A stretch of 64,000 nucleotides of DNA from Pseudovibrio exalbescens (GTDB taxonomy: Bacteria > Pseudomonadota > Alphaproteobacteria > Rhizobiales > Stappiaceae): NCBI RefSeq assembly GCF_028737195.1, contig NZ_JAQZAJ010000001.1:806001-870000 (forward strand), given 5' to 3'. The first letter of the stretch is position 1. Each line of letters begins with the position of its first letter. The notes under the pieces are model-generated. The model was given only the letters and a program-made list of their open reading frames with translations, was not told the DNA's origin and did not search any database. Made by a program: the position numbers and the translations under genes. Below, piece after piece: positions 1-64,000 of this stretch.

Positions 1-1141
1 TGCCTTTAACCTGAATGGTGCTGGCCAGCACCTGTTCAAAGGCGCGCAGTAGTCGCTGGTCCGGCTTTTCTGGATCATGCCAAAACTGATCCAGTCCACC
101 TTGAAACGTCAATCCGTCAATGTCGTAGATGGCAATGCCGAGTATCTTTACGGGGCACTTCAGCCTGAGGGCGTGAAGCCCTGTGGTGCTATTCACCATT
201 ATGGCGCCGCGTGCGGCTTTCAAAAGCGTGGCCAGGTTCCCGCCATCAATGACATGAACCCGCCTTTTGACGTGATACTTGCGTGACAAGCGACGAATGA
301 TCACGGTCCAAGGTTCAATTCCATTATCAAGCGGGTGCACTTTGAACACCAGGTGCTGAGCCTTGGGCGCATGATGAGCGAAACTCGCTATTGTCAGCTC
401 GATTGCTTCACTCAGATGATTAAAGCGCGAGTTGTAGCGCAGCTGATAATCGCTTTGCAGCTGAAGCGGAAAAACAAAATAACCAGCAGCAATCTCGACC
501 ACATCTTCAATGAGCATGTTGGCCCCCTCGTCCTTTCGTCTCGCCATCAGAAGCCGAGGGATCATTGCCAGATATTCAAAGAGCGGATTGTAAACCTTGT
601 CGTCATCGAAAAGGTAATAGGGCCAGGGGAAGAAGAAGTTGAGCAGGTTGTAAAAAACCTCCCCGAATGCCTCGTTGAAAAACGGGTACGGATATTCAAC
701 TTCGGTGGAGACAGGCATCATGTTCTGCGCCAAGTCTTTGATCTTCTGCGGATCTTCGGGAAAGCGCGAGTAGGCTCCCATGCCATCTCGCTCAAGGGTC
801 ACCCAATCTGGCCTCAAGTACCCAAATTCATAGGCATAACAGGGAATGTCGAGTTGGTTGCAGACTTCATTGGCGATGGCATGGTAGGGGAACCTGTCCT
901 GATAGTAGACAACGTCCGTCACTTTGTTTTCAAAGAGAAACCGGCGCAGGTACGCTTCCCAGTTGGCGAGCCGCCCACGATAGGAAACGGAGCGTTTGTC
1001 GTGCCAAAAAACCCAATCACCAATGCATAGGTTGATGCGAAGAGTTTTGGCTCCTCGTGCTTCAAGTTCGTCTGCCAGCTTTCGAGCAAAAACGGAGGGT
1101 GGACCTTGCAGAAACAAGAAAACCCTTTGCTCTGCATCCAT
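1..1141 (-). CDS. KpsS-like capsule polysaccharide biosynthesis/export protein (partial)
   Basis: The frame is open from the ATG at 1141 to the left edge, so 380 residues are visible and the C-terminus is missing. The N-terminus reads VFLFLQGPPSVFARKLADEL, followed by a GDWVFWHDKRSVSYRGR stretch and, further on, FKVHPLDNGIEPW. This is the glycosyltransferase-like arrangement of the capsule biosynthesis family (KpsS/LipB type, Pfam Capsule_synth). In that family the protein acts in the cytoplasm on the lipid-linked Kdo primer of group 2 type capsules or in related polysaccharide assembly. It lies 104 bp downstream of an outer-membrane polysaccharide export gene on the same strand, which supports an export/assembly operon continuing past the edge. 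GGGGTGGAG precedes the start. The exact glycan is unknown. Confidence 0.8.
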   Translation of the reverse strand, partial: MDAEQRVFLFLQGPPSVFARKLADELEARGAKTLRINLCIGDWVFWHDKRSVSYRGRLANWEAYLRRFLFENKVTDVVYYQDRFPYHAIANEVCNQLDIPCYAYEFGYLRPDWVTLERDGMGAYSRFPEDPQKIKDLAQNMMPVSTEVEYPYPFFNEAFGEVFYNLLNFFFPWPYYLFDDDKVYNPLFEYLAMIPRLLMARRKDEGANMLIEDVVEIAAGYFVFPLQLQSDYQLRYNSRFNHLSEAIELTIASFAHHAPKAQHLVFKVHPLDNGIEPWTVIIRRLSRKYHVKRRVHVIDGGNLATLLKAARGAIMVNSTTGLHALRLKCPVKILGIAIYDIDGLTFQGGLDQFWHDPEKPDQRLLRAFEQVLASTIQVKG

Positions 1142-1245
1142 TGCTCCACCCCACTCAAGCAACCCTAGCCTCGCCTTGTGCGCGGCCTCTTACTCAACTC
1201 AAATGCCCTATGCCTGTTTTAAACCGCTGCCAGCGGCGAACAATC

Positions 1246-2382
1246 CTAGAAAAACTCCAAGCGGTTTACCGTAGAAACGTTTGAGATCAGCGGTGAGATG
1301 ATCTGCAGGAACTTGCCAAACTCTGCGGTTGGATGGTTAGCGACATATAGGATGTCCTTATCCTTCATTTGCACAAACCGCGCCCGAAGGAACCCGTCCG
1401 CATTTCGCAGGTTCAGGCGATAAACCACCGGCACCAAGGTGTAAGCCGAAACGTGAGCATCAAACCGCCCCGGTGCCATTTGACGAACCAGCCCCGCCTC
1501 CTCGAACCTGAACAGGAAGATGCCAGCAGGATCGGCAGTGAAGTCCCGAATACCGCCCACATAGGCCAGCGCTTCTGCTAGCGTTACTTCCTGCGTCCGG
1601 AATGGAACCAGCTGTTCTTTGGTCACCGCCCCAAACACTGAGAAGCTACGCGGGCGATGGGAGAGCAAAATGTTGTCTCCCGAAGACACCCAAATGTTGT
1701 TCTGCGGATTTTCGATCAGGTCTTCAAAACGGGCGGTACCTGAACGCGATCCGCGTTTGAGCGTCACGACGGTTTCATAGGAGGCTTCACGTGCCCCTCC
1801 CGCTTCGGCAACCAGCTCCAGCAGTTTGGAGCCACGAATTGAGATCGGATAGCGCCCTGGCTTGACCACGTCTCCCACGACAACTGCGCTGTTGCTCTGG
1901 TTGCTCAGGACCGTGATCAGCACTTGAGGTTCGATCGCCTTTCCGATCAGCTTGTTTTGGACCGTCGTTCGCAGCCCTTCAACGGACAGACCCGCAGCGC
2001 GAATACGGCCTGCGTATGGGATGAAGATGAAGCCCGCCTCGTCAATGACTGTCTCGATGCCGGATTGCTTCGAGCGCTCGGTAGAAAACAGCCCATCGGG
2101 TGCGGCTTCCCAAATATGAATATGGATGGCATCGCCCACACCCAGCCGTGTCCCTCTTCCTGCCACGGGGACAGCGCCAAACCGATTGGCAAAACTCTGC
2201 GGCTTGTAATGACGCAAAACAGAGATTGCCTGATCATCAAGACCGATCAGTGTGTAGTTGGCAAGAGCTGCGTCCGACGCAACTTTCTCAGAGGTAATTG
2301 CCGCTGAGGATGGGCCCTGAGCCGGCAGCGCACCACACGCTGCCAAGATAACCGAAATCAAAAAGACTGTTATCCAGCGCAT
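1246..2382 (-). CDS. Wza/KpsD-type outer-membrane polysaccharide export lipoprotein
   Basis: The chosen ATG gives 378 residues and starts directly with a lipoprotein signal (MRWITVFLISVILAACG, lipobox LAAC); a longer frame from 2451 would put 23 basic residues before it and is less likely. The mature part has the polysaccharide export domain (LGVGDAIHIHIWEAAPDG) near residues 80-160, then beta-grasp SLBB-type repeats (VVVGDVVKPGRYPI; FSVFGAVTKEQLVPF). Family members form the outer-membrane channel for capsule or exopolysaccharide. The C-terminus ends in VSTVNRLEFF without an obvious amphipathic helix, so pore architecture is unproven. It is transcribed towards the capsule gene at 1141, probably as one unit. 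Confidence 0.85.
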   Translation of the reverse strand: MRWITVFLISVILAACGALPAQGPSSAAITSEKVASDAALANYTLIGLDDQAISVLRHYKPQSFANRFGAVPVAGRGTRLGVGDAIHIHIWEAAPDGLFSTERSKQSGIETVIDEAGFIFIPYAGRIRAAGLSVEGLRTTVQNKLIGKAIEPQVLITVLSNQSNSAVVVGDVVKPGRYPISIRGSKLLELVAEAGGAREASYETVVTLKRGSRSGTARFEDLIENPQNNIWVSSGDNILLSHRPRSFSVFGAVTKEQLVPFRTQEVTLAEALAYVGGIRDFTADPAGIFLFRFEEAGLVRQMAPGRFDAHVSAYTLVPVVYRLNLRNADGFLRARFVQMKDKDILYVANHPTAEFGKFLQIISPLISNVSTVNRLEFF

Positions 2383-2972
2383 CAAGAGTTCCAAGCGAAT
2401 TCGCAAACCAAGATTCAGGCTCCGAGCGATTCCCGAAACCAGACGGGCCAAATTTGACGCAGAGCGGAAAATTAAACAAACGCAACAAGTTAGTAGGAAA
2501 TAGTTGTTAGGTATTATTAACCATAAAGCAATTAGAGAAAGGCGCCCGCCTACTGTTGGTATTGCCGATTCTACTCAGGCGGATTGTGGTCTCCTTCAGG
2601 GTTCACAACTCTGAATTCCAAACAAATACTCTCATAAACCCTAGGCAATCGGCTGCACCCGAGATCATCCACAATTTGTTGGCAGTCTTCCTCAATCTCG
2701 TCGGATATCTTCCCGATCCTTCATCGCGGTTGCACATGGGCCAAGAAGTGTTTGCAAAACAACGGGTGCCATGGCATGGACCAAGAACAACAACAGCCTT
2801 GAAGGCATTGGGGGTTTTCCTTTTAGCAGGCTCATCCCCTCAGAACTGATGTTTGGTGAGTTTTCGCGGATCCTGCTTGGGGCAACGACCTTATAAGGTT
2901 GAAATGGCAGGGATCTTGTCGGAGTGGTTTGTGGGGCTTGGTGTGTACGCATCTGCGTCAAAGAGCAGGCAT
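2383..2972. other. 590-bp divergent intergenic region, export lipoprotein / tamA
   Basis: No convincing gene lies here; the two overlapping open frames (2556-2849 plus, 2692-2961 minus) have no recognisable domain or good ribosome site. The left 150 bp is AT-rich (GTTAGGTATTATTAACCATAAAG near 2505-2527) and probably carries the promoter of the polysaccharide export gene. The right side contains a 12-bp palindrome before tamA, listed separately. The rest shows nothing clear. Confidence 0.5.
2888..2899. promoter_or_regulatory. 12-bp perfect palindrome upstream of tamA
   Basis: ACCTTATAAGGT is perfectly self-complementary and lies 73 bp before the tamA ATG. It includes TATAAG, which could be a -10 element, but I see no good -35 at 16-18 bp. 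It could be a promoter core, a small operator, or chance. Confidence 0.25.
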
Positions 2973-4901
2973 ATGTTGAAGCGGCTGGGTGTAATTACCT
3001 GCGTCGTTGCAGCTCTTGCCATGCCCGCGAGTTCTGCAGCGGAAGCGTTTAGCCTGTTTGGTTTCCACCTCTGGGGTGAAAAAGAGCCTGAAGCCAATCT
3101 TGCAGATGCTATTCCCGAACCAACAGATTTTGCGGTAACGCTCGAACTGTCCCCCGATCCGGCCACCGGTGAAGTCAACACAGACTTGAAGTCCGCGCTC
3201 GAAACCAACAGTGAGCTGTTCAGCAAACAAGACACCCCCGTTTCAGGTGAAGCAGGCGTACTGGCGCTGGCAGCAAGCGATTTTGAGCGTCTAGTTGGCA
3301 CGCTCTACACACAAGGATACTATGGCGGCGTCGTCACTATCCTCGTAGATGGCAGACCTGTCGATGCAGTGATTGAAGACCCCACCCCGATCTCTGCCCG
3401 CCCCATTCCGGTTGACATCACGGTTACGGCCGGACCTGAGTTCACTCTTGGCACCGTGGATATTCACTACAATGTTGCACGCGACGCCACTTTGGGCCAG
3501 CTGCCTACGGCGGAGGCTTTGGGTCTGCAACAAGGAGCCCCAGCGTTCTCGGAAAAGGTGCTGACTGCAGAAACAAGAGGATTGCGGGCATTTGAAGACC
3601 TTGGATACCCGAAAGCGGCAGTCAAGGCACGCCGTCTGACGGCAAACCACCAGACCAGCACCCTTGATGTCACGCTCGTCTTTGATGGTGGTCGCCTGGC
3701 GAAGTTCGGCCCGGTCACTGTTTCCGGCGCCGAACGCGTCGATCCCGAGTTCATCAGGACATACGCCAACATCCCAGAGGGTGAGCGTTATGACGCGAAA
3801 ATCCTGAAACGCGCTGAGACCCGCCTCCGAGACCTTGAGGTTTTTGCAAGTTTGCGTGTGCAACCCGGCGAGACAATAGCCCCCGATGGAACTCTCCCGA
3901 TCAATATTACCGTGTCCGAACGGCCGCGGCGCGTTTTCGGGTTTGGCGCAAACTGGTCAAGCAACGAAGGTTTTGGCGTTGAAGGCTATTGGCGCCACCG
4001 TAACTTGTTTGGACAGGCGGAAAAACTTCAGCTTTCTGGCTCGGTGGGTCAAATTGATGCCGTAGACCCGGAAGACTTGGAATATGCGCTGCGCCTTGCC
4101 TTTGAAAAACCGGGCGCATTTGGCCCCACGACAGCTTTCACGACCAGCGTTGCAGCCGTTCAGGAGCGCCCTGACAACTACAGGTCCCGTTCGATTTCCG
4201 CTGACGCATTCTTCGTCAAAGAGTTTGATGAAAAGCTATCTGCGCGCGTTGGTGGAGAGCTTTACTTTGCTAACGAAGAGGATGTTTTTGGCAACAACAA
4301 CTATTTTCTCGTTGGCATTCCCGGATACGTGACCTACGACAGCCGCAACAACGAGTTCAACCCGAGTTCCGGCATCTTTGCGGAAGGGTTTATAGAACCT
4401 GCCATCGATGCGCTGGACAGCTCCCCCCTGCTGTTCTCCAGATTCACGGTTGCGACCTACAAGAGCCTCGATGAAGCCGAGCGTTTTATACTGGCAGGAC
4501 GCTTGGGGACCGGGGCGATCTACTCCGACAGCGTTGAGGACGTGCCTGCATCCCGGCGCTTCTTCCTTGGTGGCGGCGGTTCAGTGCGTGGCTACGCCTA
4601 CAAAAACATTGGCCCGCGCGAAGGGGATGAAGTCATCGGTGGCCGCTCCTACCTGTTCTTGAACGGTGAGCTGAGAACCAAGATTACCGACACCATTGGA
4701 TTGGTCGGCTTTGTCGACGCTGGTGCGGCCTACGACACATCCCTGCCCGACTTCAGTGAACCGCTGCAGGTTGGTGTTGGCGCTGGTCTGCGTTACTTTA
4801 CCCCTGTAGGGCCGCTTCGCCTTGACGTGGGCGTTCCGCTGGACCCAAAAAACAATGATCCATCCTTTGCCATATACGTGGGTCTGAGCCAGTCATTCTA
4901 G
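2973..4901 (+). CDS. tamA: TamA, Omp85-family outer-membrane assembly factor
   Basis: The protein has 642 residues from the ATG at 2973, which follows AGAGCAGG and begins a clean signal peptide (MLKRLGVITCVVAALAMPASSAAEA); the longer frame from 2853 adds 40 unlikely residues. POTRA-type repeats fill about residues 120-330 (for instance DVTLVFDGGRLAKFGPVTVSGAERV), and the C-terminal half is an Omp85 beta-barrel with the conserved FFLGGGGSVRGYAYKNIGPR motif and a terminal aromatic residue (GLSQSF). TamA pairs with inner-membrane TamB to move phospholipids or outer-membrane proteins across the periplasm. tamB follows after 31 bp, so the two are surely co-transcribed. Confidence 0.93.
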   Translation: MLKRLGVITCVVAALAMPASSAAEAFSLFGFHLWGEKEPEANLADAIPEPTDFAVTLELSPDPATGEVNTDLKSALETNSELFSKQDTPVSGEAGVLALAASDFERLVGTLYTQGYYGGVVTILVDGRPVDAVIEDPTPISARPIPVDITVTAGPEFTLGTVDIHYNVARDATLGQLPTAEALGLQQGAPAFSEKVLTAETRGLRAFEDLGYPKAAVKARRLTANHQTSTLDVTLVFDGGRLAKFGPVTVSGAERVDPEFIRTYANIPEGERYDAKILKRAETRLRDLEVFASLRVQPGETIAPDGTLPINITVSERPRRVFGFGANWSSNEGFGVEGYWRHRNLFGQAEKLQLSGSVGQIDAVDPEDLEYALRLAFEKPGAFGPTTAFTTSVAAVQERPDNYRSRSISADAFFVKEFDEKLSARVGGELYFANEEDVFGNNNYFLVGIPGYVTYDSRNNEFNPSSGIFAEGFIEPAIDALDSSPLLFSRFTVATYKSLDEAERFILAGRLGTGAIYSDSVEDVPASRRFFLGGGGSVRGYAYKNIGPREGDEVIGGRSYLFLNGELRTKITDTIGLVGFVDAGAAYDTSLPDFSEPLQVGVGAGLRYFTPVGPLRLDVGVPLDPKNNDPSFAIYVGLSQSF

Positions 4902-4932
4902 TTTAGAATACCTGCTGGGCTCCCCACCACAG

Positions 4933-7900
4933 ATGAGGACGTTACCCGTGATCCTGCGCATTCTTGGAGTGTTGGCCCGTTTGGTCTTGACCGTAATCGC
5001 GCTGGTGGCCATCAGCTATGGTGCGTTGGTGGCAACCAGCCAGGTCGAGCAAGGGCGCGTTGCACTTGGCAATGTGATCACAACATTTGTACCGGGTATT
5101 GAGGTGGATGCCCCTGCCCTGAGCCTCGGCGGCAACCTTGAAGTGGCACGTGTCGCCTTGCGCGACGCAGATGGGGAATGGCTCTCGGTAGACGGCATCG
5201 CGTTGGATTGGTCCCCCCTTGCGCTGGTCAGAGGCAACGTTGAGATTGAACGCTTAAGCGCCGCCTCAGTCAGCGTTGTACGCCGGCCTTCCTTAGCTCC
5301 AGAAACGGAAACAGACACGGATTCAACAGCAGAACAGCAAGCGACCTCGCTTCCCTTTGCTGGCTCGGTGCAGGACTTCAGCGTTCAGGAGATATCCATT
5401 GCGCGCTCAGTTCTAGGCGAGCCGATTACGCTGAGCCTGAATGGCTCCGCTTCGGTGACGCCAACTCCGGAGATTGTGAGCCTCACTATTCAGGCTGAAC
5501 GACTGGACAGCATCAAGGGGAGCGTGGACGCTACCGTCACACTCAATCTTGCGGACTTCCGATTTGACGTGGACACCATGGTGAGCGAAGCACCCGGTGG
5601 GCTGATTGCTTCGCTTCTGGAGATACCTCAATCCCCGTCTTTTGATTTTGATCTGATTGGCAAGGGATCGCTGGATGCGCTGGAGGCCAACATGGCTTTG
5701 GCACTTGACGGTGTACCGACCGTTGGCGGCTCCATAACCATGGATCGCCAAGGGGCGGACAGGCTTTTCTCCGCTGACCTCAACGGCGATCTTCAAAGTG
5801 TCTTGCCGAGTGATTTGGAAGGTCTGTTTACAGGCCAGACCCAACTTGTTGCAAACGGAACGCTGGACGACACATTCTTCCCAACCAGGTTGGATGCCAG
5901 TTTGGCGACAAATGCCATTTTCATCAAAGCCAACGGTTCAATCGAGAAAGGCAGCCGCACCGCTCTGCTAAAGGCGAATGTTGGAACACGCCAACCATCC
6001 GGCAGCAAACTCGCCCTGCCAATTCCAGAAATAGGCCTGAGCCTTGACCGCTTTGATGCCACACTGACAGCAGATGGCGCACTGGAAGCTCTAGATTGGA
6101 CACTGGTTGCGGAAAGCGCCGGTGTTGTATCGGAACTTGGAAACATGCAGTCGCTGCGTCTGAATGCCCAAGGGACCGGTGCCTCAGCGCTAGCCGATCA
6201 GCTCAGAACGCCACTGAAGGCCAATATGGTGATGGAAGGCGTTGAACTGAAAGGTGGTGAGTTTGCCAAGCACCTGCCGACCGCAGCCTCTCTTTCCATG
6301 GAAGGTGCTGTGGATCTCAGTGCCCAAACTGCCCGCATCAGCTATCTGTCTGCCGTGAGTGATGAAGCCTCTCTTCGATTGGAGGATGTAGTGGCTTCAA
6401 CTCAAGAAATAACCGCACTGGGCATGATGCAGGCTGATGATCTGACCCGTTATGCAGGCCTTGCCCAACGCCCGCTTGCAGGTGCAGCGACACTCAACTT
6501 CGAACTGGTAGGATCACCTCAAGAACGCAGTGCGAATATCCGTTTTCGAGGTCAAACGCAGGATCTCCAGATTGGGGTGTTGCAAGCGGACAACCTGCTG
6601 CGCGGCATAACAACCCTTTCAGGGCACATGGATGCACGCATACCGGAAGACTTTCCGGCGCAAGGGAAGCTGGTGATCAATGATGCGGAGATTTCTTCTG
6701 ACCAGTTTTCAATAAGCACCCGCACTTCTTTAGAGAACGGCGCAGTTGACGGCGAATTCCAGCTTTCCATTTCCGATCTTTCAATGCTGGATTCACGCGT
6801 TACCGGAGAGTTGTCTGCCACTTCGACCATTCAAGGCCCGGTTGATGCCGCTCAGCTTGATGTTGAAGCGACCACTCAAGATCTGGAGATGCTTGGCACG
6901 CCGGTGGATGACCTAGAGCTTGACAGCTCTCTGGTGCTTAGTGCCAGTGCACCGGAGGCGGATGTTTCCCTAAAGGGATCGCTGCGCGACAGGGAAATCC
7001 TGCTCACTGCCAACCTCAAGCCTTCTGGAGATGGCGCAGCCGTTGAAAATCTGGAAGTGCGTGTTGGCGACAATGAAGCTTCAGGCGAAGTTCAAATCGC
7101 AAATCTGGGGGCTCTTCCCGCTGGCATTACAGGTCATCTGGATGTGAACGCTCCGCAACTGGCGCAGATTTCCCCTTTGGTGTTGGCCCCTATTGACGGT
7201 GCTTTGGTGGGCCGCGTGCAGGTTCAGGATCTGGGCGGAGAAATGCGGATCGATCTTGATACGCAAGCCAGTGCGTTTGTCTGGGAGAGCATTGCACTTG
7301 AAAGCCTCAGTGCGCAGGCTCGTATCCTCAAGGCCCTTTCAGAACCGGAAGTGGATGGAGAGGTAACGCTCTCCAACCTAAACGCTGGGGCCGTTGTGGT
7401 TTCAAGTGCGAACGCAACCTCACGCACCCGTGGAAACGAGACGGCTGTTGTCCTCAACTCCGTTCTTGATGGGCCCGGAGACACATTCGACGCAGAAGTT
7501 GTGCTGCGCCAGCTCGACGACGGCCTTGAGGTGGACGTCAATCAGATCGCAGGCGCTTACCGCGGGCTTGAAACCAAGCTCAAGGAACCAAGCCGCATTT
7601 CCGCAAAAGCTGGCATGGTGTCCTTGAACAGGCCCCTCATCCTGGCTCTTGGAGATGGCTCGGTGACGGTGACCGGCGCTGGCGGGGAAAACCTTGATCT
7701 GGCATTGCAGGTGGACCAGCTGCCGCTGGAGCTTGTGAATGCTCTGGCTCCAAGCCTTGGGCTTCAGGGCCGCGTCAATGCAACAGCAGAGGTGACCGGT
7801 GCCCCTGCCTCACCGTCAGCGCAATGGCAAGTGAAAGCTGAGGGCGTGGGTATCACCGCAATGCGGCAAAATGAGATTTCACCTTTCGCGATCACCTCAA

Positions 7901-9327
7901 GCGGTAACCTGCGAGACAATGTTGTAACGCAACAAACAAAAGTCACGAGCAATGCGGGACTTGATCTTGCTTCCACAGGCAAGGTGTCTCTCGCTCAAGG
8001 AGGCAGCCTTGATGTGCAGGCCTCCGGGCGCGTTCCACTGGAGGTTCTGCGGGCGCGCCTAATCCGCACCGGGCTCACCGGCTCTGGTTTCCTCAACTTG
8101 TCTGCCAAGGCCAACGGCGCGCTTTCTGCCCCCCAATTTACGGCCGCCGTAACACCTGACGGCATGGAGATCACGCAGCTTGCGACCGGCCTCACGCTTG
8201 AGAATTTCAGCGGTGCTGTAGAAGCCAATCAGGAACGGGTTGCCGTGAATAATCTGGGCGCAAACCTGCGCACCGGAGGCACTATTCGGGTCAATGGCAC
8301 GGTAGGCCTGAATGAAGGTCTCCCGATCGCGGTGACAGCCGTGGTTGATCAGGGCCGCTACATTCAAGGAACGCTGGCTGACGTTTTGATTGATGCTGAC
8401 ATGAACATGTCGGGCCCACTTGCGGCCCAGGGCCGGGCACCAAGGCTGAGCGGTACGGTTACAATCCAACGCGCCGACATCGGCATTCCAAGCTCATTTG
8501 GCGGTGGTGTCAGCCCCGTTGTTGTGCGCCACCTCAATGCCCCCAAGCCCGTCATGGACCAAGCCCGTGCGCTCGCCATTGATGCAGGTGAAACTGGCGA
8601 CCAGTCTGCCGGTGGGAATGGAGGCACACCCATCGAACTGGACTTGAACGTCAACGCACCCAGCAAAATCTTCGTACGCGGCCGTGGTCTCAACGCGGAA
8701 GTTGGCGGTTCTTTGCGCCTTGCAGGTACGACCAGCGACATCGAAGGCATTGGCGGCTTCCAGTTGATCCGAGGCCGTTTCGATATACTGAGCCGCAGGC
8801 TGGAGTTCCAACAAGGCTCCGTTACTTTCGATGGCAGCCTCACCCCCTACCTGAACTTCGCCGCCACCACTGCCACTTCCTCGGCAAATGTCACCATCGG
8901 CATTGTTGGCGAAGCAACAGAGCCTGAGATTACTTTAAGCTCCTCGCCAGAATTGCCCCAGGATGAAATTCTGGCGCAGCTCTTGTTTGGACAGTCGGTT
9001 ACAGATTTGTCCCCTGTTCAGATCGCTCAGCTGGCCAGCGCTGTGACCACGCTGGCTGGCGGAAGCTCCGAAGGCCCGTTGGGCGCACTGCGAAACGTCT
9101 TGGGCCTGAGTGACATCGATGTGAATGTGAATTCTGAGGGCCAAGCCGAGCTGTCGGCGGGTACCTACATCAACGACAATATCTATCTGGGCGTCAAACA
9201 GAACGCCAAAGACGGTTCAAACGCCGCCAATGTTGATATTGAGGTGACGAAGGACTTGCGCATTCGCGGCGAAGCAGGCTCTACTGGAGACACAAAAGCG
9301 GGCTTTTATTTCGAGCGCGAGTACTAA
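4933..9327 (+). CDS. tamB: TamB, translocation/assembly module inner-membrane protein
   Basis: This 1464-residue protein starts with one N-terminal membrane anchor (residues about 8-32, ILGVLARLVLTVIALVAISYGALV) followed by a very long periplasmic beta-rich domain of the AsmA-like/TamB bridge type. The last 350 residues form the conserved DUF490/TamB domain (GGFQLIRGRFDILSRRLEF, then PEITLSSSPELPQDEILAQL and a C-terminal RGEAGSTGDTKAGFYFEREY). TamB-type proteins are elongated hydrophobic grooves that link inner and outer membranes, thought to carry phospholipid. Length fits the alphaproteobacterial family. It sits directly after tamA; no terminator is visible between them. Confidence 0.93.
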   Translation: MRTLPVILRILGVLARLVLTVIALVAISYGALVATSQVEQGRVALGNVITTFVPGIEVDAPALSLGGNLEVARVALRDADGEWLSVDGIALDWSPLALVRGNVEIERLSAASVSVVRRPSLAPETETDTDSTAEQQATSLPFAGSVQDFSVQEISIARSVLGEPITLSLNGSASVTPTPEIVSLTIQAERLDSIKGSVDATVTLNLADFRFDVDTMVSEAPGGLIASLLEIPQSPSFDFDLIGKGSLDALEANMALALDGVPTVGGSITMDRQGADRLFSADLNGDLQSVLPSDLEGLFTGQTQLVANGTLDDTFFPTRLDASLATNAIFIKANGSIEKGSRTALLKANVGTRQPSGSKLALPIPEIGLSLDRFDATLTADGALEALDWTLVAESAGVVSELGNMQSLRLNAQGTGASALADQLRTPLKANMVMEGVELKGGEFAKHLPTAASLSMEGAVDLSAQTARISYLSAVSDEASLRLEDVVASTQEITALGMMQADDLTRYAGLAQRPLAGAATLNFELVGSPQERSANIRFRGQTQDLQIGVLQADNLLRGITTLSGHMDARIPEDFPAQGKLVINDAEISSDQFSISTRTSLENGAVDGEFQLSISDLSMLDSRVTGELSATSTIQGPVDAAQLDVEATTQDLEMLGTPVDDLELDSSLVLSASAPEADVSLKGSLRDREILLTANLKPSGDGAAVENLEVRVGDNEASGEVQIANLGALPAGITGHLDVNAPQLAQISPLVLAPIDGALVGRVQVQDLGGEMRIDLDTQASAFVWESIALESLSAQARILKALSEPEVDGEVTLSNLNAGAVVVSSANATSRTRGNETAVVLNSVLDGPGDTFDAEVVLRQLDDGLEVDVNQIAGAYRGLETKLKEPSRISAKAGMVSLNRPLILALGDGSVTVTGAGGENLDLALQVDQLPLELVNALAPSLGLQGRVNATAEVTGAPASPSAQWQVKAEGVGITAMRQNEISPFAITSSGNLRDNVVTQQTKVTSNAGLDLASTGKVSLAQGGSLDVQASGRVPLEVLRARLIRTGLTGSGFLNLSAKANGALSAPQFTAAVTPDGMEITQLATGLTLENFSGAVEANQERVAVNNLGANLRTGGTIRVNGTVGLNEGLPIAVTAVVDQGRYIQGTLADVLIDADMNMSGPLAAQGRAPRLSGTVTIQRADIGIPSSFGGGVSPVVVRHLNAPKPVMDQARALAIDAGETGDQSAGGNGGTPIELDLNVNAPSKIFVRGRGLNAEVGGSLRLAGTTSDIEGIGGFQLIRGRFDILSRRLEFQQGSVTFDGSLTPYLNFAATTATSSANVTIGIVGEATEPEITLSSSPELPQDEILAQLLFGQSVTDLSPVQIAQLASAVTTLAGGSSEGPLGALRNVLGLSDIDVNVNSEGQAELSAGTYINDNIYLGVKQNAKDGSNAANVDIEVTKDLRIRGEAGSTGDTKAGFYFEREY

Positions 9328-9371
9328 CTCTCCAGGCGCCTCAGGGCCCAAGAAAGCTGCATTGGAAGAAA

Positions 9372-9911
9372 ATGACTGTTTGCCGTGAGGCATTAGCGCC
9401 ACGCCTTGAAAGTGAGCGCCTCATTCTGCGTGGCTTCGAGCCAGCAGACCTAGATTCCAGTTATGCGCTTCGCAATCAGGAAGTCGTTTATCAATACATT
9501 TCCGGCAAGCCTTCAACACGGCAAGAGTGCTGGTATCGCCTATTACGTGCGACGGGCATGTGGGCGTTCAAAGGCTATGGATCATGGGCGATAGAGCAAA
9601 AGGATAGCGGCGCCTACCTTGGTGAAATTGGTCTCTTTGAGACAAAGAGCAACTTTTCTCTTGCCAACGGCAACCTGCCTGAAATGGGCTGGATGCTCTT
9701 TCCAGAGTACTTCGGCAAGGGTTTTGCCAGTGAAGCCGCACAAACTGTTCTTGCTTGGGCGACAGATCACTTGAAAGATCGCGAGATTTACTGCCTCGTA
9801 GATCCCGTGAACACGTCCAGCGTCAGACTCGCAAAGCGGCTCGGATTTGTTGAAACAGGCCGTTATCTAAATGATGGGATTGAAGACTTGGTGTTTCGAA
9901 AGGTGCTATAG
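9372..9911 (+). CDS. GNAT-family N-acetyltransferase (RimJ/RimL-like), copy 1
   Basis: The protein has 179 residues with the RimJ/RimL-type layout: N-terminal ESERLILRGFEPADLDS, central GAYLGEIGLFE, acetyl-CoA loop PEYFGKGFASEAAQTVLAWA and C-terminal NTSSVRLAKRLGFVETGRY. Such enzymes move acetyl from acetyl-CoA to an alpha-amino group of a protein or to a small amine; the substrate here cannot be told. GGAAG lies just before the ATG. The next gene is a clear paralogue (shared APRLESERL, ISGKPSTR, ECW, FGKGF), so this is a tandem duplication that has since diverged. Co-transcription with the preceding tamB is possible but not shown. Confidence 0.85.
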   Translation: MTVCREALAPRLESERLILRGFEPADLDSSYALRNQEVVYQYISGKPSTRQECWYRLLRATGMWAFKGYGSWAIEQKDSGAYLGEIGLFETKSNFSLANGNLPEMGWMLFPEYFGKGFASEAAQTVLAWATDHLKDREIYCLVDPVNTSSVRLAKRLGFVETGRYLNDGIEDLVFRKVL

Positions 9912-10009
9912 GGTTGCCTACATGAATGGCCCCCCCTTAACCTGATCTCTGTTTTCAAAGACCTTCCCGGTGTTTCCACTCCAAATCCCACTCATCATGG
10001 ACATCTGTC

Positions 10010-10567
10010 ATGACAATGATCGGCGGCCCTGCCCCTCGGCTTGAAAGCGAACGCCTAGTCTTGCGCGGCTTTCTGCCAAAGGACCTTGAACCAAGCAGCA
10101 AACTCTGGATGCAGGAAGAGGTCTATCGCCATATCTCAGGCAAACCCTCCACACGGTCAGAGTGTTGGTCACGTCTTTTGAACTTCTCCGGCATGTGGAA
10201 CCTTATGGGCTTCGGCTACTGGGCTGTCGAAGAGAAAACAACGGGTGCATATGTGGGCGAGATCGGCTTTGCTGATTTCAAGCGTGAGATGTCCGTTTCC
10301 ATTGAAGGAAAACCTGAGATGGGCTGGATCCTCTCTCCTGATTTCTTTGGTAAAGGGTTTGGCACAGAAGCCGTCACGACCGCACTCCTCTGGGCGGACC
10401 ACCATCTTCCCTTTTCCGAGGTGGTGTGCATCATCGCGCCCGAAAACACTGCCAGCCAAGGCCTTGCTCTGCGCGTTGGCTTCATTGAGGAAGAACCGGT
10501 TCTTTTCAAAGATGAAAAGACCCTGTTCTATCGTCGTCAGCTCACAGCGAAGGCACACGCGCGATAG
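10010..10567 (+). CDS. GNAT-family N-acetyltransferase (RimJ/RimL-like), copy 2
   Basis: This 185-residue protein matches its upstream neighbour along its whole length (APRLESERLVLRGF, ISGKPSTRSECW, GAYVGEIGF, PEMGWILSPDFFGKGFGTEA). The acetyl-CoA-binding loop is intact, so it should be active. The C-terminal substrate-facing end (EEEPVLFKDEKTLFYRRQL) differs from copy 1, which suggests a different acceptor. Start choice is ambiguous between ATG codons at 10010 and 10016, neither with a strong ribosome site. The methyltransferase gene follows closely. Confidence 0.83.
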   Translation: MTMIGGPAPRLESERLVLRGFLPKDLEPSSKLWMQEEVYRHISGKPSTRSECWSRLLNFSGMWNLMGFGYWAVEEKTTGAYVGEIGFADFKREMSVSIEGKPEMGWILSPDFFGKGFGTEAVTTALLWADHHLPFSEVVCIIAPENTASQGLALRVGFIEEEPVLFKDEKTLFYRRQLTAKAHAR

Positions 10568-10611
10568 CTGAGAAACAGGTGTGCAGCTTGCTCTTTGCTG
10601 GGGCAGTCTGT

Positions 10612-11148
10612 ATGCACGTGGCCAAACCAAAAGCAGATGGCAAGATGCAGAAATACGACAAGATCTATTCAAAGAACCAAGACTACTTCGGCCATACCTC
10701 GAAGCAGTTCACTACCATGTTCAACAATCTGGATTTCGATGCCGGGCTTATTTTGGACGTTGGTGCCGGACAGGGCCGCGATGCAATCTATCTGGCCAAT
10801 AGAGGTCATCATGTGATTGCGCTGGACAGTTCCGCAGTGGGCTTGAAGCAGCTCGAAGAACGCATTGAAAATGAAAAGCTCTCAATTGAAACCGTGCATG
10901 CGGATGCGATTGGCTATCATTGTTCCCATGAGTTCGACGCTATCGTGTTCGATCGCTTTTTCCATGAGCTGCCCTCCAACAACCGAGTGCGTGTTTTGGA
11001 GAAGTACATGGGCATGCTCAAAAGCGACGGCTACATGCTGTTGGCAGATGACAAAAGCGTGCTTCCCCAGCTCCGCGATTCTCTGAAAAAGGCCGGTTTC
11101 GATATCATCCGAGACAAGAATGGTATCTTGTTCAGCGTCAAACCCTAG
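10612..11148 (+). CDS. Class I SAM-dependent methyltransferase (TehB/UbiE-like)
   Basis: The protein has about 178 residues and one Rossmann methyltransferase domain. The SAM-binding motif I is LILDVGAGQGRDAIYLANRG, the acidic end of beta-2 is VIALD, and motif post-I includes VHADAIGY; AIVFDRFFHEL follows. No extra substrate domain is present, so the target is unknown; tellurite-resistance-type TehB proteins have the same minimal layout. GGGG lies 8 bp before the ATG at 10612; ATG at 10645 (MQKYDKIYSKNQDYFG) is an alternative start that would remove 11 residues. It probably forms a transcription unit with the two acetyltransferases. Confidence 0.78.
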   Translation: MHVAKPKADGKMQKYDKIYSKNQDYFGHTSKQFTTMFNNLDFDAGLILDVGAGQGRDAIYLANRGHHVIALDSSAVGLKQLEERIENEKLSIETVHADAIGYHCSHEFDAIVFDRFFHELPSNNRVRVLEKYMGMLKSDGYMLLADDKSVLPQLRDSLKKAGFDIIRDKNGILFSVKP

Positions 11149-11335
11149 CTCTCTTGAGCATTTTGACAGTGGATTGGTGCTGCTTCAGGCGGTCATTTTC
11201 AATCACGGATTGGTGATGGCTGGCTCTAATCGCGCGAGCCGCCATGCGCCTCTCTGATTGATTTGGCGCTGAAACGCGCGGTTTCCTTCGCAAGAACGTT
11301 AAACAATAAATGGAAATAAGCCCGCAATGCGCCAA
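11149..11335. other. Intergenic stretch before the yceI operon (left part)
   Basis: From 11149 to the yceI start there are about 307 bp without a gene. The left 187 bp shows no recognisable gene or terminator; the palindromic operator and promoter of the yceI operon follow and are listed separately. Confidence 0.5.
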
Positions 11336-11358
11336 ACTGTTCATTTATAATGAACAGT
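11336..11358. promoter_or_regulatory. 23-bp perfect palindromic operator over a TATAAT box
   Basis: The arms are ACTGTTCATT and its exact complement AATGAACAGT around a TAT centre. The centre and right arm contain TATAAT at 11346-11351, a consensus -10 hexamer for transcription to the right, about 105 bp before the yceI ATG. The -35 region (CGCAAT at 11323-11328) is poor. Ten-base arms with TGTTCA/TGAACA cores are typical of TetR- or MarR-type repressor sites, and its position would block RNA polymerase. No regulator gene is adjacent, so the regulator would act from elsewhere. Confidence 0.6.
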
Positions 11359-11455
11359 CAGTTCAGTTGCAATTTCACAAGAACCTCACAAAATCCCATC
11401 ATGGTTTTTACGCAGATCGCTGGACGCGATTGACCAAACAGGAAGGTACTTGGAA

Positions 11456-12034
11456 ATGATGAACCGCTTTGCAGCACTTGCTCTGACAACTGCTCTATTC
11501 ACCGCGCCAGCTTTGGCTGATCCAGTCGAATACGAGTTCGACATGTCCCACGCGAACATCGCGTTCACCTACAATCACCTTGGCTACTCCACCACCGATG
11601 GCCGTTTTGGCTCGTGGGAAGGCAAGCTTCTCATCGACGAAGAGAACCCTGAGAACTCAACGGTGAACATCACCATCGATGTAAACAGCCTCGACACTTT
11701 CTGGGAAGCGCGGGACAAGCACCTGCTTTCCGCTGACTTCTTCAACGCGGAAGCTCATCCACAGGCAACTTTCGTAAGCACCAATGTTGAGCGCACAGGC
11801 GAGACAGAGCTGAAGGTAACCGGCGACCTCACCATCAACGGTCAGACCCAAGAAACCGTTCTGAACGTAAACGTGAACAAGATTGCCGAGCATCCAATGC
11901 TCAAGAAGCCAGCCATTGGCTTTACAGCAACCACAACTCTTCTTCGCTCCGAGTTCGGCATGGAACAATACGTTCCTTACGTATCCGACGAAGTGGAAGT
12001 CGTGATCAACGCTGAGACGCTGATCAAGCAGTAA
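11456..12034 (+). CDS. YceI-family periplasmic lipid-binding protein, copy 1
   Basis: The protein has 192 residues with a signal peptide (MMNRFAALALTTALFTAPALA) and a YceI lipocalin-like domain starting DPVEYEFDMSHANIAFTYNHLGYSTTDGRF. YceI proteins bind polyisoprenoids such as ubiquinone-like molecules in a long hydrophobic pocket. AGGAAGG lies about 9 bp before the ATG at 11456; an in-frame TTG six bases earlier is less likely. It is the first gene of a three-gene unit with cytochrome b561 and a second YceI, which suggests that the two YceI proteins exchange quinone or electrons with the membrane cytochrome. Confidence 0.88.
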   Translation: MMNRFAALALTTALFTAPALADPVEYEFDMSHANIAFTYNHLGYSTTDGRFGSWEGKLLIDEENPENSTVNITIDVNSLDTFWEARDKHLLSADFFNAEAHPQATFVSTNVERTGETELKVTGDLTINGQTQETVLNVNVNKIAEHPMLKKPAIGFTATTTLLRSEFGMEQYVPYVSDEVEVVINAETLIKQ

Positions 12035-12089
12035 TGGAAAGCGGGCGAAGGCGTTTTGATTGTCTTCGCCCAACGCACCGAGGTCAGAC

Positions 12090-12662
12090 ATGATAAGAAA
12101 CACTCCTCTCAATTACGGCTTGGTCGCAATGGGCTTTCATTGGCTCATGGCGCTCCTGATTATCGGTCTCATCGCCCTCGGCTTGTACATGGTCCGTCTT
12201 CCCTTGACGGATCCAGAGACTTTTCAGCTTTATCAGCTGCACAAGTCTTTTGGTTTTGTAGTTTTGGTTCTGGCTGTCATGCGCCTCGTCTGGCGCTTTT
12301 TGAACCCATCTCCGGAACTGCCAGCGGGAATGCCATGGATTGAGCGCCTAGCCGCGCACCTGGGCCATGCAGGCCTTTATGGCCTGATGCTTTTTCTGCC
12401 GCTTTCTGGATGGCTGATGGTTTCTGCGTCCCCTTGGGGCTTGCCGACGGTCATCTTTGACAGTTTCAATCTGCCTCACCTGCCGGTTCCAGCGTTTTTG
12501 GGAACAAAAGAGCAAGCGGAAGGCCTGTTGAAGATCGTGCATGAATATTCAGCCTACTTCTTGATCCTGATGGTAGTCCTGCATGTTGCCGCCGCACTTA
12601 AGCACCATTTCATCTCCAAGGATGATGTGCTGCGTCGCATGACGCGCCTGAAGTCCGACTAA
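12090..12662 (+). CDS. Cytochrome b561 (di-haem, four-helix membrane protein)
   Basis: The 190-residue protein has four membrane spans and the histidines expected for two b haems: H18 in MGFHWLM, H in LYQLHKSFGF, H in LAAHLGHAGLYG and H in VLHVAAALKHHF. Bacterial b561 proteins oxidise ubiquinol or take electrons from it. The ATG at 12090 follows GAGGTCAG at good spacing; a TTG 30 bases upstream is less likely. It lies between two yceI genes, an arrangement also known from E. coli yceJ-yceI. The electron acceptor cannot be told from sequence. Confidence 0.88.
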   Translation: MIRNTPLNYGLVAMGFHWLMALLIIGLIALGLYMVRLPLTDPETFQLYQLHKSFGFVVLVLAVMRLVWRFLNPSPELPAGMPWIERLAAHLGHAGLYGLMLFLPLSGWLMVSASPWGLPTVIFDSFNLPHLPVPAFLGTKEQAEGLLKIVHEYSAYFLILMVVLHVAAALKHHFISKDDVLRRMTRLKSD

Positions 12663-12699
12663 CTCGGCCCTCTCACTAATGGATCGAAAAGGAACTGTG

Positions 12700-13260
12700 A
12701 TGTCCTCTTTGAAAGCACTCGTTGCCGCAGGCGTTTTGGCAACCACCACGCTCTTTGCTGCGCCATCCTATGCAATAGAATGGACGGTCGACAGCGACAA
12801 GAGCGCCCTCACCTTCGACACCATGCAGAATGGGCAGCCGCTCTCCGGCACGTTCCAGAACTGGACTGCAGTCATCAACTTCGACCCGGCAGATCCGGAA
12901 AACGGCAAGATCGAAGCAACCATCTCTACCCAGTCGGCTGATACAGGAAATGGCCAGATCAACCAGACACTGGCTAGCGATGCATGGTTCAATGTTGCGC
13001 AGTTTGAAAACGCGGTCTTCAAATCCGAGACCATTGTCCCAACCGGCGGAAATGGCTTTGAGGCGCGAGGAACTCTGAGCATTCGCGGCATTGAGTTGCC
13101 TTTGACGCTCCCATTTACCTTGAGCATTAAAGATGCGACAGCGCACGCAGTTGCGACTGTTGATCTCAGCCGAACTTCCTATGAAATGGGCAAGGACATC
13201 TCCCCAGAAACAGTGCCAGACAAGGTCGTGGTAAAGCTGGATCTGTGGGCCACACGGTAA
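12700..13260 (+). CDS. YceI-family periplasmic lipid-binding protein, copy 2
   Basis: This 186-residue protein has a signal peptide ending ALAAGVLATTTLFAAPSYA and the YceI domain (IEWTVDSDKSALTFDTMQNGQPLSGTFQNW ... RGTLSIRGIELPLTLPF, quoted in parts). It is clearly diverged from copy 1. GGAACTG precedes the ATG at 12700; the ATG at 12679 would add seven residues before the signal and has no ribosome site. It is the last gene of the operon and is followed by a strong terminator. Confidence 0.86.
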   Translation: MSSLKALVAAGVLATTTLFAAPSYAIEWTVDSDKSALTFDTMQNGQPLSGTFQNWTAVINFDPADPENGKIEATISTQSADTGNGQINQTLASDAWFNVAQFENAVFKSETIVPTGGNGFEARGTLSIRGIELPLTLPFTLSIKDATAHAVATVDLSRTSYEMGKDISPETVPDKVVVKLDLWATR

Positions 13261-13325
13261 CGGCGCATGAGTTATCCACGCGCACGCTAGGTAATCACTT
13301 TACCTAATCGGTTAAATTGCCAACC

Positions 13326-13359
13326 AAAAGGCCGGAGCGCTTTGCGCATCCGGCCTTTT
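13326..13359 (+). terminator. Rho-independent terminator of the yceI operon
   Basis: Perfect 11-bp stem AAAAGGCCGGA / TCCGGCCTTTT around GCGCTTTGCGCA, ending in TTTT. The A-run on the left also allows use in the other direction. Confidence 0.85.
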
Positions 13360-13424
13360 GACTATAAAACCAGAGCCAACAAGGCCGAAGGCCGAAATGC
13401 TGCAGATAAACCAGAGATCTTGAG

Positions 13425-15059
13425 ATGTCAGAGAACCTTCCTCCAGAGTACGTCCACTCCTCGCTTTTTCCGCTTGGCCCCGACGAAACGCCCTACCGCA
13501 AGCTCACCGATAAATATGTGAGCACCACCGAGTTTGACGGCGAGACCGTTCTGAAGGTGGAGCAGGAAGGCTTGCGCTTGCTCGCAGAGGAAGCCTTCAA
13601 GGATATCAACCACTACCTGCGCGAGGGCCATCTACAGCAGTTGCGCAACATTCTGGACGACCCTGAAGCAACTGAGAACGACAAGTTCGTCGCTTACGAT
13701 CTTCTCAAGAACGCCAATATTGCCTCTGCTGGTGTGTTGCCCATGTGTCAGGATACGGGCACGGCGATCGTGATGGGCAAGAAGGGCCACCGCGTCTGGA
13801 CAAATGGCAAGGATGAAGCCTCTCTTGGCGAAGGCGCGCGCGATGCCTACTTCCACAAGAACCTGCGCTACTCTCAGCTGGCACCGCTGTCCATGTTCGA
13901 GGAGAAGAATACCAAGAACAACATGCCAGCGCAGATCGATCTCTACAGCGAAGGTGAAGACGCCTACAAATTCCTGTTCATGGCAAAAGGGGGCGGCTCT
14001 GCAAACAAGACCTTCCTGTTTCAAGGAACCCCCAGCCTGCTGACACCAGAGCGAATGATCGAGTTTCTGAAGGAAAAAATCCTGACACTCGGTACTGCTG
14101 CCTGCCCGCCCTACCATCTTGCCATTGTTATTGGCGGCACATCTGCGGAAATGAACCTCAAGGCTGTGAAGCTGGCCTCTGCACGCTACCTGGACCAGCT
14201 ACCGAAAGAGGGCTCCGAACTTGGCCATGCTTTCCGTGACACGGAGATGGAAGCGCAAATTCACAAGCTGACCCAGTCCACGGGCGTCGGCGCTCAGTTT
14301 GGCGGCAAGTATTTTTGCCACGACGTGCGAGTGATCCGCCTGCCACGCCACGGCGCGTCGCTGCCAATCGGCATTGGCGTTTCCTGCTCAGCAGACCGCC
14401 AAGCCACGGGAAAGATCACAAAGGACGGTATTTTCCTCGAGCAATTGGAACGCAATCCGGAGCGGTTCCTGCCGGAGGTGACCGAGGACGACTTGGCTGA
14501 TGATGTGGTCAAGATTGATCTGACCCGGCCAATGAGCGAGATTTTAGGCGAGCTCACAAAGCACCCAATCAAGACACGCCTTTCTTTGACCGGGCCTTTG
14601 ATCGTTGCTCGCGATCTGGCGCACTCCAAACTAAGAGACCTGCTTGAGAGCGGTCAGCCGCTGCCTGACTATATGAAGAACCATCCCGTCTACTACGCAG
14701 GCCCTGCCAAAACGCCTGAAGGGATGCCCTCTGGATCATTCGGTCCAACCACAGCGGGCCGTATGGACGCCTATGTGGACCAGTTCCAAGCTGCTGGAGG
14801 CTCCATGGTCATGCTGGCAAAGGGCAACCGATCTGCGCAGGTGCGCCGCGCCTGTCAGGCACATGGTGGCTTTTATCTGGGCTCCATTGGCGGCCCGGCC
14901 GCTCGCCTTGCTCAAGATTGCATCAAAAAGGTTGAAGTGCTCGAGTTTGAAGAGCTCGGCATGGAGGCTGTCTGGAAGATTGAAGTTGAGGATTTCCCAG
15001 CCTTCATCGTGATTGACGACAAGGGCAACGACTTCTTCAAGGAACTGAATCTGGGCTAA
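13425..15059 (+). CDS. Class I (iron-sulfur) fumarate hydratase
   Basis: The 544-residue protein converts fumarate and malate in the TCA cycle and carries the alpha and beta domains of heterodimeric class I fumarases fused in one chain. An iron-sulfur ligand is visible in [12 protein letters not shown] (C108), with others in GTAACPPYH and GVSCSADRQ; the C-terminal beta domain contains [20 protein letters not shown]. Length matches FumA/FumB-type enzymes. Class I fumarases are oxygen-labile, and many alphaproteobacteria use this type. It stands alone between two strong terminators, so it is a single-gene transcript. Confidence 0.93.
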
Positions 15060-15071
15060 TGGTCCAACGGC

Positions 15072-15097
15072 ATGGGCTGGCATTGGCCAGCCCATTT
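15072..15097 (+). terminator. Rho-independent terminator after fumarase
   Basis: Perfect 9-bp stem ATGGGCTGG / CCAGCCCAT with loop CATTGG, then TTTTC, 12 bp after the stop codon. Confidence 0.8.
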
Positions 15098-15382
15098 TCA
15101 CGAGCTACCAGCCCTGCGGCAATACCAGCGATTCTTTAGTTAGCGGAATTCAACAATCGTGATTCCAATTTGCACTTGATTGAATCTGATCTCTTTTTAA
15201 CCAGATTTACTTATTCTCCGCTGCAATTTATTAATTACATCAGACACTTCCCCGCAAAATTACTGCACACGCCAAAGCTGCGTTAACCGCTTTGCAACGC
15301 GCCGATGACAGCGTACACTTACTTGACGCAGAGGCACCCTCATGTAGTCGAGAAAAAATAAACATAATTACAGGGGATCACT
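15098..15382. other. AT-rich leader before the L,D-transpeptidase
   Basis: With the terminator, the gene-free stretch is about 323 bp. It is AT-rich in its middle (15180-15240) and holds a TTGACG at about 15323 that could be a -35 element, but I see no good -10. No RNA gene or inverted repeat stands out. Confidence 0.4.
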
Positions 15383-15976
15383 ATGCTCAGACTGTTGGCC
15401 ATCGCGGCCATCCTGCTGACCGCAGGCTTTGCAGCAACATCGTCTCAGGCCGCAAGCGGCAAATTTTTCGACCCAACCTCCAAAAAGTGGGTGTCTTACG
15501 GGGCAGCCAATTACGGTAAGTCTCCCATCAAGCGCAAGATGGTTTCATACAGTGGCCCCTATGGACCGGGCACTATTGTTGTAAACACACAGGAGCGGCG
15601 CCTCTACCACATCTATCCGGGTGGCCAAGCCATGAAGTACGGTGTTGGCGTTGGCCGTGACGGCTTTCAGTGGGCAGGGACACACCGCATCACTCGAAAA
15701 GCTGAATGGCCAGGTTGGACACCACCAGCCGTGATGCGTGAACGTGAGCGTCGCAAAGGCCGTATTCTTCCAGCTTACATGGAAGGTGGTCCCAACAATC
15801 CATTGGGTGCCCGAGCGCTTTACATCGGCTCTACCATCTACCGTATCCATGGTTCCAATGAGCCATGGACAATTGGCTCAGCGGTTTCATCCGGGTGCAT
15901 TCGTCTTGCAAATGAGGACGTCATCCACCTCTATGAGAACGTGCGAGTTGGTTCAAAGGTGGTTGTGCTTCGCTAG
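15383..15976 (+). CDS. L,D-transpeptidase (YkuD domain), periplasmic
   Basis: The 197-residue protein begins with a signal peptide (MLRLLAIAAILLTAGFAATSSQAA) and continues as a YkuD catalytic domain. The active-site block is HGSNEPWTIGSAVSSGCIRL, with H156 and nucleophile C172. Such enzymes make 3-3 peptidoglycan cross-links or attach proteins to peptidoglycan, and are abundant in Rhizobiales with polar growth. There is no LysM or other wall-binding domain. AGGGGA gives a strong ribosome site. The gene is monocistronic by position. Confidence 0.9.
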   Translation: MLRLLAIAAILLTAGFAATSSQAASGKFFDPTSKKWVSYGAANYGKSPIKRKMVSYSGPYGPGTIVVNTQERRLYHIYPGGQAMKYGVGVGRDGFQWAGTHRITRKAEWPGWTPPAVMRERERRKGRILPAYMEGGPNNPLGARALYIGSTIYRIHGSNEPWTIGSAVSSGCIRLANEDVIHLYENVRVGSKVVVLR

Positions 15977-16050
15977 CCTCAGACTGCCCATTGGACCAAG
16001 CGGCCTTGCGAGCTTCGACTCCCTCGCAAGGCTGTTTTTGTTCACAGACC

Positions 16051-16416
16051 CTAGTCCCTTGAAAGCCCCTTCGCCTCCAGCTCCTTCAGATAGCGCTCCC
16101 ACAGTTTTGAGCGGCCTCGATTGAGGTCGTCAAAATAGCTCCACGTAAAAATCCCGGTGTTGTGGAGATCGTCGAACACAAGTTTTACGGCATAGTTTCC
16201 TACCGGCTCCACCCCGATTATCTGAACCTGACGCTTTCCCGCGACGGTCTTTCTCTGGTGCGGTGCATGCCCCTGAACTTCTGCACTCGGAGAATTTACG
16301 CGCAAGAACTCGGCAGTGAACTCAACGGCTTGCTTGTTGTCGTAGGACACAACGAGGGTTCGTTTATCTTGCTTCAATCGAATTTCAGTGGGCCACGGCA
16401 CAGTCTCGGTTGCCAA
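16051..16416 (-). CDS. DUF971 protein (GBBH-like N-terminal domain)
   Basis: The conserved block VPWPTEIRLKQDKRTLVVSY ... GNYAVKLVFDDLHNTGIFTW ... LWERYLKELEAKGLSRD is that of DUF971, the small domain also found at the N-terminus of gamma-butyrobetaine hydroxylases. Stand-alone forms have about 115-125 residues and have been linked with iron-sulfur and molybdenum-cofactor contexts; moaA is the divergent neighbour here. I chose the TTG at 16416 (121 residues, GGAG 8 bp upstream) because it matches family length; the GTG at 16506 would add 30 unlike residues and lacks a ribosome site. Its function is not established. Confidence 0.75.
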   Translation of the reverse strand: MATETVPWPTEIRLKQDKRTLVVSYDNKQAVEFTAEFLRVNSPSAEVQGHAPHQRKTVAGKRQVQIIGVEPVGNYAVKLVFDDLHNTGIFTWSYFDDLNRGRSKLWERYLKELEAKGLSRD

Positions 16417-16561
16417 CTCTTTACTCCACGCTCTAACAGTTGCATTGCCCTGATGTGGGGCTTGGGTCAACAAAATGTCAATGCCCCGCCATTGACGCGT
16501 GTGCACCGATAATTAGATTGAATCCACAATAATACTTAGAAACCCATTTCAGGAGGGGCTT

Positions 16562-17593
16562 TTGGAGACGGCAAATTCCTTTGTGACCGCGCATCAGCCG
16601 CAATTGATTGACCCGTTCGGACGCGCCGTGACATATCTTCGTGTGTCCGTGACCGACCGCTGCGATTTCCGCTGCCTCTACTGCATGGCAGAGGACATGA
16701 CGTTTCTTCCCAAGCGCGAAGTTCTCTCTTTAGAAGAGCTGGACCGGCTGTGTTCCGCGTTCATCGAGAAAGGCGTGCGGAAGCTTCGCCTGACTGGCGG
16801 GGAGCCCTTGGTGCGCAAGAACATCATGAGCCTCATCCGTTCGCTTTCAAGACACCTTCAAACAGGCGCTCTGGAAGAACTCACATTGACAACCAATGGC
16901 TCGCAACTGGCACGCTTTGCCGATGAACTCGCGGCGGCTGGCGTCAAGCGCGTGAATGTGTCCGTCGACACTCTCAACCCGGTGAAGTTCAAAGAGGTCA
17001 CCCGCTGGGGCGATCTGGCAAAAGTCCTGGATGGTATTGAAGCCGCAAAGGCGGCAGGCCTTCAGGTCAAGATCAATGCTGTTGCCCTTAAGGGCGTCAA
17101 CGAACACGAAATCATCCCCATGATGGAGTGGGCCCACGGCGAAGGTCACGACCTGACATTGATCGAAACCATGCCGCTTGGTGAAATCGACGGGGACCGT
17201 GTGGACCAGTATCTGCCGCTGAATACTGTTCGCGCGCGTCTGGAGGAACGGTTCACATTGGAGCCGCTCACCTACAAGACCGGCGGACCTGCACGGTACT
17301 ATTCCGTTTCAGAGACCGGTGGACGCCTTGGACTGATCACGCCCCTCACCCACAACTTCTGTGAGGGCTGCAACCGTGTACGAGTGACCTGCACAGGGCA
17401 GCTCTACATGTGCCTTGGACAAGATGATCAGGCCGATCTGCGTGCGCCCTTGCGGGCCTCAGAGGGGAACGAATTGCTGTCACAGGCCATCGAGGAAGCA
17501 ATCAGCCGCAAACCAAAGGGCCATGACTTCGTCATTGATCGAGACACAAAAAAACCGGCTGTCTCACGTCACATGAGCGTTACCGGGGGGTAA
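16562..17593 (+). CDS. moaA: MoaA, GTP 3',8-cyclase of molybdopterin synthesis
   Basis: This radical-SAM enzyme, with MoaC, turns GTP into cyclic pyranopterin monophosphate, the first step to molybdenum cofactor. The N-terminal radical-SAM cluster is CDFRCLYC (C34, C38, C41); the C-terminal second 4Fe-4S cluster is FCEGCNRVR...C with C267, C270 and C284 in the standard CxxC-x13-C spacing; the chain ends in the catalytically needed Gly-Gly (SVTGG). The start is TTG, chosen because AGGAGGGG lies a few bases before it and no ATG is nearby. It is divergent from the DUF971 gene and is followed by a terminator. mobA lies 4 kb to the right. Confidence 0.95.
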
Positions 17594-17610
17594 ACTTGTA
17601 TCGCGAATGA

Positions 17611-17642
17611 AAAAAACCCGCCAGCACACGCTGACGGGTTTA
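17611..17642. terminator. Bidirectional terminator between moaA and pilin gene
   Basis: The stem AACCCGCCAGC / GCTGACGGGTT (one mismatch) is flanked by an A-run on the left and T residues on the right, so it can end moaA from the left and the pilin transcript from the right. Confidence 0.75.
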
Positions 17643-17665
17643 CGCATGGCTATCACCACTAGTGA

Positions 17666-17842
17666 CTATGATCCTGTCAAGCCCTCTGCGGTGAGCTTAT
17701 CATTGATTGCTGTAAACGCCTGAGAAAGCTGATCCCCCAGAAGGCCAACTGCCGTGATGATCGCGACTGCGATCAAGCCTGCGATCATTCCATATTCGAT
17801 TGCGGTCGCACCGGACTCGTCTTTCAGAAACTTTGCAAACAT
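17666..17842 (-). CDS. Flp/Fap-type pilin subunit
   Basis: The ATG at 17842 (GGAG 8 bp upstream) gives a 58-residue prepilin: short leader MFAKFLKDESG, then ATAIEYGMIAGLIAVAIITAV, the signature of Flp type IVb pilins, with the conserved E and Y after the processing site. After cleavage by a TadV-type prepilin peptidase the mature pilin assembles into adhesive Tad pili. No tad/cpa genes are adjacent, so this is an orphan pilin gene. The preceding 350 bp is AT-rich and has no other gene. Confidence 0.88.
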   Translation of the reverse strand: MFAKFLKDESGATAIEYGMIAGLIAVAIITAVGLLGDQLSQAFTAINDKLTAEGLTGS

Positions 17843-18191
17843 GTGTTTTACTCCAACTGAACCCAAATTGCCCCTACATGTCCCGAGGGCATGGCCAGAC
17901 AATACGGAGCACTTTCTTTCCAATCTATGAACAAAAGGGGGGCAGAACTGTCATGCCAGAATCCAGAAGCGAAGGCAGGCAGAAAGCTGAGCATCCGCTT
18001 CGGCTAAAATTAGATAAGCAATTGTTTTAATAAGACTATTACCATCACATATGACTTTTAAATGTTTTTACCGTGCATTAACTAAAGCTTTAACTAGGCT
18101 GTAAAAAATCACAATGGCGGCAAACTCGACTTAGATGAATGACAGTTTTGTTGGGACTCACTCATCAAGATTCCCCAAAAGATAAAGGGCG
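17843..18191. other. 349-bp intergenic region upstream of the pilin gene
   Basis: AT-rich, especially 18000-18110. It must carry the pilin promoter, read to the left. A short direct repeat is listed separately. I see no gene on either strand. Confidence 0.45.
18078..18096. repeat. Direct repeat TTAACTA with 12-bp period
   Basis: TTAACTA occurs at 18078 and 18090 with AAGCT between. The two copies lie about 235 bp upstream of the pilin start. The TTAA halves recall CtrA boxes, but the spacing between TTAA units is 8, not the canonical 7. Confidence 0.3.
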
Positions 18192-18323
18192 CTATTTGCG
18201 CCCCAAAATCCACTTCAGAAATGTCAGCGCCGCTTTGGACCTGGCGCAACTTCCCCTCATCAGGAGGGTGTTCATTGGCTTGCCGTTGATTTCGGAAGCC
18301 GAGGCAAAATGGTGCACAATCAT
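18192..18323 (-). CDS. Putative small protein, 43 residues
   Basis: An ATG at 18323 is preceded by AAAAGGAGAA at ideal spacing, one of the best ribosome sites in the window. The frame encodes 43 residues beginning MIVHHFASASEINGKPMN and ending LTFLKWILGRK, with a hydrophobic-basic C-terminus. It follows the EamA transporter gene on the same strand by 100 bp, with a strong stem-loop between. I recognise no family. The case for a real gene rests on the ribosome site and the position only. Confidence 0.4.
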   Translation of the reverse strand: MIVHHFASASEINGKPMNTLLMRGSCARSKAALTFLKWILGRK

Positions 18324-18387
18324 GATGGTTCTCCTTTTCGAACCTTTGGTTTTTCCGAGGGGGACAGCACCGTCCTCGGCAAGCGTT

Positions 18388-18414
18388 CCAGCCCGGTCAC
18401 CACAGCCGGGCTGG
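18388..18414. other. GC-rich stem-loop after the EamA gene
   Basis: Perfect 9-bp arms CCAGCCCGG / CCGGGCTGG around a 9-base loop, starting 10 bp after the EamA stop. On the minus strand no T-run follows, so it is either a weak terminator, an mRNA-stabilising stem, or a regulator of the small gene beyond it. Confidence 0.5.
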
Positions 18415-18423
18415 GAAGAAAAT

Positions 18424-19389
18424 TCAGGCTGTGGCAGCTGCCCGCGTTGAAGCGGGGTCCTGAGAAGCGCTCGGGCGGCTTGCTGCTTTTTTGTTGACTT
18501 CGGCCTGTTCCACGGCCTGTTCTGCGCGCAGACGCAACCGCTCACGATGAACAGTGTAGAGGCCTGAGCCAACGACGATCACCATTCCGGTCATCGTGAT
18601 CCAGTCCGGGAACGTTCCCCAAACAAGCACACCAATTGCTGTTGCCCACAAAAGGCCCGTGTAACGCATTGGAGCTACCGCGACGAGTTCGCCCAAGCGG
18701 TTGGAAACAATAGCGAAGTAATAGGCCCCGATAATAAAGGCAGATGACCCGAGGATCGGCCAGAGGTACCACGTGTCCACCGGCACCCAGACTTCGGTTG
18801 CGCCAAGCCCCGCCCCCATGAAGGTGACGGCAACGCAGACAACAAAAGTCACACCAAATGAAGGGAGGCCCTTTGGCATGCGCCGGGTCACAAGATCTCG
18901 GGTGGCCATAAAGAACACCGCTCCAAGAGCCAGCAGGGCCCATGCGTCGAAGCCATCAAGTCCGGGCTGGATAATCAGCATCACACCAACAAAGCCGAAG
19001 GCCACAGCGCTCCAGCGCCGCCAACCGACAATCTCGCCATAAACAATGGCGGCACCTGCGGTCACCATAAGCGGCATGGCCTGCAGCATGGCAGTTGCGT
19101 TGGCCATTGGCATCTTGGTGAGTGCAGTCAGGTACATCATCGACCCAATCACTTCCAACAGCGCACGGGCCAGAACCACTGGATGGCACAGGCGCCAACC
19201 AATCTTAAACTGTCCCAGATAGAGGCACACCATACCCATCAATGCTGTTGTTACGAGGCCGCGGAGGAAGATAACCTGCCCCAGAGGCATTGTCTGGGCG
19301 GTGTATTTCAATGTCGCATCATTGAACATGAAGAAGGCGGTCGACAAAAACATTGCCAACAACGCGCGGCCATTTTCTTTGGCAAGCAT
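18424..19389 (-). CDS. EamA/DMT-superfamily transporter
   Basis: About 321 residues with ten predicted membrane spans arranged as two EamA repeats (first half ends near GEIVGWRRW, second begins LLALGAVFFMATRDLVTRRMP). Members export amino acids, nucleotides or other metabolites; the substrate cannot be read from sequence. A basic, alanine- and glutamate-rich cytoplasmic tail follows the last span. The ATG at 19389 fits the usual family N-terminus (AKENGRALLAMFLSTAFF); a TTG at 19440 with GGAG at 8 bp is a fair alternative that adds 17 residues. Confidence 0.85.
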   Translation of the reverse strand: MLAKENGRALLAMFLSTAFFMFNDATLKYTAQTMPLGQVIFLRGLVTTALMGMVCLYLGQFKIGWRLCHPVVLARALLEVIGSMMYLTALTKMPMANATAMLQAMPLMVTAGAAIVYGEIVGWRRWSAVAFGFVGVMLIIQPGLDGFDAWALLALGAVFFMATRDLVTRRMPKGLPSFGVTFVVCVAVTFMGAGLGATEVWVPVDTWYLWPILGSSAFIIGAYYFAIVSNRLGELVAVAPMRYTGLLWATAIGVLVWGTFPDWITMTGMVIVVGSGLYTVHRERLRLRAEQAVEQAEVNKKAASRPSASQDPASTRAAATA

Positions 19390-19617
19390 TCCCTGGGCAC
19401 TCCAAATCGCCGGGAGATTTACAATTTGAGAAAGCGGCAACCGAAGGTCTCCACACAGGTCGCCACATCCCCTTCGATCCGGTTGTTACCGTAACGCGAT
19501 TTGGAGTAATTTAAGACGCGACAATACGACGCCTTAGAGCTATTTCTATTGAAATATCAGATATTTACATAGTTGTACGCACTAGGGTTTAGACGTAGAC
19601 TTTAGGCTAAGAAACGA

Positions 19618-19648
19618 AACTCCCGCGCAGATCAGTCCGCGAGAGTTG
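19618..19648 (-). terminator. Terminator of mrp
   Basis: On the minus strand the stem AACTCTCGCG / CGCGGGAGTT (one mismatch) is followed by a T-rich tail (TCGTTTC). It lies just past the mrp stop codon. Confidence 0.6.
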
Positions 19649-19670
19649 CTTTTGCATCAGACAAGGTTCT

Positions 19671-20885
19671 TTACTCGATCACGATCCGAGGGGCTGGCTT
19701 GGTCAGCACTTCGCCTTTGTTCTCCAGCGCTGTCTTGATCTCCTCACCAATCGTCATATAGGCATGGCTCACAGTGCTATCTGGCGCGGCAGCGACGATC
19801 GGCGTTCCTGCGTCCGACTGCATGCGTAGCTCCATGGTGAGCGGCACCTCTCCCAAAAACGGCACCTTCATCTTTCGCGCCTCTTCCCGCGCACCGCCAT
19901 GGCCGAAGATCTCATGACGTCCCCCGCAATCAGGGCACACAAAGTGGCTCATGTTTTCAATTACGCCGATAACGGGAATGCTAACCTTCTCAAACATCGC
20001 AACGCCGCGTCGCGCATCCAGCAATGCCAAGTCCTGCGGCGTGGACACCACGATACTGCCAGTGAGAGGCACTTTTTGCGCCATGGTCAGCTGGACGTCA
20101 CCGGTGCCCGGCGGCATGTCCACCACAAGCACATCCAATTCGCCCCACGCTACTTCGCGCAGCATCTGGTTGAGAGCTGACGTTACCATGGGCCCTCGCC
20201 AAATCATGGCCGTTTCTTCGTCAACCAGAAAACCGATGGACATCAACTTGATCCCATGGGCCTCCATGGGCTTCATGATGCGCCCTTCGACGAGCTCAGG
20301 TTTGCCGGAAACGCCCATGAGTTTAGGAACTGAAGGGCCGTAGATATCAGCATCAAGCAAGCCGACGCGCAGCCCCAATCTGGAAAGCGCGATCGCCAGA
20401 TTGGCGCTTGTGGTCGATTTGCCTACGCCGCCTTTGCCGGAGGCAACGGCAATGATGTTGGCAACTCCAGGCACCTCAAGTTTCCCCCCACCGCTCGGCC
20501 TTGAGGCTTGCGTTTCTGGCGCAAGGGACTTTTGCGCGGCCGGCCCAGAACTGACAGCTGCGGCGGGTGCTGAAGGTATTGGGGCTGATGCAGGCGCCCT
20601 GCCCGGAGTTTTTTCAGCCGTAAGCACGGCCATCACCTTTTCCACGCCCGGCAGGACGGAGACAATTTTCTCCGCCGCCTTGCGCATACCTTCAAGGCGT
20701 TCGGCCTCATTTGCCGGAATTTTAATGGAGAAAACCACGCGCCCATTCAGAATGGAAATGTCGCTCACCAACTGTTTTTCGACAATGTTGCTGGTGCCTG
20801 TGGGATCCTTGACCTGTTGTAAAACCTCCAGCACGCGCTCGTTTGTCAGTTCATCCTCTTGCTGGCGACCCTTCTTCCAAAACAT
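19671..20885 (-). CDS. mrp: Mrp/ApbC-type iron-sulfur cluster carrier ATPase
   Basis: This 404-residue P-loop protein is a scaffold or carrier that delivers 4Fe-4S clusters to apoproteins. Residues 12-90 form a MIP18/DUF59-type domain, 91-140 an Ala/Pro/Ser-rich linker, and the rest the MinD-like ATPase: deviant Walker A ASGKGGVGKSTTS (G150-T158), DADIYGPS, WRGPM and DMPPGTGD motifs, and cluster-binding C317-P-D-C320. It could serve the iron-sulfur enzymes nearby (MoaA, class I fumarase), though that is only a neighbourhood remark. The start ATG is at 20885, divergent from the BLUF gene. Confidence 0.93.
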   Translation of the reverse strand: MFWKKGRQQEDELTNERVLEVLQQVKDPTGTSNIVEKQLVSDISILNGRVVFSIKIPANEAERLEGMRKAAEKIVSVLPGVEKVMAVLTAEKTPGRAPASAPIPSAPAAAVSSGPAAQKSLAPETQASRPSGGGKLEVPGVANIIAVASGKGGVGKSTTSANLAIALSRLGLRVGLLDADIYGPSVPKLMGVSGKPELVEGRIMKPMEAHGIKLMSIGFLVDEETAMIWRGPMVTSALNQMLREVAWGELDVLVVDMPPGTGDVQLTMAQKVPLTGSIVVSTPQDLALLDARRGVAMFEKVSIPVIGVIENMSHFVCPDCGGRHEIFGHGGAREEARKMKVPFLGEVPLTMELRMQSDAGTPIVAAAPDSTVSHAYMTIGEEIKTALENKGEVLTKPAPRIVIE

Positions 20886-21142
20886 CTCAAAGTCCCTGTT
20901 CTATGAGGCTCCAGCCCAACCCGGCGAGCCTGTTTGGTCTTGCTGTGCCCCACATGTAGGCATCTCGTGCCGCCTTGTCACGCAGGTAGCACCGCACCTA
21001 TCACATCTATTTAGAGGAAACATTAGCCAGCCTAGTTACTTGAAACAAAATCAACTAGAGAAAGCACTGTTGCTTATTACAACTTTGATTTTATTTCCTC
21101 ACTATTAACAAGCGCAAATCTTTCAAGAGTTCCCATTAGTTT
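20886..21142. other. Divergent intergenic region mrp / BLUF gene
   Basis: The full gap is 305 bp, AT-rich between 21040 and 21160. It should hold promoters for both genes, but no clear -35/-10 pair stands out. An inverted repeat next to the BLUF start is listed separately. Confidence 0.4.
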
Positions 21143-21174
21143 TTTGGAAACCCTGATCTCCTAAGCTTTCCAAA
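21143..21174. promoter_or_regulatory. Inverted repeat in the BLUF gene leader
   Basis: Perfect 8-bp arms TTTGGAAA (21143-21150) and TTTCCAAA (21167-21174) with a 16-base spacer. The right arm ends just before the ribosome site AAGGAG, 16 bp from the ATG. It could be an operator or an mRNA hairpin affecting translation. Confidence 0.4.
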
Positions 21175-21190
21175 GGTTAAGGAGAAAAAC

Positions 21191-21649
21191 ATGAGTGTCT
21201 CGCAGCTCTGCTATCGCAGTCGCATCCACTGGCCCGCGCTCCGGCACGATCTGGACACGGAGATGGACCTCACTTTGATGCGTATTCGTCGTATCAATTC
21301 CAGAGCTGGGGTTACCGGTGCTCTCATTCTCACAGATACCCATGTTTTTCAGATGCTGGAAGGACCATGGGAAGCCGTCAAACGCACATTCGAATGCGTT
21401 CTTCAGGACAAAAGACACAGTCATTTGACTGTGCTTCATAACGGCACACAAGAAAACAAGTTGTTTTATGGCAGCTGGATGCAGTTCTTTGACCTGAGAA
21501 GCGAGGACGATAGTAACGCTCCAGATCCGTTTGATGGCTTTTCAAGAAACGCTGACAGAATGCATCGCGACGGAGTGCTTGAACTCTTTCAAGTGCTGTC
21601 CCTGACACTTACCGAAAGGCAACTTACCAACCGCCTTTCCCTGATGTAG
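21191..21649 (+). CDS. Short BLUF-domain blue-light photoreceptor
   Basis: The 152-residue protein has a BLUF fold in residues 1-100 and a short C-terminal helical tail. The flavin-contacting residues of BLUF photochemistry are all present: Y8 (SQLCYRS), N36 (RINSRAG), Q54 (HVFQMLEGP) and W96-M97 (YGSWMQF). Short BLUF proteins bind FAD, sense blue light and signal through protein partners; here there is no effector domain. The strong ribosome site AAGGAG precedes the ATG. The next gene is mobA, 146 bp downstream. The partner is unknown. Confidence 0.88.
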   Translation: MSVSQLCYRSRIHWPALRHDLDTEMDLTLMRIRRINSRAGVTGALILTDTHVFQMLEGPWEAVKRTFECVLQDKRHSHLTVLHNGTQENKLFYGSWMQFFDLRSEDDSNAPDPFDGFSRNADRMHRDGVLELFQVLSLTLTERQLTNRLSLM

Positions 21650-21795
21650 CCAGCTAATTACTGAATTGATTAAATTTTTGGGAAAACGCAAAATAGCCAT
21701 TTTCACACGCATATGTTGAGATAACTTAGGGAAAACGCTTTTTTCAGATGCAACGCCAAGGCGAGACACCTGAAAAAACTACAGGAAAGATCCAC

Positions 21796-22515
21796 ATGTG
21801 CACCCCAAGCCATACGGGCAATCCGGATGCGACCTCAGCCGCTGCAGCCTCCTTCCAAAAGCAGGGGGTACGGGACCGCATTATCGGTTGCTTGCTGTGT
21901 GGCGGGCAATCTCGCCGTATGGGTGGGCATGACAAGACCTTGGCAGAGCTAAACGGCAGGAAACTGGTCAACATCACCGCCTCTCGCCTCGCCCCTCAGG
22001 TCAAGTCACTTGTCGTCAGCGTAAACAATCCGACCGAAGACCACATTGGCCTTGATGTACCGCTTCTCCCCGACACTCTTCCAGGCCAACTTGGGCCCAT
22101 GGCGGGTATTCTGGCGGCGATGGAGTGGGCTCGAGTGAACGAGCCGGACGCTATCTGGATTGCAAGCGCTGCGGCTGATACCCCATTCTTCCCACTGGAT
22201 CTGACTGAGAAGCTTGCAGAACCGGCTGGTAGTATTGTGCCACTGATTACCATGGCCCAGTCCCGCGAACAGCTTCACCCAACCTTTGCGCTCTGGCCCA
22301 TCTATCTGGCGGAAGACATTCGTACCTATCTGTTGATGGGAGGTCGAAGCATTCAAGGCTTTGTTCGCGAACGCACCCCGCCAGTTGTCAGCTTTGGCGG
22401 ACCAATCGTTGACGGTATTGAAGTCGACCCCTTCTTCAACATCAACACGCCACAAGACCTTGAGATTGCAAAGGTCGCAGATGCGAGTGTGATTGAAGCG
22501 GTCTTCAACCTCTAG
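21796..22515 (+). CDS. mobA: MobA, molybdenum cofactor guanylyltransferase
   Basis: MobA joins GMP from GTP to molybdopterin to form the dinucleotide cofactor. The nucleotide-binding loop is GCLLCGGQSRRMGGHDKTLA, with the usual LAGG written LCGG; the metal-binding region is AAADTPFFP, and LGPMAGILAAMEWA matches the family. The protein has 239 residues from the ATG at 21796, which follows AGGAAAG; the ATG at 21748 would add 16 residues. moaA lies 4 kb away on the same strand but not in one operon. Confidence 0.9.
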   Translation: MCTPSHTGNPDATSAAAASFQKQGVRDRIIGCLLCGGQSRRMGGHDKTLAELNGRKLVNITASRLAPQVKSLVVSVNNPTEDHIGLDVPLLPDTLPGQLGPMAGILAAMEWARVNEPDAIWIASAAADTPFFPLDLTEKLAEPAGSIVPLITMAQSREQLHPTFALWPIYLAEDIRTYLLMGGRSIQGFVRERTPPVVSFGGPIVDGIEVDPFFNINTPQDLEIAKVADASVIEAVFNL

Positions 22516-22856
22516 TCTTTTGTTGCAGGCAACCAACTTCCCGCGCGCCCTGCAAGCCCTACACCACGCATACGTATATATCCCCAGATCCAGCGCCCTC
22601 GGCCCGCATACCCTTGAGATTCGAGGATATCGTTGGGTAAACTGCCTGTTTAACTGGTATATTAGCGGAATAATTTTCCCCAGATCCATCATATTGACGG
22701 CATATCATGCAATCTGACAGCGGATTTGACGAAAGTTTCAGCACTGGACCCGTCAATAAGCTTGATCCATGGAAAGATTTGATGTGAACTGAGTACGGGT
22801 CAAAACGGGGGCAACTCCACGAGAGCCCGTAACAAATAAACACCAGGGGAATAACA
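22516..22856. other. 341-bp region upstream of the amino acid ABC operon
   Basis: Just after mobA, TTGCAGG (22523-22529) and CCTGCAA (22549-22555) can pair and may end its transcript, although no T-run follows. Further right, TTGACG occurs at 22694 and 22726 and CGTCAA at 22751, so TTGACG-type elements are present in both orientations. TACGGG and CCCGTA arms lie just before the first gene. No gene is seen. Confidence 0.4.
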
Positions 22857-23633
22857 ATGCGTTTTATGCGTTTTGCAGCTGTTGCGGCTTTGGCCGTAGC
22901 AACTATTGGGGGAGCTCATGCAAAGGACTGGAGCAAAGTTCGCATGGGCACTGAAGGTGCTTACCCTCCGTTCAACTATACTACTGCTGACGGCAAGTTG
23001 GTCGGGTTTGATATCGAAATCGGTAATGCACTCTGTGAAGAGCTCAAGATTGAATGTGAGTGGGTAACTCAGGACTGGGACGGCATTATCCCCGGTCTGG
23101 TTGCAGGCAAGTACGACACCATTCTGGCGTCCATGTCCATCACGCCTGAACGGCAGGAGCAGATCAGCTTCTCCAAAAAGTACTACAACACCCCTCCAGC
23201 AATCGCCGTTCGTAAGGATTCTGAACTAGCTGGCGTCACTGCGGATGACCTCAAGGACATTTCCATCGGCGCTCAGTCTTCCACAACGCACTCCGTATAC
23301 GCTGAAGAATTCTTCACCGAATCCGACGTTCGCCTCTATCCAACCGCAGAAGAGTACAAACTTGACCTCGAAAGCGGCCGAGTTGATGCGGTAGTTGACG
23401 ACGTGATGGTGCTTTCGCAGTGGATTGATTCTGAAGAAGGTTCTTGCTGTAAGATCCTCGGCACCCTAAAGTCCGTCCCACGGATCCACGGTGAAGGTGC
23501 TGGCATTGGCGTTCGCAAAGGCGACGAGGACCTTGCCAACATGTTCTCCGAAGCAATTGTGGCGATCCGCGCAAACGGCAAGTACAAAGAAATCAACGAC
23601 AAGTACTTCAAGTTCGACGTTTACGGCGAATAA
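22857..23633 (+). CDS. Periplasmic polar amino acid binding protein (HisJ/ArgT-like)
   Basis: The 258-residue protein has a signal peptide (MRFMRFAAVAALAVATIGGAHA) and the family 3 extracellular solute-binding fold (VRMGTEGAYPPFNYTTADGKLVGFD, then DWDGIIPGLVAGKYD). It resembles lysine/arginine/ornithine/histidine and octopine/nopaline binding proteins. A close Cys pair (SCCKILG) near residue 200 is unusual. It is followed by a stem-loop and two permease genes. Strong ribosome site AGGGGA. The exact ligand cannot be set without binding-site comparison. Confidence 0.88.
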   Translation: MRFMRFAAVAALAVATIGGAHAKDWSKVRMGTEGAYPPFNYTTADGKLVGFDIEIGNALCEELKIECEWVTQDWDGIIPGLVAGKYDTILASMSITPERQEQISFSKKYYNTPPAIAVRKDSELAGVTADDLKDISIGAQSSTTHSVYAEEFFTESDVRLYPTAEEYKLDLESGRVDAVVDDVMVLSQWIDSEEGSCCKILGTLKSVPRIHGEGAGIGVRKGDEDLANMFSEAIVAIRANGKYKEINDKYFKFDVYGE

Positions 23634-23663
23634 GCCTGCGCGACATCGGCTGTGTTACATGAG

Positions 23664-23686
23664 CGGCGGGGATGTATTCCCCGCCG
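23664..23686 (+). other. Intercistronic stem-loop, binding protein / permease
   Basis: Perfect 9-bp stem CGGCGGGGA / TCCCCGCCG with a 5-base loop, 30 bp after the binding-protein stop and 33 bp before the permease start. No T-run follows, so it probably stabilises the upstream mRNA and lowers permease expression. Confidence 0.65.
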
Positions 23687-23719
23687 TTCGCCTTAGGTGC
23701 AAGAAGGAACACCTTAGCA

Positions 23720-24430
23720 ATGAATGACATTCTGGTAATGCTCTCGTTCGGTCCAGATGGTTGGGGAGACCAGATCGCAGCGGGCGTTTATATTACCGTT
23801 ACACTGGCACTTGCCAGCCTGCCGCTTGGCCTTGCCACGGGTCTTGTTCTGGCGCTGGCGAAAAAATCCGCAGAGCCTTCTTTACGTGCATGGGCTGACG
23901 TCTACACGACAATCTTTCGCGGCCTTCCTGAATTGCTGACCCTGTTTTTGGTGTACTACGGGGGCCAGATACTCATTCAGGAAGTGCTCAGTGTTTTCGG
24001 GGTGACCAATTTTGAAGTCAGTGCCTTCTTTGCGGGCATGATCGCCCTGTCACTTGTTTTCTCATCTTATGCTTCCGAGGCCTTTCTCTCAGCTTTTCGC
24101 GGCATTTCCCAAGGCCAGTATGAAGGCGCGCATGCACTCGGGCTTTCCAAGCTCCAAACCCTGCGCTTGGTTATTCTTCCTCAATTGATCCGCCTGTCCC
24201 TGCCGGCGCTGGGAAACCTGTGGCTGATCTTGTTGAAAGAAACCAGTCTGGTCTCGATCATTGGTTTGAATGACATTATCCGCTATTCAAACATGGCCGC
24301 ACGCACCACGAAGGAACCGTTCCTGTTCTTCTCCATCGCATGCGCCATCTATCTGGTTCTTGCGCTCATCTCTTCTGTTGGCATCTCACGCCTTGAAAAA
24401 TGGACCAAGCGTGGGGAGGCCCCAAGATGA
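23720..24430 (+). CDS. Polar amino acid ABC permease (HisQ-like)
   Basis: The 236-residue membrane protein belongs to the His/Glu/Gln/Arg ABC permease family. The EAA loop that contacts the ATPase is visible in GISQGQYEGAHALGLSKLQTLRLVILPQ (given here as two halves of one motif). FRGLPELLTLFLVYYGG is the typical second-span region. The ATG at 23720 follows AAGGAA; the ATG-like start at 23672 lies inside the preceding stem-loop. It overlaps the next permease by ATGA. Confidence 0.9.
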   Translation: MNDILVMLSFGPDGWGDQIAAGVYITVTLALASLPLGLATGLVLALAKKSAEPSLRAWADVYTTIFRGLPELLTLFLVYYGGQILIQEVLSVFGVTNFEVSAFFAGMIALSLVFSSYASEAFLSAFRGISQGQYEGAHALGLSKLQTLRLVILPQLIRLSLPALGNLWLILLKETSLVSIIGLNDIIRYSNMAARTTKEPFLFFSIACAIYLVLALISSVGISRLEKWTKRGEAPR

Positions 24431-25335
24431 CAAACAGCGTAACGAATACAGCCTTGCCAGACACCGCTGAACCGACAAATCAGAAGCCAGAGCCGCCAAA
24501 GAAAGGCTGGACGTTCGGGCGTGTTGTCGGGAACTTTCTGGTGACCCTTTGGATTATCGCGGGCCTTGGCATTCTTTATTTTCTGGTGGTACGCAACAAC
24601 GTCACCATCAACTTCAATGTGGCTGAGGGCTTTCCTTGGGTTGATCTTAGTGCGGACCCAAAGTTCCTGCAACGCTATGGCATGAAGCTCCTTGAAGGTT
24701 TTTGGGTAACCCTTCAGGTCGTCGGTGTTTCGGTCCTTTTGGGCGCACTTCTCTCGGTGCCAATCGCCGCGATGCGCATGTCGAACGTGAAAGCTTTCTC
24801 GGTCATCGCATATGCGTACGTCTATTTTTTCCGCGGCACACCAATGCTGGCGCAGGTCTTTCTGATCTACTACGGCGCCGGATCTTTCATGCATGAACTC
24901 CGCGATATGGGGCTTTGGAGCTTTTTCAGAGATGCCTGGAACTGCGCCATCTTTGCATTCACGCTGAACACAGCGGCCTATCAGGCGGAAATTATGCGCG
25001 GTTCGATCCAGAACATGCCAAAAGGTCAGTGGGAAGCAGCATCAGCCCTCGGTTTGCCGCGCTGGCTCACCTTCTGGAAGATCATTCTACCGCAAGCATT
25101 GATTGTGTCCCTGCGCCCATACGGCAACGAGATCATCCTCATGATCAAGGGATCCGCGATTGTGTCCATCATTACCATTCTGGATCTGATGGGCGAAACA
25201 CGCCGCGCCTTTTCTCGGACCTATGACTTTCAGGCTTATGTCTGGGCTGCCATCATGTATCTGGTCATGGTGGAAACGCTGCGCCGGATCTGGAACCAAT
25301 TGGAAGCGCGTCTGACACGTCACCTCCAACGTTGA
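24427..25335 (+). CDS. Polar amino acid ABC permease (HisM-like)
   Basis: This 302-residue permease starts with ATG inside the stop of the previous gene (ATGA), so the two are translationally coupled. It has a longer N-terminal cytoplasmic segment and one extra span before the permease domain, and the EAA loop MPKGQWEAASALGLPRWLTF. RGTPMLAQVFLIYYG is the family signature. The operon ends here with a strong terminator and contains no ATP-binding protein gene, so the ATPase must come from another locus. Confidence 0.9.
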   Translation: MTNSVTNTALPDTAEPTNQKPEPPKKGWTFGRVVGNFLVTLWIIAGLGILYFLVVRNNVTINFNVAEGFPWVDLSADPKFLQRYGMKLLEGFWVTLQVVGVSVLLGALLSVPIAAMRMSNVKAFSVIAYAYVYFFRGTPMLAQVFLIYYGAGSFMHELRDMGLWSFFRDAWNCAIFAFTLNTAAYQAEIMRGSIQNMPKGQWEAASALGLPRWLTFWKIILPQALIVSLRPYGNEIILMIKGSAIVSIITILDLMGETRRAFSRTYDFQAYVWAAIMYLVMVETLRRIWNQLEARLTRHLQR

Positions 25336-25340
25336 AGTTC

Positions 25341-25375
25341 AGCCCCCGCCCTAATTGGAGCGGGGGCTTTCTTTT
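25341..25375 (+). terminator. Rho-independent terminator of the amino acid ABC operon
   Basis: Stem AGCCCCCGC / GCGGGGGCT with a 10-base loop, followed by TTCTTTT, 6 bp after the stop codon. Confidence 0.9.
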
Positions 25376-25484
25376 GTGCCTACCTGCCCGTTCCATTGGC
25401 CTAATTGCTGGTTGCGCCACCAATCTGGAGCGCTAAACTCCGGCTCCAATCTGATCTAAAAACGAACAATCTGAGGGGGATAGC

Positions 25485-26363
25485 ATGGCAAAAGTCGCTT
25501 TTCTTGGACTGGGTGTAATGGGCTACCCCATGGCAGGTCATCTGGCGACGCGTGGCAACCACGATGTCACCGTATACAACCGAACGACTGCAAAAGCAGA
25601 AAAGTGGGCCAAGGAATTTGGTGCCGCATTTGCTCCGACGCCTCAGAAAGCAGTTCAAGACTGCGACGTGGTTTTCTGCTGCGTTGGCAACGATGATGAC
25701 CTGCGCGGGGTTACGACTGGTGACAACGGTGCCTTTGAAGGCATGAAAGCGGGTGCGGTATTTGTTGATCACACCACCGCGTCCTCAGAGGTCGCTCAGG
25801 AGCTCGCACAGGAAGCTGAAGCCAGAGGGTTTTCCTTTCTGGATGCCCCCGTATCCGGCGGGCAAGCAGGGGCAGAGAACGGGGTTCTGACCGTGATGGT
25901 TGGCGGAAACGAAACCGCGTACGAGCGCGCCCTTCCAATCATGGAGTGTTTTTCAAAAAAGGTTGGCTTGATGGGACCAAGCGGCGCAGGTCAGCAAACC
26001 AAAATGGTCAATCAGGTTTGTATCGCAGGTCTGCTTCAAGGCCTTTCTGAAGGCATACATTTCGCAGAAAAAGCTGGCCTTGATGTGGAGAAGGTCATTG
26101 AAGCCATCTCCGGCGGCGCTGCGCAGTCCTGGCAGATGGAAAATCGATGGAAGACCATGCATGCCAATGAGTATGAACATGGCTTTGCCGTTGACTGGAT
26201 GCGCAAAGATCTGAAGATCTGCCTCAAAACAGCCGACGAGATCGGCGCACGCTTGCCGGTTACAGCGTTGGTGGATCAGTTCTACGCTGAAGTACAGGCC
26301 ATGGGCGGTGGGCGCTGGGACACTTCCAGCCTGCTGGCCCGCATGAAGAAAGCCGACAGCTGA
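25485..26363 (+). CDS. Beta-hydroxyacid dehydrogenase (HIBADH / tartronate semialdehyde reductase family)
   Basis: The 292-residue protein has an N-terminal NAD(P)-binding Rossmann motif GLGVMGYPMAGHL, the substrate-binding stretch DAPVSGGQAGAENG, and the catalytic lysine block GAGQQTKMVNQ (K173, N176). This family oxidises 3-hydroxyisobutyrate or reduces tartronate semialdehyde and related acids; sequence alone does not choose between them. mmsA, the next step of valine breakdown, lies 22 kb away. A strong ribosome site (GAGGGGGA) precedes the ATG. A terminator shared with the convergent Lrp gene follows. Confidence 0.88.
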   Translation: MAKVAFLGLGVMGYPMAGHLATRGNHDVTVYNRTTAKAEKWAKEFGAAFAPTPQKAVQDCDVVFCCVGNDDDLRGVTTGDNGAFEGMKAGAVFVDHTTASSEVAQELAQEAEARGFSFLDAPVSGGQAGAENGVLTVMVGGNETAYERALPIMECFSKKVGLMGPSGAGQQTKMVNQVCIAGLLQGLSEGIHFAEKAGLDVEKVIEAISGGAAQSWQMENRWKTMHANEYEHGFAVDWMRKDLKICLKTADEIGARLPVTALVDQFYAEVQAMGGGRWDTSSLLARMKKADS

Positions 26364-26376
26364 GACAAAGAAAAGC

Positions 26377-26400
26377 CAGAGTGACCGCACTCTGGCTAAT
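26377..26400. terminator. Terminator between convergent genes
   Basis: Perfect 10-bp stem AGCCAGAGTG / CACTCTGGCT with a 4-base loop; A-rich on the left and AATGACTTTT on the right, so it can serve both converging genes. Confidence 0.8.
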
Positions 26401-26420
26401 GACTTTTCTAATTGTTGCTG

Positions 26421-26912
26421 TCAGGCGCCAGCCACCTTCGGTTTTTCGCTGGGAACATATCCAAGCGGCAGTTCCGTGGTGTATTTGATCTGTTCCATCG
26501 CAAAAGTGGTCGACACATCTGCAATTTCGATCTTTGCGATCAGGCGTTTGTAGAATGCGTCGTAGGCATCGATATCCGGCACAGCCACGCGCAACAAATA
26601 GTCCACCTGCCCTGCCATGCGGTAAAACTCGACAACCTCTGGAAACTCCCGGATGACATCGGCGAATTTTCGCAGCCAGTCATCGGTATGCTGGTTTGTG
26701 GTGATGGCCACAAAAGCCGTCACCTTGGCATTGACCTTTTTGGGGTCAAGCACCGCAACACGGCGCGTGATCACGCCGTCTTCTTCCAGCTTTTGAATCC
26801 GCCGCCAACATGGTGTGGTTGAAAGGCCTACTCTGCGCCCAATTTCCGCGACCGGAATGGTGCAGTCTTCCTGAAGTATCGACAGGATGCGTCGGTCGAT
26901 GCGATCAATCAT
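26421..26912 (-). CDS. Lrp/AsnC-family transcriptional regulator
   Basis: The 163-residue protein has an N-terminal helix-turn-helix (DRIDRRILSILQEDCTIPVAEIGRRVGLS, with CWRRIQKLEEDGVI) and a C-terminal RAM/AsnC ligand domain (GQVDYLLRVAVPDIDAYDAF). Such regulators form octamers and respond to amino acids. A dyad 100 bp upstream is a candidate autoregulatory site. Its target is not evident: the convergent dehydrogenase does not share a promoter region with it. Confidence 0.9.
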   Translation of the reverse strand: MIDRIDRRILSILQEDCTIPVAEIGRRVGLSTTPCWRRIQKLEEDGVITRRVAVLDPKKVNAKVTAFVAITTNQHTDDWLRKFADVIREFPEVVEFYRMAGQVDYLLRVAVPDIDAYDAFYKRLIAKIEIADVSTTFAMEQIKYTTELPLGYVPSEKPKVAGA

Positions 26913-27011
26913 TTAGGGCCTCTGGTTGTTATCATGGCGAGCAGCTAGTGGTTCAGGCGTATCATAAAGTGTCCCACGCCTTGCGCTACGATCCGTTTTT
27001 TCTATTTCACC

Positions 27012-27032
27012 AGAATTGTAGATCAAAATTCT
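27012..27032. promoter_or_regulatory. Candidate Lrp-type dyad upstream of the Lrp gene
   Basis: Arms AGAATT and AATTCT around a 9-base AT-rich spacer, 100 bp upstream of the Lrp start. Lrp/AsnC sites are typically AT-rich dyads of about 15-20 bp, so autoregulation is plausible. Confidence 0.4.
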
Positions 27033-27049
27033 AACTGAATAGACTTTTT

Positions 27050-27237
27050 AATGTGGTGGTTTCTCTACATTTACAGAAATCACCATTAGTGTGGAACCAC
27101 TTTCCAACGGCTCCGATCTTTTTTGATGTTCGGTTAGACGGAAGGTTGCAGACAGCTGCATTCCATGGCCCTTGCAGCAATGTCTGGCCAATTCCTACAA
27201 GGTCGCCTAAGCCATAAGCCGGGCGACCTCTTTTTTT
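27050..27237 (+). ncRNA. Candidate structured small RNA
   Basis: This gene-free stretch can form three hairpins in a row on the plus strand. H1: 27054-27064 with 27075-27085 (11 bp, one G-U, 10-base loop). H2: CAGACAGCTGCA at 27149-27160 with TGCAGC and TGTCTG at 27073+100 to 27186, two 6-bp stems with a 2-base bulge. H3: AGGTCGCC / GGCGACCT at 27200-27229 followed by C and seven T, a classic terminator. No plus-strand gene upstream needs this terminator, because the last one ended at 26363 with its own. A caveat is that H3 and the T-run lie over the last codons of the minus-strand gene (Lys-Lys-Glu-Val-Ala), so part of the pattern may be coincidence. The 5' end is a guess. Confidence 0.33.
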
Positions 27238-27851
27238 ACAAGCGGCAAGACCTGCTCCTCAAACCATGCATTCTTCTTCAGCCAGGCGTTGTTGCGCCAG
27301 GAGGGATGCGGCAATGGCACAACAGCTGGCCCCTCACCTTTTTCTCGACGCTTCGATGTCACCTCCCAGATCTCCTTAAAATTGGCGATGGTTTCGCGCG
27401 AGCGCTTTGATGCAAGTTCACCCAAGTGGTACTGATGCGCGTGCGCGCCCACTGCAAACACGGTTTCAAGCTGAGACATGTGGCGAAACACATGATCATG
27501 CCATGTCCGCCGGCATTCCTTACGCGGCGGCTTGTCGCCCCCTTTGCTATCAAGACCGGGAAAGCAGAACCCCATGGGCACAATCGAAAGCAAATTCGGA
27601 TTATAGAACTGAGCCTCTTCGATGCCCATCCACTCCCGAAGGCGCACACCTGAGGGATCCGTAAACGGACGCCCGGAAGCGTGAACCCGCGTCCCCGGCG
27701 CTTGCCCACATATGCATAAGCGCGCAGTGCTGGAGAAGACGGCCACAGGCCTTGGCTCGTGAGGTAGAGGCGCCCCCAAAGGCGCCTCGACGCAAACACG
27801 GCATGAAGAAATCGCGTCCTCAAGCTGCGTTAAGGTATCAAATGCGCTCAA
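27207..27851 (-). CDS. Uracil-DNA glycosylase superfamily protein
   Basis: The 214-residue protein has the UDG-fold motifs: CICGQAPGTRVHASGRPF in place of the GxDPY water-activating loop, DPSGVRLREWMGI, and LPHPSWRN near the C-terminus, the position of the family HPS motif. A Cys pair in ISSCRVC near the N-terminus recalls the iron-sulfur UDG families, but only partly. It may be a base-excision repair enzyme, although the first loop differs from well-studied classes and activity is not certain. It starts 9 bp after a GST gene on the same strand, so they form an operon. Confidence 0.78.
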   Translation of the reverse strand: MSAFDTLTQLEDAISSCRVCVEAPLGAPLPHEPRPVAVFSSTARLCICGQAPGTRVHASGRPFTDPSGVRLREWMGIEEAQFYNPNLLSIVPMGFCFPGLDSKGGDKPPRKECRRTWHDHVFRHMSQLETVFAVGAHAHQYHLGELASKRSRETIANFKEIWEVTSKRREKGEGPAVVPLPHPSWRNNAWLKKNAWFEEQVLPLVKKEVARLMA

Positions 27852-27860
27852 GGACAGGCC

Positions 27861-28472
27861 TCAACTGGCAATACTTGGTCGTTGTTTGACCTCACCAAGC
27901 CAGCGATGTAGGTTTGAAAGGCTTTCCGGCACTTCAACCTTGGCAGGACGTGTGAAAATCATAGCCACATAGGTCGTAATATCCGCAATGCTGAACTTAT
28001 CTCCGGCCACAAACTCATTCTTTGCAAGTTGCGCGTCGAAAACTTCCATGGCTTCCAACGCTCTTGGACGATTGGCCTCTGACCAGTCCTTGATCTGCGG
28101 CACTTCCAATTTGGCCATTGCTGGATGGGAATGGCGGAACACACTGGCAATTGCCAGTAGAAGATTAAGTTCTGCGCGCCGGTTCCACATTTCAATAACC
28201 GCCTGTTCCTCGGCAGAAGACCCCATCAACAACGGCTCAGGCTGAAGTGCTTCGAAGTAACGGCAAATTGCCACCGATTCAGAAATCAGCGTCCCGTTGT
28301 CCAGCTCCAGCACTGGAACACGCTTCATGGGATTGAGCGCTGTGAAGGTCGGAGTTTGAGCCTCCCCCTTCATGATATCCAGCACTTCGGTTTTAACGTT
28401 AATGTTCTTTTCTTTAAGAAAGATCTCTACACGCACCACGTTTGGTGCCCGCTCTGAAATAAAGAGTTTCAA
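27861..28472 (-). CDS. Glutathione S-transferase family protein
   Basis: The 203-residue protein has an N-terminal thioredoxin-like domain (MKLFISERAPNVVRVEIFLKEK; glutathione loop MKRVPVLELDNGTLISESVAI) and an all-helical C-terminal domain (FVAGDKFSIADITTYVAM). Ser6 and Asn11 are near the usual catalytic position. Substrate unknown. It is the first gene of a two-gene unit with the UDG-family gene. The upstream 200 bp is AT-rich and divergent from the histidine kinase. Confidence 0.87.
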   Translation of the reverse strand: MKLFISERAPNVVRVEIFLKEKNINVKTEVLDIMKGEAQTPTFTALNPMKRVPVLELDNGTLISESVAICRYFEALQPEPLLMGSSAEEQAVIEMWNRRAELNLLLAIASVFRHSHPAMAKLEVPQIKDWSEANRPRALEAMEVFDAQLAKNEFVAGDKFSIADITTYVAMIFTRPAKVEVPESLSNLHRWLGEVKQRPSIAS

Positions 28473-28675
28473 AAATCGCCTCCCTCAACTCAAAGAAGAA
28501 TCTATGAGATTTCGCAGTGTACTTGTTCCAGTATGACGCAGCAAACTAAACTGCGCAATTTTGTATTTACCAAATATTTACCATAGTATTCAGAGCATTA
28601 TTAAGGAAAAGTGTTCATGGTGGCCAAATAGGAAAGTATCCGCTCAGTCTAAATCAAAAACAGGCCACCTTCCTG

Positions 28676-30214
28676 ATGAGCAAAGTAAACACGACGGGTC
28701 GCAATGAGACGAACAAAATTGACGGAGCACGCGCTGCGCGCCGCCGACAGTTTGCTCAAACTCTGCGTTCAAACAGTGGGAGACTGAATTCCAAGCCCGC
28801 TGAGCTTGGTTTTGAGCCCGAGCTGGTCTTCATGTTCGTGAAGAACCGCCTGAGTGCCGCCTACGCGCTTCCTTTGTTCATGAGTGTGGTCGCGGCCATT
28901 TCTTCACTATGGCTGCCGTTGATGTGGATCTCGGGATGGTTGTTTGGTGCCCTTGCGCTTCATCTCCTCATCAACTGGCGCACCCGGCGCATTGAACTGA
29001 AGCTCCTGAAACGGCGCAAGCTGAAGTCCATTAAGCTCCAACTCACTTTGAGCGATGGTATCTATGGTTTGATCTGGACCAGTTTCCTGCTTTTGAGCCT
29101 GAAACCCATGCCCGTGAATGGCCTGGACGTCTTTCAGTTTGCCACTGTTCTTATCGTCATCGCCATGAGTACCATGCTGTCATCGGCGCTGCCCACGGCC
29201 CTGTTGGCTGCGACAGTACCGATCACAGCGACACTTGTTGTCTGTTTTATGAACTATGGTTCGTCCATTCACTTCGCCATGGCTGCCATGGCCATCGGCG
29301 CTCAGGGGTTCTTCATCATCCTCAGTCACCAGCTTCACGCCTCGGCGCTGACCATGCTGGCGACACGCGCCGAAAAGGATGACCTGATCGCAGAGATGGA
29401 ACAGGTGAACGCTCTGGCCTTGGAGAGCCGCCGCCGTGCAGAGGAAGCCAATCTTGCCAAGTCGCGCTTCCTTGCCACCATGAGCCACGAACTGCGCACG
29501 CCGCTGAACGCCATTTTGGGCTTCTCGGAGGTGATGAAAGACGAGGTCTTGGGCAAGATGCAGAACCAGACCTATCTGGATTACGCAAGCGACATCCACA
29601 AGTCTGGTCAGCACCTGCTCAACCTGATCAACGAAATTCTGGACCTCTCCCGGGTGGAAGCTGGCCGCTATGAATTGAATGAAGCGCCCCTTCCCCTTGA
29701 TGAAGTTGTTGAGGCGTGCAAGGGCATGATGCAAATGCGCATCAAAGCAAAGAACCTTTCCTTGAGCGAACGCTACGAGGCTAACCTTCCGCTATTGGTG
29801 GCCGATGAGCGGGCTGTGCGGCAGATGGTTTTGAACCTGCTTGCCAATGCAGTGAAGTTCACTCCTGATGAGGGCGAGATTTTCATTACCGTCGGATCGA
29901 CCGAAATGGGCGGCCAGTTCGTTAGCATTGCGGACAACGGTCCTGGCATTCCAGAGGACGAGATACCGTTGGTCCTACAGGCTTTTGGTCAGGGCTCACA
30001 AGCCATTCAAGGCGCAGAGCAAGGAACTGGCCTCGGCCTTTCCATTGTGCAAGCGCTGGCGCACATGCATGACGGACGCTTTGATCTGGATTCAAAGATG
30101 GGTGAAGGAACGATTGTACGCATCGAATTTCCGCCAAGTCGTGTTGTCCGCGATCCAAGCTCGCCGTTCACACACCCTGAAAACAGCTTCGATGGCATGT
30201 TAAAGGCGGGATAA
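28676..30214 (+). CDS. Membrane sensor histidine kinase (PleC/DivJ-like core)
   Basis: The 512-residue protein has five to six membrane spans in residues 60-225, then a coiled linker and a kinase core. The phospho-acceptor box is FLATMSHELRTPLNAILGFSEVM with H271; the N box is LNLLANAVKFTP, G1 DNGPGIPED and G2 GTGLGLSIVQAL. The H-box and HATPase resemble PleC/DivJ/PdhS kinases of alphaproteobacteria, but no PAS domain is seen and no response regulator gene is adjacent. Thus it is an orphan kinase; a cell-cycle role is only a guess. The ATG has no clear ribosome site. Confidence 0.85.
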   Translation: MSKVNTTGRNETNKIDGARAARRRQFAQTLRSNSGRLNSKPAELGFEPELVFMFVKNRLSAAYALPLFMSVVAAISSLWLPLMWISGWLFGALALHLLINWRTRRIELKLLKRRKLKSIKLQLTLSDGIYGLIWTSFLLLSLKPMPVNGLDVFQFATVLIVIAMSTMLSSALPTALLAATVPITATLVVCFMNYGSSIHFAMAAMAIGAQGFFIILSHQLHASALTMLATRAEKDDLIAEMEQVNALALESRRRAEEANLAKSRFLATMSHELRTPLNAILGFSEVMKDEVLGKMQNQTYLDYASDIHKSGQHLLNLINEILDLSRVEAGRYELNEAPLPLDEVVEACKGMMQMRIKAKNLSLSERYEANLPLLVADERAVRQMVLNLLANAVKFTPDEGEIFITVGSTEMGGQFVSIADNGPGIPEDEIPLVLQAFGQGSQAIQGAEQGTGLGLSIVQALAHMHDGRFDLDSKMGEGTIVRIEFPPSRVVRDPSSPFTHPENSFDGMLKAG

Positions 30215-30261
30215 GCCGCAAAGCTCCCCGCCCGTTCAACTCAGCTCAAAGCCTGAATGGC

Positions 30262-31296
30262 TCAGTCGCCTGCTGCGTTCTTCACGCCTGCCATTTCAAA
30301 GGTTGCCATCCCCGAGTGGGTCTGCGCAGCCGCCTTCACGATGCCGGCGGCGACAGCTGCACCAGTGCCCTCACCCAAACGCATTCCAAGGTCCAGAAGC
30401 GGATTTCCATTCATGGCTTCAATGGCCTTACGGTGCGAAGGTTCTGCGGAGGCATGCGCAAACATGCAATGATCAAGGGCGGTCTTGTCCATCTGATAGA
30501 GAACGGCTGCTGCCGAGGTCGTGACGAAACCGTCGATAAGAACCGGAACGTGCTGCATGCGCGCGGCGAGAATGAGACCCGTCATCGCGGCAATTTCACG
30601 ACCACCGAGACGGCGCAACACTTCGAATGGCTCCATGGACTGAGGGCCGCCACAACGCGCCACCGCGTCTTCCACCGCCTTCACCTTGAGTGCCAATGCC
30701 TCGCCCTTGACGCCTGTGCCGGGCCCTACCCATTGTTCAGCCGTACCGCCGAACAGAGCATAGAAAATGGCCGCAGCGACGGTGGTGTTTCCAATGCCCA
30801 TTTCACCAAGGCACACCAGATCAGAACCACCGGATAAAGCCTCCATGCCAAAAGCCATGGTGGCAGCGCAGTCCGCTTCCTCAAAAGCGTCTTCCACGCA
30901 GATGTCGCCGGTTGGCACTTCCAATGCCAGTTCAAAGACCTTCAGGCCAAGATCGTTGGCGATGCAAAGCTGGTTGATGGCCGCTCCGCCTGCTGCGAAG
31001 TTGGAAACCATCTGCTCGGTCACTTCAATTGGAAACGCGGAAACGCCGCGCTTGGCAACGCCGTGATTGCCCGCAAAAACTGCAACCAGTGGCCGGGTGA
31101 CGCGCGGCTTTGGGTTGCCTTGCCAAGCAGCCAGCCATTCCACGATTTCTTCCAGACGCCCCAGAGAGCCCTGCGGCTTTGTCAGCTCTGCTTCCCGTTT
31201 TTTTACAGCAGCTACTGCTTCCATGTCTGGTCCCGGCATCGCCTCCACGAGTGCTCGAAAATCGTCAAAGGGCAAACCAGTGGTGGACATGGACAT
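30262..31296 (-). CDS. cobT: CobT, nicotinate-nucleotide--dimethylbenzimidazole phosphoribosyltransferase
   Basis: CobT makes alpha-ribazole phosphate for the lower ligand of cobalamin. From the ATG at 31296 (GGAG 8 bp upstream) it has 344 residues, the normal length; a longer open frame to 31785 would add a low-complexity basic extension overlapping cobS and is rejected. Motifs include KPQGSLGRLEEI, FAGNHGVA, EMGIGNTTVAAA, DGFVTTSAA and the C-terminal LGEGTGAA with the catalytic Glu. It is divergent from cobS, with about 97 bp between the starts; that is too short for a cobalamin riboswitch. Confidence 0.93.
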   Translation of the reverse strand: MSMSTTGLPFDDFRALVEAMPGPDMEAVAAVKKREAELTKPQGSLGRLEEIVEWLAAWQGNPKPRVTRPLVAVFAGNHGVAKRGVSAFPIEVTEQMVSNFAAGGAAINQLCIANDLGLKVFELALEVPTGDICVEDAFEEADCAATMAFGMEALSGGSDLVCLGEMGIGNTTVAAAIFYALFGGTAEQWVGPGTGVKGEALALKVKAVEDAVARCGGPQSMEPFEVLRRLGGREIAAMTGLILAARMQHVPVLIDGFVTTSAAAVLYQMDKTALDHCMFAHASAEPSHRKAIEAMNGNPLLDLGMRLGEGTGAAVAAGIVKAAAQTHSGMATFEMAGVKNAAGD

Positions 31297-31393
31297 AGTA
31301 TTTCTCCAGCGCGAGTAGTCAGCGGTTCTGCGTGTCGGTACTGTGTGTTCTATAAGCAAGCGCGGGTGTTTTACAATCGCCGATGAGAGGCAC

Positions 31394-32260
31394 ATGTGCC
31401 CAGCCATTCCTTCAGTCAATAGGCGCAAAAAGTTACAGAGCATGCCCAACCAAGGCCCCGTGGAGAAAACGGAAACACGCGAACAGCCGTTAGCCGTTGA
31501 TATCGTTACGTGCATTCGTTTCTTCTCACGCATTCCCGTCCCATCCATTGGCCGAAATGACAGGCTGGACCACGCACCAGACTTTCGCCGTACTGCACGC
31601 GCTATCCCTCTGGCCGGGCTGTTGATTTCTTTACCCGCAGCGTTGGTTCTGCTGATTTTTTCCTTCACTGGCCTGCCAGTCTTGACCACAGCTTTGATTG
31701 CTGTCGCAACGACAGCGATTCTCACTGGCTGCCTACATGAAGATGGCCTTGCCGATGTCTTCGACGGTTTCTTTGGCGGCACCACCCGTCAAAAACGCCT
31801 TGAGATCATGCATGACAGCCGCATTGGCACATTTGGGACGTTGGCACTGATTTTCACCATAGGTCTGCGGATCGTTCTGCTTGGCACTGCCCTGGAAGAG
31901 ATTGGCGGCTTTGCCACGGCCATGCTCTATCTGATGGCGGAGACCATCGGCCGCAGCAGCATGGTTGCAGCCTGGCACAGCCAGCCGAGCGCCAATCCGG
32001 GAGGGCTCGGTCACCGGTTTGGTTTGCCGGATTGGGAAGCAGTGATCTGGAGCGTTCTTACGACACTTGTCCTGTGGCTCCTGACTTTGCTTGCGCTCCC
32101 CCTCTCACAGCTTCTTCTCGGTTCAATCGTCTCACTGGGCGTTGCTGTTGGCTTTGTTGCTGTGGCTCGCAGCAAGATAGGCGGTGTGAGCGGGGATGTT
32201 TTGGGCGCACTGCAGCAAATTTGCAGCATCTCGTTTCTATTTGGATGCGCCTTGCTGTGA
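31394..32260 (+). CDS. cobS: CobS, adenosylcobinamide-GDP ribazoletransferase
   Basis: CobS is the integral membrane enzyme that joins adenosylcobinamide-GDP and alpha-ribazole to give adenosylcobalamin. The protein has about 288 residues with several membrane spans and the conserved GCLHEDGLADVFDGFFGG and DSRIGTFGTLAL blocks, where acidic residues bind metal. The ATG at 31394 follows GAGAGG; ATG at 31442 is an alternative and the frame opens at 31343. Divergent cobT shares the promoter region. CobU/CobP is not in this window. Confidence 0.9.
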   Translation: MCPAIPSVNRRKKLQSMPNQGPVEKTETREQPLAVDIVTCIRFFSRIPVPSIGRNDRLDHAPDFRRTARAIPLAGLLISLPAALVLLIFSFTGLPVLTTALIAVATTAILTGCLHEDGLADVFDGFFGGTTRQKRLEIMHDSRIGTFGTLALIFTIGLRIVLLGTALEEIGGFATAMLYLMAETIGRSSMVAAWHSQPSANPGGLGHRFGLPDWEAVIWSVLTTLVLWLLTLLALPLSQLLLGSIVSLGVAVGFVAVARSKIGGVSGDVLGALQQICSISFLFGCALL

Positions 32261-32387
32261 GGCTTCACAGAGCTGACCTCGAATCATGTAATTGCTCTAG
32301 GTGAATTTTTGCGCCCCCTTATCAGCGGGTTGGCGCTGCGGTACTGCATAAGAAAAAATCAGATATCGATTTTAAAAGGATCATCCT

Positions 32388-33590
32388 TTGAGTGCGCCTG
32401 TTCGGTCTAGTTGGGTTGTTCGCGGCCTCGCCATCTTTTCTCTGGTCGTTGTTGCAGCGTGCGCCTCTCGCCCGTACAGCGGTGGCATGCAGGTATCGCT
32501 AGAACCTGCACAAGGCACGACCGAGACCGATATGCTGATTGCCACGACGCGTGCCCGCGCTGAAGAGCCGGACACGCTGTTTGGTACCCAGCGTCAGGAG
32601 CGCCTTGATTTCGCTGAGGTCACGGTTTCAATCCCACCAACGCACACGCCTGGAAACATCGAGTGGCCGAGTTCCCCTCCCGGTGATCCGAATACGGACT
32701 TTGTGGTACGCTCTGCCGCCTTCATCGACGGCGAAACCGCGTTCCGCTCCGAACTGAGCAGCAGGCTGCGGGCCAAGCCCAAAGGCAGCCGCACCGCTCT
32801 GGTTTTTATCCATGGCTACAATACGCTGTTTGCAGAGGCGGTGTTCCGGTTCGCCCAGTTCACAGCAGACTCCAAGTTTGACGGGGTGCCCGTGCTTTTC
32901 ACTTGGGCCTCTGAAGGCGACGTGACCGGCTACGTCTACGACACAAACAGTGCGACAATCGCCCGAAACGGGCTTCAGCAAACGCTGCTCGACGTCGCTG
33001 CAACAAAGCCGGATGAGATCATCATCATGGCTCACTCACTGGGCAACTGGGCATTGCTTGAAACGCTGCGCCAAATGGAGCTATCCGGAAACAGCATCGT
33101 CGATCGGTCCAATGTAACCGTGGTGATGGCTGCCCCTGATGTCGATCTGGACGTATTCCAGCACCACATGGAGCTGCTGCGCAAGCCGAACAACCCGTTT
33201 GTAGTCCTTACTTCTCAAGATGATCGGGCCCTCGGCGTTTCCGGAACCCTTGCAGGCGGCCGGGGACGCGTTGGTTCCTTTTCCGATACGCAGGAACTGT
33301 CGGAGCTGGGTGTTATCGTACTTGATTTGACCGACCTTGAAGGCAACGACGCTGCCAACCACAACAAGTTTGCACTGCTTGCAAATCAGATTCCGCAGGT
33401 TGCAAGCGCTGTTTCTCAGCAAATTGATGGCGACATCGCCCGAGAGCGTGGTTTCTCCCGTTCGGTGGGCGATGCGGGCCGCGACCTTGGCAGCTTCATT
33501 GGCAATGCAGCCAGCGTAGTTATTACGGTACCGGCCTCCATTGCGCGGGCCGGACGCACCACATCAGTGGTTCCATCAGGCGATTACTGA
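32388..33590 (+). CDS. Lipoprotein alpha/beta hydrolase (DUF900)
   Basis: The 400-residue protein starts with TTG (AAAGGAT upstream) and has a lipoprotein signal ([13 protein letters not shown]). The alpha/beta-hydrolase domain of the DUF900 family follows: [20 protein letters not shown] as the oxyanion strand, nucleophile S217 in [12 protein letters not shown], and [16 protein letters not shown] near the later catalytic positions. It is probably a surface or periplasmic esterase or lipase of unknown substrate. The C-terminal 60 residues are low-complexity. The DUF1289 gene follows after 26 bp. Confidence 0.83.
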
Positions 33591-33616
33591 GTATAGAAGA
33601 CACTGCTGCTTTACCG

Positions 33617-33817
33617 TTGGAGGCCCCTATCGTCGAAAGTCCCTGTATAAAGGTCTGTCAGATTGACAGGCCAACTGGATTGTGTACCGGCTGCTTGCGA
33701 ACGCTCGAGGAGATCGCCACATGGTCTTCCATGAGTGATGCCGATAAACGGCTCACCAACAGCCGTGTGGCGCAGCGTCGTTCCGCTGCCGGTCAGAAAC
33801 TGGAGCCCAACCTGTAA
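33617..33817 (+). CDS. DUF1289 small cysteine-rich protein
   Basis: The 66-residue protein has the DUF1289 pattern [29 protein letters not shown] with four cysteines (C10, C14, C23, C26) that suggest metal or iron-sulfur binding. The start is TTG at 33617. The stop codon overlaps the start of the aspartic protease gene (TAATG), so the pair is translationally coupled. Function is not known. Confidence 0.83.
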
Positions 33818-34518
33818 TGCTGAAGTTCGGCCTGTACTTTCTTGTAGGTGCCATGATCATTGGCGTGGTTTCCGGTTACATGATGGGCCCGGACTTCTAT
33901 TCCTCCGAGCTTCACGAGATCGGGCCGCAAATGGTCGGCCTTTTGAGCGTCTTGCTTCTCGTCAGCGCGGGACTTGTGGCACAGCGTCCGTCGGGTGGAG
34001 AGGTGTTGAAGTCCATACTGCTTTGGGGCGGTCTTGGTCTGCTTCTCGTTGCGCTCTACTCCTTTCGCCACGAGTTCTCCATGATCAAGGACAGGGTGAT
34101 GGCAGAACTGATGCCCGGCAACACCGTGACAACGGCCGCTGGCGAAATCGCCATTGCCCGTTCTGGAAACGGTCAGTTCGTTCTCAACGCTCTTGTTGAT
34201 GGTACCAGCATTCAGTTTCTCGTTGATACGGGTGCTTCGCACATCACTCTTACCTCTGATGACGCGCGCCGCGCCCAGTTTCCAATGGACCGGCTCCGCT
34301 ACACCGTGCCTGTTCAGACAGCCAATGGAACCGGCTTTGTAGCGCCGATCCGCATCGACCATCTTCAGATTGGGGATGTGACGCTGAACGATGCGCGGGC
34401 ATTCGTGGCCCAGCAAGGCATGCTAAACTCAAGCCTTATGGGCATGAGCACATTGGACCGGTTCAGCGGCATTCGTGTGGAAGGCGATCGAATGATTCTG
34501 ACGCCTCGGGGCAGCTAG
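33817..34518 (+). CDS. Membrane-anchored retropepsin-like aspartic protease (TIGR02281 type)
   Basis: The 233-residue protein has three N-terminal membrane segments (residues 5-20, 40-55, 68-82) and a C-terminal single-domain aspartic protease: FLVDTGASHITL with catalytic D137, then GMSTLDRFSGIRVEGDRMIL. Such clan AA proteases work as dimers, with the active site facing the periplasm. It overlaps the DUF1289 gene by one base. Its stop is only 6 bp from the convergent TauE gene, leaving no room for a terminator. Confidence 0.87.
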   Translation: MLKFGLYFLVGAMIIGVVSGYMMGPDFYSSELHEIGPQMVGLLSVLLLVSAGLVAQRPSGGEVLKSILLWGGLGLLLVALYSFRHEFSMIKDRVMAELMPGNTVTTAAGEIAIARSGNGQFVLNALVDGTSIQFLVDTGASHITLTSDDARRAQFPMDRLRYTVPVQTANGTGFVAPIRIDHLQIGDVTLNDARAFVAQQGMLNSSLMGMSTLDRFSGIRVEGDRMILTPRGS

Positions 34519-34524
34519 GCCCGC

Positions 34525-35346
34525 TCAAATCAGGCTGAAGGCAAAACGGGCGCATACGAACAACAGGAAGATCCCGAAAGCCACTTCCAAATGACGGCGC
34601 TTCATGTAGTGAGCGACACGCGCTCCGATCGGTGCCATGAAAATGGAGAGGGGAATGATGATCGCAACCGCAAGCAGGTTCACATAGCCCAGTGACAGCG
34701 GAGGCAGATCCCCCTGCCCCCATCCTGCTGCGATCATACCCAGCACACCCGGAATTGAGATCAGCACTCCAACGCCAGAGGAAGTTGCTACGGCCTGGTG
34801 GATTGGCCTGTTGAACAGGGTCATGAAGGTGTTGGTCATCACCCCGCCGCCAATGCCCATCAGCGTGCTGAAAAAACCGATACACATGCCAATGAATGCG
34901 CGTAGGGGGTTGCCCGGAACATCGTCGCCCAAGCGCCAGCTTTCTTTGTTGAACAACATGCGCATGGCCACGAAGAAGGCTGTGATCATGAAAATGGCCT
35001 TCAAACCATCCCCTGAGATCCACGAGGCAACCCAGGCAGCAATCACGCCCCCGGCAGGCACAGCAACAAGCCAGCTTTTCAGGAGCTGATGATCCACCGC
35101 GCCGCGGGCATTGTGCGCAAAGAATGAACGCAGAGACGTGGGCACAATCACCGCGAGGGATGTTGCCACGGAAACATGCATGGCAATGGATGGATCGACA
35201 CCTGCAGGCACAAGAACGGACAATAAAACTGGCACAAGGATCGCTCCCCCGCCAATTCCAAAAAGGCCTGCCATGAAGCCAGCCAACCCACCGGCGGCCA
35301 GAAGCGCTCCAACCAGAGGCAGGAGTTCAGCTGAAAAGTGATCCAT
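34525..35346 (-). CDS. TauE/SafE-family sulfite or anion exporter
   Basis: About 273 residues with eight predicted membrane spans in two TauE repeats, each with the signature: GFMAGLFGIGGGAILVPVLL and FFSTLMGIGGGVMTN. Family members move sulfite, sulfoacetate or similar organosulfur anions across the inner membrane; direction and substrate are not known here. I chose ATG at 35346; a TTG at 35382 has a poorly spaced ribosome site. dusA lies 39 bp upstream on the same strand, so co-transcription is likely. Confidence 0.87.
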   Translation of the reverse strand: MDHFSAELLPLVGALLAAGGLAGFMAGLFGIGGGAILVPVLLSVLVPAGVDPSIAMHVSVATSLAVIVPTSLRSFFAHNARGAVDHQLLKSWLVAVPAGGVIAAWVASWISGDGLKAIFMITAFFVAMRMLFNKESWRLGDDVPGNPLRAFIGMCIGFFSTLMGIGGGVMTNTFMTLFNRPIHQAVATSSGVGVLISIPGVLGMIAAGWGQGDLPPLSLGYVNLLAVAIIIPLSIFMAPIGARVAHYMKRRHLEVAFGIFLLFVCARFAFSLI

Positions 35347-35385
35347 CAGTATACCCAGTAAATACGGTGGGCGAACGCCCAACCT

Positions 35386-36438
35386 TTAAAATGCAGTTGC
35401 CCCAATTCCTTCAGGCTCGTCCGCGCCGAACCCACCCACCTTTGGCTGAGATACGGCAGCCATTGCCTGTTCAACCACCTCGATGCCTGCGCCCTTCTTT
35501 ACCGCCTCTGTCGTCATGATGCGGCGGAAATGGCGAGCCCCCGGAACACCTTGATAGGTGCCAAGCATATGGCGTGTGATCTGGGAGAGCTTTGTGCCCT
35601 TCTCCAGCTCCTTCACGATGTATGGAATGTAAGCGTTCACCGCTTCTTCAGCGGAAATGTCAGGGGTATCGGCGCCAAAAATCCGGCGATCCACGCTCGC
35701 AAGCAGCATTGGCGAGTGGTACGCTGCGCGGCCCATCATCACACCGTTTACTTTGCCAAGGTGCGTTTCCGTCTCTTCCAGAGTGGCGATGCCCCCATTT
35801 ATGCCGATGAAGACATCTGGATGCTCTTCCTTGAGGCGGTAGACCAGCTCATAATCAAGCGGCGGGACATCCCGGTTTTCCTTGGGGCTCAACCCCTGAA
35901 GCCATGCTTTGCGAGCATGGACCCATATGGCATCGGTGCCTGCCTTGAGTACCTCTCCCACCAGCGCGCGAAGCGCTTCTTCGGGCTCCTGCTCATCAAC
36001 GCCAATCCGGCATTTGGTGGTTACAGGAATGGAAACCGCGTCCTTCATGGCCGCAATGCACTCGCCAACGAGCTGAGGCTGAAGCATGAGACAGGCCCCA
36101 AAACTGCCATTTTGAACCCGGTCAGACGGACAGCCGACATTGAGGTTGACTTCATCGTAGCCCCACTCCTCAATCATCTTGGCGCATTCAGCGAGCGCTT
36201 TGGGATCAGACCCACCAAGCTGACAGGCTACCGGCTGTTCACTCCGGTCAAAGTTGAGATGCCGATCACGATCGCCGTGAATCAGCGCACCGGTGGTAAT
36301 CATTTCCGTATAAAGCAGCGTGTTGCGGCTCAGCACGCGGTGATAAGACCGGCAATGTCGATCGGTCCAGTCCAGCATGGGTGCAACGGCAAAAACTGGC
36401 TGAGCAAGGTCGTAGAGTTTTTTGGTTTGATCGGTCAT
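35386..36438 (-). CDS. dusA: DusA, tRNA-dihydrouridine(20/20a) synthase
   Basis: This 350-residue FMN enzyme reduces uridine to dihydrouridine in the tRNA D-loop. Motifs: FAVAPMLDWTDRHCR at the FMN site, TEMITTGALIHGD, and NVGCPSDRVQNGSFGACLM with catalytic C103; KCRIGVDEQE and the DusA-type C-terminal ITRHMLGTYQGVPGARHFRR helical domain set it apart from DusB and DusC. A 350-codon open frame on the opposite strand is a shadow. It is first in a probable unit with TauE. Confidence 0.93.
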   Translation of the reverse strand: MTDQTKKLYDLAQPVFAVAPMLDWTDRHCRSYHRVLSRNTLLYTEMITTGALIHGDRDRHLNFDRSEQPVACQLGGSDPKALAECAKMIEEWGYDEVNLNVGCPSDRVQNGSFGACLMLQPQLVGECIAAMKDAVSIPVTTKCRIGVDEQEPEEALRALVGEVLKAGTDAIWVHARKAWLQGLSPKENRDVPPLDYELVYRLKEEHPDVFIGINGGIATLEETETHLGKVNGVMMGRAAYHSPMLLASVDRRIFGADTPDISAEEAVNAYIPYIVKELEKGTKLSQITRHMLGTYQGVPGARHFRRIMTTEAVKKGAGIEVVEQAMAAVSQPKVGGFGADEPEGIGATAF

Positions 36439-36621
36439 TCACAGCCTATGGGACTTCATAGCCTTCACATGCTCTGCAACGGAGCATCAGGCATTCTCAT
36501 CATTCTCAAGATAAGTGGCAGACGTTTCGCAAGGCCGCCTCGCCGGACGCCCAGAACCTGCCTTCGTTGCTGCAACTTCTAAAGCTGTCGGCCTTTGAGC
36601 ACAACAAAAAGATCGGACAGA

Positions 36622-36656
36622 TAAAAACGGCGCGAGCAGCATGTGCCACCCGCGCC
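36622..36656 (-). terminator. Terminator of the betIAB operon
   Basis: On the minus strand GGCGCG and CGCGCC arms enclose a partly paired GGTGGC/GCTGCT region, then GTTTTTATC, 27 bp after the betB stop. Confidence 0.65.
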
Positions 36657-36682
36657 TCAATTAAATGCTGCTCAGCCAGTCG

Positions 36683-38167
36683 TTACCAGCCTGCTTCCAC
36701 GTCCCCCATTTCAACGTAAACGCTCTTGACCTGGGAATACTGGTCCAACGCCCAGTGCCCGTTTTCACGGCCAATTCCAGACTGCTTGTAACCACCAAAT
36801 GGCATCTCTACCGGTGTCAGGTTATAGTTGTTGACCCAACAGGTTCCCGCTTCAATCTGGTCAATAACGCGGTGGGCACGCTGGATGTTTTGGGTAAACA
36901 CGCCAGCCGCGAGACCGAACTCCGTGTCATTTGCGCGTGCGATCACGTCGTCTTCATCTTCGAAGTCGAGCACACACATGACCGGACCGAAGATTTCTTC
37001 GCGGGCGATGCGCATGTCGTCCTTCACCTCTGTGAAAATGGTTGGTTCCACATAAAGGCCTTGAGGACACGCACCAACATCTGCGCGCTTACCCCCATGA
37101 AACAGGGTTGCCCCTTCTTCCTGACCAACTGCGATGTAGTTCATGGTCTTGTCGAACTGCATCTTGGAGATCATCGGCCCCATTTGGGTTTCTTCGTTGA
37201 GCGGATCGCCCAGGAGAATGGCACTCGTGCGCGCTTTGAGGTTGGCCAGGAACTTGTCCTTGATGCTCTTGTGCACGAACACGCGGGTGCCGTTTGAGCA
37301 TATCTGGCCGGAAGAATAAAAGTTGCCGTTCATGCACGCAGCTACCGCGTTTTCGATGTGCGCATCTTCAAACACGATGATTGGAGACTTGCCGCCCAGC
37401 TCAAGACTGAGGTGTTTGAGCGACTTGCTGGCGTTTTGCGCGATAATGCGACCTGTCGGAACAGAGCCCGTCAAAGACACCTTGTCGATTTCGGGGTGGT
37501 TCACCATCAAGCTTGCCGCTTCACGGTCGCCTTGCACGACATTGAATACACCATCGGGCAAACCGGCTTCAGTCAAGATTTCAGCGAGCTTCAATGCCGA
37601 GAGCACGGTCTCTTCCGAAGGTTTGAAAATCATGGCGTTGCCTGCAGCAAGCGCGGGAGCGGCCTTCCACGAGGCGATTTGAATTGGATAGTTCCATGCG
37701 CCAATACCTAGGCAAATACCAAGTGGCTCTCGCTTGGTGAACGCAAAAGCGCCACCCAGATTGATGTGTTCGCCGTTTTCAGTCGCCGCTATGCCTGCAA
37801 AGTAGGCGAGCGCCTCTGCACCCGAGGCAGCATCCGCGACCAACGTCTCTTGAAGAGGTTTGCCCGTGTCCAAGGTTTCAAGAACCGATAGCTCATGGTT
37901 TTTGGCACGCATCAGCTCCGCTGCCTTGCGCAGCACCTCGGCGCGTTCTGCCGGGCTGGTTTTCCGCCAAATGGCAAAGCCGGTCTTGGCGCTTTCAATG
38001 GCCTTGCTGAAGACTTCTGGCGTTGCAGCGTGAACCCGCGCAATCACTTCTTGGGTTGCGGGATAGATTGAGGCGATCTCCGTGCCAGCCACGTCCTCCA
38101 CATAGGCACCGCCAATGTAGTGCGAGGCTTGCGGCTGCGCCCGCAGCGTTTTCTTGTCAGTGGTCAT
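36683..38167 (-). CDS. betB: BetB, betaine aldehyde dehydrogenase
   Basis: BetB oxidises betaine aldehyde to glycine betaine with NAD(P). The protein has 494 residues from the ATG at 38167 (AAGGACGAG upstream); the longer frame to 38275 overlaps betA and is rejected. Catalytic E256 is in [10 protein letters not shown] and nucleophile C290 in [21 protein letters not shown] is written [12 protein letters not shown]-terminal [13 protein letters not shown] is typical of BetB. It is the last gene of betI-betA-betB, 10 bp after betA. Confidence 0.95.
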
Positions 38168-38177
38168 GATCTCGTCC

Positions 38178-39830
38178 TTATCTTTGCTGCGTTTGCCAAT
38201 GGGGGTGGATCCACGGCGCATCCTGCACCGGAGCCAGCGGTGTTTGACCGAGAATATGGTCCGCGGCCTTCTCACCCACCATCATGGAGGGGCCGTTCAA
38301 GTTACCATTGGTGATTTGCGGGAAGATGGAGCTGTCGACAACCCGAAGGCCTTCCACGCCAATGACGCGGCATTCTGGATCGACGACCGCGCCCTCATCC
38401 TCTGCATCGCCCATACGGCATGTCCCACAGGGATGATAAGCGCTCTCCGCGTGTTCCCCAATGAAGGCGTTCAGCTCTTCGTCGGTTTGAACCGCTGCAC
38501 CCGGCTGAATCTCTGCCCCGCGGAATGGCGCAAACGCGTCCTGTCCAAAGATCTCTCGGGTCAAGCGGATACACTGGCGGAAGTCTGCCCAGTCTTCTTC
38601 ATGGCTCATGTAGTTGAACTTCACCTTCGGTGCTTCCAACGGATCTGCGGAATTCAGCGTGACAGCGCCCCGGCTTTTCGAACGCATCGGGCCCACATGA
38701 GCCTGAAAGCCATGGCCTTCTGCTGCGGCTTGTCCGTCATAGCGCACGGCAAACGGCAGGAAGTGGAACTGGATGTCTGGATACTCCACCCCTTCCTTGG
38801 AGCGGATAAACGCGCAACTTTCAAAATGGTTGGACGCGCCCTTGCCAGTCTTGGTGAACAGCCACTGGGCACCTATCAGCGCCTTGGAAAACAGGTTCCA
38901 GTACTTGTAAAGGGTGATGGGCTGAATGCAGGCCTGCTGGATATACAGCTCCAGATGATCCTGAAGGTTCTGCCCTACCCCGGCCCGATGAACAAGCGGC
39001 GTGATGCCTTGAGCCGAAAGGGCTTCAGCGTCACCAATGCCCGACAACATCAGCAACCGCGGTGAGTTGATTGAGGACGCGGAGATGATGACCTCGCGGG
39101 TGCAGGTAACCTTCTCGACGTTATTGCCCTTTCTGTACTCCACCCCAACCGCGCGCTTGCCTTCAAACAAGATGCGCTGTGTCAGGGCGCCCGAAATCAC
39201 TTCAAGGTTCTCGCGGGACTTGGCAGGCTTCAGGTAGGCGTTGGCGGCGGACCAACGACGACCGTTGTAGACGGTCATCTCCATCTCGCCGAAGCCTTCC
39301 TGCTTGTAGCCGTTGTAGTCTTCGGTCGTTTGGTACCCAGCCTGTTCGCCCGCTTTGACGAATGCATCGTAAAGTGGGCTCCAACGCGCACCGCGCGTTA
39401 CATGCACAGGACCTTTTCGGCCGCGCCAGCCCGCATCGCCGGAGTGAGCCTGTTCCATGCGCTGATAGTAGGGAAGAACTTCCGCATAGGACCAGCCCTT
39501 TGCACCCATCTGTTCCCAGGTATCGAAGTCCTTGGCATGCCCACGAACATAGACCATGCCGTTGATGGAGGACGAGCCGCCCATCACCTTGCCGCGTGGC
39601 GTCACAAGACGGCGTCCGCCCAAATGCGGTTCCGGTTCCGTCTGATAGCCCCAGTCGTAAAATGGCATGTTCATGGGATAGGACAGCGCTGCTGGCATCT
39701 GGATGAATGGCCCCATATCGGTGCCTCCCATTTCCAGAAGCAAAACCTTGTTGCGCGGGTCTTCAGAAAGGCGGTTTGCCAGCGCACAGCCAGCAGAGCC
39801 CGCCCCTACGATGATGAAATCTGGTTGCAT
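38178..39830 (-). CDS. betA: BetA, choline dehydrogenase
   Basis: BetA is the FAD-dependent GMC oxidoreductase that oxidises choline to betaine aldehyde and can do the second step too. Motifs: [20 protein letters not shown] for the FAD site, [32 protein letters not shown]-like [16 protein letters not shown], and the catalytic His in [11 protein letters not shown] with [17 protein letters not shown] at the end. About 550 residues, normal length. ATG at 39830 is preferred over a TTG 9 bases earlier. The gene lies 30 bp after betI. Confidence 0.95.
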
Positions 39831-39860
39831 AGTGCTCAATTTGTTGTTTTTGACAGCCCG

Positions 39861-40460
39861 TCAGACGTCTTCTGTCGCCGGCTGTGCCTGAAGTACGAGT
39901 TCAACGTGATCCAATGCCGTTTCTGAGGCTTCTTGTGGGTCTGGATGGTCACCGGCAAGCGCCATCTGAAGCCAAAGCCCATCAATCAACGCCGCTGTGG
40001 ATCTGGCGGCCTTAACCGCTTTCGCCCGTGGCATAACGCCTGTGAACTCGTGGATAAGGTTGGATATCAGGCGACCATGATAGACGCGCAGCAGTCGCCG
40101 AGTTTCTGTTTCGGTTCGCGCCTGAACGTAAAACGCCAGCCAGGCTGAGATGACCTCAGGCCGGAACTGCTCCGCACTGAAGCTCCCTTGCACGATTGCC
40201 CGAATTCGCTGCTTCGGGTCGGTCAACGGCAGCATGCGGGACTTGACCTGCATGGCCAGATCCTTGAGCAGCTTGACCATGGTCGCGTTCAAAAGCAGCG
40301 CCTTGGAGCCAAAGTAATGATGCGGCAGGCCCGTGGAGACCCCGGCCTTCTTGGCGATCTGAGCCATTGTCGCTTCAGAATACCCACGATCATGAATCAC
40401 GGTAATCGTTGCATTGATGATGGACGCCTTGCGATCCGCTACAGTTTGCGCTCGCCCCAT
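39861..40460 (-). CDS. betI: BetI, TetR-family repressor of the choline genes
   Basis: The 199-residue protein has a TetR helix-turn-helix (ITVIHDRGYSEATMAQIAKKAGVSTGLPHHYFGSK, seen at residues 20-53) with the GLPHHYFG motif typical of BetI. BetI represses the bet genes and releases DNA when choline is present. A palindrome 27-48 bp upstream matches the expected operator. It is first in the betI-betA-betB unit and divergent from choX, so it may control both. Confidence 0.93.
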   Translation of the reverse strand: MGRAQTVADRKASIINATITVIHDRGYSEATMAQIAKKAGVSTGLPHHYFGSKALLLNATMVKLLKDLAMQVKSRMLPLTDPKQRIRAIVQGSFSAEQFRPEVISAWLAFYVQARTETETRRLLRVYHGRLISNLIHEFTGVMPRAKAVKAARSTAALIDGLWLQMALAGDHPDPQEASETALDHVELVLQAQPATEDV

Positions 40461-40486
40461 ACCAATTTCCCCTTACACACAAGAAA

Positions 40487-40508
40487 ATTGATTGAACAGC
40501 CAATCAAT
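40487..40508. promoter_or_regulatory. BetI-type operator
   Basis: Perfect 8-bp arms ATTGATTG and CAATCAAT around AACAGC, 27 bp upstream of the betI ATG. The left arm equals the half-site of the E. coli BetI box as I recall it (ATTGATTG followed by a GGACGTTCAAT half). Its position fits repression of betI-betA-betB; choX starts 228 bp to the right. Confidence 0.75.
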
Positions 40509-40647
40509 ATTTTCCCTCTTTTAGAGTACCTTGGAGCGATTGAAAAGTATTGATTTGCATACCGGTGTATTTTTTCGCAAAAAGTTCCCCTTGATATAAA
40601 TTGTTGCACCGCCTAATAGCTAAGGAGGCGATCACAAGACGCACATC

Positions 40648-40710
40648 AATTGGCCGAAGAAAATTAAAATAGGCAGCATTATTGCAAGTCAAACAAAGAT
40701 AAGGCCAATT
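40648..40710. promoter_or_regulatory. Widely spaced inverted repeat in the choX leader
   Basis: AATTGGCC (40648-40655) and GGCCAATT (40703-40710) are perfect complements with 47 bases between; the right arm ends 25 bp before the choX ATG. They could be two operator half-sites or an RNA stem near the ribosome site. Confidence 0.3.
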
Positions 40711-40735
40711 AAAAACTCTAAAATGGGGGATTTAC

Positions 40736-41695
40736 ATGACTTTTACTCTACAGAAAACACTTGTAACCCTTGGCTCTTCGCTCGCAATACTACTTAGCGC
40801 AAGCGCAGTGCAGGCGAAGGATCCGGAAGCGTGTGAAACCGTGCGCTTCTCAGATGTAGGCTGGACCGACATCACCGCCACCACTGCAACTGCTGCTGTT
40901 GTATTGGACGCCCTTGGGTATGAGCCAGAGGTAAAAGTTCTCTCCGTACCAGTTACTTACGCATCACTTGCCAACAACGATCTCGACGTTTTTCTTGGCA
41001 ACTGGATGCCTACCATGGAAGCAGATATCGCTGCTTACCGTGAAGCAGGTACCGTTGAAACCATTGCAACAAACCTCGTCGGCGCCAAGTATACATTGGC
41101 AGTACCAAAGTACACTTACGAAGCAGGCCTAAAGTCCTTCGCCGACATCGCCAAGTTCCGTGATGAACTGGATGGCGAAATCTATGGCATCGAAGCGGGC
41201 AACGACGGCAACCGCTTGATCCTGGACATGATCGAGGCCAACGCTTTCGATCTTGAAGGATTTGATCTGGTTGAATCGTCCGAGGCAGGCATGCTTTCAC
41301 AGGTCTCTCGGAAGGTTCGCCGCGAGCAGCCAATCGTCTTCCTTGGCTGGGCACCACATCCGATGAACTCCAACTTCGAGATTGAATATCTTTCAGGTGG
41401 CGACGACTTCTTCGGCCCGAATTATGGCGGCGCGGATGTTCGCACCAACGTGCGTGCAGGCTATACCGCCGAATGTCCGAACGTCGGCAAGTTCCTGACC
41501 CAGCTCACCTTTACGCTTGAGATGGAAAACGAACTGATGAACGCCATTCTCAACGAAGGCGAAGACCCACAGGATGCCGCTCGTGCATGGCTGAAGAACA
41601 ACCCAGAGGTAATTGACGCCTGGCTTGACGGTGTCACTACTTTTGACGGCCAAGACGGCCCGGTTGTGGCCAAGTCCGCCCTCGGCCTTCGGTAA
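40736..41695 (+). CDS. choX: ChoX, periplasmic choline-binding protein
   Basis: The 319-residue protein has a signal peptide (TLGSSLAILLSASAVQA) and the OpuAC/ChoX substrate-binding fold. Aromatic residues for quaternary ammonium are visible in VGWTDITATT, FLGNWMPTME, PIVFLGWAPHPMN and FFGPNYGG, as in the aromatic cage of rhizobial ChoX. It delivers choline to ChoWV. GGGGG precedes the ATG. It is divergent from betI, coupling uptake with oxidation to glycine betaine. Confidence 0.93.
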   Translation: MTFTLQKTLVTLGSSLAILLSASAVQAKDPEACETVRFSDVGWTDITATTATAAVVLDALGYEPEVKVLSVPVTYASLANNDLDVFLGNWMPTMEADIAAYREAGTVETIATNLVGAKYTLAVPKYTYEAGLKSFADIAKFRDELDGEIYGIEAGNDGNRLILDMIEANAFDLEGFDLVESSEAGMLSQVSRKVRREQPIVFLGWAPHPMNSNFEIEYLSGGDDFFGPNYGGADVRTNVRAGYTAECPNVGKFLTQLTFTLEMENELMNAILNEGEDPQDAARAWLKNNPEVIDAWLDGVTTFDGQDGPVVAKSALGLR

Positions 41696-41711
41696 CATAT
41701 TCATTCGCAAG

Positions 41712-41745
41712 GTGGCGGGGGACGCGATTCAGTGCCCCTCGCCAC
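41712..41745 (+). other. Intercistronic stem-loop choX / choW
   Basis: GTGGCGGGGG pairs with CCCCTCGCCAC (one bulge) around a 13-base loop, 16 bp after choX and 43 bp before choW. No T-run, so it is more likely an mRNA stabiliser or partial terminator. Confidence 0.6.
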
Positions 41746-41787
41746 GCGTTCAGTGCTGTTCAAAACACTAAAATTTGAGGTATTCGC

Positions 41788-42636
41788 GTGGATTGGCTAA
41801 CCGACCACAAACTTCCCATTGGCACCTGGGCCAAATGGGTAGTGGACTGGCTTACCGACAATGCCACAGCCCTTTTTGATGGTATCTCTATCGCAATCGA
41901 AGCGATGATTGATGCGGTCTTGTGGGCGCTAACAACACCGCATCCGCTGATAATCGTCGCACTAGCCACAGCGCTCGCCTACGGCGTGCGCCGCAAGATT
42001 GGCTTCTCTGTTTTCGTCGCGCTCAGCCTGCTGCTGATCATCAACCAAGGCTACTGGTCCGAAACCACTGAGACCCTCGCCCTGGTCTTGTGTGCCGCCT
42101 TCATCTGCATGTTGATTGGTGTACCGATTGGCGTTTACAGCGCCCATCATCCCAAGTTTTTCGAATGGATACGGCCTGTTCTTGATCTGATGCAGACGAT
42201 CCCAACCTTCGTCTATTTGATTCCGGCCCTCATCCTGTTTGGATTGGGCGTTGTGCCGGGCCTCATCTCGACCGTCGTGTTCGCACTGCCTGCCTCCATT
42301 CGCCTCACGCAGCTTGGTGTTGTTTCCACACCAACGCATCTTTTGGAAGCAGGTGAGGCATTCGGGGCGACTTACTGGCAAAAGTTGTTCAAGATCGAAC
42401 TCCCCTACGCCCTGCCAAACATCATGGCTGGCCTTACGCAAACCATCATGCTCTCACTCTCCATGGTCGTTATTGCCGCCCTTGTTGGCGCAGATGGTCT
42501 TGGCGTGCCCACCCTTAGGGCACTTAACACGGTGAACATTGCAAAGGGCTTTGAAGTGGGCACGGCAATTGTGCTGGTGGCTATCATCCTGGACCGTTTC
42601 TTCCGCAGCGATCAAAAGACGGAGACAAACAAATGA
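41788..42636 (+). CDS. choW: ChoW, choline ABC permease
   Basis: The 282-residue permease of the ProW/OpuAB family has about seven membrane spans. The family region LDLMQTIPTFVYLIPALILFG and the coupling loop EAGEAFGATYWQKLFKIELP are present. The N-terminal 40 residues (DHKLPIGTWAKWVVDWLTDN) are an amphipathic extension typical of ProW. Its stop overlaps choV by ATGA. The GTG-like region before the ATG has a weak ribosome site. Confidence 0.93.
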   Translation: MDWLTDHKLPIGTWAKWVVDWLTDNATALFDGISIAIEAMIDAVLWALTTPHPLIIVALATALAYGVRRKIGFSVFVALSLLLIINQGYWSETTETLALVLCAAFICMLIGVPIGVYSAHHPKFFEWIRPVLDLMQTIPTFVYLIPALILFGLGVVPGLISTVVFALPASIRLTQLGVVSTPTHLLEAGEAFGATYWQKLFKIELPYALPNIMAGLTQTIMLSLSMVVIAALVGADGLGVPTLRALNTVNIAKGFEVGTAIVLVAIILDRFFRSDQKTETNK

Positions 42637-43691
42637 GAGACTTGAACCCAAGTCGCGCCATCTCCTTTGAGAACGTCTCCATTGTCTTTGGCAACAATCC
42701 TGAGGCAGCGCTTGAACTGGTGGACCAGAACCGTTCGCGAGAGGACATCCTCAAGGAAACAGGTCAGCTGGTTGGTGTCGCCAACGCAAGCTTTGACATT
42801 GAGGAAGGCGAACTGCTGGTTCTCATGGGCCTTTCCGGCTCCGGGAAATCGACCTTGTTGCGCGCCATCAATGGCCTCAACCCGATCAGCCGGGGGGCGG
42901 TTCATGTTTCCAATGGCGATGCATTGGTCAATCCCGGCACTTGCAGCACCAAGGACTTGAGAGAGCTGCGCCGCCACGGCGTTGCCATGGTGTTTCAGCA
43001 GTTCGCGCTGCTGCCATGGCGCACGGTGCGCAGCAACATTGGCTTTGGCCTTGAACTCTCTGGCATTTCGGGCGTAAAAAAGCGGGAGTTGGTTGAACGT
43101 CAGCTGGAACTTGTGGGGCTCAAAGACTACGCAAACAAGTATGTCCATGAGCTTTCAGGCGGCATGCAGCAGCGTGTGGGCCTTGCCCGCGCCTTTGCAA
43201 CGGATGCCCCTATCCTGTTGATGGACGAACCCTTCTCGGCCCTCGACCCGCTCATTCGCGCGCACCTGCAGGACGAGCTTCTGGAACTGCAACAACAGCT
43301 CAACAAGACCATCGTGTTCGTCAGTCACGACCTTGATGAAGCAGCCAAGCTTGGCAGCCGCATTGCAATCATGGAAGGCGGCCATGTTGTGCAGATCGGC
43401 ACTCCGCAGGAAATTGTCACCAAGCCAGTGGATGAGTATGTGGCAAACTTCGTGTCCCACATGAACCCACTCAATGTGCTTCGCGCCAAGGACATCATGA
43501 CGCCCGTCGCGGTGACTGAAGCACCTGTACACGAAGCTGGCCGCCCGAACTGCCTTGCCGACGCGCCGCTCCGGCAGGTCATTGAGGTCAAGAAGGCCAC
43601 CAATGAGCCCATAACAGTGCTCGATCATGGCAAGGTTGTTGGTAGCATCACCGAGTCCGACATTCTGAGCAGCCTCAGTTCGTCGTCCTAG
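42633..43691 (+). CDS. choV: ChoV, choline ABC ATP-binding protein
   Basis: The 352-residue ATPase of the ProV family has Walker A GLSGSGKST (G66-T74), signature LSGGMQQRVGLARA, Walker B ILLMDEPFSALDP and the switch VSHDLDEAAKLG. An N-terminal 50-residue ProV-type extension and a C-terminal CBS-like segment (ITVLDHGKVVGSITESDILSSL) are present; in ProV-type importers the CBS part senses ionic strength. It is coupled to choW through the ATGA overlap and ends the cho operon. Confidence 0.94.
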   Translation: MRDLNPSRAISFENVSIVFGNNPEAALELVDQNRSREDILKETGQLVGVANASFDIEEGELLVLMGLSGSGKSTLLRAINGLNPISRGAVHVSNGDALVNPGTCSTKDLRELRRHGVAMVFQQFALLPWRTVRSNIGFGLELSGISGVKKRELVERQLELVGLKDYANKYVHELSGGMQQRVGLARAFATDAPILLMDEPFSALDPLIRAHLQDELLELQQQLNKTIVFVSHDLDEAAKLGSRIAIMEGGHVVQIGTPQEIVTKPVDEYVANFVSHMNPLNVLRAKDIMTPVAVTEAPVHEAGRPNCLADAPLRQVIEVKKATNEPITVLDHGKVVGSITESDILSSLSSSS

Positions 43692-43706
43692 CCTCGTTTT
43701 TTCTGT

Positions 43707-43748
43707 GTGATTTTGTCAGAGGCATAAATATCGCCCTGACAAAATCAC
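43707..43748. promoter_or_regulatory. 13-bp perfect inverted repeat before the second Lrp gene
   Basis: GTGATTTTGTCAG (43707-43719) and CTGACAAAATCAC (43736-43748) enclose 16 bases. The arms are not GC-rich and no T-run follows, so a regulator site fits better than a terminator. The repeat ends 40 bp before the chosen Lrp start, with centres of the arms 29 bp apart (close to three helical turns). Confidence 0.55.
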
Positions 43749-43787
43749 GGAGGCCCGGTTATATTGCCGGAAAAGGACCCATCGCTA

Positions 43788-44267
43788 ATGCCTGACATTA
43801 AAGACGACCTCGACCGCAAACTGATTTCCATCCTGCAAGCCAATGCACGGGAACCCGTGTCTTCTATTTCAAGACGCCTCAATGTAGCCCGGTCTACAGT
43901 TCAGGAACGCATCACGCGGCTGGAAAGAAATGGCGTCATTGCAGGCTATACAGCGCTCTTGGGAGATGTCCACGCTGGGCAGCAGGTTCAAGCCGTTGTC
44001 ATGCTCTCTGTGGCACAGCAACAATCCAAGACACTGGTAAAACAGCTGGAATCCTATCCGGAAATTCGCGTTTGCTACACCATCTCCGGTGAGTTTGATC
44101 TGTTCTTGATCGTGGAACCGAGCCGCCTTGAGGAGTTGGACGATATTTTGGACGAGATTGCAGCCATCCCGGGCGTGGTGCGCTCCCGAAGCTCAATTGT
44201 GCTCTCCAAAAAATTCGAACGCCAAAAGCCGATTGCACCATCAAATCCGCTTAGCTCTGCTCTTTAA
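43788..44267 (+). CDS. Lrp/AsnC-family regulator, probably of lysine catabolism
   Basis: About 159 residues: an N-terminal helix-turn-helix (DDLDRKLISILQANAREPVSSISRRLNVARSTVQERI region) and a C-terminal RAM domain (YTISGEFDLFLIVEPSRLEELDDIL). ATG at 43788 is preferred; a TTG at 43764 is possible with GGAGG further upstream. The next gene is a lysine 6-dehydrogenase-like enzyme on the same strand, which suggests a lysine-responsive activator. The large inverted repeat upstream could be its own site. Confidence 0.88.
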   Translation: MPDIKDDLDRKLISILQANAREPVSSISRRLNVARSTVQERITRLERNGVIAGYTALLGDVHAGQQVQAVVMLSVAQQQSKTLVKQLESYPEIRVCYTISGEFDLFLIVEPSRLEELDDILDEIAAIPGVVRSRSSIVLSKKFERQKPIAPSNPLSSAL

Positions 44268-44313
44268 AGGTACAGAGCCCGCGGATTGGGAGTTTAAATT
44301 GATTCTAACTCCC
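44254..44313 (+). other. Two inverted repeats at the Lrp gene 3' end
   Basis: GCTCTG (44254) / CAGAGC (44273-44278) spans the stop codon, and GGGAGTT (44288-44294) / AACTCCC (44307-44313) follows with an AT-rich 12-base centre. No T-run follows. They may end the Lrp transcript weakly, or the second may be an Lrp-type site for the downstream gene. Confidence 0.35.
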
Positions 44314-44460
44314 CTAGCGGAATTCGACAGAAATCCGTCAAAATACCTATTTAATCAGCGTAATCACGGATATTACCGACAATTCGGCAGATTGCCCTCT
44401 CACTTTCGTAAGTATCAGCCCGTATACTTGAGCGCTTAGGCATTCGAGTGGAGGGCTCAT

Positions 44461-45582
44461 ATGACGAAATGGCATGTCGGAATTGTTGGCGCTGGCAAGA
44501 TTGGCGTCATGATTGCAGCGCTTTTGAAAGAGAGCGGCGATTACACCATAGCCATCTTTGACCAGAACGAAGACGCCTTGAAGGCTCTCAAGGATGTTGA
44601 GCGGGTTCGGATAGACGTCAGCGATGAAGATGCATTGGCTGCGGCGCTTGGAAACGTGGACGCGGTGTTGTCCGCTGCTCCTTTCTTCCTTACCCCGGTT
44701 ATTGCCAGAGCCGCCAAGCGCTCCGACACGCATTACCTAGACCTGACAGAAGACGTATCTTCTACCAATCTCGTAATGGATCTGGCCAAGGATGCCAGCT
44801 CTGCCTTCGCACCGCAATGCGGCCTCGCACCAGGCTTTGTTTCAATTGCCGCCCATGATCTGGCCCGTAAGTTCGACAAGTTGGAGAACCTTACTCTGCG
44901 CGTTGGCGCCCTGCCCCGCTACCCTACAAACCGATTGAAGTACAACCTGACATGGTCTACCGAAGGCCTGATCAACGAGTATTGCAACCCGTGCCTTGCC
45001 ATTGTTGATGGCACATTGACGGAGGTCGCGCCGCTTGAAGGACTGGAAACGTTCTCGCTTGAAGGCGTAGACTACGAAGCGTTCAATACCTCTGGTGGCC
45101 TTGGGTCCTTGCATGAAACCCTTCGCGGCAAAGTTAACTCTCTCAAATACCTAAGCATTCGCTATCCTGGCCACCGGGAAATCATCAGCCTTCTGCTTCA
45201 AGATCTGGGCCTCAAGAACCGCCGCGATCTTTTGAAAGAGGTGATGGAGACCGCGCTGCCGACCACCAAGCAGGATGTCGTTGTAGTATTCATTACAGCA
45301 AGCGGCATGATTGACGGTCGTCTGGAAGAACGTTCCTACCTGAACGAGATCAACGCTGGCCAGATTGCAGGCACTCACTGGAGTGCGATCCAGATCACAA
45401 CGGCTGCCGGCATTTGCGCAACGCTGGACATGATCCGCGAGGGACGCCTTGCCAAATCTGGCTTCATCAAGCAGGAGGACATTCCTCTTGAAGCGTTTCT
45501 GGCGAACCGCTTCGGCGCGCTTTATTTGGGGCACCGGTCAATTCAAGACAACGGGGAGCCGAAATTGCTCGCCGCAGAGTAA
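44461..45582 (+). CDS. Saccharopine dehydrogenase-family enzyme, likely lysine 6-dehydrogenase
   Basis: The 373-residue protein has an N-terminal NAD(P)-binding motif HVGIVGAGKIGVMIAALLKES and the saccharopine-dehydrogenase C-terminal domain (APQCGLAPGFVSIAAHDLA, LKYNLTWSTEGLINEYCNPC). Length and these motifs fit lysine 6-dehydrogenase, which turns lysine into 2-aminoadipate semialdehyde (cyclising to piperideine carboxylate) for breakdown. Other members (saccharopine or carboxynorspermidine dehydrogenases) are possible. An Lrp regulator lies directly upstream. GGAGGG precedes the ATG; a terminator follows. Confidence 0.82.
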   Translation: MTKWHVGIVGAGKIGVMIAALLKESGDYTIAIFDQNEDALKALKDVERVRIDVSDEDALAAALGNVDAVLSAAPFFLTPVIARAAKRSDTHYLDLTEDVSSTNLVMDLAKDASSAFAPQCGLAPGFVSIAAHDLARKFDKLENLTLRVGALPRYPTNRLKYNLTWSTEGLINEYCNPCLAIVDGTLTEVAPLEGLETFSLEGVDYEAFNTSGGLGSLHETLRGKVNSLKYLSIRYPGHREIISLLLQDLGLKNRRDLLKEVMETALPTTKQDVVVVFITASGMIDGRLEERSYLNEINAGQIAGTHWSAIQITTAAGICATLDMIREGRLAKSGFIKQEDIPLEAFLANRFGALYLGHRSIQDNGEPKLLAAE

Positions 45583-45606
45583 CAAAAAGACCGCTTTAAC
45601 TGTTTT

Positions 45607-45633
45607 CGGCCTGAATTGAATGGATTCAGGCCG
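45607..45633 (+). terminator. Rho-independent terminator after the lysine dehydrogenase gene
   Basis: Perfect 10-bp stem CGGCCTGAAT / ATTCAGGCCG with a 7-base loop, then TCTTCTT. Confidence 0.75.
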
Positions 45634-45697
45634 TCTTCTTGATCACTCAGGAAAGGTCAGGCACGGTGCATCTATAAAAACCAGAAGAAGATGCCCC

Positions 45698-46183
45698 ATG
45701 TTTTCACGCCCCCAAAACCTAAAAATGCTCGCCAGTGCCCTTGCATTGATCTTTGGCTACGCTCCCACAATCGCAGCACAGACCACTCTTCAAAAAGCAA
45801 CATTGCCACCCCTTGCGGTTTACAAGGAGCTTGCTGAGGGCTCCCAGTTCACGAGCTGGGTCACATTTCAGGAAACGGCCGACCAGCAGATCATCCACTT
45901 CAAACCGATCCTGCTTCTGCATTGCCGGTTGAAGGAGCTGCGTTATTCCATTGACAACAAGGGCCTTAAGGAACGTTTCCCGGTTCCGCCCTGCAATTCT
46001 GTGGCGCCCTTTGCCATGCCGAGCAGCACCTCATTGGCAGACACCGCTTTGGTTCTTGCTCCCGGGACGGCTGACGCCGTTGCTGTTCAAGTGATCTGGC
46101 AGGATGGGTCTGCCAGCCGTGTTGGATACTTCGAACCGTGCCGGGACGTCGGTTCAGTTCCCTGCGCCTATCCGCTGAATTAG
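45698..46183 (+). CDS. Exported protein of unknown function
   Basis: About 161 residues from the ATG at 45698 (AGAAGAAG upstream). A signal peptide (LASALALIFGYAPTIAAQ) is followed by a beta-rich domain with four cysteines (LLLHCRLKE, VPPCNSV, YFEPCRDVGSVPCAY), which suggests disulfides in the periplasm. Invasion-associated-locus-B-like proteins have a similar size and layout, but the sequence match is too weak for me to assign it. It is monocistronic: a terminator lies upstream and the next gene is convergent. Confidence 0.7.
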   Translation: MFSRPQNLKMLASALALIFGYAPTIAAQTTLQKATLPPLAVYKELAEGSQFTSWVTFQETADQQIIHFKPILLLHCRLKELRYSIDNKGLKERFPVPPCNSVAPFAMPSSTSLADTALVLAPGTADAVAVQVIWQDGSASRVGYFEPCRDVGSVPCAYPLN

Positions 46184-46214
46184 CTTCAAGCAGATAGGCC
46201 CAGAAGTATCTCGT

Positions 46215-46991
46215 TCAGCTCGGGCCAGTTAGATTGATTGGGCCCCTAGACGCGCTCAAGCCCCCATCCACCGGCAAATTAACGCCGGTAATGAAAGAAG
46301 CCTGATCACTTGCCAAAAAGAAGACCGCATTAGCCACTTCAACCGGCTTTGCAATCCGCTTCAACGGGACGGACTTGGCGTAATTCACAAGGTCACTTGG
46401 CGCAGCCCCTCTTGCAAACAACTTGCTGGCAAGCGCCATGGGCGAAACAGCGTTCACCCGAATGCCGTAGTCTGCATAGTCCAGTGCCATTGATTGTGTC
46501 AGGTTGAGAACGGCACCATTTGCAGAAGTAGACACAGCTGTACTACCACCGGTAAGCCCATCAGCATCCGAAGTAATGTTGACCACGGCACCACCGTGCT
46601 GCTCCATCATCATGGGCAAGATGTGTTTGCACGTGAGAAACACGCCCTTCACATCCACGTCGAAAACCCGCTCCCACGCGAAGACTTCCATCTGGTGTAC
46701 CGCGCCACACTTCAGGTTGGCTGCGTTGTTCACCAGAATATCGCATCCGCCAAGGCGCTCTGCCACCGCACCCGCTGTTTCCTTGACGCTCTGTTCTGAA
46801 GAGAGATTACAACGGCAATACTCTATGGTGACTGCGTCATTGATTGCTTTCAGTTCGTCGGCTACGGCTTCCCCATCGTCGCGATGTTCGATGCCAGTGA
46901 ACAGCACGTGGTTGCCAGCTTCTACGAAGCGCTTCACCACATCCTTGCCGAACCGTGAGGTGCCGCCAGTGACCACAACTCTTTTGTTCAT
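46215..46991 (-). CDS. SDR-fold protein lacking catalytic residues
   Basis: The 258-residue chain has the SDR layout from start to end (VVVTGGTSRFGKDVV, DILVNNAA, GAVVNITSDADGLTGG, GIRVNAVSPMA, GVNLPVDGG). Yet the Tyr and Lys of the YxxxK active site are Ser154 and Asn158 (VSTSANGAVLNL), the helix-4 Asn is Asp113, and the third glycine of the TGxxxGxG nucleotide loop is Arg13. Only Ser141 of the tetrad remains. The frame is otherwise intact and well conserved, so this is a probable pseudoenzyme or a protein with changed chemistry rather than a decaying gene. It is divergent from an IclR regulator. Confidence 0.85.
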   Translation of the reverse strand: MNKRVVVTGGTSRFGKDVVKRFVEAGNHVLFTGIEHRDDGEAVADELKAINDAVTIEYCRCNLSSEQSVKETAGAVAERLGGCDILVNNAANLKCGAVHQMEVFAWERVFDVDVKGVFLTCKHILPMMMEQHGGAVVNITSDADGLTGGSTAVSTSANGAVLNLTQSMALDYADYGIRVNAVSPMALASKLFARGAAPSDLVNYAKSVPLKRIAKPVEVANAVFFLASDQASFITGVNLPVDGGLSASRGPINLTGPS

Positions 46992-47430
46992 TTTTTACTC
47001 CACGCCACAAGCGCAACGCTTCCCAGCGCTGCTTATTCTCTCCAGAACCCGTTAGAACCACGTGTCACCGGAAAGCTCACCCAAAGGCGGTTCCCAATGA
47101 ACCTCCGCTAATTTGCCACACGGGATCATTAGGTGTACGCCGCGAAAACCACAGGGTGATCAAAGTGTTCAATACCAATCCTTGAGTGTGTATCACGCAC
47201 ACATTTAAAAACAATGACGTGTTTACCAACAATGGATAGGTTGCATGCACTACGTCATAACCCCATGCGACAGTGTGTTTTTTCCCAATGGTTTGACAAT
47301 AAGGAACCAGTTCGAATATTTTCAACAGAGGGCAGTTCTTGAAAATCATCTTCTGCGTTAAGCGCAAGCACCCGTTGTGATTGAGAGACCTTCGTGAACC
47401 GGCGGCACTAGGTAAGAAAGTTTTTGAACC
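46992..47430. other. 439-bp divergent region SDR / IclR
   Basis: No convincing gene; an open frame at 47077-47367 on the minus strand has no recognisable content. The region carries several GAACC elements (near 47099, 47304, 47395, 47425), an inverted repeat listed next, and GTGTGT/ACACA arms near 47186-47203. Promoters for both genes must be here. Confidence 0.45.
47089..47103. promoter_or_regulatory. Candidate IclR operator
   Basis: GGTTC-CCAAT-GAACC is a perfect 5-bp-arm palindrome 98 bp upstream of the SDR start. IclR-family sites are often short dyads with GGTTC/GAACC-like arms. A second GAAC-CA-GTTC dyad lies at 47304-47313. Confidence 0.45.
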
Positions 47431-48198
47431 TTGGAACAGAAGAAGACAAACCAGTCAATTGACCGTGCCGTGAGCATACTCAGCTTCATTGCAGAGAATG
47501 GGAACAGCGCACGCTTGATGGATATGTGTGATGCTCTGGACCTAAAAAAGAGCACGTTGCACGGCATTCTCGCCACCATGCAGATCCATGGGCTGATCAC
47601 TCAAGACACAGACACCTCCCGTTACTCGCTGGGCATCAAGCTGTTCGAGCTGGGCAAGATCTACGAAGAGAATTTCTCCTTGCGCCAAGTCATTCGGCCA
47701 ACTCTGGAGCGGCTTTCAGCGGAGTTCAAGGAAAGTGTTCATGTGGGCATCTTGACCGAAGATAGCGTGCTTTACATGGACCGTATAGACTCGCCCTACT
47801 CCATTCGCGTTGCTGCAAAGGCAGGCCACAAAGCGCCGCTCTATTGCACCGCCATGGGGAAAGGGATTCTGGCCTACTCCAGCGAACAGCGTCAGGAAGA
47901 CTACCTTGCCAAAGGCCCGTTTCCGCGGCTGACGGAAAACACGCTCTGCACAGCAGACGAGCTTCGCGCCGAGTTGCGGGCCATCCGCCAACGCCAGTGG
48001 TCCATCGACAACGAAGAAGTCGAGATGGGTCTGATCTGCATTGCCTCACCTGTGGTGAATGGCGATGGCAAAGTAATTGCCGCCATCGGCATCAGTGGCC
48101 CCAAGCACCGAACGGATGAAGCAACTCTGGACTCCTGGAAGGCCGCCATTCCAGCGGCGGCACGGGATCTGTCCCAAACGATGCGCTTTACCCGCTAA
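47431..48198 (+). CDS. IclR-family transcriptional regulator
   Basis: The 255-residue protein has an N-terminal winged helix (SIDRAVSILSFIAENGNSARL with DLKKSTLHGILATM) and the C-terminal IclR ligand domain (YCTAMGKGILAYSS, EEVEMGLICIASPV, AAIGISGP). The start is TTG at 47431 with a weak ribosome site. It is divergent from the SDR-fold gene and convergent with mmsA, so the SDR gene is the likely target. The effector is unknown. Confidence 0.9.
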   Translation: MEQKKTNQSIDRAVSILSFIAENGNSARLMDMCDALDLKKSTLHGILATMQIHGLITQDTDTSRYSLGIKLFELGKIYEENFSLRQVIRPTLERLSAEFKESVHVGILTEDSVLYMDRIDSPYSIRVAAKAGHKAPLYCTAMGKGILAYSSEQRQEDYLAKGPFPRLTENTLCTADELRAELRAIRQRQWSIDNEEVEMGLICIASPVVNGDGKVIAAIGISGPKHRTDEATLDSWKAAIPAAARDLSQTMRFTR

Positions 48199-48201
48199 CA
48201 A

Positions 48202-48234
48202 AAAAACGGGCCCCACATCTGAGGCCCGTTTTTT
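48202..48234. terminator. Bidirectional terminator IclR gene / mmsA
   Basis: Stem ACGGGCC / GGCCCGT with a 10-base loop, an A-run on the left and TTTTTTG on the right, placed between convergent genes. Confidence 0.85.
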
Positions 48235-48255
48235 GTTTTCTTTGCCAGCCAAGCC

Positions 48256-49752
48256 CTACTTCATGGTTGGGATCACGAACTCTGCACCGTCTTTCAGGCC
48301 TGACGGCCAACGGGCCGTGACGGTCTTGGTACGAGTGTAGAACTTGAAACCATCCGGACCGTGTTGGTTCAGATCGCCGAAGCCAGAGCGCTTCCAGCCG
48401 CCAAACGTGTGGTAAGCCAGCGGCACCGGAATCGGCACATTTACACCAACCATGCCAATATTGATGCGAGAGGCAAAGTCTCGTGCCGTATCCCCATCGC
48501 GGGTAAAGATGGCGGTGCCGTTGCCGTATTCATGGCTCATAGGCAGGTCCAGCGCCTCGTCATAGTTTTTAGCGCGGACCACGGACAGAACCGGACCGAA
48601 AATCTCTTGCGTGTAGATGTCCATATCCTTGGTAACATGGTCGAACAGGCAGCCGCCCATGAAGTTGCCGTTTTCATAGCCCTGCAGTTTGAAATCACGG
48701 CCATCGACGACCAGTTTTGCACCCTGCTCCACGCCACGGTCCACCAGTCCCTTGATCCGTGAGAGCGCCTCTGGCGTGATCAACGGGCCAAAGTCGACAT
48801 CGTCACCGGCTGTATAGGGCCCGATCTTGAGGCCTTCCACACGCGGAGCCAGCTTCTCAACCAGCCGATCCGCCGTATCTTCACCAACAGGTACTGCCAC
48901 AGAAATGGCCATGCAGCGCTCGCCCGCTGCGCCGTAGCCTGCGCCAATCAGCGCGTCCACGGCCTGGTCCATGTCCGCATCCGGCATGATGATCATGTGG
49001 TTCTTGGCCCCGCCGAAGCACTGAACGCGCTTCCCGTTGGCGCAGCCGCGGGTATAAACGTACTCGGCAATTGGCGTGGAACCCACAAATCCAACGGCCT
49101 GAATGATCGGATCATCAAGAATGCCGTCCACGACTTCCTTGTCTCCGTTCACAACGTTCAGAACGCCTTCAGGCAGGCCTGCTTCCATCATCAGTTCAGC
49201 CAGCATGACCGGCACCGTTGGGTTGCGTTCGGATGGCTTCAAAATGAACGCATTACCCGCCGCAATGGCAGTACAGAACTTCCACATCGGGATCATGGCG
49301 GGGAAGTTGAAGGGCGTGATGCCAGCTACAACGCCCAGCGGCTGGCGCATGGAATACATGTCGATGCCCGGCCCTGCGCCCTCAGTAAACTCACCCTTCA
49401 GGAGATGAGGCGCACCGATACAGAACTCCGCCACTTCCAGACCGCGGACAATATCGCCCTTTGCATCCGGAAATGTCTTGCCATGCTCGCTGGAGAGCAC
49501 TTCGGCCAGTTTGTCCATATCGCGGTGAAGCAGGTTGACAAACTGCATCATGACGCGGGCCCGGCGCTGCGGGTTGGTAGCGCCCCAGCCAATTTGTGCC
49601 TGTGCAGCGTTTGTGACTGCTTCACGCAATTCATCAAGGTTTGCCAGCGCGACCTTGCCGGTCACTTCACCGGTTGCCGGGTTGAAAATGTTGCCGAAAC
49701 GACCAGAGCGCCCAGGTACGCGCTTTCCTCCAACAAAGTGGCCCAGTTCCAT
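48256..49752 (-). CDS. mmsA: MmsA, methylmalonate-semialdehyde dehydrogenase (acylating)
   Basis: This CoA-acylating enzyme takes methylmalonate semialdehyde or malonate semialdehyde to propionyl-CoA or acetyl-CoA in valine, inositol or beta-alanine breakdown. It has 498 residues from the ATG at 49752, directly after GGAGGAAG; a longer frame to 49845 is rejected. Nucleophile C280 lies in GAAGERCMAIS. The general-base Glu of other aldehyde dehydrogenases is absent (FGGAKNHMIIMPD), as is normal for MmsA. NFPAMIPMWKF and HTFGGWKRSGFGD are diagnostic. A LysR gene is divergent. Confidence 0.95.
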   Translation of the reverse strand: MELGHFVGGKRVPGRSGRFGNIFNPATGEVTGKVALANLDELREAVTNAAQAQIGWGATNPQRRARVMMQFVNLLHRDMDKLAEVLSSEHGKTFPDAKGDIVRGLEVAEFCIGAPHLLKGEFTEGAGPGIDMYSMRQPLGVVAGITPFNFPAMIPMWKFCTAIAAGNAFILKPSERNPTVPVMLAELMMEAGLPEGVLNVVNGDKEVVDGILDDPIIQAVGFVGSTPIAEYVYTRGCANGKRVQCFGGAKNHMIIMPDADMDQAVDALIGAGYGAAGERCMAISVAVPVGEDTADRLVEKLAPRVEGLKIGPYTAGDDVDFGPLITPEALSRIKGLVDRGVEQGAKLVVDGRDFKLQGYENGNFMGGCLFDHVTKDMDIYTQEIFGPVLSVVRAKNYDEALDLPMSHEYGNGTAIFTRDGDTARDFASRINIGMVGVNVPIPVPLAYHTFGGWKRSGFGDLNQHGPDGFKFYTRTKTVTARWPSGLKDGAEFVIPTMK

Positions 49753-49821
49753 CTGCTTCCTCCCAAATAGTTTCCAGATCACGCTTTTCAGCAGATTACC
49801 AGATTTTACGTAGGCCCAGAA

Positions 49822-49844
49822 TGAACTATATTTATTGCAGTTCA
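49822..49844. promoter_or_regulatory. LysR-type dyad between mmsA and LysR gene
   Basis: TGAACT and AGTTCA arms enclose 11 AT-rich bases, matching the T-N11-A layout of LysR-family sites. It lies 61 bp upstream of the LysR ATG and 70 bp upstream of mmsA. Confidence 0.55.
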
Positions 49845-49905
49845 ACCTGATATTTGACGAAGCCGTTGTGCATTAATTAAAGCACATAACCGCATTGGAG
49901 ATCCT

Positions 49906-50784
49906 ATGAACTGGGATGACACCCGCATTTTCTTGAGTGTTGCGCGCAACGGGCAAATCCTCGCCGCTGCCCAGCGCCTTGGTATCAACCACGCGACGGT
50001 CGCCCGTCGGGTGACAGCCTTGGAAGATGCGCTTCAAACAAAGCTTCTTGAGCGCGCAACAACAGGTTGCTCCTTGACGGCGGAAGGCGAACGCTTTCTG
50101 GAATACGCAGAGGTGATGGAGGCGCAAATGCAGGATGCGCAAGCTGTCATTGGCGGCATGGATGTGGAGCTTTCCGGGACCGTGCGCATTGCCGCCCCGG
50201 ATGGCTTCGGCGTGAACTTCCTTGCGCCTCGCCTCGGAGAGTTCAACGAGAAGTACCCCAATCTCACTGTTCAACTGGTCCCCCTCCACCGCAGCTTCTC
50301 CTTGTCGAAACGAGAAGCAGACATTGCGATCAACGTGGGGCGCCCCGAGCATGGCCGCCTCGTGACCCGCAAGCTGGTGGACTATTCCCTCAATCTCTAT
50401 GCTTCCAGAGAGTACATTGAAAAACACGGCGTACCGCTTACTTCCGATGATCTCAAGCAACACCGACTGATCGGTTATGTGGACGATCTCGTGTTTACCC
50501 CTTCCCTCAACTATACCGAGGAAATCCTGAAGGGGTGGCGCTCTTCACTGGAGTTCGCCAGTGCGCTTGCCCAAACAGAAGCCGTTCGCGCGGGCGCAGG
50601 CATTGGGGTGCTTCATGCTTTCATTGCCAATCAGGACCCGACATTTGTGCGCGTACTGCCGGAGCGGCGCATTGAGCGCAGCTATTGGTTGCTTACCCAT
50701 GAAACCACAAAGAACCTTCGCCGGATCAAGATGCTAGGTGACTTCATTGTTGAGAGCGTACTGGCCGAACGGCATTTGTTTTGA
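49906..50784 (+). CDS. LysR-family transcriptional regulator
   Basis: The 292-residue protein has the LysR winged helix (WDDTRIFLSVARNGQILAAAQRLGINHATVARRV at residues 3-37) and a periplasmic-binding-protein-like effector domain. It is divergent from mmsA with a T-N11-A dyad between, so it probably controls mmsA and itself; the pirin gene downstream on the same strand is another candidate target. Inducer unknown. Confidence 0.9.
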   Translation: MNWDDTRIFLSVARNGQILAAAQRLGINHATVARRVTALEDALQTKLLERATTGCSLTAEGERFLEYAEVMEAQMQDAQAVIGGMDVELSGTVRIAAPDGFGVNFLAPRLGEFNEKYPNLTVQLVPLHRSFSLSKREADIAINVGRPEHGRLVTRKLVDYSLNLYASREYIEKHGVPLTSDDLKQHRLIGYVDDLVFTPSLNYTEEILKGWRSSLEFASALAQTEAVRAGAGIGVLHAFIANQDPTFVRVLPERRIERSYWLLTHETTKNLRRIKMLGDFIVESVLAERHLF

Positions 50785-50950
50785 TCCTTGTTCATTCATC
50801 GAAACAGCAACAATAGGCCTTCAACCTCAAGATTGTTCACTAAAACGCGTACTGTGTGTTCACTTTCAATCCGCGCCGAGAACGGTATGTTGATTTCAAC
50901 GCAGACATACGCACCGCCAAAGGGCGATGCCCGATTGAAAGGCCATAGCC

Positions 50951-51874
50951 ATGACATTGCCAAACCAGCCAGATCCAATTCCAGGCGATGAGCAGAGCAT
51001 CAACGCGATCGAGCAGGTCATTGTGCCGCGCGCCCATGACATCGGCAATTTTGAGGTGCGCCGCGCACTGCCGACAAAGAGCCGTCAGATGGTTGGTCCT
51101 TTCATTTTTTGGGATCAGATGGGCCCTGCCGAGTTTCTGCATGGTGGCGGGATCGATGTACGCCCCCACCCACACATCGGCCTGTCGACCGTAACATACC
51201 TTCTGGAAGGCGAAGTCTACCACCGAGACAGCCTCGGTAGCGACATGATCATCAAGCCTGAAGAGCTGAACTGGATGACCGCAGGTCAGGGGATTGTTCA
51301 CTCCGAGCGTGAGCGTCCTGAAGTGAAAGGCACGCCGCGCAGCTTGTTTGGCATTCAGAGTTGGGTTGCACTTCCAAAACACATGGAAGAAACGGCTCCA
51401 GCCTTTGAACACTATGCCAATGACAAGATGCCGGTGATCACCGACAACGACAAGCGCGTGCGGTTGATTGCAGGGTCGCTTTATGGCCAGACATCACCCG
51501 TGAACACAGCCAGCGAGACACTTTATGCAGACATCTCGCTTAACGCAGGGTCGGTTCTTCCGGTTGATCCAACCCATGAGGAGCGAGCAATCTACACGTT
51601 GACTAGCCGCATCGAGATCAATGGCGACGTGTTTGAGCCGGGTCAACTTCTCGTTTTGCGCGCTGGTGATGCCTTGACCGTTCGCGCCAAGGACAATGCA
51701 CGCATCATGCTGTTTGGCGGCGAGCCGATGGACGGCCCTCGTCACATTTGGTGGAACTTCGTTTCCTCCTCAAAGGAACGTATCGAGCAGGCTAAGGAAG
51801 ACTGGCGCTCCATGAAGTTTGGCAGTGTACCGGGCGATGTGGAAGAGTTCATCCCTCTTCCCGGCATGAGCTAA
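50951..51874 (+). CDS. Pirin-family cupin protein
   Basis: The 307-residue bicupin has the pirin metal site in the N-terminal domain: RPHPHIGLSTVTYLLEG and QGIVHSERERPE give three His and one Glu for iron. Pirins are redox sensors or, in some bacteria, quercetinases. AAAGG precedes the ATG. A direct repeat TGTTCACT (50834 and 50857) lies upstream. Its stop codon overlaps that of the convergent membrane-protein gene. Confidence 0.9.
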   Translation: MTLPNQPDPIPGDEQSINAIEQVIVPRAHDIGNFEVRRALPTKSRQMVGPFIFWDQMGPAEFLHGGGIDVRPHPHIGLSTVTYLLEGEVYHRDSLGSDMIIKPEELNWMTAGQGIVHSERERPEVKGTPRSLFGIQSWVALPKHMEETAPAFEHYANDKMPVITDNDKRVRLIAGSLYGQTSPVNTASETLYADISLNAGSVLPVDPTHEERAIYTLTSRIEINGDVFEPGQLLVLRAGDALTVRAKDNARIMLFGGEPMDGPRHIWWNFVSSSKERIEQAKEDWRSMKFGSVPGDVEEFIPLPGMS

Positions 51875-52677
51875 AATCCATTAGGGAACAGCACAAAGGG
51901 TGGGTGACCGCCCTTTGTCCGCCTTGCAAGCAAGTGTCTGCTCACAGGTTTGGCCTCGCCCTCTTCGGTGAGGCCTGACAGCGTCAACACCTTCCAATGC
52001 ACCCCGCCAATGCGCTGGTCGAAACTGCGCCCTTCCCGGAAAGCGGTCAGAACCCCTTCAGGCGGTGCCTCGCCAAGATCAGCCAGTACCGTTTCCAGTG
52101 CATTGGTTATGAGACCAATAGCGGGGCGCATGAGTGCATCCTGACCCGCCGTACCCTGAAATCTGATCGAAGCTACATCGGAGACTGACGGCCCGCGCAT
52201 GGAAAAGAACACCGTCGCTTGATCGGCTGCCTGTGCGGTCTCATCATCACGCCTGCTTTCAAGGAGCGGGGCGCGTCCAATGGTAATCACATCGGAGCTG
52301 CAGCCATATCCGGGCCCCATGGTGAGACGACGCCATCCCTTGTTTTGAAACCCCTCCTCAGCAAATCTTTGGCACAGGTCCTGTGGCGTTGCCTTGATAA
52401 TGCGGCGAAACTCCTGCTCAAACTCCACTTCTCTGGCCAACATGCGTGCGCTGGTAGGGTCGAGCGCCGATGGACTTGCCGCATCATCACCACCAAGGGC
52501 CACGAACCATTGTGCAATCTCCATCCGGTCCCCGGAACTCAAAAGCGCCCAGTAAAGCCCCAGCACACTGCAAGCCATAAACACACTGACGCACAGCGTG
52601 GTTGCCACTTGCACAGCAAAGTGGCGCGACCGTCTTTCTGACCCGGATTTTACATTTGTTGGCTTGCTTTCCCTCAC
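51871..52677 (-). CDS. Single-span membrane protein of unknown function
   Basis: About 268 residues: a short basic N-terminus, one membrane span (VATTLCVSVFMACSVLGLYWALLSS) and a periplasmic domain of about 220 residues with two cysteines (QDLCQRF, GYGCSSD). It might belong to the DUF6030 group of Rhizobiales proteins, but I am not sure. The start is set at GTG 52677 because the longer frame to 52737 would begin inside the terminator of the upstream gene. The 3' end overlaps the pirin stop codon by three bases. Confidence 0.65.
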   Translation of the reverse strand: MRESKPTNVKSGSERRSRHFAVQVATTLCVSVFMACSVLGLYWALLSSGDRMEIAQWFVALGGDDAASPSALDPTSARMLAREVEFEQEFRRIIKATPQDLCQRFAEEGFQNKGWRRLTMGPGYGCSSDVITIGRAPLLESRRDDETAQAADQATVFFSMRGPSVSDVASIRFQGTAGQDALMRPAIGLITNALETVLADLGEAPPEGVLTAFREGRSFDQRIGGVHWKVLTLSGLTEEGEAKPVSRHLLARRTKGGHPPFVLFPNGF

Positions 52678-52699
52678 AGTCCCAAGGTTGCGCCAAAAC

Positions 52700-52735
52700 A
52701 AAAAAAGCGCCACCCCTCGTTCTGAAGGGTGACGC
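52700..52735 (-). terminator. Rho-independent terminator of the phosphomannomutase gene
   Basis: On the minus strand GCGTCACCC pairs with GGGTGGCGC (one G-U) and is followed by seven T. It lies 38 bp after the stop codon. Confidence 0.85.
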
Positions 52736-52773
52736 ATGAAACTTGAGCCGTTCGCTACGAAACGGGTCAGAAG

Positions 52774-54273
52774 TTAGAGAGTCTGATTGTACTCACCGAC
52801 CTCTGGGTTTTCACGAAGGACCGCGTCAACCGCCTTGAACATCTCGTGCAGACGCTCCTCGGAGACCGGGCTTTCCACCACCACGACCAGCTCTGGTTTG
52901 TTGGAGGAAGCGCGAACGAGGCCCCAGGTGCCGTCCTCGGAGACAACGCGAACGCCGTTTACTGTGATGAGGTCTGTGATGGCTTGACCGGCGACCTTCT
53001 CCCCATTGGCGTGCATGTCCTTGAAACGCTTTACCACCTTGTCGACGACATCGTACTTCTCTTCATCGGAGCACTTGGGCGCCATGGTTGGAGAGCCCCA
53101 GGTCTTGGGAAGAGCGCGGCGCATGTCGGCAACGGTCTTGTCTGGATTGCGGTCCATCATGTCGAGAACCGCAATGGCGGAGACAAGGCCATCATCATAG
53201 CCACGGCCAATTGGCGCGTTGAAGAAGTAGTGGCCAGACTTTTCGAAGCCCGCAAGGGCCTGAAGGTCGGTCACGCGGCGCTTGATGTAGGAGTGGCCGG
53301 TCTTGAAGTAGTCGGTCTTTGCCCCGTTCTCCTTGAGGACAGGATCAGTGTTGAACAGGCCCGTGGATTTAACATCCACCACGAACTGGGCGTTGTCATA
53401 GATGGCGGACAGATCGCGAGCCAGCATGACGCCGACCTTGTCTGCAAAGATTTCTTCACCTTCGTTGTCCACGATCCCGCAGCGATCGCCATCACCGTCA
53501 AAGCCGAGCCCCACTTCCGCGCCGGTTTCAAGCACCTTGTCGCGGATTGCATGAAGCATCTTCATGTCTTCAGGGTTCGGATTGTAGTTCGGGAACGTGT
53601 GGTCCAGCTCACAGTCGAGCGGTATCACATCAACACCCAGCGCTTCCAGAATGCGCGGTGCAAACGCACCGGCCGTTCCGTTACCACAGGCAACCACAGC
53701 CTTGATCGGGCGCTTCAGTTTCTCGCGTTTTGTCAGGTCGTTGAAGTAGCGCTCTGCAAAGCCGGCATGGAACTCATAGGAGCCCCCGCCCGGAAGCTTG
53801 AAATCGCCAGCAAGAACGATGTCGCGCAAACGTCCCATCTCATCGGGACCGAATGTCAATGGGCGGTTTGCACCCATCTTCACCCCTGTCCAACCGTTGT
53901 CATTGTGCGAGGCGGTGACCATTGCAACGCAAGGCACATCCAGCTCGAACTGGGCAAAGTAGGACATGGGCGACATGGCAAGGCCAATGTCGTGAACCTT
54001 CATGCCGGATGCCAGCAAACCGTTGATGAGGGCCATCTTGATAGACGCGGAATACCCTCGGAAGTCGTGACCTGTCACGATCTCGGGGCGTACACCGAGC
54101 TCATGCACCAGAGTGCCGAGCCCCATGCCCAGCGCCTGAATGCCCATGAGATTGATTTCTTTTTCAAACAACCAACGTGCGTCGTACTCGCGGAACCCCG
54201 TTGGCTTGACCAGAGGTGTCGTCTCGTATTCCAGAGTGTTCGGGGTCAACTGAGCAACAGGTTTATCAAACAT
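52774..54273 (-). CDS. Phosphomannomutase/phosphoglucomutase
   Basis: The 499-residue alpha-D-phosphohexomutase interconverts hexose 6- and 1-phosphates. The phosphoserine is S122 in VTASHNDNGWTGVK, the magnesium loop is GFDGDGDRCGIV (D259, D261, D263), and the sugar loop and phosphate loop are FEKSGHYFF and VRASSNKPELVV. It gives mannose-1-phosphate for the enzyme encoded 83 bp upstream on the same strand. A 479-codon open frame on the other strand is a shadow. Confidence 0.92.
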   Translation of the reverse strand: MFDKPVAQLTPNTLEYETTPLVKPTGFREYDARWLFEKEINLMGIQALGMGLGTLVHELGVRPEIVTGHDFRGYSASIKMALINGLLASGMKVHDIGLAMSPMSYFAQFELDVPCVAMVTASHNDNGWTGVKMGANRPLTFGPDEMGRLRDIVLAGDFKLPGGGSYEFHAGFAERYFNDLTKREKLKRPIKAVVACGNGTAGAFAPRILEALGVDVIPLDCELDHTFPNYNPNPEDMKMLHAIRDKVLETGAEVGLGFDGDGDRCGIVDNEGEEIFADKVGVMLARDLSAIYDNAQFVVDVKSTGLFNTDPVLKENGAKTDYFKTGHSYIKRRVTDLQALAGFEKSGHYFFNAPIGRGYDDGLVSAIAVLDMMDRNPDKTVADMRRALPKTWGSPTMAPKCSDEEKYDVVDKVVKRFKDMHANGEKVAGQAITDLITVNGVRVVSEDGTWGLVRASSNKPELVVVVESPVSEERLHEMFKAVDAVLRENPEVGEYNQTL

Positions 54274-54356
54274 AAAAGCTCCTAATGCGAATAGGTTGGG
54301 TGTTATTTAACAGCCTCTTATGACGTTTTGCCAACCGGCTAAACAAGTCGCAGGCC

Positions 54357-55763
54357 CTATTCATTGGTTGTTGTCGGTTCTCGCAGGATGTCATCGTCAT
54401 GAATCAGAGCGCCAGATTGCACCTCGATCATGCGCACATCAATCATCCCCGGATTATGGAGTTTGTGAGGCGCGCCAAGGGGCACGAACACGGATTCGTT
54501 TTCACTCACATATTTCGTTGAGCCATTCACAGAGACTTCCAAGGTTCCCCCCATGACGACCCAATGTTCGGCGCGGTGGATGTGCCGCTGCAAGGTGAGT
54601 CCCTGCCCCGGTTTGATCATCATGGATTGAACACGGAAGCGGTCTCCGCGTGAGATCTCCTCGGTCCATCCCCACGGGCGATATACCCGGCGGTGCTGCA
54701 CCGTCTCCGGCCGCTTTTCCGCCTCCAGACGGGCCACGATGTTTTTCACCTGCTCTGCGTGTTCTTTGGAGGCCACCAGCAGCGCATCCTTGGTGTTCAC
54801 CACCAGCACGTCGTTGAGGCCCAGTACACTTACCAGCGCATCATCAGAGTAGACGAGGCAATCCTTGCTGTCTTCAAAGATGGCTTCGCTCAGCGAGGTA
54901 TTGCCGTCATCGTCCTTGGGCATGGTCTCCCAAATGGCCCGCCAGGACCCCAGATCGTTCCACTGAGGATCCATGGGAACGCAGCGAATACCGGGTTGCT
55001 TCTCCATAATGGCGTAGTCGATGGAGATGCTCGGCACTTTTTCAAAGGCGTGCGCATCCAGACGCAGGAAATCCAGATCAGCGCGGGCGCCAATGTATGC
55101 TTCGCTGACCGCGTTCCACACATCAGGAGCATATGTCAGGAAGCTCTCTTTCATGGCCTTGGCACTGAACAAGAAAATCCCGGCATTCCAGAGATAGGTT
55201 CCCTCCGAGACGAAACGTTCGGCGACCTCTTGCGTCGGTTTTTCAACGAACCGGTCCACCATCAACGCATCAGCGTCGGACGGGATGAACTTTATGTAGC
55301 CATAGCCTGTGTGCGCCATTTCCGGCTTGATGCCGAATGTGACGATGGCCCCATCCGAGGCGGCTGGCACACCCAGTTCCACGGCTGCTTTGAAGGCGTC
55401 CTCGTCGCCGATGAGATGGTCAGAGGGCAGCAGCAGCACGAGCGTTTCTTCATCTGTCTCAAGCGCCATCATGGCTGCAAGCGCCGCAGGGGCTGCAGTG
55501 TTGCGCCCGCACGGCTCCAAAACGATGCTCTGGGCCTCTACCCCCAGTTCCTGCAGCTGTTCGCCAATAAGGAACCGGTGATCTTGATTGGAGATCACCA
55601 ATGGGGCAGCAAAGCCATCGCCCATGGTCCGCTTGCAGGTTTTTTGGAAGAGGCTCTCGCCATCGAACAAGGGCAGAAACTGCTTTGGTCTTTCGCGCCG
55701 TGACAAGGGCCACAAACGTGACCCGAATCCGCCCGACAAAATCGCAGGAATTATTTTCGGCAT
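54357..55763 (-). CDS. manC: Mannose-1-phosphate guanylyltransferase / mannose-6-phosphate isomerase
   Basis: This bifunctional type II enzyme (ManC/CpsB/AlgA/XanB class) makes GDP-mannose and can isomerise fructose-6-phosphate. The N-terminal pyrophosphorylase domain has LSGGFGSRLWPLSRRERPKQ and FVEKPT; the C-terminal type II isomerase cupin has YRPWGWTEEI, GQGLTLQRHIHRAEHWVV and GAPHKLHNPG. About 468 residues from ATG 55763 (GGAACAG upstream); TTG at 55796 is an alternative. With the mutase it supplies GDP-mannose for surface polysaccharide, perhaps including the export system at the left edge. Confidence 0.93.
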   Translation of the reverse strand: MPKIIPAILSGGFGSRLWPLSRRERPKQFLPLFDGESLFQKTCKRTMGDGFAAPLVISNQDHRFLIGEQLQELGVEAQSIVLEPCGRNTAAPAALAAMMALETDEETLVLLLPSDHLIGDEDAFKAAVELGVPAASDGAIVTFGIKPEMAHTGYGYIKFIPSDADALMVDRFVEKPTQEVAERFVSEGTYLWNAGIFLFSAKAMKESFLTYAPDVWNAVSEAYIGARADLDFLRLDAHAFEKVPSISIDYAIMEKQPGIRCVPMDPQWNDLGSWRAIWETMPKDDDGNTSLSEAIFEDSKDCLVYSDDALVSVLGLNDVLVVNTKDALLVASKEHAEQVKNIVARLEAEKRPETVQHRRVYRPWGWTEEISRGDRFRVQSMMIKPGQGLTLQRHIHRAEHWVVMGGTLEVSVNGSTKYVSENESVFVPLGAPHKLHNPGMIDVRMIEVQSGALIHDDDILREPTTTNE

Positions 55764-55961
55764 CTGTTCCAAGTCCAAATTCAACCTATACGGCAAGCAG
55801 CGCCGGTTTCAATCTATCCGCGCCATCAACAACGACAATAAACTTAACTAGCTGCAATAGTTCGCTTTTTCTAGGGCAAGAATATCACTGTCACCAAAAG
55901 GCTTCCCATCTTAGCATCTCTACGGCAAGATACCTCCGTTATTTTACGGAGATGCTGTTCA

Positions 55962-57242
55962 ATGCTCGGGGACCTTGGCAAACGAATTGAGAGTAAACGC
56001 GAGGAGCTTGTTTGCCTGACCCAAGACTTGATCAGGATACCAACCGTGAACCCGCCTGGAGAAGCCTACGCACCTTGTGCAAAATACATTGGTGAGCGCC
56101 TGTTTTCCCGCGGATTTACAGTGGAATACATACGAGGCGAAGGGACGCCCGGCGACAGCGCCAAACACCCGCGCATCAATGTTGTCACCCGCCGCGAGGG
56201 CGCTCGCCCAGGCGCAACGGTCCATTTCAACTCACACATTGATGTGGTGCAAGCTGGTGAGGGTTGGACGGTGGATCCTTTCGCCGGAGTTGTGCGCGAT
56301 GGCCGGGTTTATGGTCGCGGGGCCTGCGACATGAAAGGCGGGCTTGCAGCCTCCCTCATCGCAGTTGAAGCATTTCTTGAATGCTTCCCGCATTTTCCCG
56401 GAGCCATTGAGATTTCTGGCACGGTGGATGAAGAATCAGGTGGTCTGGGCGGCGTCGCTTATCTGGCGCAAAAGGGCTATTTCTCTAAACCACGCGTGGA
56501 CCACGTCATCATCCCCGAACCGCTGCACAAAGACCGCATTTGTCTCGGGCATCGGGGTGTTTGGTGGGGCGAAGTTGAGACCCATGGCGCCATTGCGCAT
56601 GGATCCATGCCGTTTCTGGGGGACTGCGCCGTACGCCATATGGGAGCGTTTCTGGAGGCTCTGGAGAAGCGCCTTTATCCCAAGCTGGCGGCAAAACACA
56701 CGGAAATGCCTGTGGTTCCGGAAGGTGCTCGCAAGTCTACACTCAACATCAATTCCATCCATGGAGGTCAGCCTGAGGGCTTTGACGGGCTGCCTTCCCC
56801 TTGTGTGCCGGACAGTTGCCGGATCGTGCTGGACCGCCGCTATCTCATTGAAGAAAATCTTGATGACGTTAAAACCGAAGTCATCGCCTTGTTGGATGAA
56901 CTCAGCAAAGAACGGGATAACTTCCGATACACGATCAAAGACCTACTTGAAGTCATCCCGACCATGACCGAAAAAGACGCGCCGGTCGTGAAAGCTGTGG
57001 CAGAAGGCATTGAAGCGGTTCTGGAAAGGCCCGCCGAGATGGTGATTTCACCCGGCACCTATGACCAAAAACACATTGCGCGTCTGGGTCACTTGCACGA
57101 CTGCATTGCCTACGGTCCGGGGCTTCTTGAAATGGCTCACAGGCCCGATGAGTTTGTCGTGATTGATGACATGGTGGACAGTGCCAAAGTCATGGCGCAT
57201 GCAACCCACGCACTACTGTTTGGTGGAACAGGCGCACTTTAA
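55962..57242 (+). CDS. M20-family metallopeptidase/deacylase
   Basis: The 426-residue cytoplasmic zinc enzyme belongs to the ArgE/DapE branch. Metal ligands: H92 in FNSHIDVV, D123 in YGRGACDMKGG, E157-E158 in TVDEESGG; the dimerisation domain lies in about residues 185-310. It cleaves an N-acyl or peptide bond of an unknown substrate. ACGGAG precedes the ATG. A dipeptide-type ABC operon begins 34 bp downstream on the same strand, so the enzyme probably acts on the imported compound. Confidence 0.88.
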   Translation: MLGDLGKRIESKREELVCLTQDLIRIPTVNPPGEAYAPCAKYIGERLFSRGFTVEYIRGEGTPGDSAKHPRINVVTRREGARPGATVHFNSHIDVVQAGEGWTVDPFAGVVRDGRVYGRGACDMKGGLAASLIAVEAFLECFPHFPGAIEISGTVDEESGGLGGVAYLAQKGYFSKPRVDHVIIPEPLHKDRICLGHRGVWWGEVETHGAIAHGSMPFLGDCAVRHMGAFLEALEKRLYPKLAAKHTEMPVVPEGARKSTLNINSIHGGQPEGFDGLPSPCVPDSCRIVLDRRYLIEENLDDVKTEVIALLDELSKERDNFRYTIKDLLEVIPTMTEKDAPVVKAVAEGIEAVLERPAEMVISPGTYDQKHIARLGHLHDCIAYGPGLLEMAHRPDEFVVIDDMVDSAKVMAHATHALLFGGTGAL

Positions 57243-57276
57243 GGCTTTGACACCGCCCGTTTTGGAGGGGGATACT

Positions 57277-58785
57277 ATGAAAGTTCAAGGGACACTGAAG
57301 GCCCTGCGTTCACTCGCAGTTGGCGTGGCCTTGGTGGTAAGTGCTTCACCACTGGCGTTATCCGTGGCGCACGCAAAATCTGCTCTTTCTCTGGGCATTG
57401 TGCTGGAACCGCCGCATCTCGACCCGACTGCGGGGGCGGCCGCAGCCATTGATGAAGTGACTTATGCCAACGTGTTCGAGGGATTGACCCGCATTGGCCC
57501 GAACGGTGAGGTTTTGCCTGCTCTTGCAAAGTCCTGGGAGATTTCCGAGGATGGCCTCACCTACACATTCGAACTTCAAGACGGCGTCACGTTCCACGAT
57601 GGAACGCCATTTTCTGCCGAGGATGTGAAGTTCTCACTGGACCGCGCCCGGGCCGAAGACAGCACCAACGCACAAAAGCCTCTGTTTGCAGCCATATCAG
57701 CCGTCAATGTAGCGGATGAAGATACGGTTCAAGTCACCCTGTCAGAACCTGTTGGCAGCTTCCTGTTTAACCTTGGCTGGGGCGATGCGGTGATCGTTTC
57801 CAAAGAAAGTGCAGCGGGAAACAAGACCAATCCGATAGGAACCGGCCCTTTCAAGTTTGACCGTTGGATCAAGGGGCAAGAAATTTCGCTGGATCGCTAT
57901 GAAGGCTATTGGGGCACGCCCGTTGCCTTGGAAGAAGCATCCTTCAAGGTTATTGCTGATCCAAATGCCGCTTTTGCGGCCATGATGTCAGGCGACGTTG
58001 ATGCATTTCCGAACTTTCCAGCACCTGAAACACTGATCCAGTTTGAAGCGGATCCGCGTTTTAAAGTGGCTGTGGGCTCGACAGAAGGCGAGACCATCCT
58101 TGCTATGAACAATGAGAGCGGCCCGCTCTCCAACAAGCTGGTGCGTCAGGCCATTTCGCACGCGGTCAACAAGCAAGCGCTCATTGATGGTGCCATGTTT
58201 GGTCGTGGCACGCCCATTGGCTCCCACTTTGCGCCGCACCATCCGGCCTATGAAGATCTGACGGGTACCTACACCTTTGACCCTGAAAAGGCCAAGGAAC
58301 TGCTGAAAGAAGCCGGCTACGCGGAGGGCTTTACCGCGACCTTGAAGCTGCCACCGCCTCAGTATGCGCGGCGCGGCGGCGAGCTGATCCGCTCTGACCT
58401 GCAAAAAGTTGGCATCAATCTGGAAATTGTTCCGCTGGAGTGGGCTCAGTGGCTTTCTGAGGTGTTCCGCGAAAAGAATTACGACTTCACCATCGTGTCT
58501 CACACGGAGCCGATGGATATAGGCATTTATGCCCGCGATGACTACTACTTCAACTACAAGAACCCGGCGTTCGACGACATCATCACCCAGCTCAATCGGG
58601 AAACCGACGAGGAAAAACGCTATGCCTTGATGAAGCAGGCGCAAGAAATGATCGCAGCCGATGCTGTGAATGTTTTCCTGTTCCAATTGGGCAAGGCCGG
58701 TGTTTGGGATGCCAATCTTCAGGGCCTGTGGGTGAACTCGCCGATTCAGGCAAACGACATCACCGGCGTTTCTTGGAAAAACTAG
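57277..58785 (+). CDS. Dipeptide-type ABC transporter substrate-binding protein
   Basis: The 502-residue family 5 solute-binding protein has a signal peptide (LRSLAVGVALVVSASPLALSVAHA) and typical blocks (DPTAGAAAAIDEVTYANVFEGL, HDGTPFSAEDVKFSLDRA, FKFDRWIKGQEISLDRYEGYWG in parts). Start at the ATG 57277 after GGAGGGGG; the longer frame overlaps the M20 gene. Such proteins bind peptides, opines, nickel or glycans; no ligand can be assigned. Two hairpins separate it from the permease genes. Confidence 0.9.
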   Translation: MKVQGTLKALRSLAVGVALVVSASPLALSVAHAKSALSLGIVLEPPHLDPTAGAAAAIDEVTYANVFEGLTRIGPNGEVLPALAKSWEISEDGLTYTFELQDGVTFHDGTPFSAEDVKFSLDRARAEDSTNAQKPLFAAISAVNVADEDTVQVTLSEPVGSFLFNLGWGDAVIVSKESAAGNKTNPIGTGPFKFDRWIKGQEISLDRYEGYWGTPVALEEASFKVIADPNAAFAAMMSGDVDAFPNFPAPETLIQFEADPRFKVAVGSTEGETILAMNNESGPLSNKLVRQAISHAVNKQALIDGAMFGRGTPIGSHFAPHHPAYEDLTGTYTFDPEKAKELLKEAGYAEGFTATLKLPPPQYARRGGELIRSDLQKVGINLEIVPLEWAQWLSEVFREKNYDFTIVSHTEPMDIGIYARDDYYFNYKNPAFDDIITQLNRETDEEKRYALMKQAQEMIAADAVNVFLFQLGKAGVWDANLQGLWVNSPIQANDITGVSWKN

Positions 58786-58798
58786 ATCAAACAGCAGG

Positions 58799-58827
58799 AT
58801 GCGGGTGAAGCCTGTCTTCATCCGCAT
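58799..58827 (+). other. Intercistronic stem-loop after the dipeptide-type binding protein
   Basis: ATGCGGGTGAAG pairs with CTTCATCCGCAT (12 bp, one G-U) around a 5-base loop, 13 bp after the stop. No T-run follows. Confidence 0.65.
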
Positions 58828-58901
58828 GGCTGATATTACCCGGAAAGGCTCGCATTAAAAATTGCATGTGCCCGCCGGATAGGTTAGTCCCGACACGAGA
58901 T

Positions 58902-58919
58902 GGGCGGGTTTGCCCGCCC
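58902..58919 (+). other. GC-rich hairpin before the permease gene
   Basis: GGGCGGG / CCCGCCC with loop TTTG, 45 bp before the permease ATG. The left arm could instead pair with CCCGCC at 58871-58876, so two exclusive structures are possible. Confidence 0.5.
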
Positions 58920-58963
58920 TGCTCATTCGCCCGGACCTTTGTTCCTCAAGCCGTTGGTTTGCC

Positions 58964-59911
58964 ATGTTTTCTTACGGAGTGCTGCGCCTTCTCGGCTTAT
59001 CACTGACACTCTTTGCGGCAAGCATTGTGGTGTTTGTCGTGCTTGAGGTGCTGCCCGGAGATCCAGCTCAGGTGATGCTCGGAATCAGTGCGCAAGAAGA
59101 TACGTTGGCGGCCTTGAGGGAACAGTTGGGCCTGAACGCCCCCGTCCTGACCCGGTATGTGGACTGGGTTCTTGGCATGCTGCAGGGCGATTTTGGCATA
59201 AGCTATACCTACAACGTCCCGGTTTCCGAGCTGATAGCGGAGCGCGCAGCCGTCAGCCTGCCGCTTGCCGCAATCGCCCTGATCCTGTCCACCGCAATTG
59301 CGTTTCCCATTGGTATTATGGCGGCTCGGTTCCGAGGCAAGGCACTGGATACGGGGATCATGGGGCTCACTCAGGTGGGCATAGCTCTGCCGAACTTCTG
59401 GTTTGCGATCCTGCTTGTTTATGTGTTTGCAATCACCTTGCGGTTGTTGCCCTCAGGTGGTTTTCCCGGCTGGGACCAAGGTGTTCTCAATGGTTTGGAA
59501 GCGCTTATTCTGCCAGCAATTGCCCTTGCCTTGCCGCAAGCGGCGATCCTTGCCCGCGTAATGCGCTCCGCCCTGATTGATGTGATGAGCGAGGACTACA
59601 TTCGTACCGCCCGCGCCAAGGGCCTTTCTGCACGGGTAACCCTGTGGCGTCACGGCGTACGCAATGCCCTTATTCCAGTGCTGACAATCCTCGGCCTTCA
59701 ATTCTCATTCCTTGTCGCCGGTACCGTCATCATTGAAAACGTGTTTTATCTGCCGGGCTTGGGTCGCCTGATTTTTCAAGCCATCACCCAGAGGGACCTC
59801 ATCACTGTCAAAAGCGGTGTCATGGTATTGGTGGCATTGGTCGTGCTTATCACTTTCATCGTGGATCTGGCTTATGCAGCAGTCGACCCACGCCTGCGGC
59901 GGGGGCGCTGA
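58964..59911 (+). CDS. Dipeptide-type ABC permease (DppB-like)
   Basis: About 315 residues with six spans; the first periplasmic loop and VVLEVLPGDPAQVMLG are typical of DppB/OppB. The coupling motif is YIRTARAKGLSARVTLWRHGVRNA. ATG at 58964 has no good ribosome site; TTG at 58910 would start within the hairpin region. The next gene begins 2 bp after its stop. Confidence 0.9.
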   Translation: MFSYGVLRLLGLSLTLFAASIVVFVVLEVLPGDPAQVMLGISAQEDTLAALREQLGLNAPVLTRYVDWVLGMLQGDFGISYTYNVPVSELIAERAAVSLPLAAIALILSTAIAFPIGIMAARFRGKALDTGIMGLTQVGIALPNFWFAILLVYVFAITLRLLPSGGFPGWDQGVLNGLEALILPAIALALPQAAILARVMRSALIDVMSEDYIRTARAKGLSARVTLWRHGVRNALIPVLTILGLQFSFLVAGTVIIENVFYLPGLGRLIFQAITQRDLITVKSGVMVLVALVVLITFIVDLAYAAVDPRLRRGR

Positions 59912-59913
59912 GT

Positions 59914-60771
59914 ATGGACACGTTCGAAGCCCCAATCCACCCCTTCCGCCGGGCATGGAAGAGCCGCTCCTTCCTTATAGGCCTCTGTCTTGCCTCACTA
60001 ATTTTGATTGCGGGCTTTATCAGCCTGTTCTGGACCCCTCACGCCATTGACAGCCTGAACGTGGCAAACCGGCTTCAGGCTTCCAGCAGTCAGCATTGGC
60101 TGGGGACCGATCAGTACGGCCGCGACATCCTTTCCATGCTTATGATCGGCGCGCGCACCTCCATCATTGTGGCGCTGATTGCTGTAGGCATCGGTCTGCT
60201 CTTTGGCGTGCCACTCGGGCTGTTGGCCGCCACAAAACGCGGGCTTGTGGAAGAAGCCGTAATGCGCACCAACGACCTGATTTTTGCATTTCCAGCAATT
60301 CTCTCGGCCATCCTTATCACTGCGCTCCTCGGACCGGGCGCTGTGAACGCAGTAATCGCCATTGGCATTTTCAACATTCCCGTGTTTGCACGTGTTGCGC
60401 GTGGGGGTGCTCTGTCGCTTTCTGGACGGGATTTCCTGCTGGCGGCACGCCTTTCTGGCAAAAGCGGCCTGCGCATTACGCTTGAACACGTGCTGCCGAA
60501 CATCGCCAATCTTTTGATCGTACAAGCGACCATACAACTCTCACTTGGCATATTGGCAGAGGCTGGCCTGTCCTATCTTGGCCTTGGGCCGCAGCCGCCG
60601 CTGGCGAGCTGGGGACGCATGCTGAATGAAGCGCAAACAATGATGGCGTTTGCACCGCAGCTTGCGCTGTATCCAGGATTAGCCATTGTTGTCAGTGTGT
60701 TGGGCTTCAACCTTCTGGGAGATGGGCTGCGCGATCTGCTTGATCCTCGCCTGAGACGGAGGATCCGCTGA
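59914..60771 (+). CDS. Dipeptide-type ABC permease (DppC-like)
   Basis: The 285-residue partner permease has the DppC N-terminal span, then HWLGTDQYGRDILSMLMIGARTS and the coupling loop FLLAARLSGKSGLRITLEHVLPN. It follows the DppB-like gene by 2 bp and overlaps the ATPase gene by one base (TGATG). Translational coupling through the three genes is likely. Confidence 0.92.
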   Translation: MDTFEAPIHPFRRAWKSRSFLIGLCLASLILIAGFISLFWTPHAIDSLNVANRLQASSSQHWLGTDQYGRDILSMLMIGARTSIIVALIAVGIGLLFGVPLGLLAATKRGLVEEAVMRTNDLIFAFPAILSAILITALLGPGAVNAVIAIGIFNIPVFARVARGGALSLSGRDFLLAARLSGKSGLRITLEHVLPNIANLLIVQATIQLSLGILAEAGLSYLGLGPQPPLASWGRMLNEAQTMMAFAPQLALYPGLAIVVSVLGFNLLGDGLRDLLDPRLRRRIR

Positions 60772-62420
60772 TGGCCGTTTTCTCCGCAAAAAACCTGAGT
60801 GTTTCCATCAACGGAACACCGATCCTGAAGAACGTGAGCTTCTCCCTTGCCAAGGGCGAGATACTCGGGCTTGTGGGCGAAAGTGGCTCCGGCAAATCCA
60901 TGAGTGCCTTGGCGGCAATGCAGCTGCTGCCGGATGGTGCGACGCAAGACGGCTCCATTCGCTATAAAAAGCATGAGATTGTAGGCGCTTCCGAGCGCAC
61001 CATGAACGAGGTCCGGGGTCGGTCCATCTCCATGGTGTTTCAAGAGCCAATGACGGCGCTGAACCCCACCAAGACCATCGGCGATCAGGTGAGTGAAGGC
61101 TTGTTGTGGCACTTCAAGATGACCCGGCAACGGGCACTGGAGCGCACTCAGAAGGTGCTGGAGCGTGTGGGCCTGCCCTTCGACAATCACATGCTGGACC
61201 GTTATCCGCACCAGCTCTCAGGGGGACAAAGGCAGCGCGTTGTCATTGCCATGGCCATCGCCTGCAAGCCGCGCTTCTTGATTGCGGATGAGCCAACAAC
61301 AGCGCTCGACGTGACCATTCAGGCGCAAATCCTTGCTCTGCTTAAGGAAATTGTTCGCAAGGACCAGATGTCCCTGCTGCTGATCAGCCATGACCTTGCC
61401 GTGGTGGCAGATATGGCTGACCGGGTTGCCATCATGAAGGACGGGGAAATCGTTGAACATGGGCCAACCGGCCAGCTGTTCCGAACCCTGTCCCACCCCT
61501 ACTCACAGCAGTTGGTTGAAGCCTCCAGCCACATTCCCAAAGCGCGCACGCGGCCATTGGACCCGGATGCCAAGCCACTGCTTGCGGTTGAGGGGTTGGT
61601 GCGCACCTATCCGCTGCCAAAACGCTCTGTCTTTGAAAAGCGTCAGTACCATACGGCCGTGAACACGGTGTCCCTGCGCATCCTGCCCCATGAGTCCGTT
61701 GGGCTTGTGGGCGAAAGCGGATGCGGAAAATCCACCCTTGCCCGAACAGTGCTTGGTTTGGAAGAGCCCACCAAGGGGCATATCAGCTTTCTTGGCAAGA
61801 ACCCGTTTGAGGTGTCTCACAAGGAAGAAAAGGCGCTAAAGCGCGGAATTCAGGCGGTTTTTCAGGATCCATATGGCAGCTTTGACCCCCGTCACACGAT
61901 CGCCAAGACGGTAGCAGAGCCGCTGCACCTGTTGCGTCACGAGATTTCCGAGACGGCCAAGAACGGCAAGGTGATTGCCGCGCTGGAAGCCGTGGGCCTG
62001 AAGCCGCAGGATGCCCACAAGTACCCCCACGAGTTTTCTGGCGGGCAGCGGCAACGCATTGCCATTGCCCGGGCGCTGGTGACCGAACCACAGCTGATTG
62101 TGGCTGATGAGCCGGTATCCGCTCTGGACGTTTCCATTCGCGCTCAAATTCTTGATTTACTTGCAGATTTAAGGGACAGGCTGGGCGTTGCCTATCTGTT
62201 TATCAGTCACGATTTGTCCGTTGTGCAGGCCATTACCGACCGGGTGATCGTGATGAATGGCGGCCGAATTGTCGAAGAAGGAAGCACCGAGCAGGTGTTC
62301 CGCCACCCAAAGCACCCCTACACCCGCATGTTGGTGGCCGCCGCGCCCGACCTCAACGCGTCATTGAAGCGGCGCCACAAAGCCGAGATCAAGGCCAGAA
62401 CGGCACGGCAAAAAAGCTAA
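60771..62420 (+). CDS. Dipeptide-type ABC ATPase, DppD-DppF fused in one chain
   Basis: The 549-residue protein has two full ATPase domains: first Walker [13 protein letters not shown] with signature [14 protein letters not shown], second [13 protein letters not shown] with [14 protein letters not shown]. Each half ends in the oligopeptide-type C-terminal segment ([26 protein letters not shown]). The fusion replaces the usual two genes and completes the importer. A 205-bp gap then leads to the ROK gene. Confidence 0.94.
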
Positions 62421-62625
62421 GGCCCGCGCCTTGGCCGTTGAAGGGGGATAACTTTGCGCTGATCTTGCGTTGGTTTGAATGAAACGCGGAGTTTCTGCAC
62501 CAGCGCGAAAACAGCCCCCCCCTACAGGGCGTGAATACCCAACTATGTGATTGCGCGGGCTGGTGAAATATGAGGGAGTTCTCATAGACTACGCCAAGCA
62601 AATCAAATGGGAGGATGTTCAGGCC

Positions 62626-63528
62626 ATGAGACTTGGACTTGATTGGGGTGGCACTAAGATCGAAATCATCGCACTGTCTGATCAGGGCGAAGAGATGTTT
62701 CGCAAGCGCGTGGACACGCCGCGCGATGACTACAATGGCTGTATTGATGCGGTTGTCGGTCTGGTTTCAGCCGCTGAAGAAGCGACCGGCCAACGGGGCT
62801 CTGTCGGCATTGGTATTCCGGGTTCAATCTCCCCTTCTTCAGGTTTGGTGAAAAATGCTAATTCAACCTGGATGAACGGCAAGCCATTGGACAAGGATCT
62901 GGAACAGGCGTTGGGCCGCCCGATCCGCATTCAAAACGATGCCAACTGCCTTGCGGTTTCCGAGGCAACGGATGGTGCCGGGGCAGGCTTTGCGGTGGTG
63001 CACGCCATCATCATCGGCACGGGTTGCGGCTCCGGCATTGCCATCAACGGCAAGCCGCTGCGCGGTGCCAACGGGATTGGAGGCGAATGGGGCAGCACAT
63101 CGGTGCCGTGGCTCCGGCCTGAAGAGCACCCCGGCCCGACAAACTGGACCGGGCAGCACAGCCCGATTGACCTTTTATGCTCCGGCACCGGCTTTCAGTG
63201 GGACTATGAAAACGCCACTGGCACGAAGCTGAAGGGGAAGGAAATCGTGGCGCTGATGCGCAACGGGGACGCCCAGGCGCGCGGCACCTATGAGCGCTAT
63301 GTCAGCCGGCTTGCCCGCGCCATGGCCATGGTCGCCAACCTGCTGGACCCGGATTGTTTCGTGCTTGGTGGAGGAATGTCTAACCTGGAAGAACTCTACG
63401 AGGACTTGCCAAGTGCGATGCGTCCCTACATCTTCTCTGATGGGTATGAAGTTCCAATCCGCAAAGCCTTGCATGGAGATAGCTCTGGCGTGCGCGGTGC
63501 TGCGTGGCTCTGGAACGATGCCATTTGA
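62626..63528 (+). CDS. ROK-family sugar kinase without zinc ligands
   Basis: The 300-residue protein has the ROK ATP motif LGLDWGGTKIEIIAL, the GIPGSISP loop and the catalytic Asp (D105) in RIQNDANCLAVSEA. The zinc motif CxCGxxGCxE of the family is NWTGQHSPID at residues 173-182: all three cysteines are lost, and the zinc-binding His after EWG is Ser157. The rest of the fold is well kept. ROK kinases phosphorylate glucose, fructose, N-acetylglucosamine or N-acetylmannosamine; the substrate here is open. The ATG at 62626 removes 25 extra residues of a longer frame (from 62551). It follows the peptide importer on the same strand. Confidence 0.87.
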   Translation: MRLGLDWGGTKIEIIALSDQGEEMFRKRVDTPRDDYNGCIDAVVGLVSAAEEATGQRGSVGIGIPGSISPSSGLVKNANSTWMNGKPLDKDLEQALGRPIRIQNDANCLAVSEATDGAGAGFAVVHAIIIGTGCGSGIAINGKPLRGANGIGGEWGSTSVPWLRPEEHPGPTNWTGQHSPIDLLCSGTGFQWDYENATGTKLKGKEIVALMRNGDAQARGTYERYVSRLARAMAMVANLLDPDCFVLGGGMSNLEELYEDLPSAMRPYIFSDGYEVPIRKALHGDSSGVRGAAWLWNDAI

Positions 63529-63561
63529 GAAGGCGGGTCCTTCCCCTGCTGCAACAAGTTC

Positions 63562-63589
63562 CCCGTGAGAGGACACCTCTCGCGGGTTT
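63562..63589 (+). terminator. Hairpin after the ROK gene
   Basis: CCCGTGAGAGG / CCTCTCGCGGG (one mismatch) with a 3-base loop, then TTTG. The short T-run makes it a weak terminator at best. Confidence 0.5.
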
Positions 63590-63601
63590 GAAAAATGAGA
63601 A

Positions 63602-64000
63602 ATGAGTGGAATGAACAGTACAGAAATCCTTAGCAAACTGGTTGGCTTTGATACCGCGAGCGCCAACTCAAACCTGCCACTCATTGACTGGGTTGAAGAC
63701 TACCTCAAGGAATTTGGGCTGGAGCCTTACCGGGTCTATGACCACACTGGTGAAAAGGCGAACCTGTTTGTGACCATCGGCCCTGACGACGCGGCTGGCT
63801 ACATTCTCTCCGGACATACGGATGTGGTTCCTGTTACCGGGCAAGACTGGTCGCAGGACCCGTTCACCTTGACCGAGAAAGACGGCAAGCTTTATGGCCG
63901 TGGCTCCTGCGACATGAAAGGCTTTCTGGCCTGCTGTCTTGCCAAGGTGCCAAAGATGGTGGAAGCGCGTTTGAAAAAGCCGCTGCACCTGGCGTTTTCC
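63602..64000 (+). CDS. ArgE-like acetylornithine deacetylase (M20), partial
   Basis: The right edge cuts the gene after 133 codons. Visible are STEILSKLVGFDTASANSNL, the metal motif LSGHTDVVPVTGQDW and YGRGSCDMKGFLACC, all typical of ArgE-type M20 deacylases, which remove the acetyl group of N-acetylornithine. An ArgE paralogue acting on another N-acyl compound is equally possible in this context. The start may be ATG 63602 or 63611. It is the second M20 gene around the peptide importer. Confidence 0.85.
   Translation, partial: MSGMNSTEILSKLVGFDTASANSNLPLIDWVEDYLKEFGLEPYRVYDHTGEKANLFVTIGPDDAAGYILSGHTDVVPVTGQDWSQDPFTLTEKDGKLYGRGSCDMKGFLACCLAKVPKMVEARLKKPLHLAFS

Follow-up and report, generated by a model that had tools for sequence, protein, structure and literature searches.

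The window is a stretch of 64,000 nucleotides from Pseudovibrio exalbescens. It contains an SDR gene on the minus strand and a divergent gene for an IclR-family regulator (iclR). The features are as follows.

46215..46991, minus strand: predicted classical-SDR pseudoenzyme gene, 258 aa (Pfam, AlphaFold2, Foldseek and VIA-align)
46518..46520, minus strand: codon 158, AAT (Asn), canonically the catalytic Lys
46530..46532, minus strand: codon 154, TCT (Ser), canonically the catalytic Tyr
46569..46571, minus strand: codon 141, TCG, the catalytic Ser, which is kept
46653..46655, minus strand: codon 113, GAT (Asp), canonically the helix-4 Asn
46953..46955, minus strand: codon 13, CGG (Arg), canonically the second Gly of TGxxxGxG
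46998..47001, minus strand: GGAG, Shine-Dalgarno-like, 6 bases 5' of the ATG of the SDR gene, read from the sequence
47431..48198, plus strand: IclR-family regulator gene, divergent from the SDR gene (PF01614, 159.5 bits)

The ORF of the SDR gene contains 258 codons on the minus strand. It starts with ATG at 46991, and the TGA stop ends at 46215. Its codon adaptation was 0.684, compared with 0.717 +/- 0.035 for the 38 other long ORFs of the window. The assembly was 99.96% complete with 0.06% contamination. An earlier note had called the gene intact, and the open frame, the Shine-Dalgarno-like GGAG, and the normal codon usage bear this out.

The protein is a classical SDR by fold and homology. 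Pfam matched it to PF13561 (174.9 bits, residues 15-246) and PF00106 (141.1 bits, residues 3-192). It fell below the curated cut-off in each of the 25 NCBIfam models listed (the best 25 of 223 matched). It scored 203 bits against NF052558 (meso-2,3-butanediol dehydrogenase), where the cut-off of 270 places it outside the family, and 195.4 bits against NF005559 (cut-off 215). The AlphaFold2 model had a mean pLDDT of 92.7 and a pTM of 0.91. Its weakest block, except for the C-terminus, was residues 141-150, which adjoin the active site. VIA-align returned SDR entries with Z of 34.6-36.6 over about 240 residues (best 50 listed), and Foldseek agreed. The fold matches include 6vsp, 4jro, and 3osu. 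The earlier note's claim that the fold motifs are kept also holds, given the profile match, the confident model, and the ordinary scaffold score reported below.

The protein has the catalytic Ser of active SDRs and lacks both TGxxxGxG and YxxxK. Codons and alignment together confirmed all the replacements that the earlier note had read, which were Ser154 and Asn158 in YxxxK, Asp113, and Arg13 in the TGxxxGxG loop. The alignment drew on 86 loci (L002-L082 and L093-L097) and their ORFs of 200 codons or more. It contained the 87 relatives that matched the protein by blastp at E<=1e-18, aligned with MAFFT. Position 13 is Gly in 86 of the 87 and Asp in 1. Position 154 is Tyr in 83 and, as aligned, Phe in 4. 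Position 158 is Lys in all 87. By these column counts, Arg13, Ser154, and Asn158 are very unusual, occurring in none of the 87. Position 113 is Asn in 81 and Asp in 3. Asp113 by itself is not unusual, and a relative with 40% identity (L003) has Asp there too, with Tyr and Lys intact. Ser141 is shared with 80 of the 87.

Consensus reaches 80% or more in 39 columns, and the protein departs from it in 10 of them. Its relatives depart in 2.9 columns on average (SD 2.4), and 1 of the 87 also reaches 10. Six of the ten departures (F14, N62, A91, D113, V136, and S189) occur in some relatives. N27 is absent from the residues listed for its alignment column. Further changes, which the earlier note did not list, turn NNAG into NNAA (A91) and the PG motif into P184-M185; we take positions 91 and 185 to be cofactor-contact positions of SDRs. 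Ser141, N88, G9, and G15 are retained. Tyr and Lys are both retained in all 15 of the other SDRs matched in this genome at E<=1e-10. For three of these 15, the matched stretch contained a single stop codon, and the corresponding stop-free ORF was used.

PMC10211241 defines pseudoenzymes by sequence, as lacking conserved catalytic motifs. By its sequence, the protein is a predicted SDR pseudoenzyme under this definition, with catalytic residues absent and the fold kept.

Each of the four noncanonical codons (13, 113, 154, and 158) is one base from a canonical codon. A sequencing or assembly error could produce single-base changes of this kind. It would, however, take four independent errors in an intact gene of a nearly complete assembly, which is very unlikely, and A91 and M185 would need additional errors. 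We regard error as an extremely improbable source of the unusual residues. The single-base distances also fit an SDR that was inactivated recently. Such a gene would have lost its use in one lineage, gained point mutations in the active site, and be drifting to loss with no function. We consider this unlikely but a serious alternative, and the leading one. The frame, the Shine-Dalgarno-like site, and the codon usage all look normal and count against it.

Recent inactivation was also weighed against the distribution of the changes along the protein. Conservation was scored with leave-one-out profiles as the mean log-probability over 222 scaffold columns and 23 cofactor/catalytic columns. The 23 positions are in part assumed from classical SDR structures. 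The scaffold columns scored z +0.13 (rank 44 of 88). The site columns scored z -5.5, the lowest of 88. Against the 27 relatives without a neighbour above 50% identity, the scaffold scored +0.61 and the site -5.1. A control profile from the same genome was run because the 87 relatives had been selected by similarity to the protein, which favors its scaffold score. With the profile from the 15 other same-genome SDRs, the scaffold scored z -0.56 (rank 5 of 16) and the site z -6.2 (rank 1 of 16). This control lessens the selection bias, yet it rests on 15 sequences.

The loss is concentrated at the cofactor/catalytic site, although the separation is not absolute. The 20 worst columns comprise 15 scaffold columns and 5 site columns (13, 14, 154, 158, and 185), which is 15 of 222 compared with 5 of 23. 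The worst two (C59 and C83) are both scaffold columns. Taken overall, the scaffold shows no relaxation, which argues against recent inactivation. Neutral drift was simulated on 14 intact SDR genes with 20 to 400 random substitutions and no indels. At every load, the four losses coincided with an open frame in <0.1%, a joint figure that is the product of two simulated rates. Random drift to this state is therefore rare in the simulation, and simple decay accounts poorly for the pattern. One residue may have been lost first, by chance or by selection, and the remaining site positions may then have come under weaker constraint.

Relatives found in the genome, contig, and plasmid searches reached at most 41% identity. 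The genome sets contained 101 mixed relatives and 87 family, 397 order, 385 class, and 398 phylum genomes. The sets overlap, and those from order to phylum are samples with about 6 candidates scored per genome. The best non-self match was 41% identical at cut-offs of E<=1e-38 to 1e-42, outside which weaker SDRs fall. At E<=1e-38, the protein was matched in 1 of the 87 family genomes, a set that includes 16 genus genomes. Its restriction to one genome fits recent inactivation, as does the lack of a relative above 41% that could reveal constraint on the new residues. No close copy, with or without Tyr and Lys, was present in the genus genomes searched. No homologue among the relatives found shares both Ser154 and Asn158.

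The genome-contig scan, which seeds on exact peptide words and misses relatives without them, found 119 relatives; the best 80 of the 119 were kept, and the highest identity was 40%. The plasmid search matched at least 5000 records, all below 60% identity, and the best among the matches listed was about 40%. Viral contigs gave 11 pattern matches with no relative of the protein among them. A recent paralogous duplication was considered and rejected, as the best match elsewhere in the genome was 36%.

In the genome-contig scan, the relative at L003 (7998-9534) came closest. Beside it lie genes of a sugar ABC transporter and another SDR gene, whose product matches the KduD model below that model's cut-off. 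This context is suggestive of sugar metabolism for an ancestor of the protein, and L003 is too distant to use.

The SDR ORF and the divergent iclR are separated by 439 bp. The earlier note had given the SDR gene its own IclR regulator, which the comparison with genome G011 does not support. G011 has an iclR that is 80% identical and lies in the same syntenic place. Among the other genus genomes, G011 alone has a close iclR, and the rest had no iclR relative above 35% among the matches listed. No SDR like this one was found in the 15 kb around the G011 iclR, and neither blastn nor tblastn found an SDR remnant in the G011 gap. The iclR cannot be called the SDR's own because it is common to G011 while the SDR is not, and the two genes do not co-occur as an IclR-controlled pair would. 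G011 has the syntenic place without the SDR gene; the gene is therefore not needed throughout the genus. Its absence there also fits recent inactivation. DNA similarity between the window and G011 ends at 45515 and restarts at 47428. The history may be a gain in the window lineage or a loss in G011.

At E<=1e-50, a single one of the 397 order genomes sampled gave a match to the IclR protein, and it was the protein's own genome; the sample did not include G011, which scores 1e-136. The best plasmid relative was about 38% identical among the 15 matches listed, several of which are annotated KdgR. Comparison of the regions upstream of the two iclR genes gave two overlapping 12-mers at one mismatch, where five shuffles gave 0, 0, 0, 1, and 1. 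Allowing three mismatches gave no 16-mer, and the regions had no common palindrome. An operator common to both species was considered and not adopted.

The saccharopine-dehydrogenase-like gene upstream is present in 16 of 16 genus genomes. Besides G011, six genus genomes were inspected by stretch (G001, G003, G005, G010, G012, and G013). They contain asnC, the saccharopine-dehydrogenase-like gene, and an ABC-exporter-like pair, then a methylmalonate-semialdehyde-dehydrogenase-like gene and a lysR-like gene. Two of the six have the 187-aa ORF after the pair. The pair in G003, the sole genome family-tested, is CydC and CydD (NCBIfam, above cut-off). Of the 16 genus genomes, 14 have a gene more than 50% identical to the G003 cydD. 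G000 (the window genome) and G011 have only a cydD relative of 35-36%, located elsewhere. The G011 locus contains iclR and no ABC pair, and the window locus contains the 187-aa ORF, the SDR gene, and iclR. Window 45516-47427 and G011:C5 (L098 7501-8008) thus have iclR where the six others carry the pair. From these sequences, a shared replacement of the CydC/CydD-like pair by iclR in the window species and G011 is possible.

The 187-aa ORF (45620-46183) has a signal-like N-terminus. It is present in 11 of the 16 genus genomes and absent from G011. Neither Pfam (at E<=1e-3) nor NCBIfam gave a match to it. We presume that it resembles invasion-associated locus B proteins. A choline-type ABC transporter cluster (40736-43691) immediately precedes asnC and the saccharopine-dehydrogenase-like gene and is also present in G011. 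Its substrate-binding protein is above the TIGR03414 cut-off (475 compared with 379 bits).

The divergent arrangement with iclR raised the idea that the protein is a nucleotide or metabolite sensor acting on expression, NmrA-like and tied to the iclR. BssK, a candidate regulator that has an SDR fold but lacks the canonical active-site residues, is a precedent (PMC7285207). However, BssK is called an atypical SDR there, whereas the fold of this protein is classical and FabG-like. The close iclR of G011 exists without the SDR, and no clear element is common to the two iclR upstream regions. A sensor of this kind is a slim prospect. It is about equally improbable that the protein is a lineage-specific SDR in which Ser154, Asn158, and Arg13 remodel the site for a new activity without hydride transfer or for ligand sensing. 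The earlier note had suggested a sensor or a new chemistry, and neither guess gained positive evidence. A noncatalytic pseudoenzyme is the more economical reading.

We therefore favor an SDR pseudoenzyme with ordinary scaffold constraint and a structural or binding role, most likely as a partner in an SDR hetero-oligomer, and give this account about an even chance of being right. It is probably a pseudoenzyme of a single lineage, kept for oligomerization or binding. The protein has lost the Tyr proton donor, its partner Lys, the helix-4 Asn, and one Gly of the dinucleotide loop. Judged from its sequence, it would most likely fold and oligomerize without transferring hydride, and it would not carry out the standard NAD(P)-dependent alcohol/ketone reaction. 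The remaining role would be structural or binding. The likeliest role would be that of a noncatalytic member of an SDR hetero-oligomer, as reported for BbsC. The active SDR partner would be encoded elsewhere in the genome. No such partner adjoins the gene, whose neighbors are the 187-aa ORF and iclR, and the other same-genome SDRs (E<=1e-10) all lie outside the window. As a second-ranked role, the protein may hold a ligand or nucleotide without turnover.

It is doubtful, though less so than a sensor, that the protein is still an enzyme. Ser141 and groups of the substrate would then perform a slow or specialized reduction, or a nonredox reaction would proceed without Tyr and Lys. The retained Ser141, N88, G9, and G15 are compatible with this. 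SimC7 works without YxxxK and keeps its Ser (Ser-Ile-His), with a proposed substrate-assisted mechanism (PMC5039031). It binds NADP, however, and one replacement triad residue holds the nicotinamide ribose (PMC5039031); by inference, this residue is His112. The protein lacks Lys, G13, G91, G185, and N113, and these changes argue against normal cofactor binding. It also has no pathway context around it.

The noncatalytic reading bears on annotation. A strong SDR profile match can mask the fact that most of the catalytic machinery is gone; profile-based annotation would label this protein an SDR oxidoreductase. Its concentrated loss on an ordinary scaffold raises the question of whether bacterial SDR pseudo-subunits are commoner than the few cases on record. 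The case is of modest importance, since the searches yielded a single sequence of this kind.

Four groups of known proteins can be compared with it. Its best sequence and fold matches are the meso-2,3-butanediol and glucose 1-dehydrogenase-like classical SDRs, which are FabG-like. Unlike them, it scores below the family cut-offs and does not have the catalytic Tyr and Lys.

NmrA is an atypical SDR. The NmrA-like and BssK-like regulators have an SDR fold without canonical site residues, as does this protein. It differs from BssK in matching classical SDRs over its whole length.

SimC7 also keeps the Ser with both YxxxK residues replaced. It has a nucleotide-binding domain and a smaller substrate-binding domain (PMC5039031). 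It binds NADP and is active, whereas the protein described here matches single-domain classical SDRs and has extra changes in the cofactor loop.

BbsC is reported to be an inactive pseudoenzyme subunit of the heterotetrameric BbsCD, an (alpha-hydroxybenzyl)succinyl-CoA dehydrogenase (title of a paper cited in PMC10818641). It is a bacterial SDR subunit reported to be inactive, as this protein is predicted to be by its sequence. The gene bbsC clusters with its partner bbsD, whereas the gene in the window stands alone. The VIA-align match 7pcs_B is BbsD, the structure of the active partner and not of BbsC. BbsC diverges faster than its pathway partners, with at most 45% identity compared with 73-84% (PMC7285207). 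This rapid divergence parallels the absence of close relatives of the protein described here.
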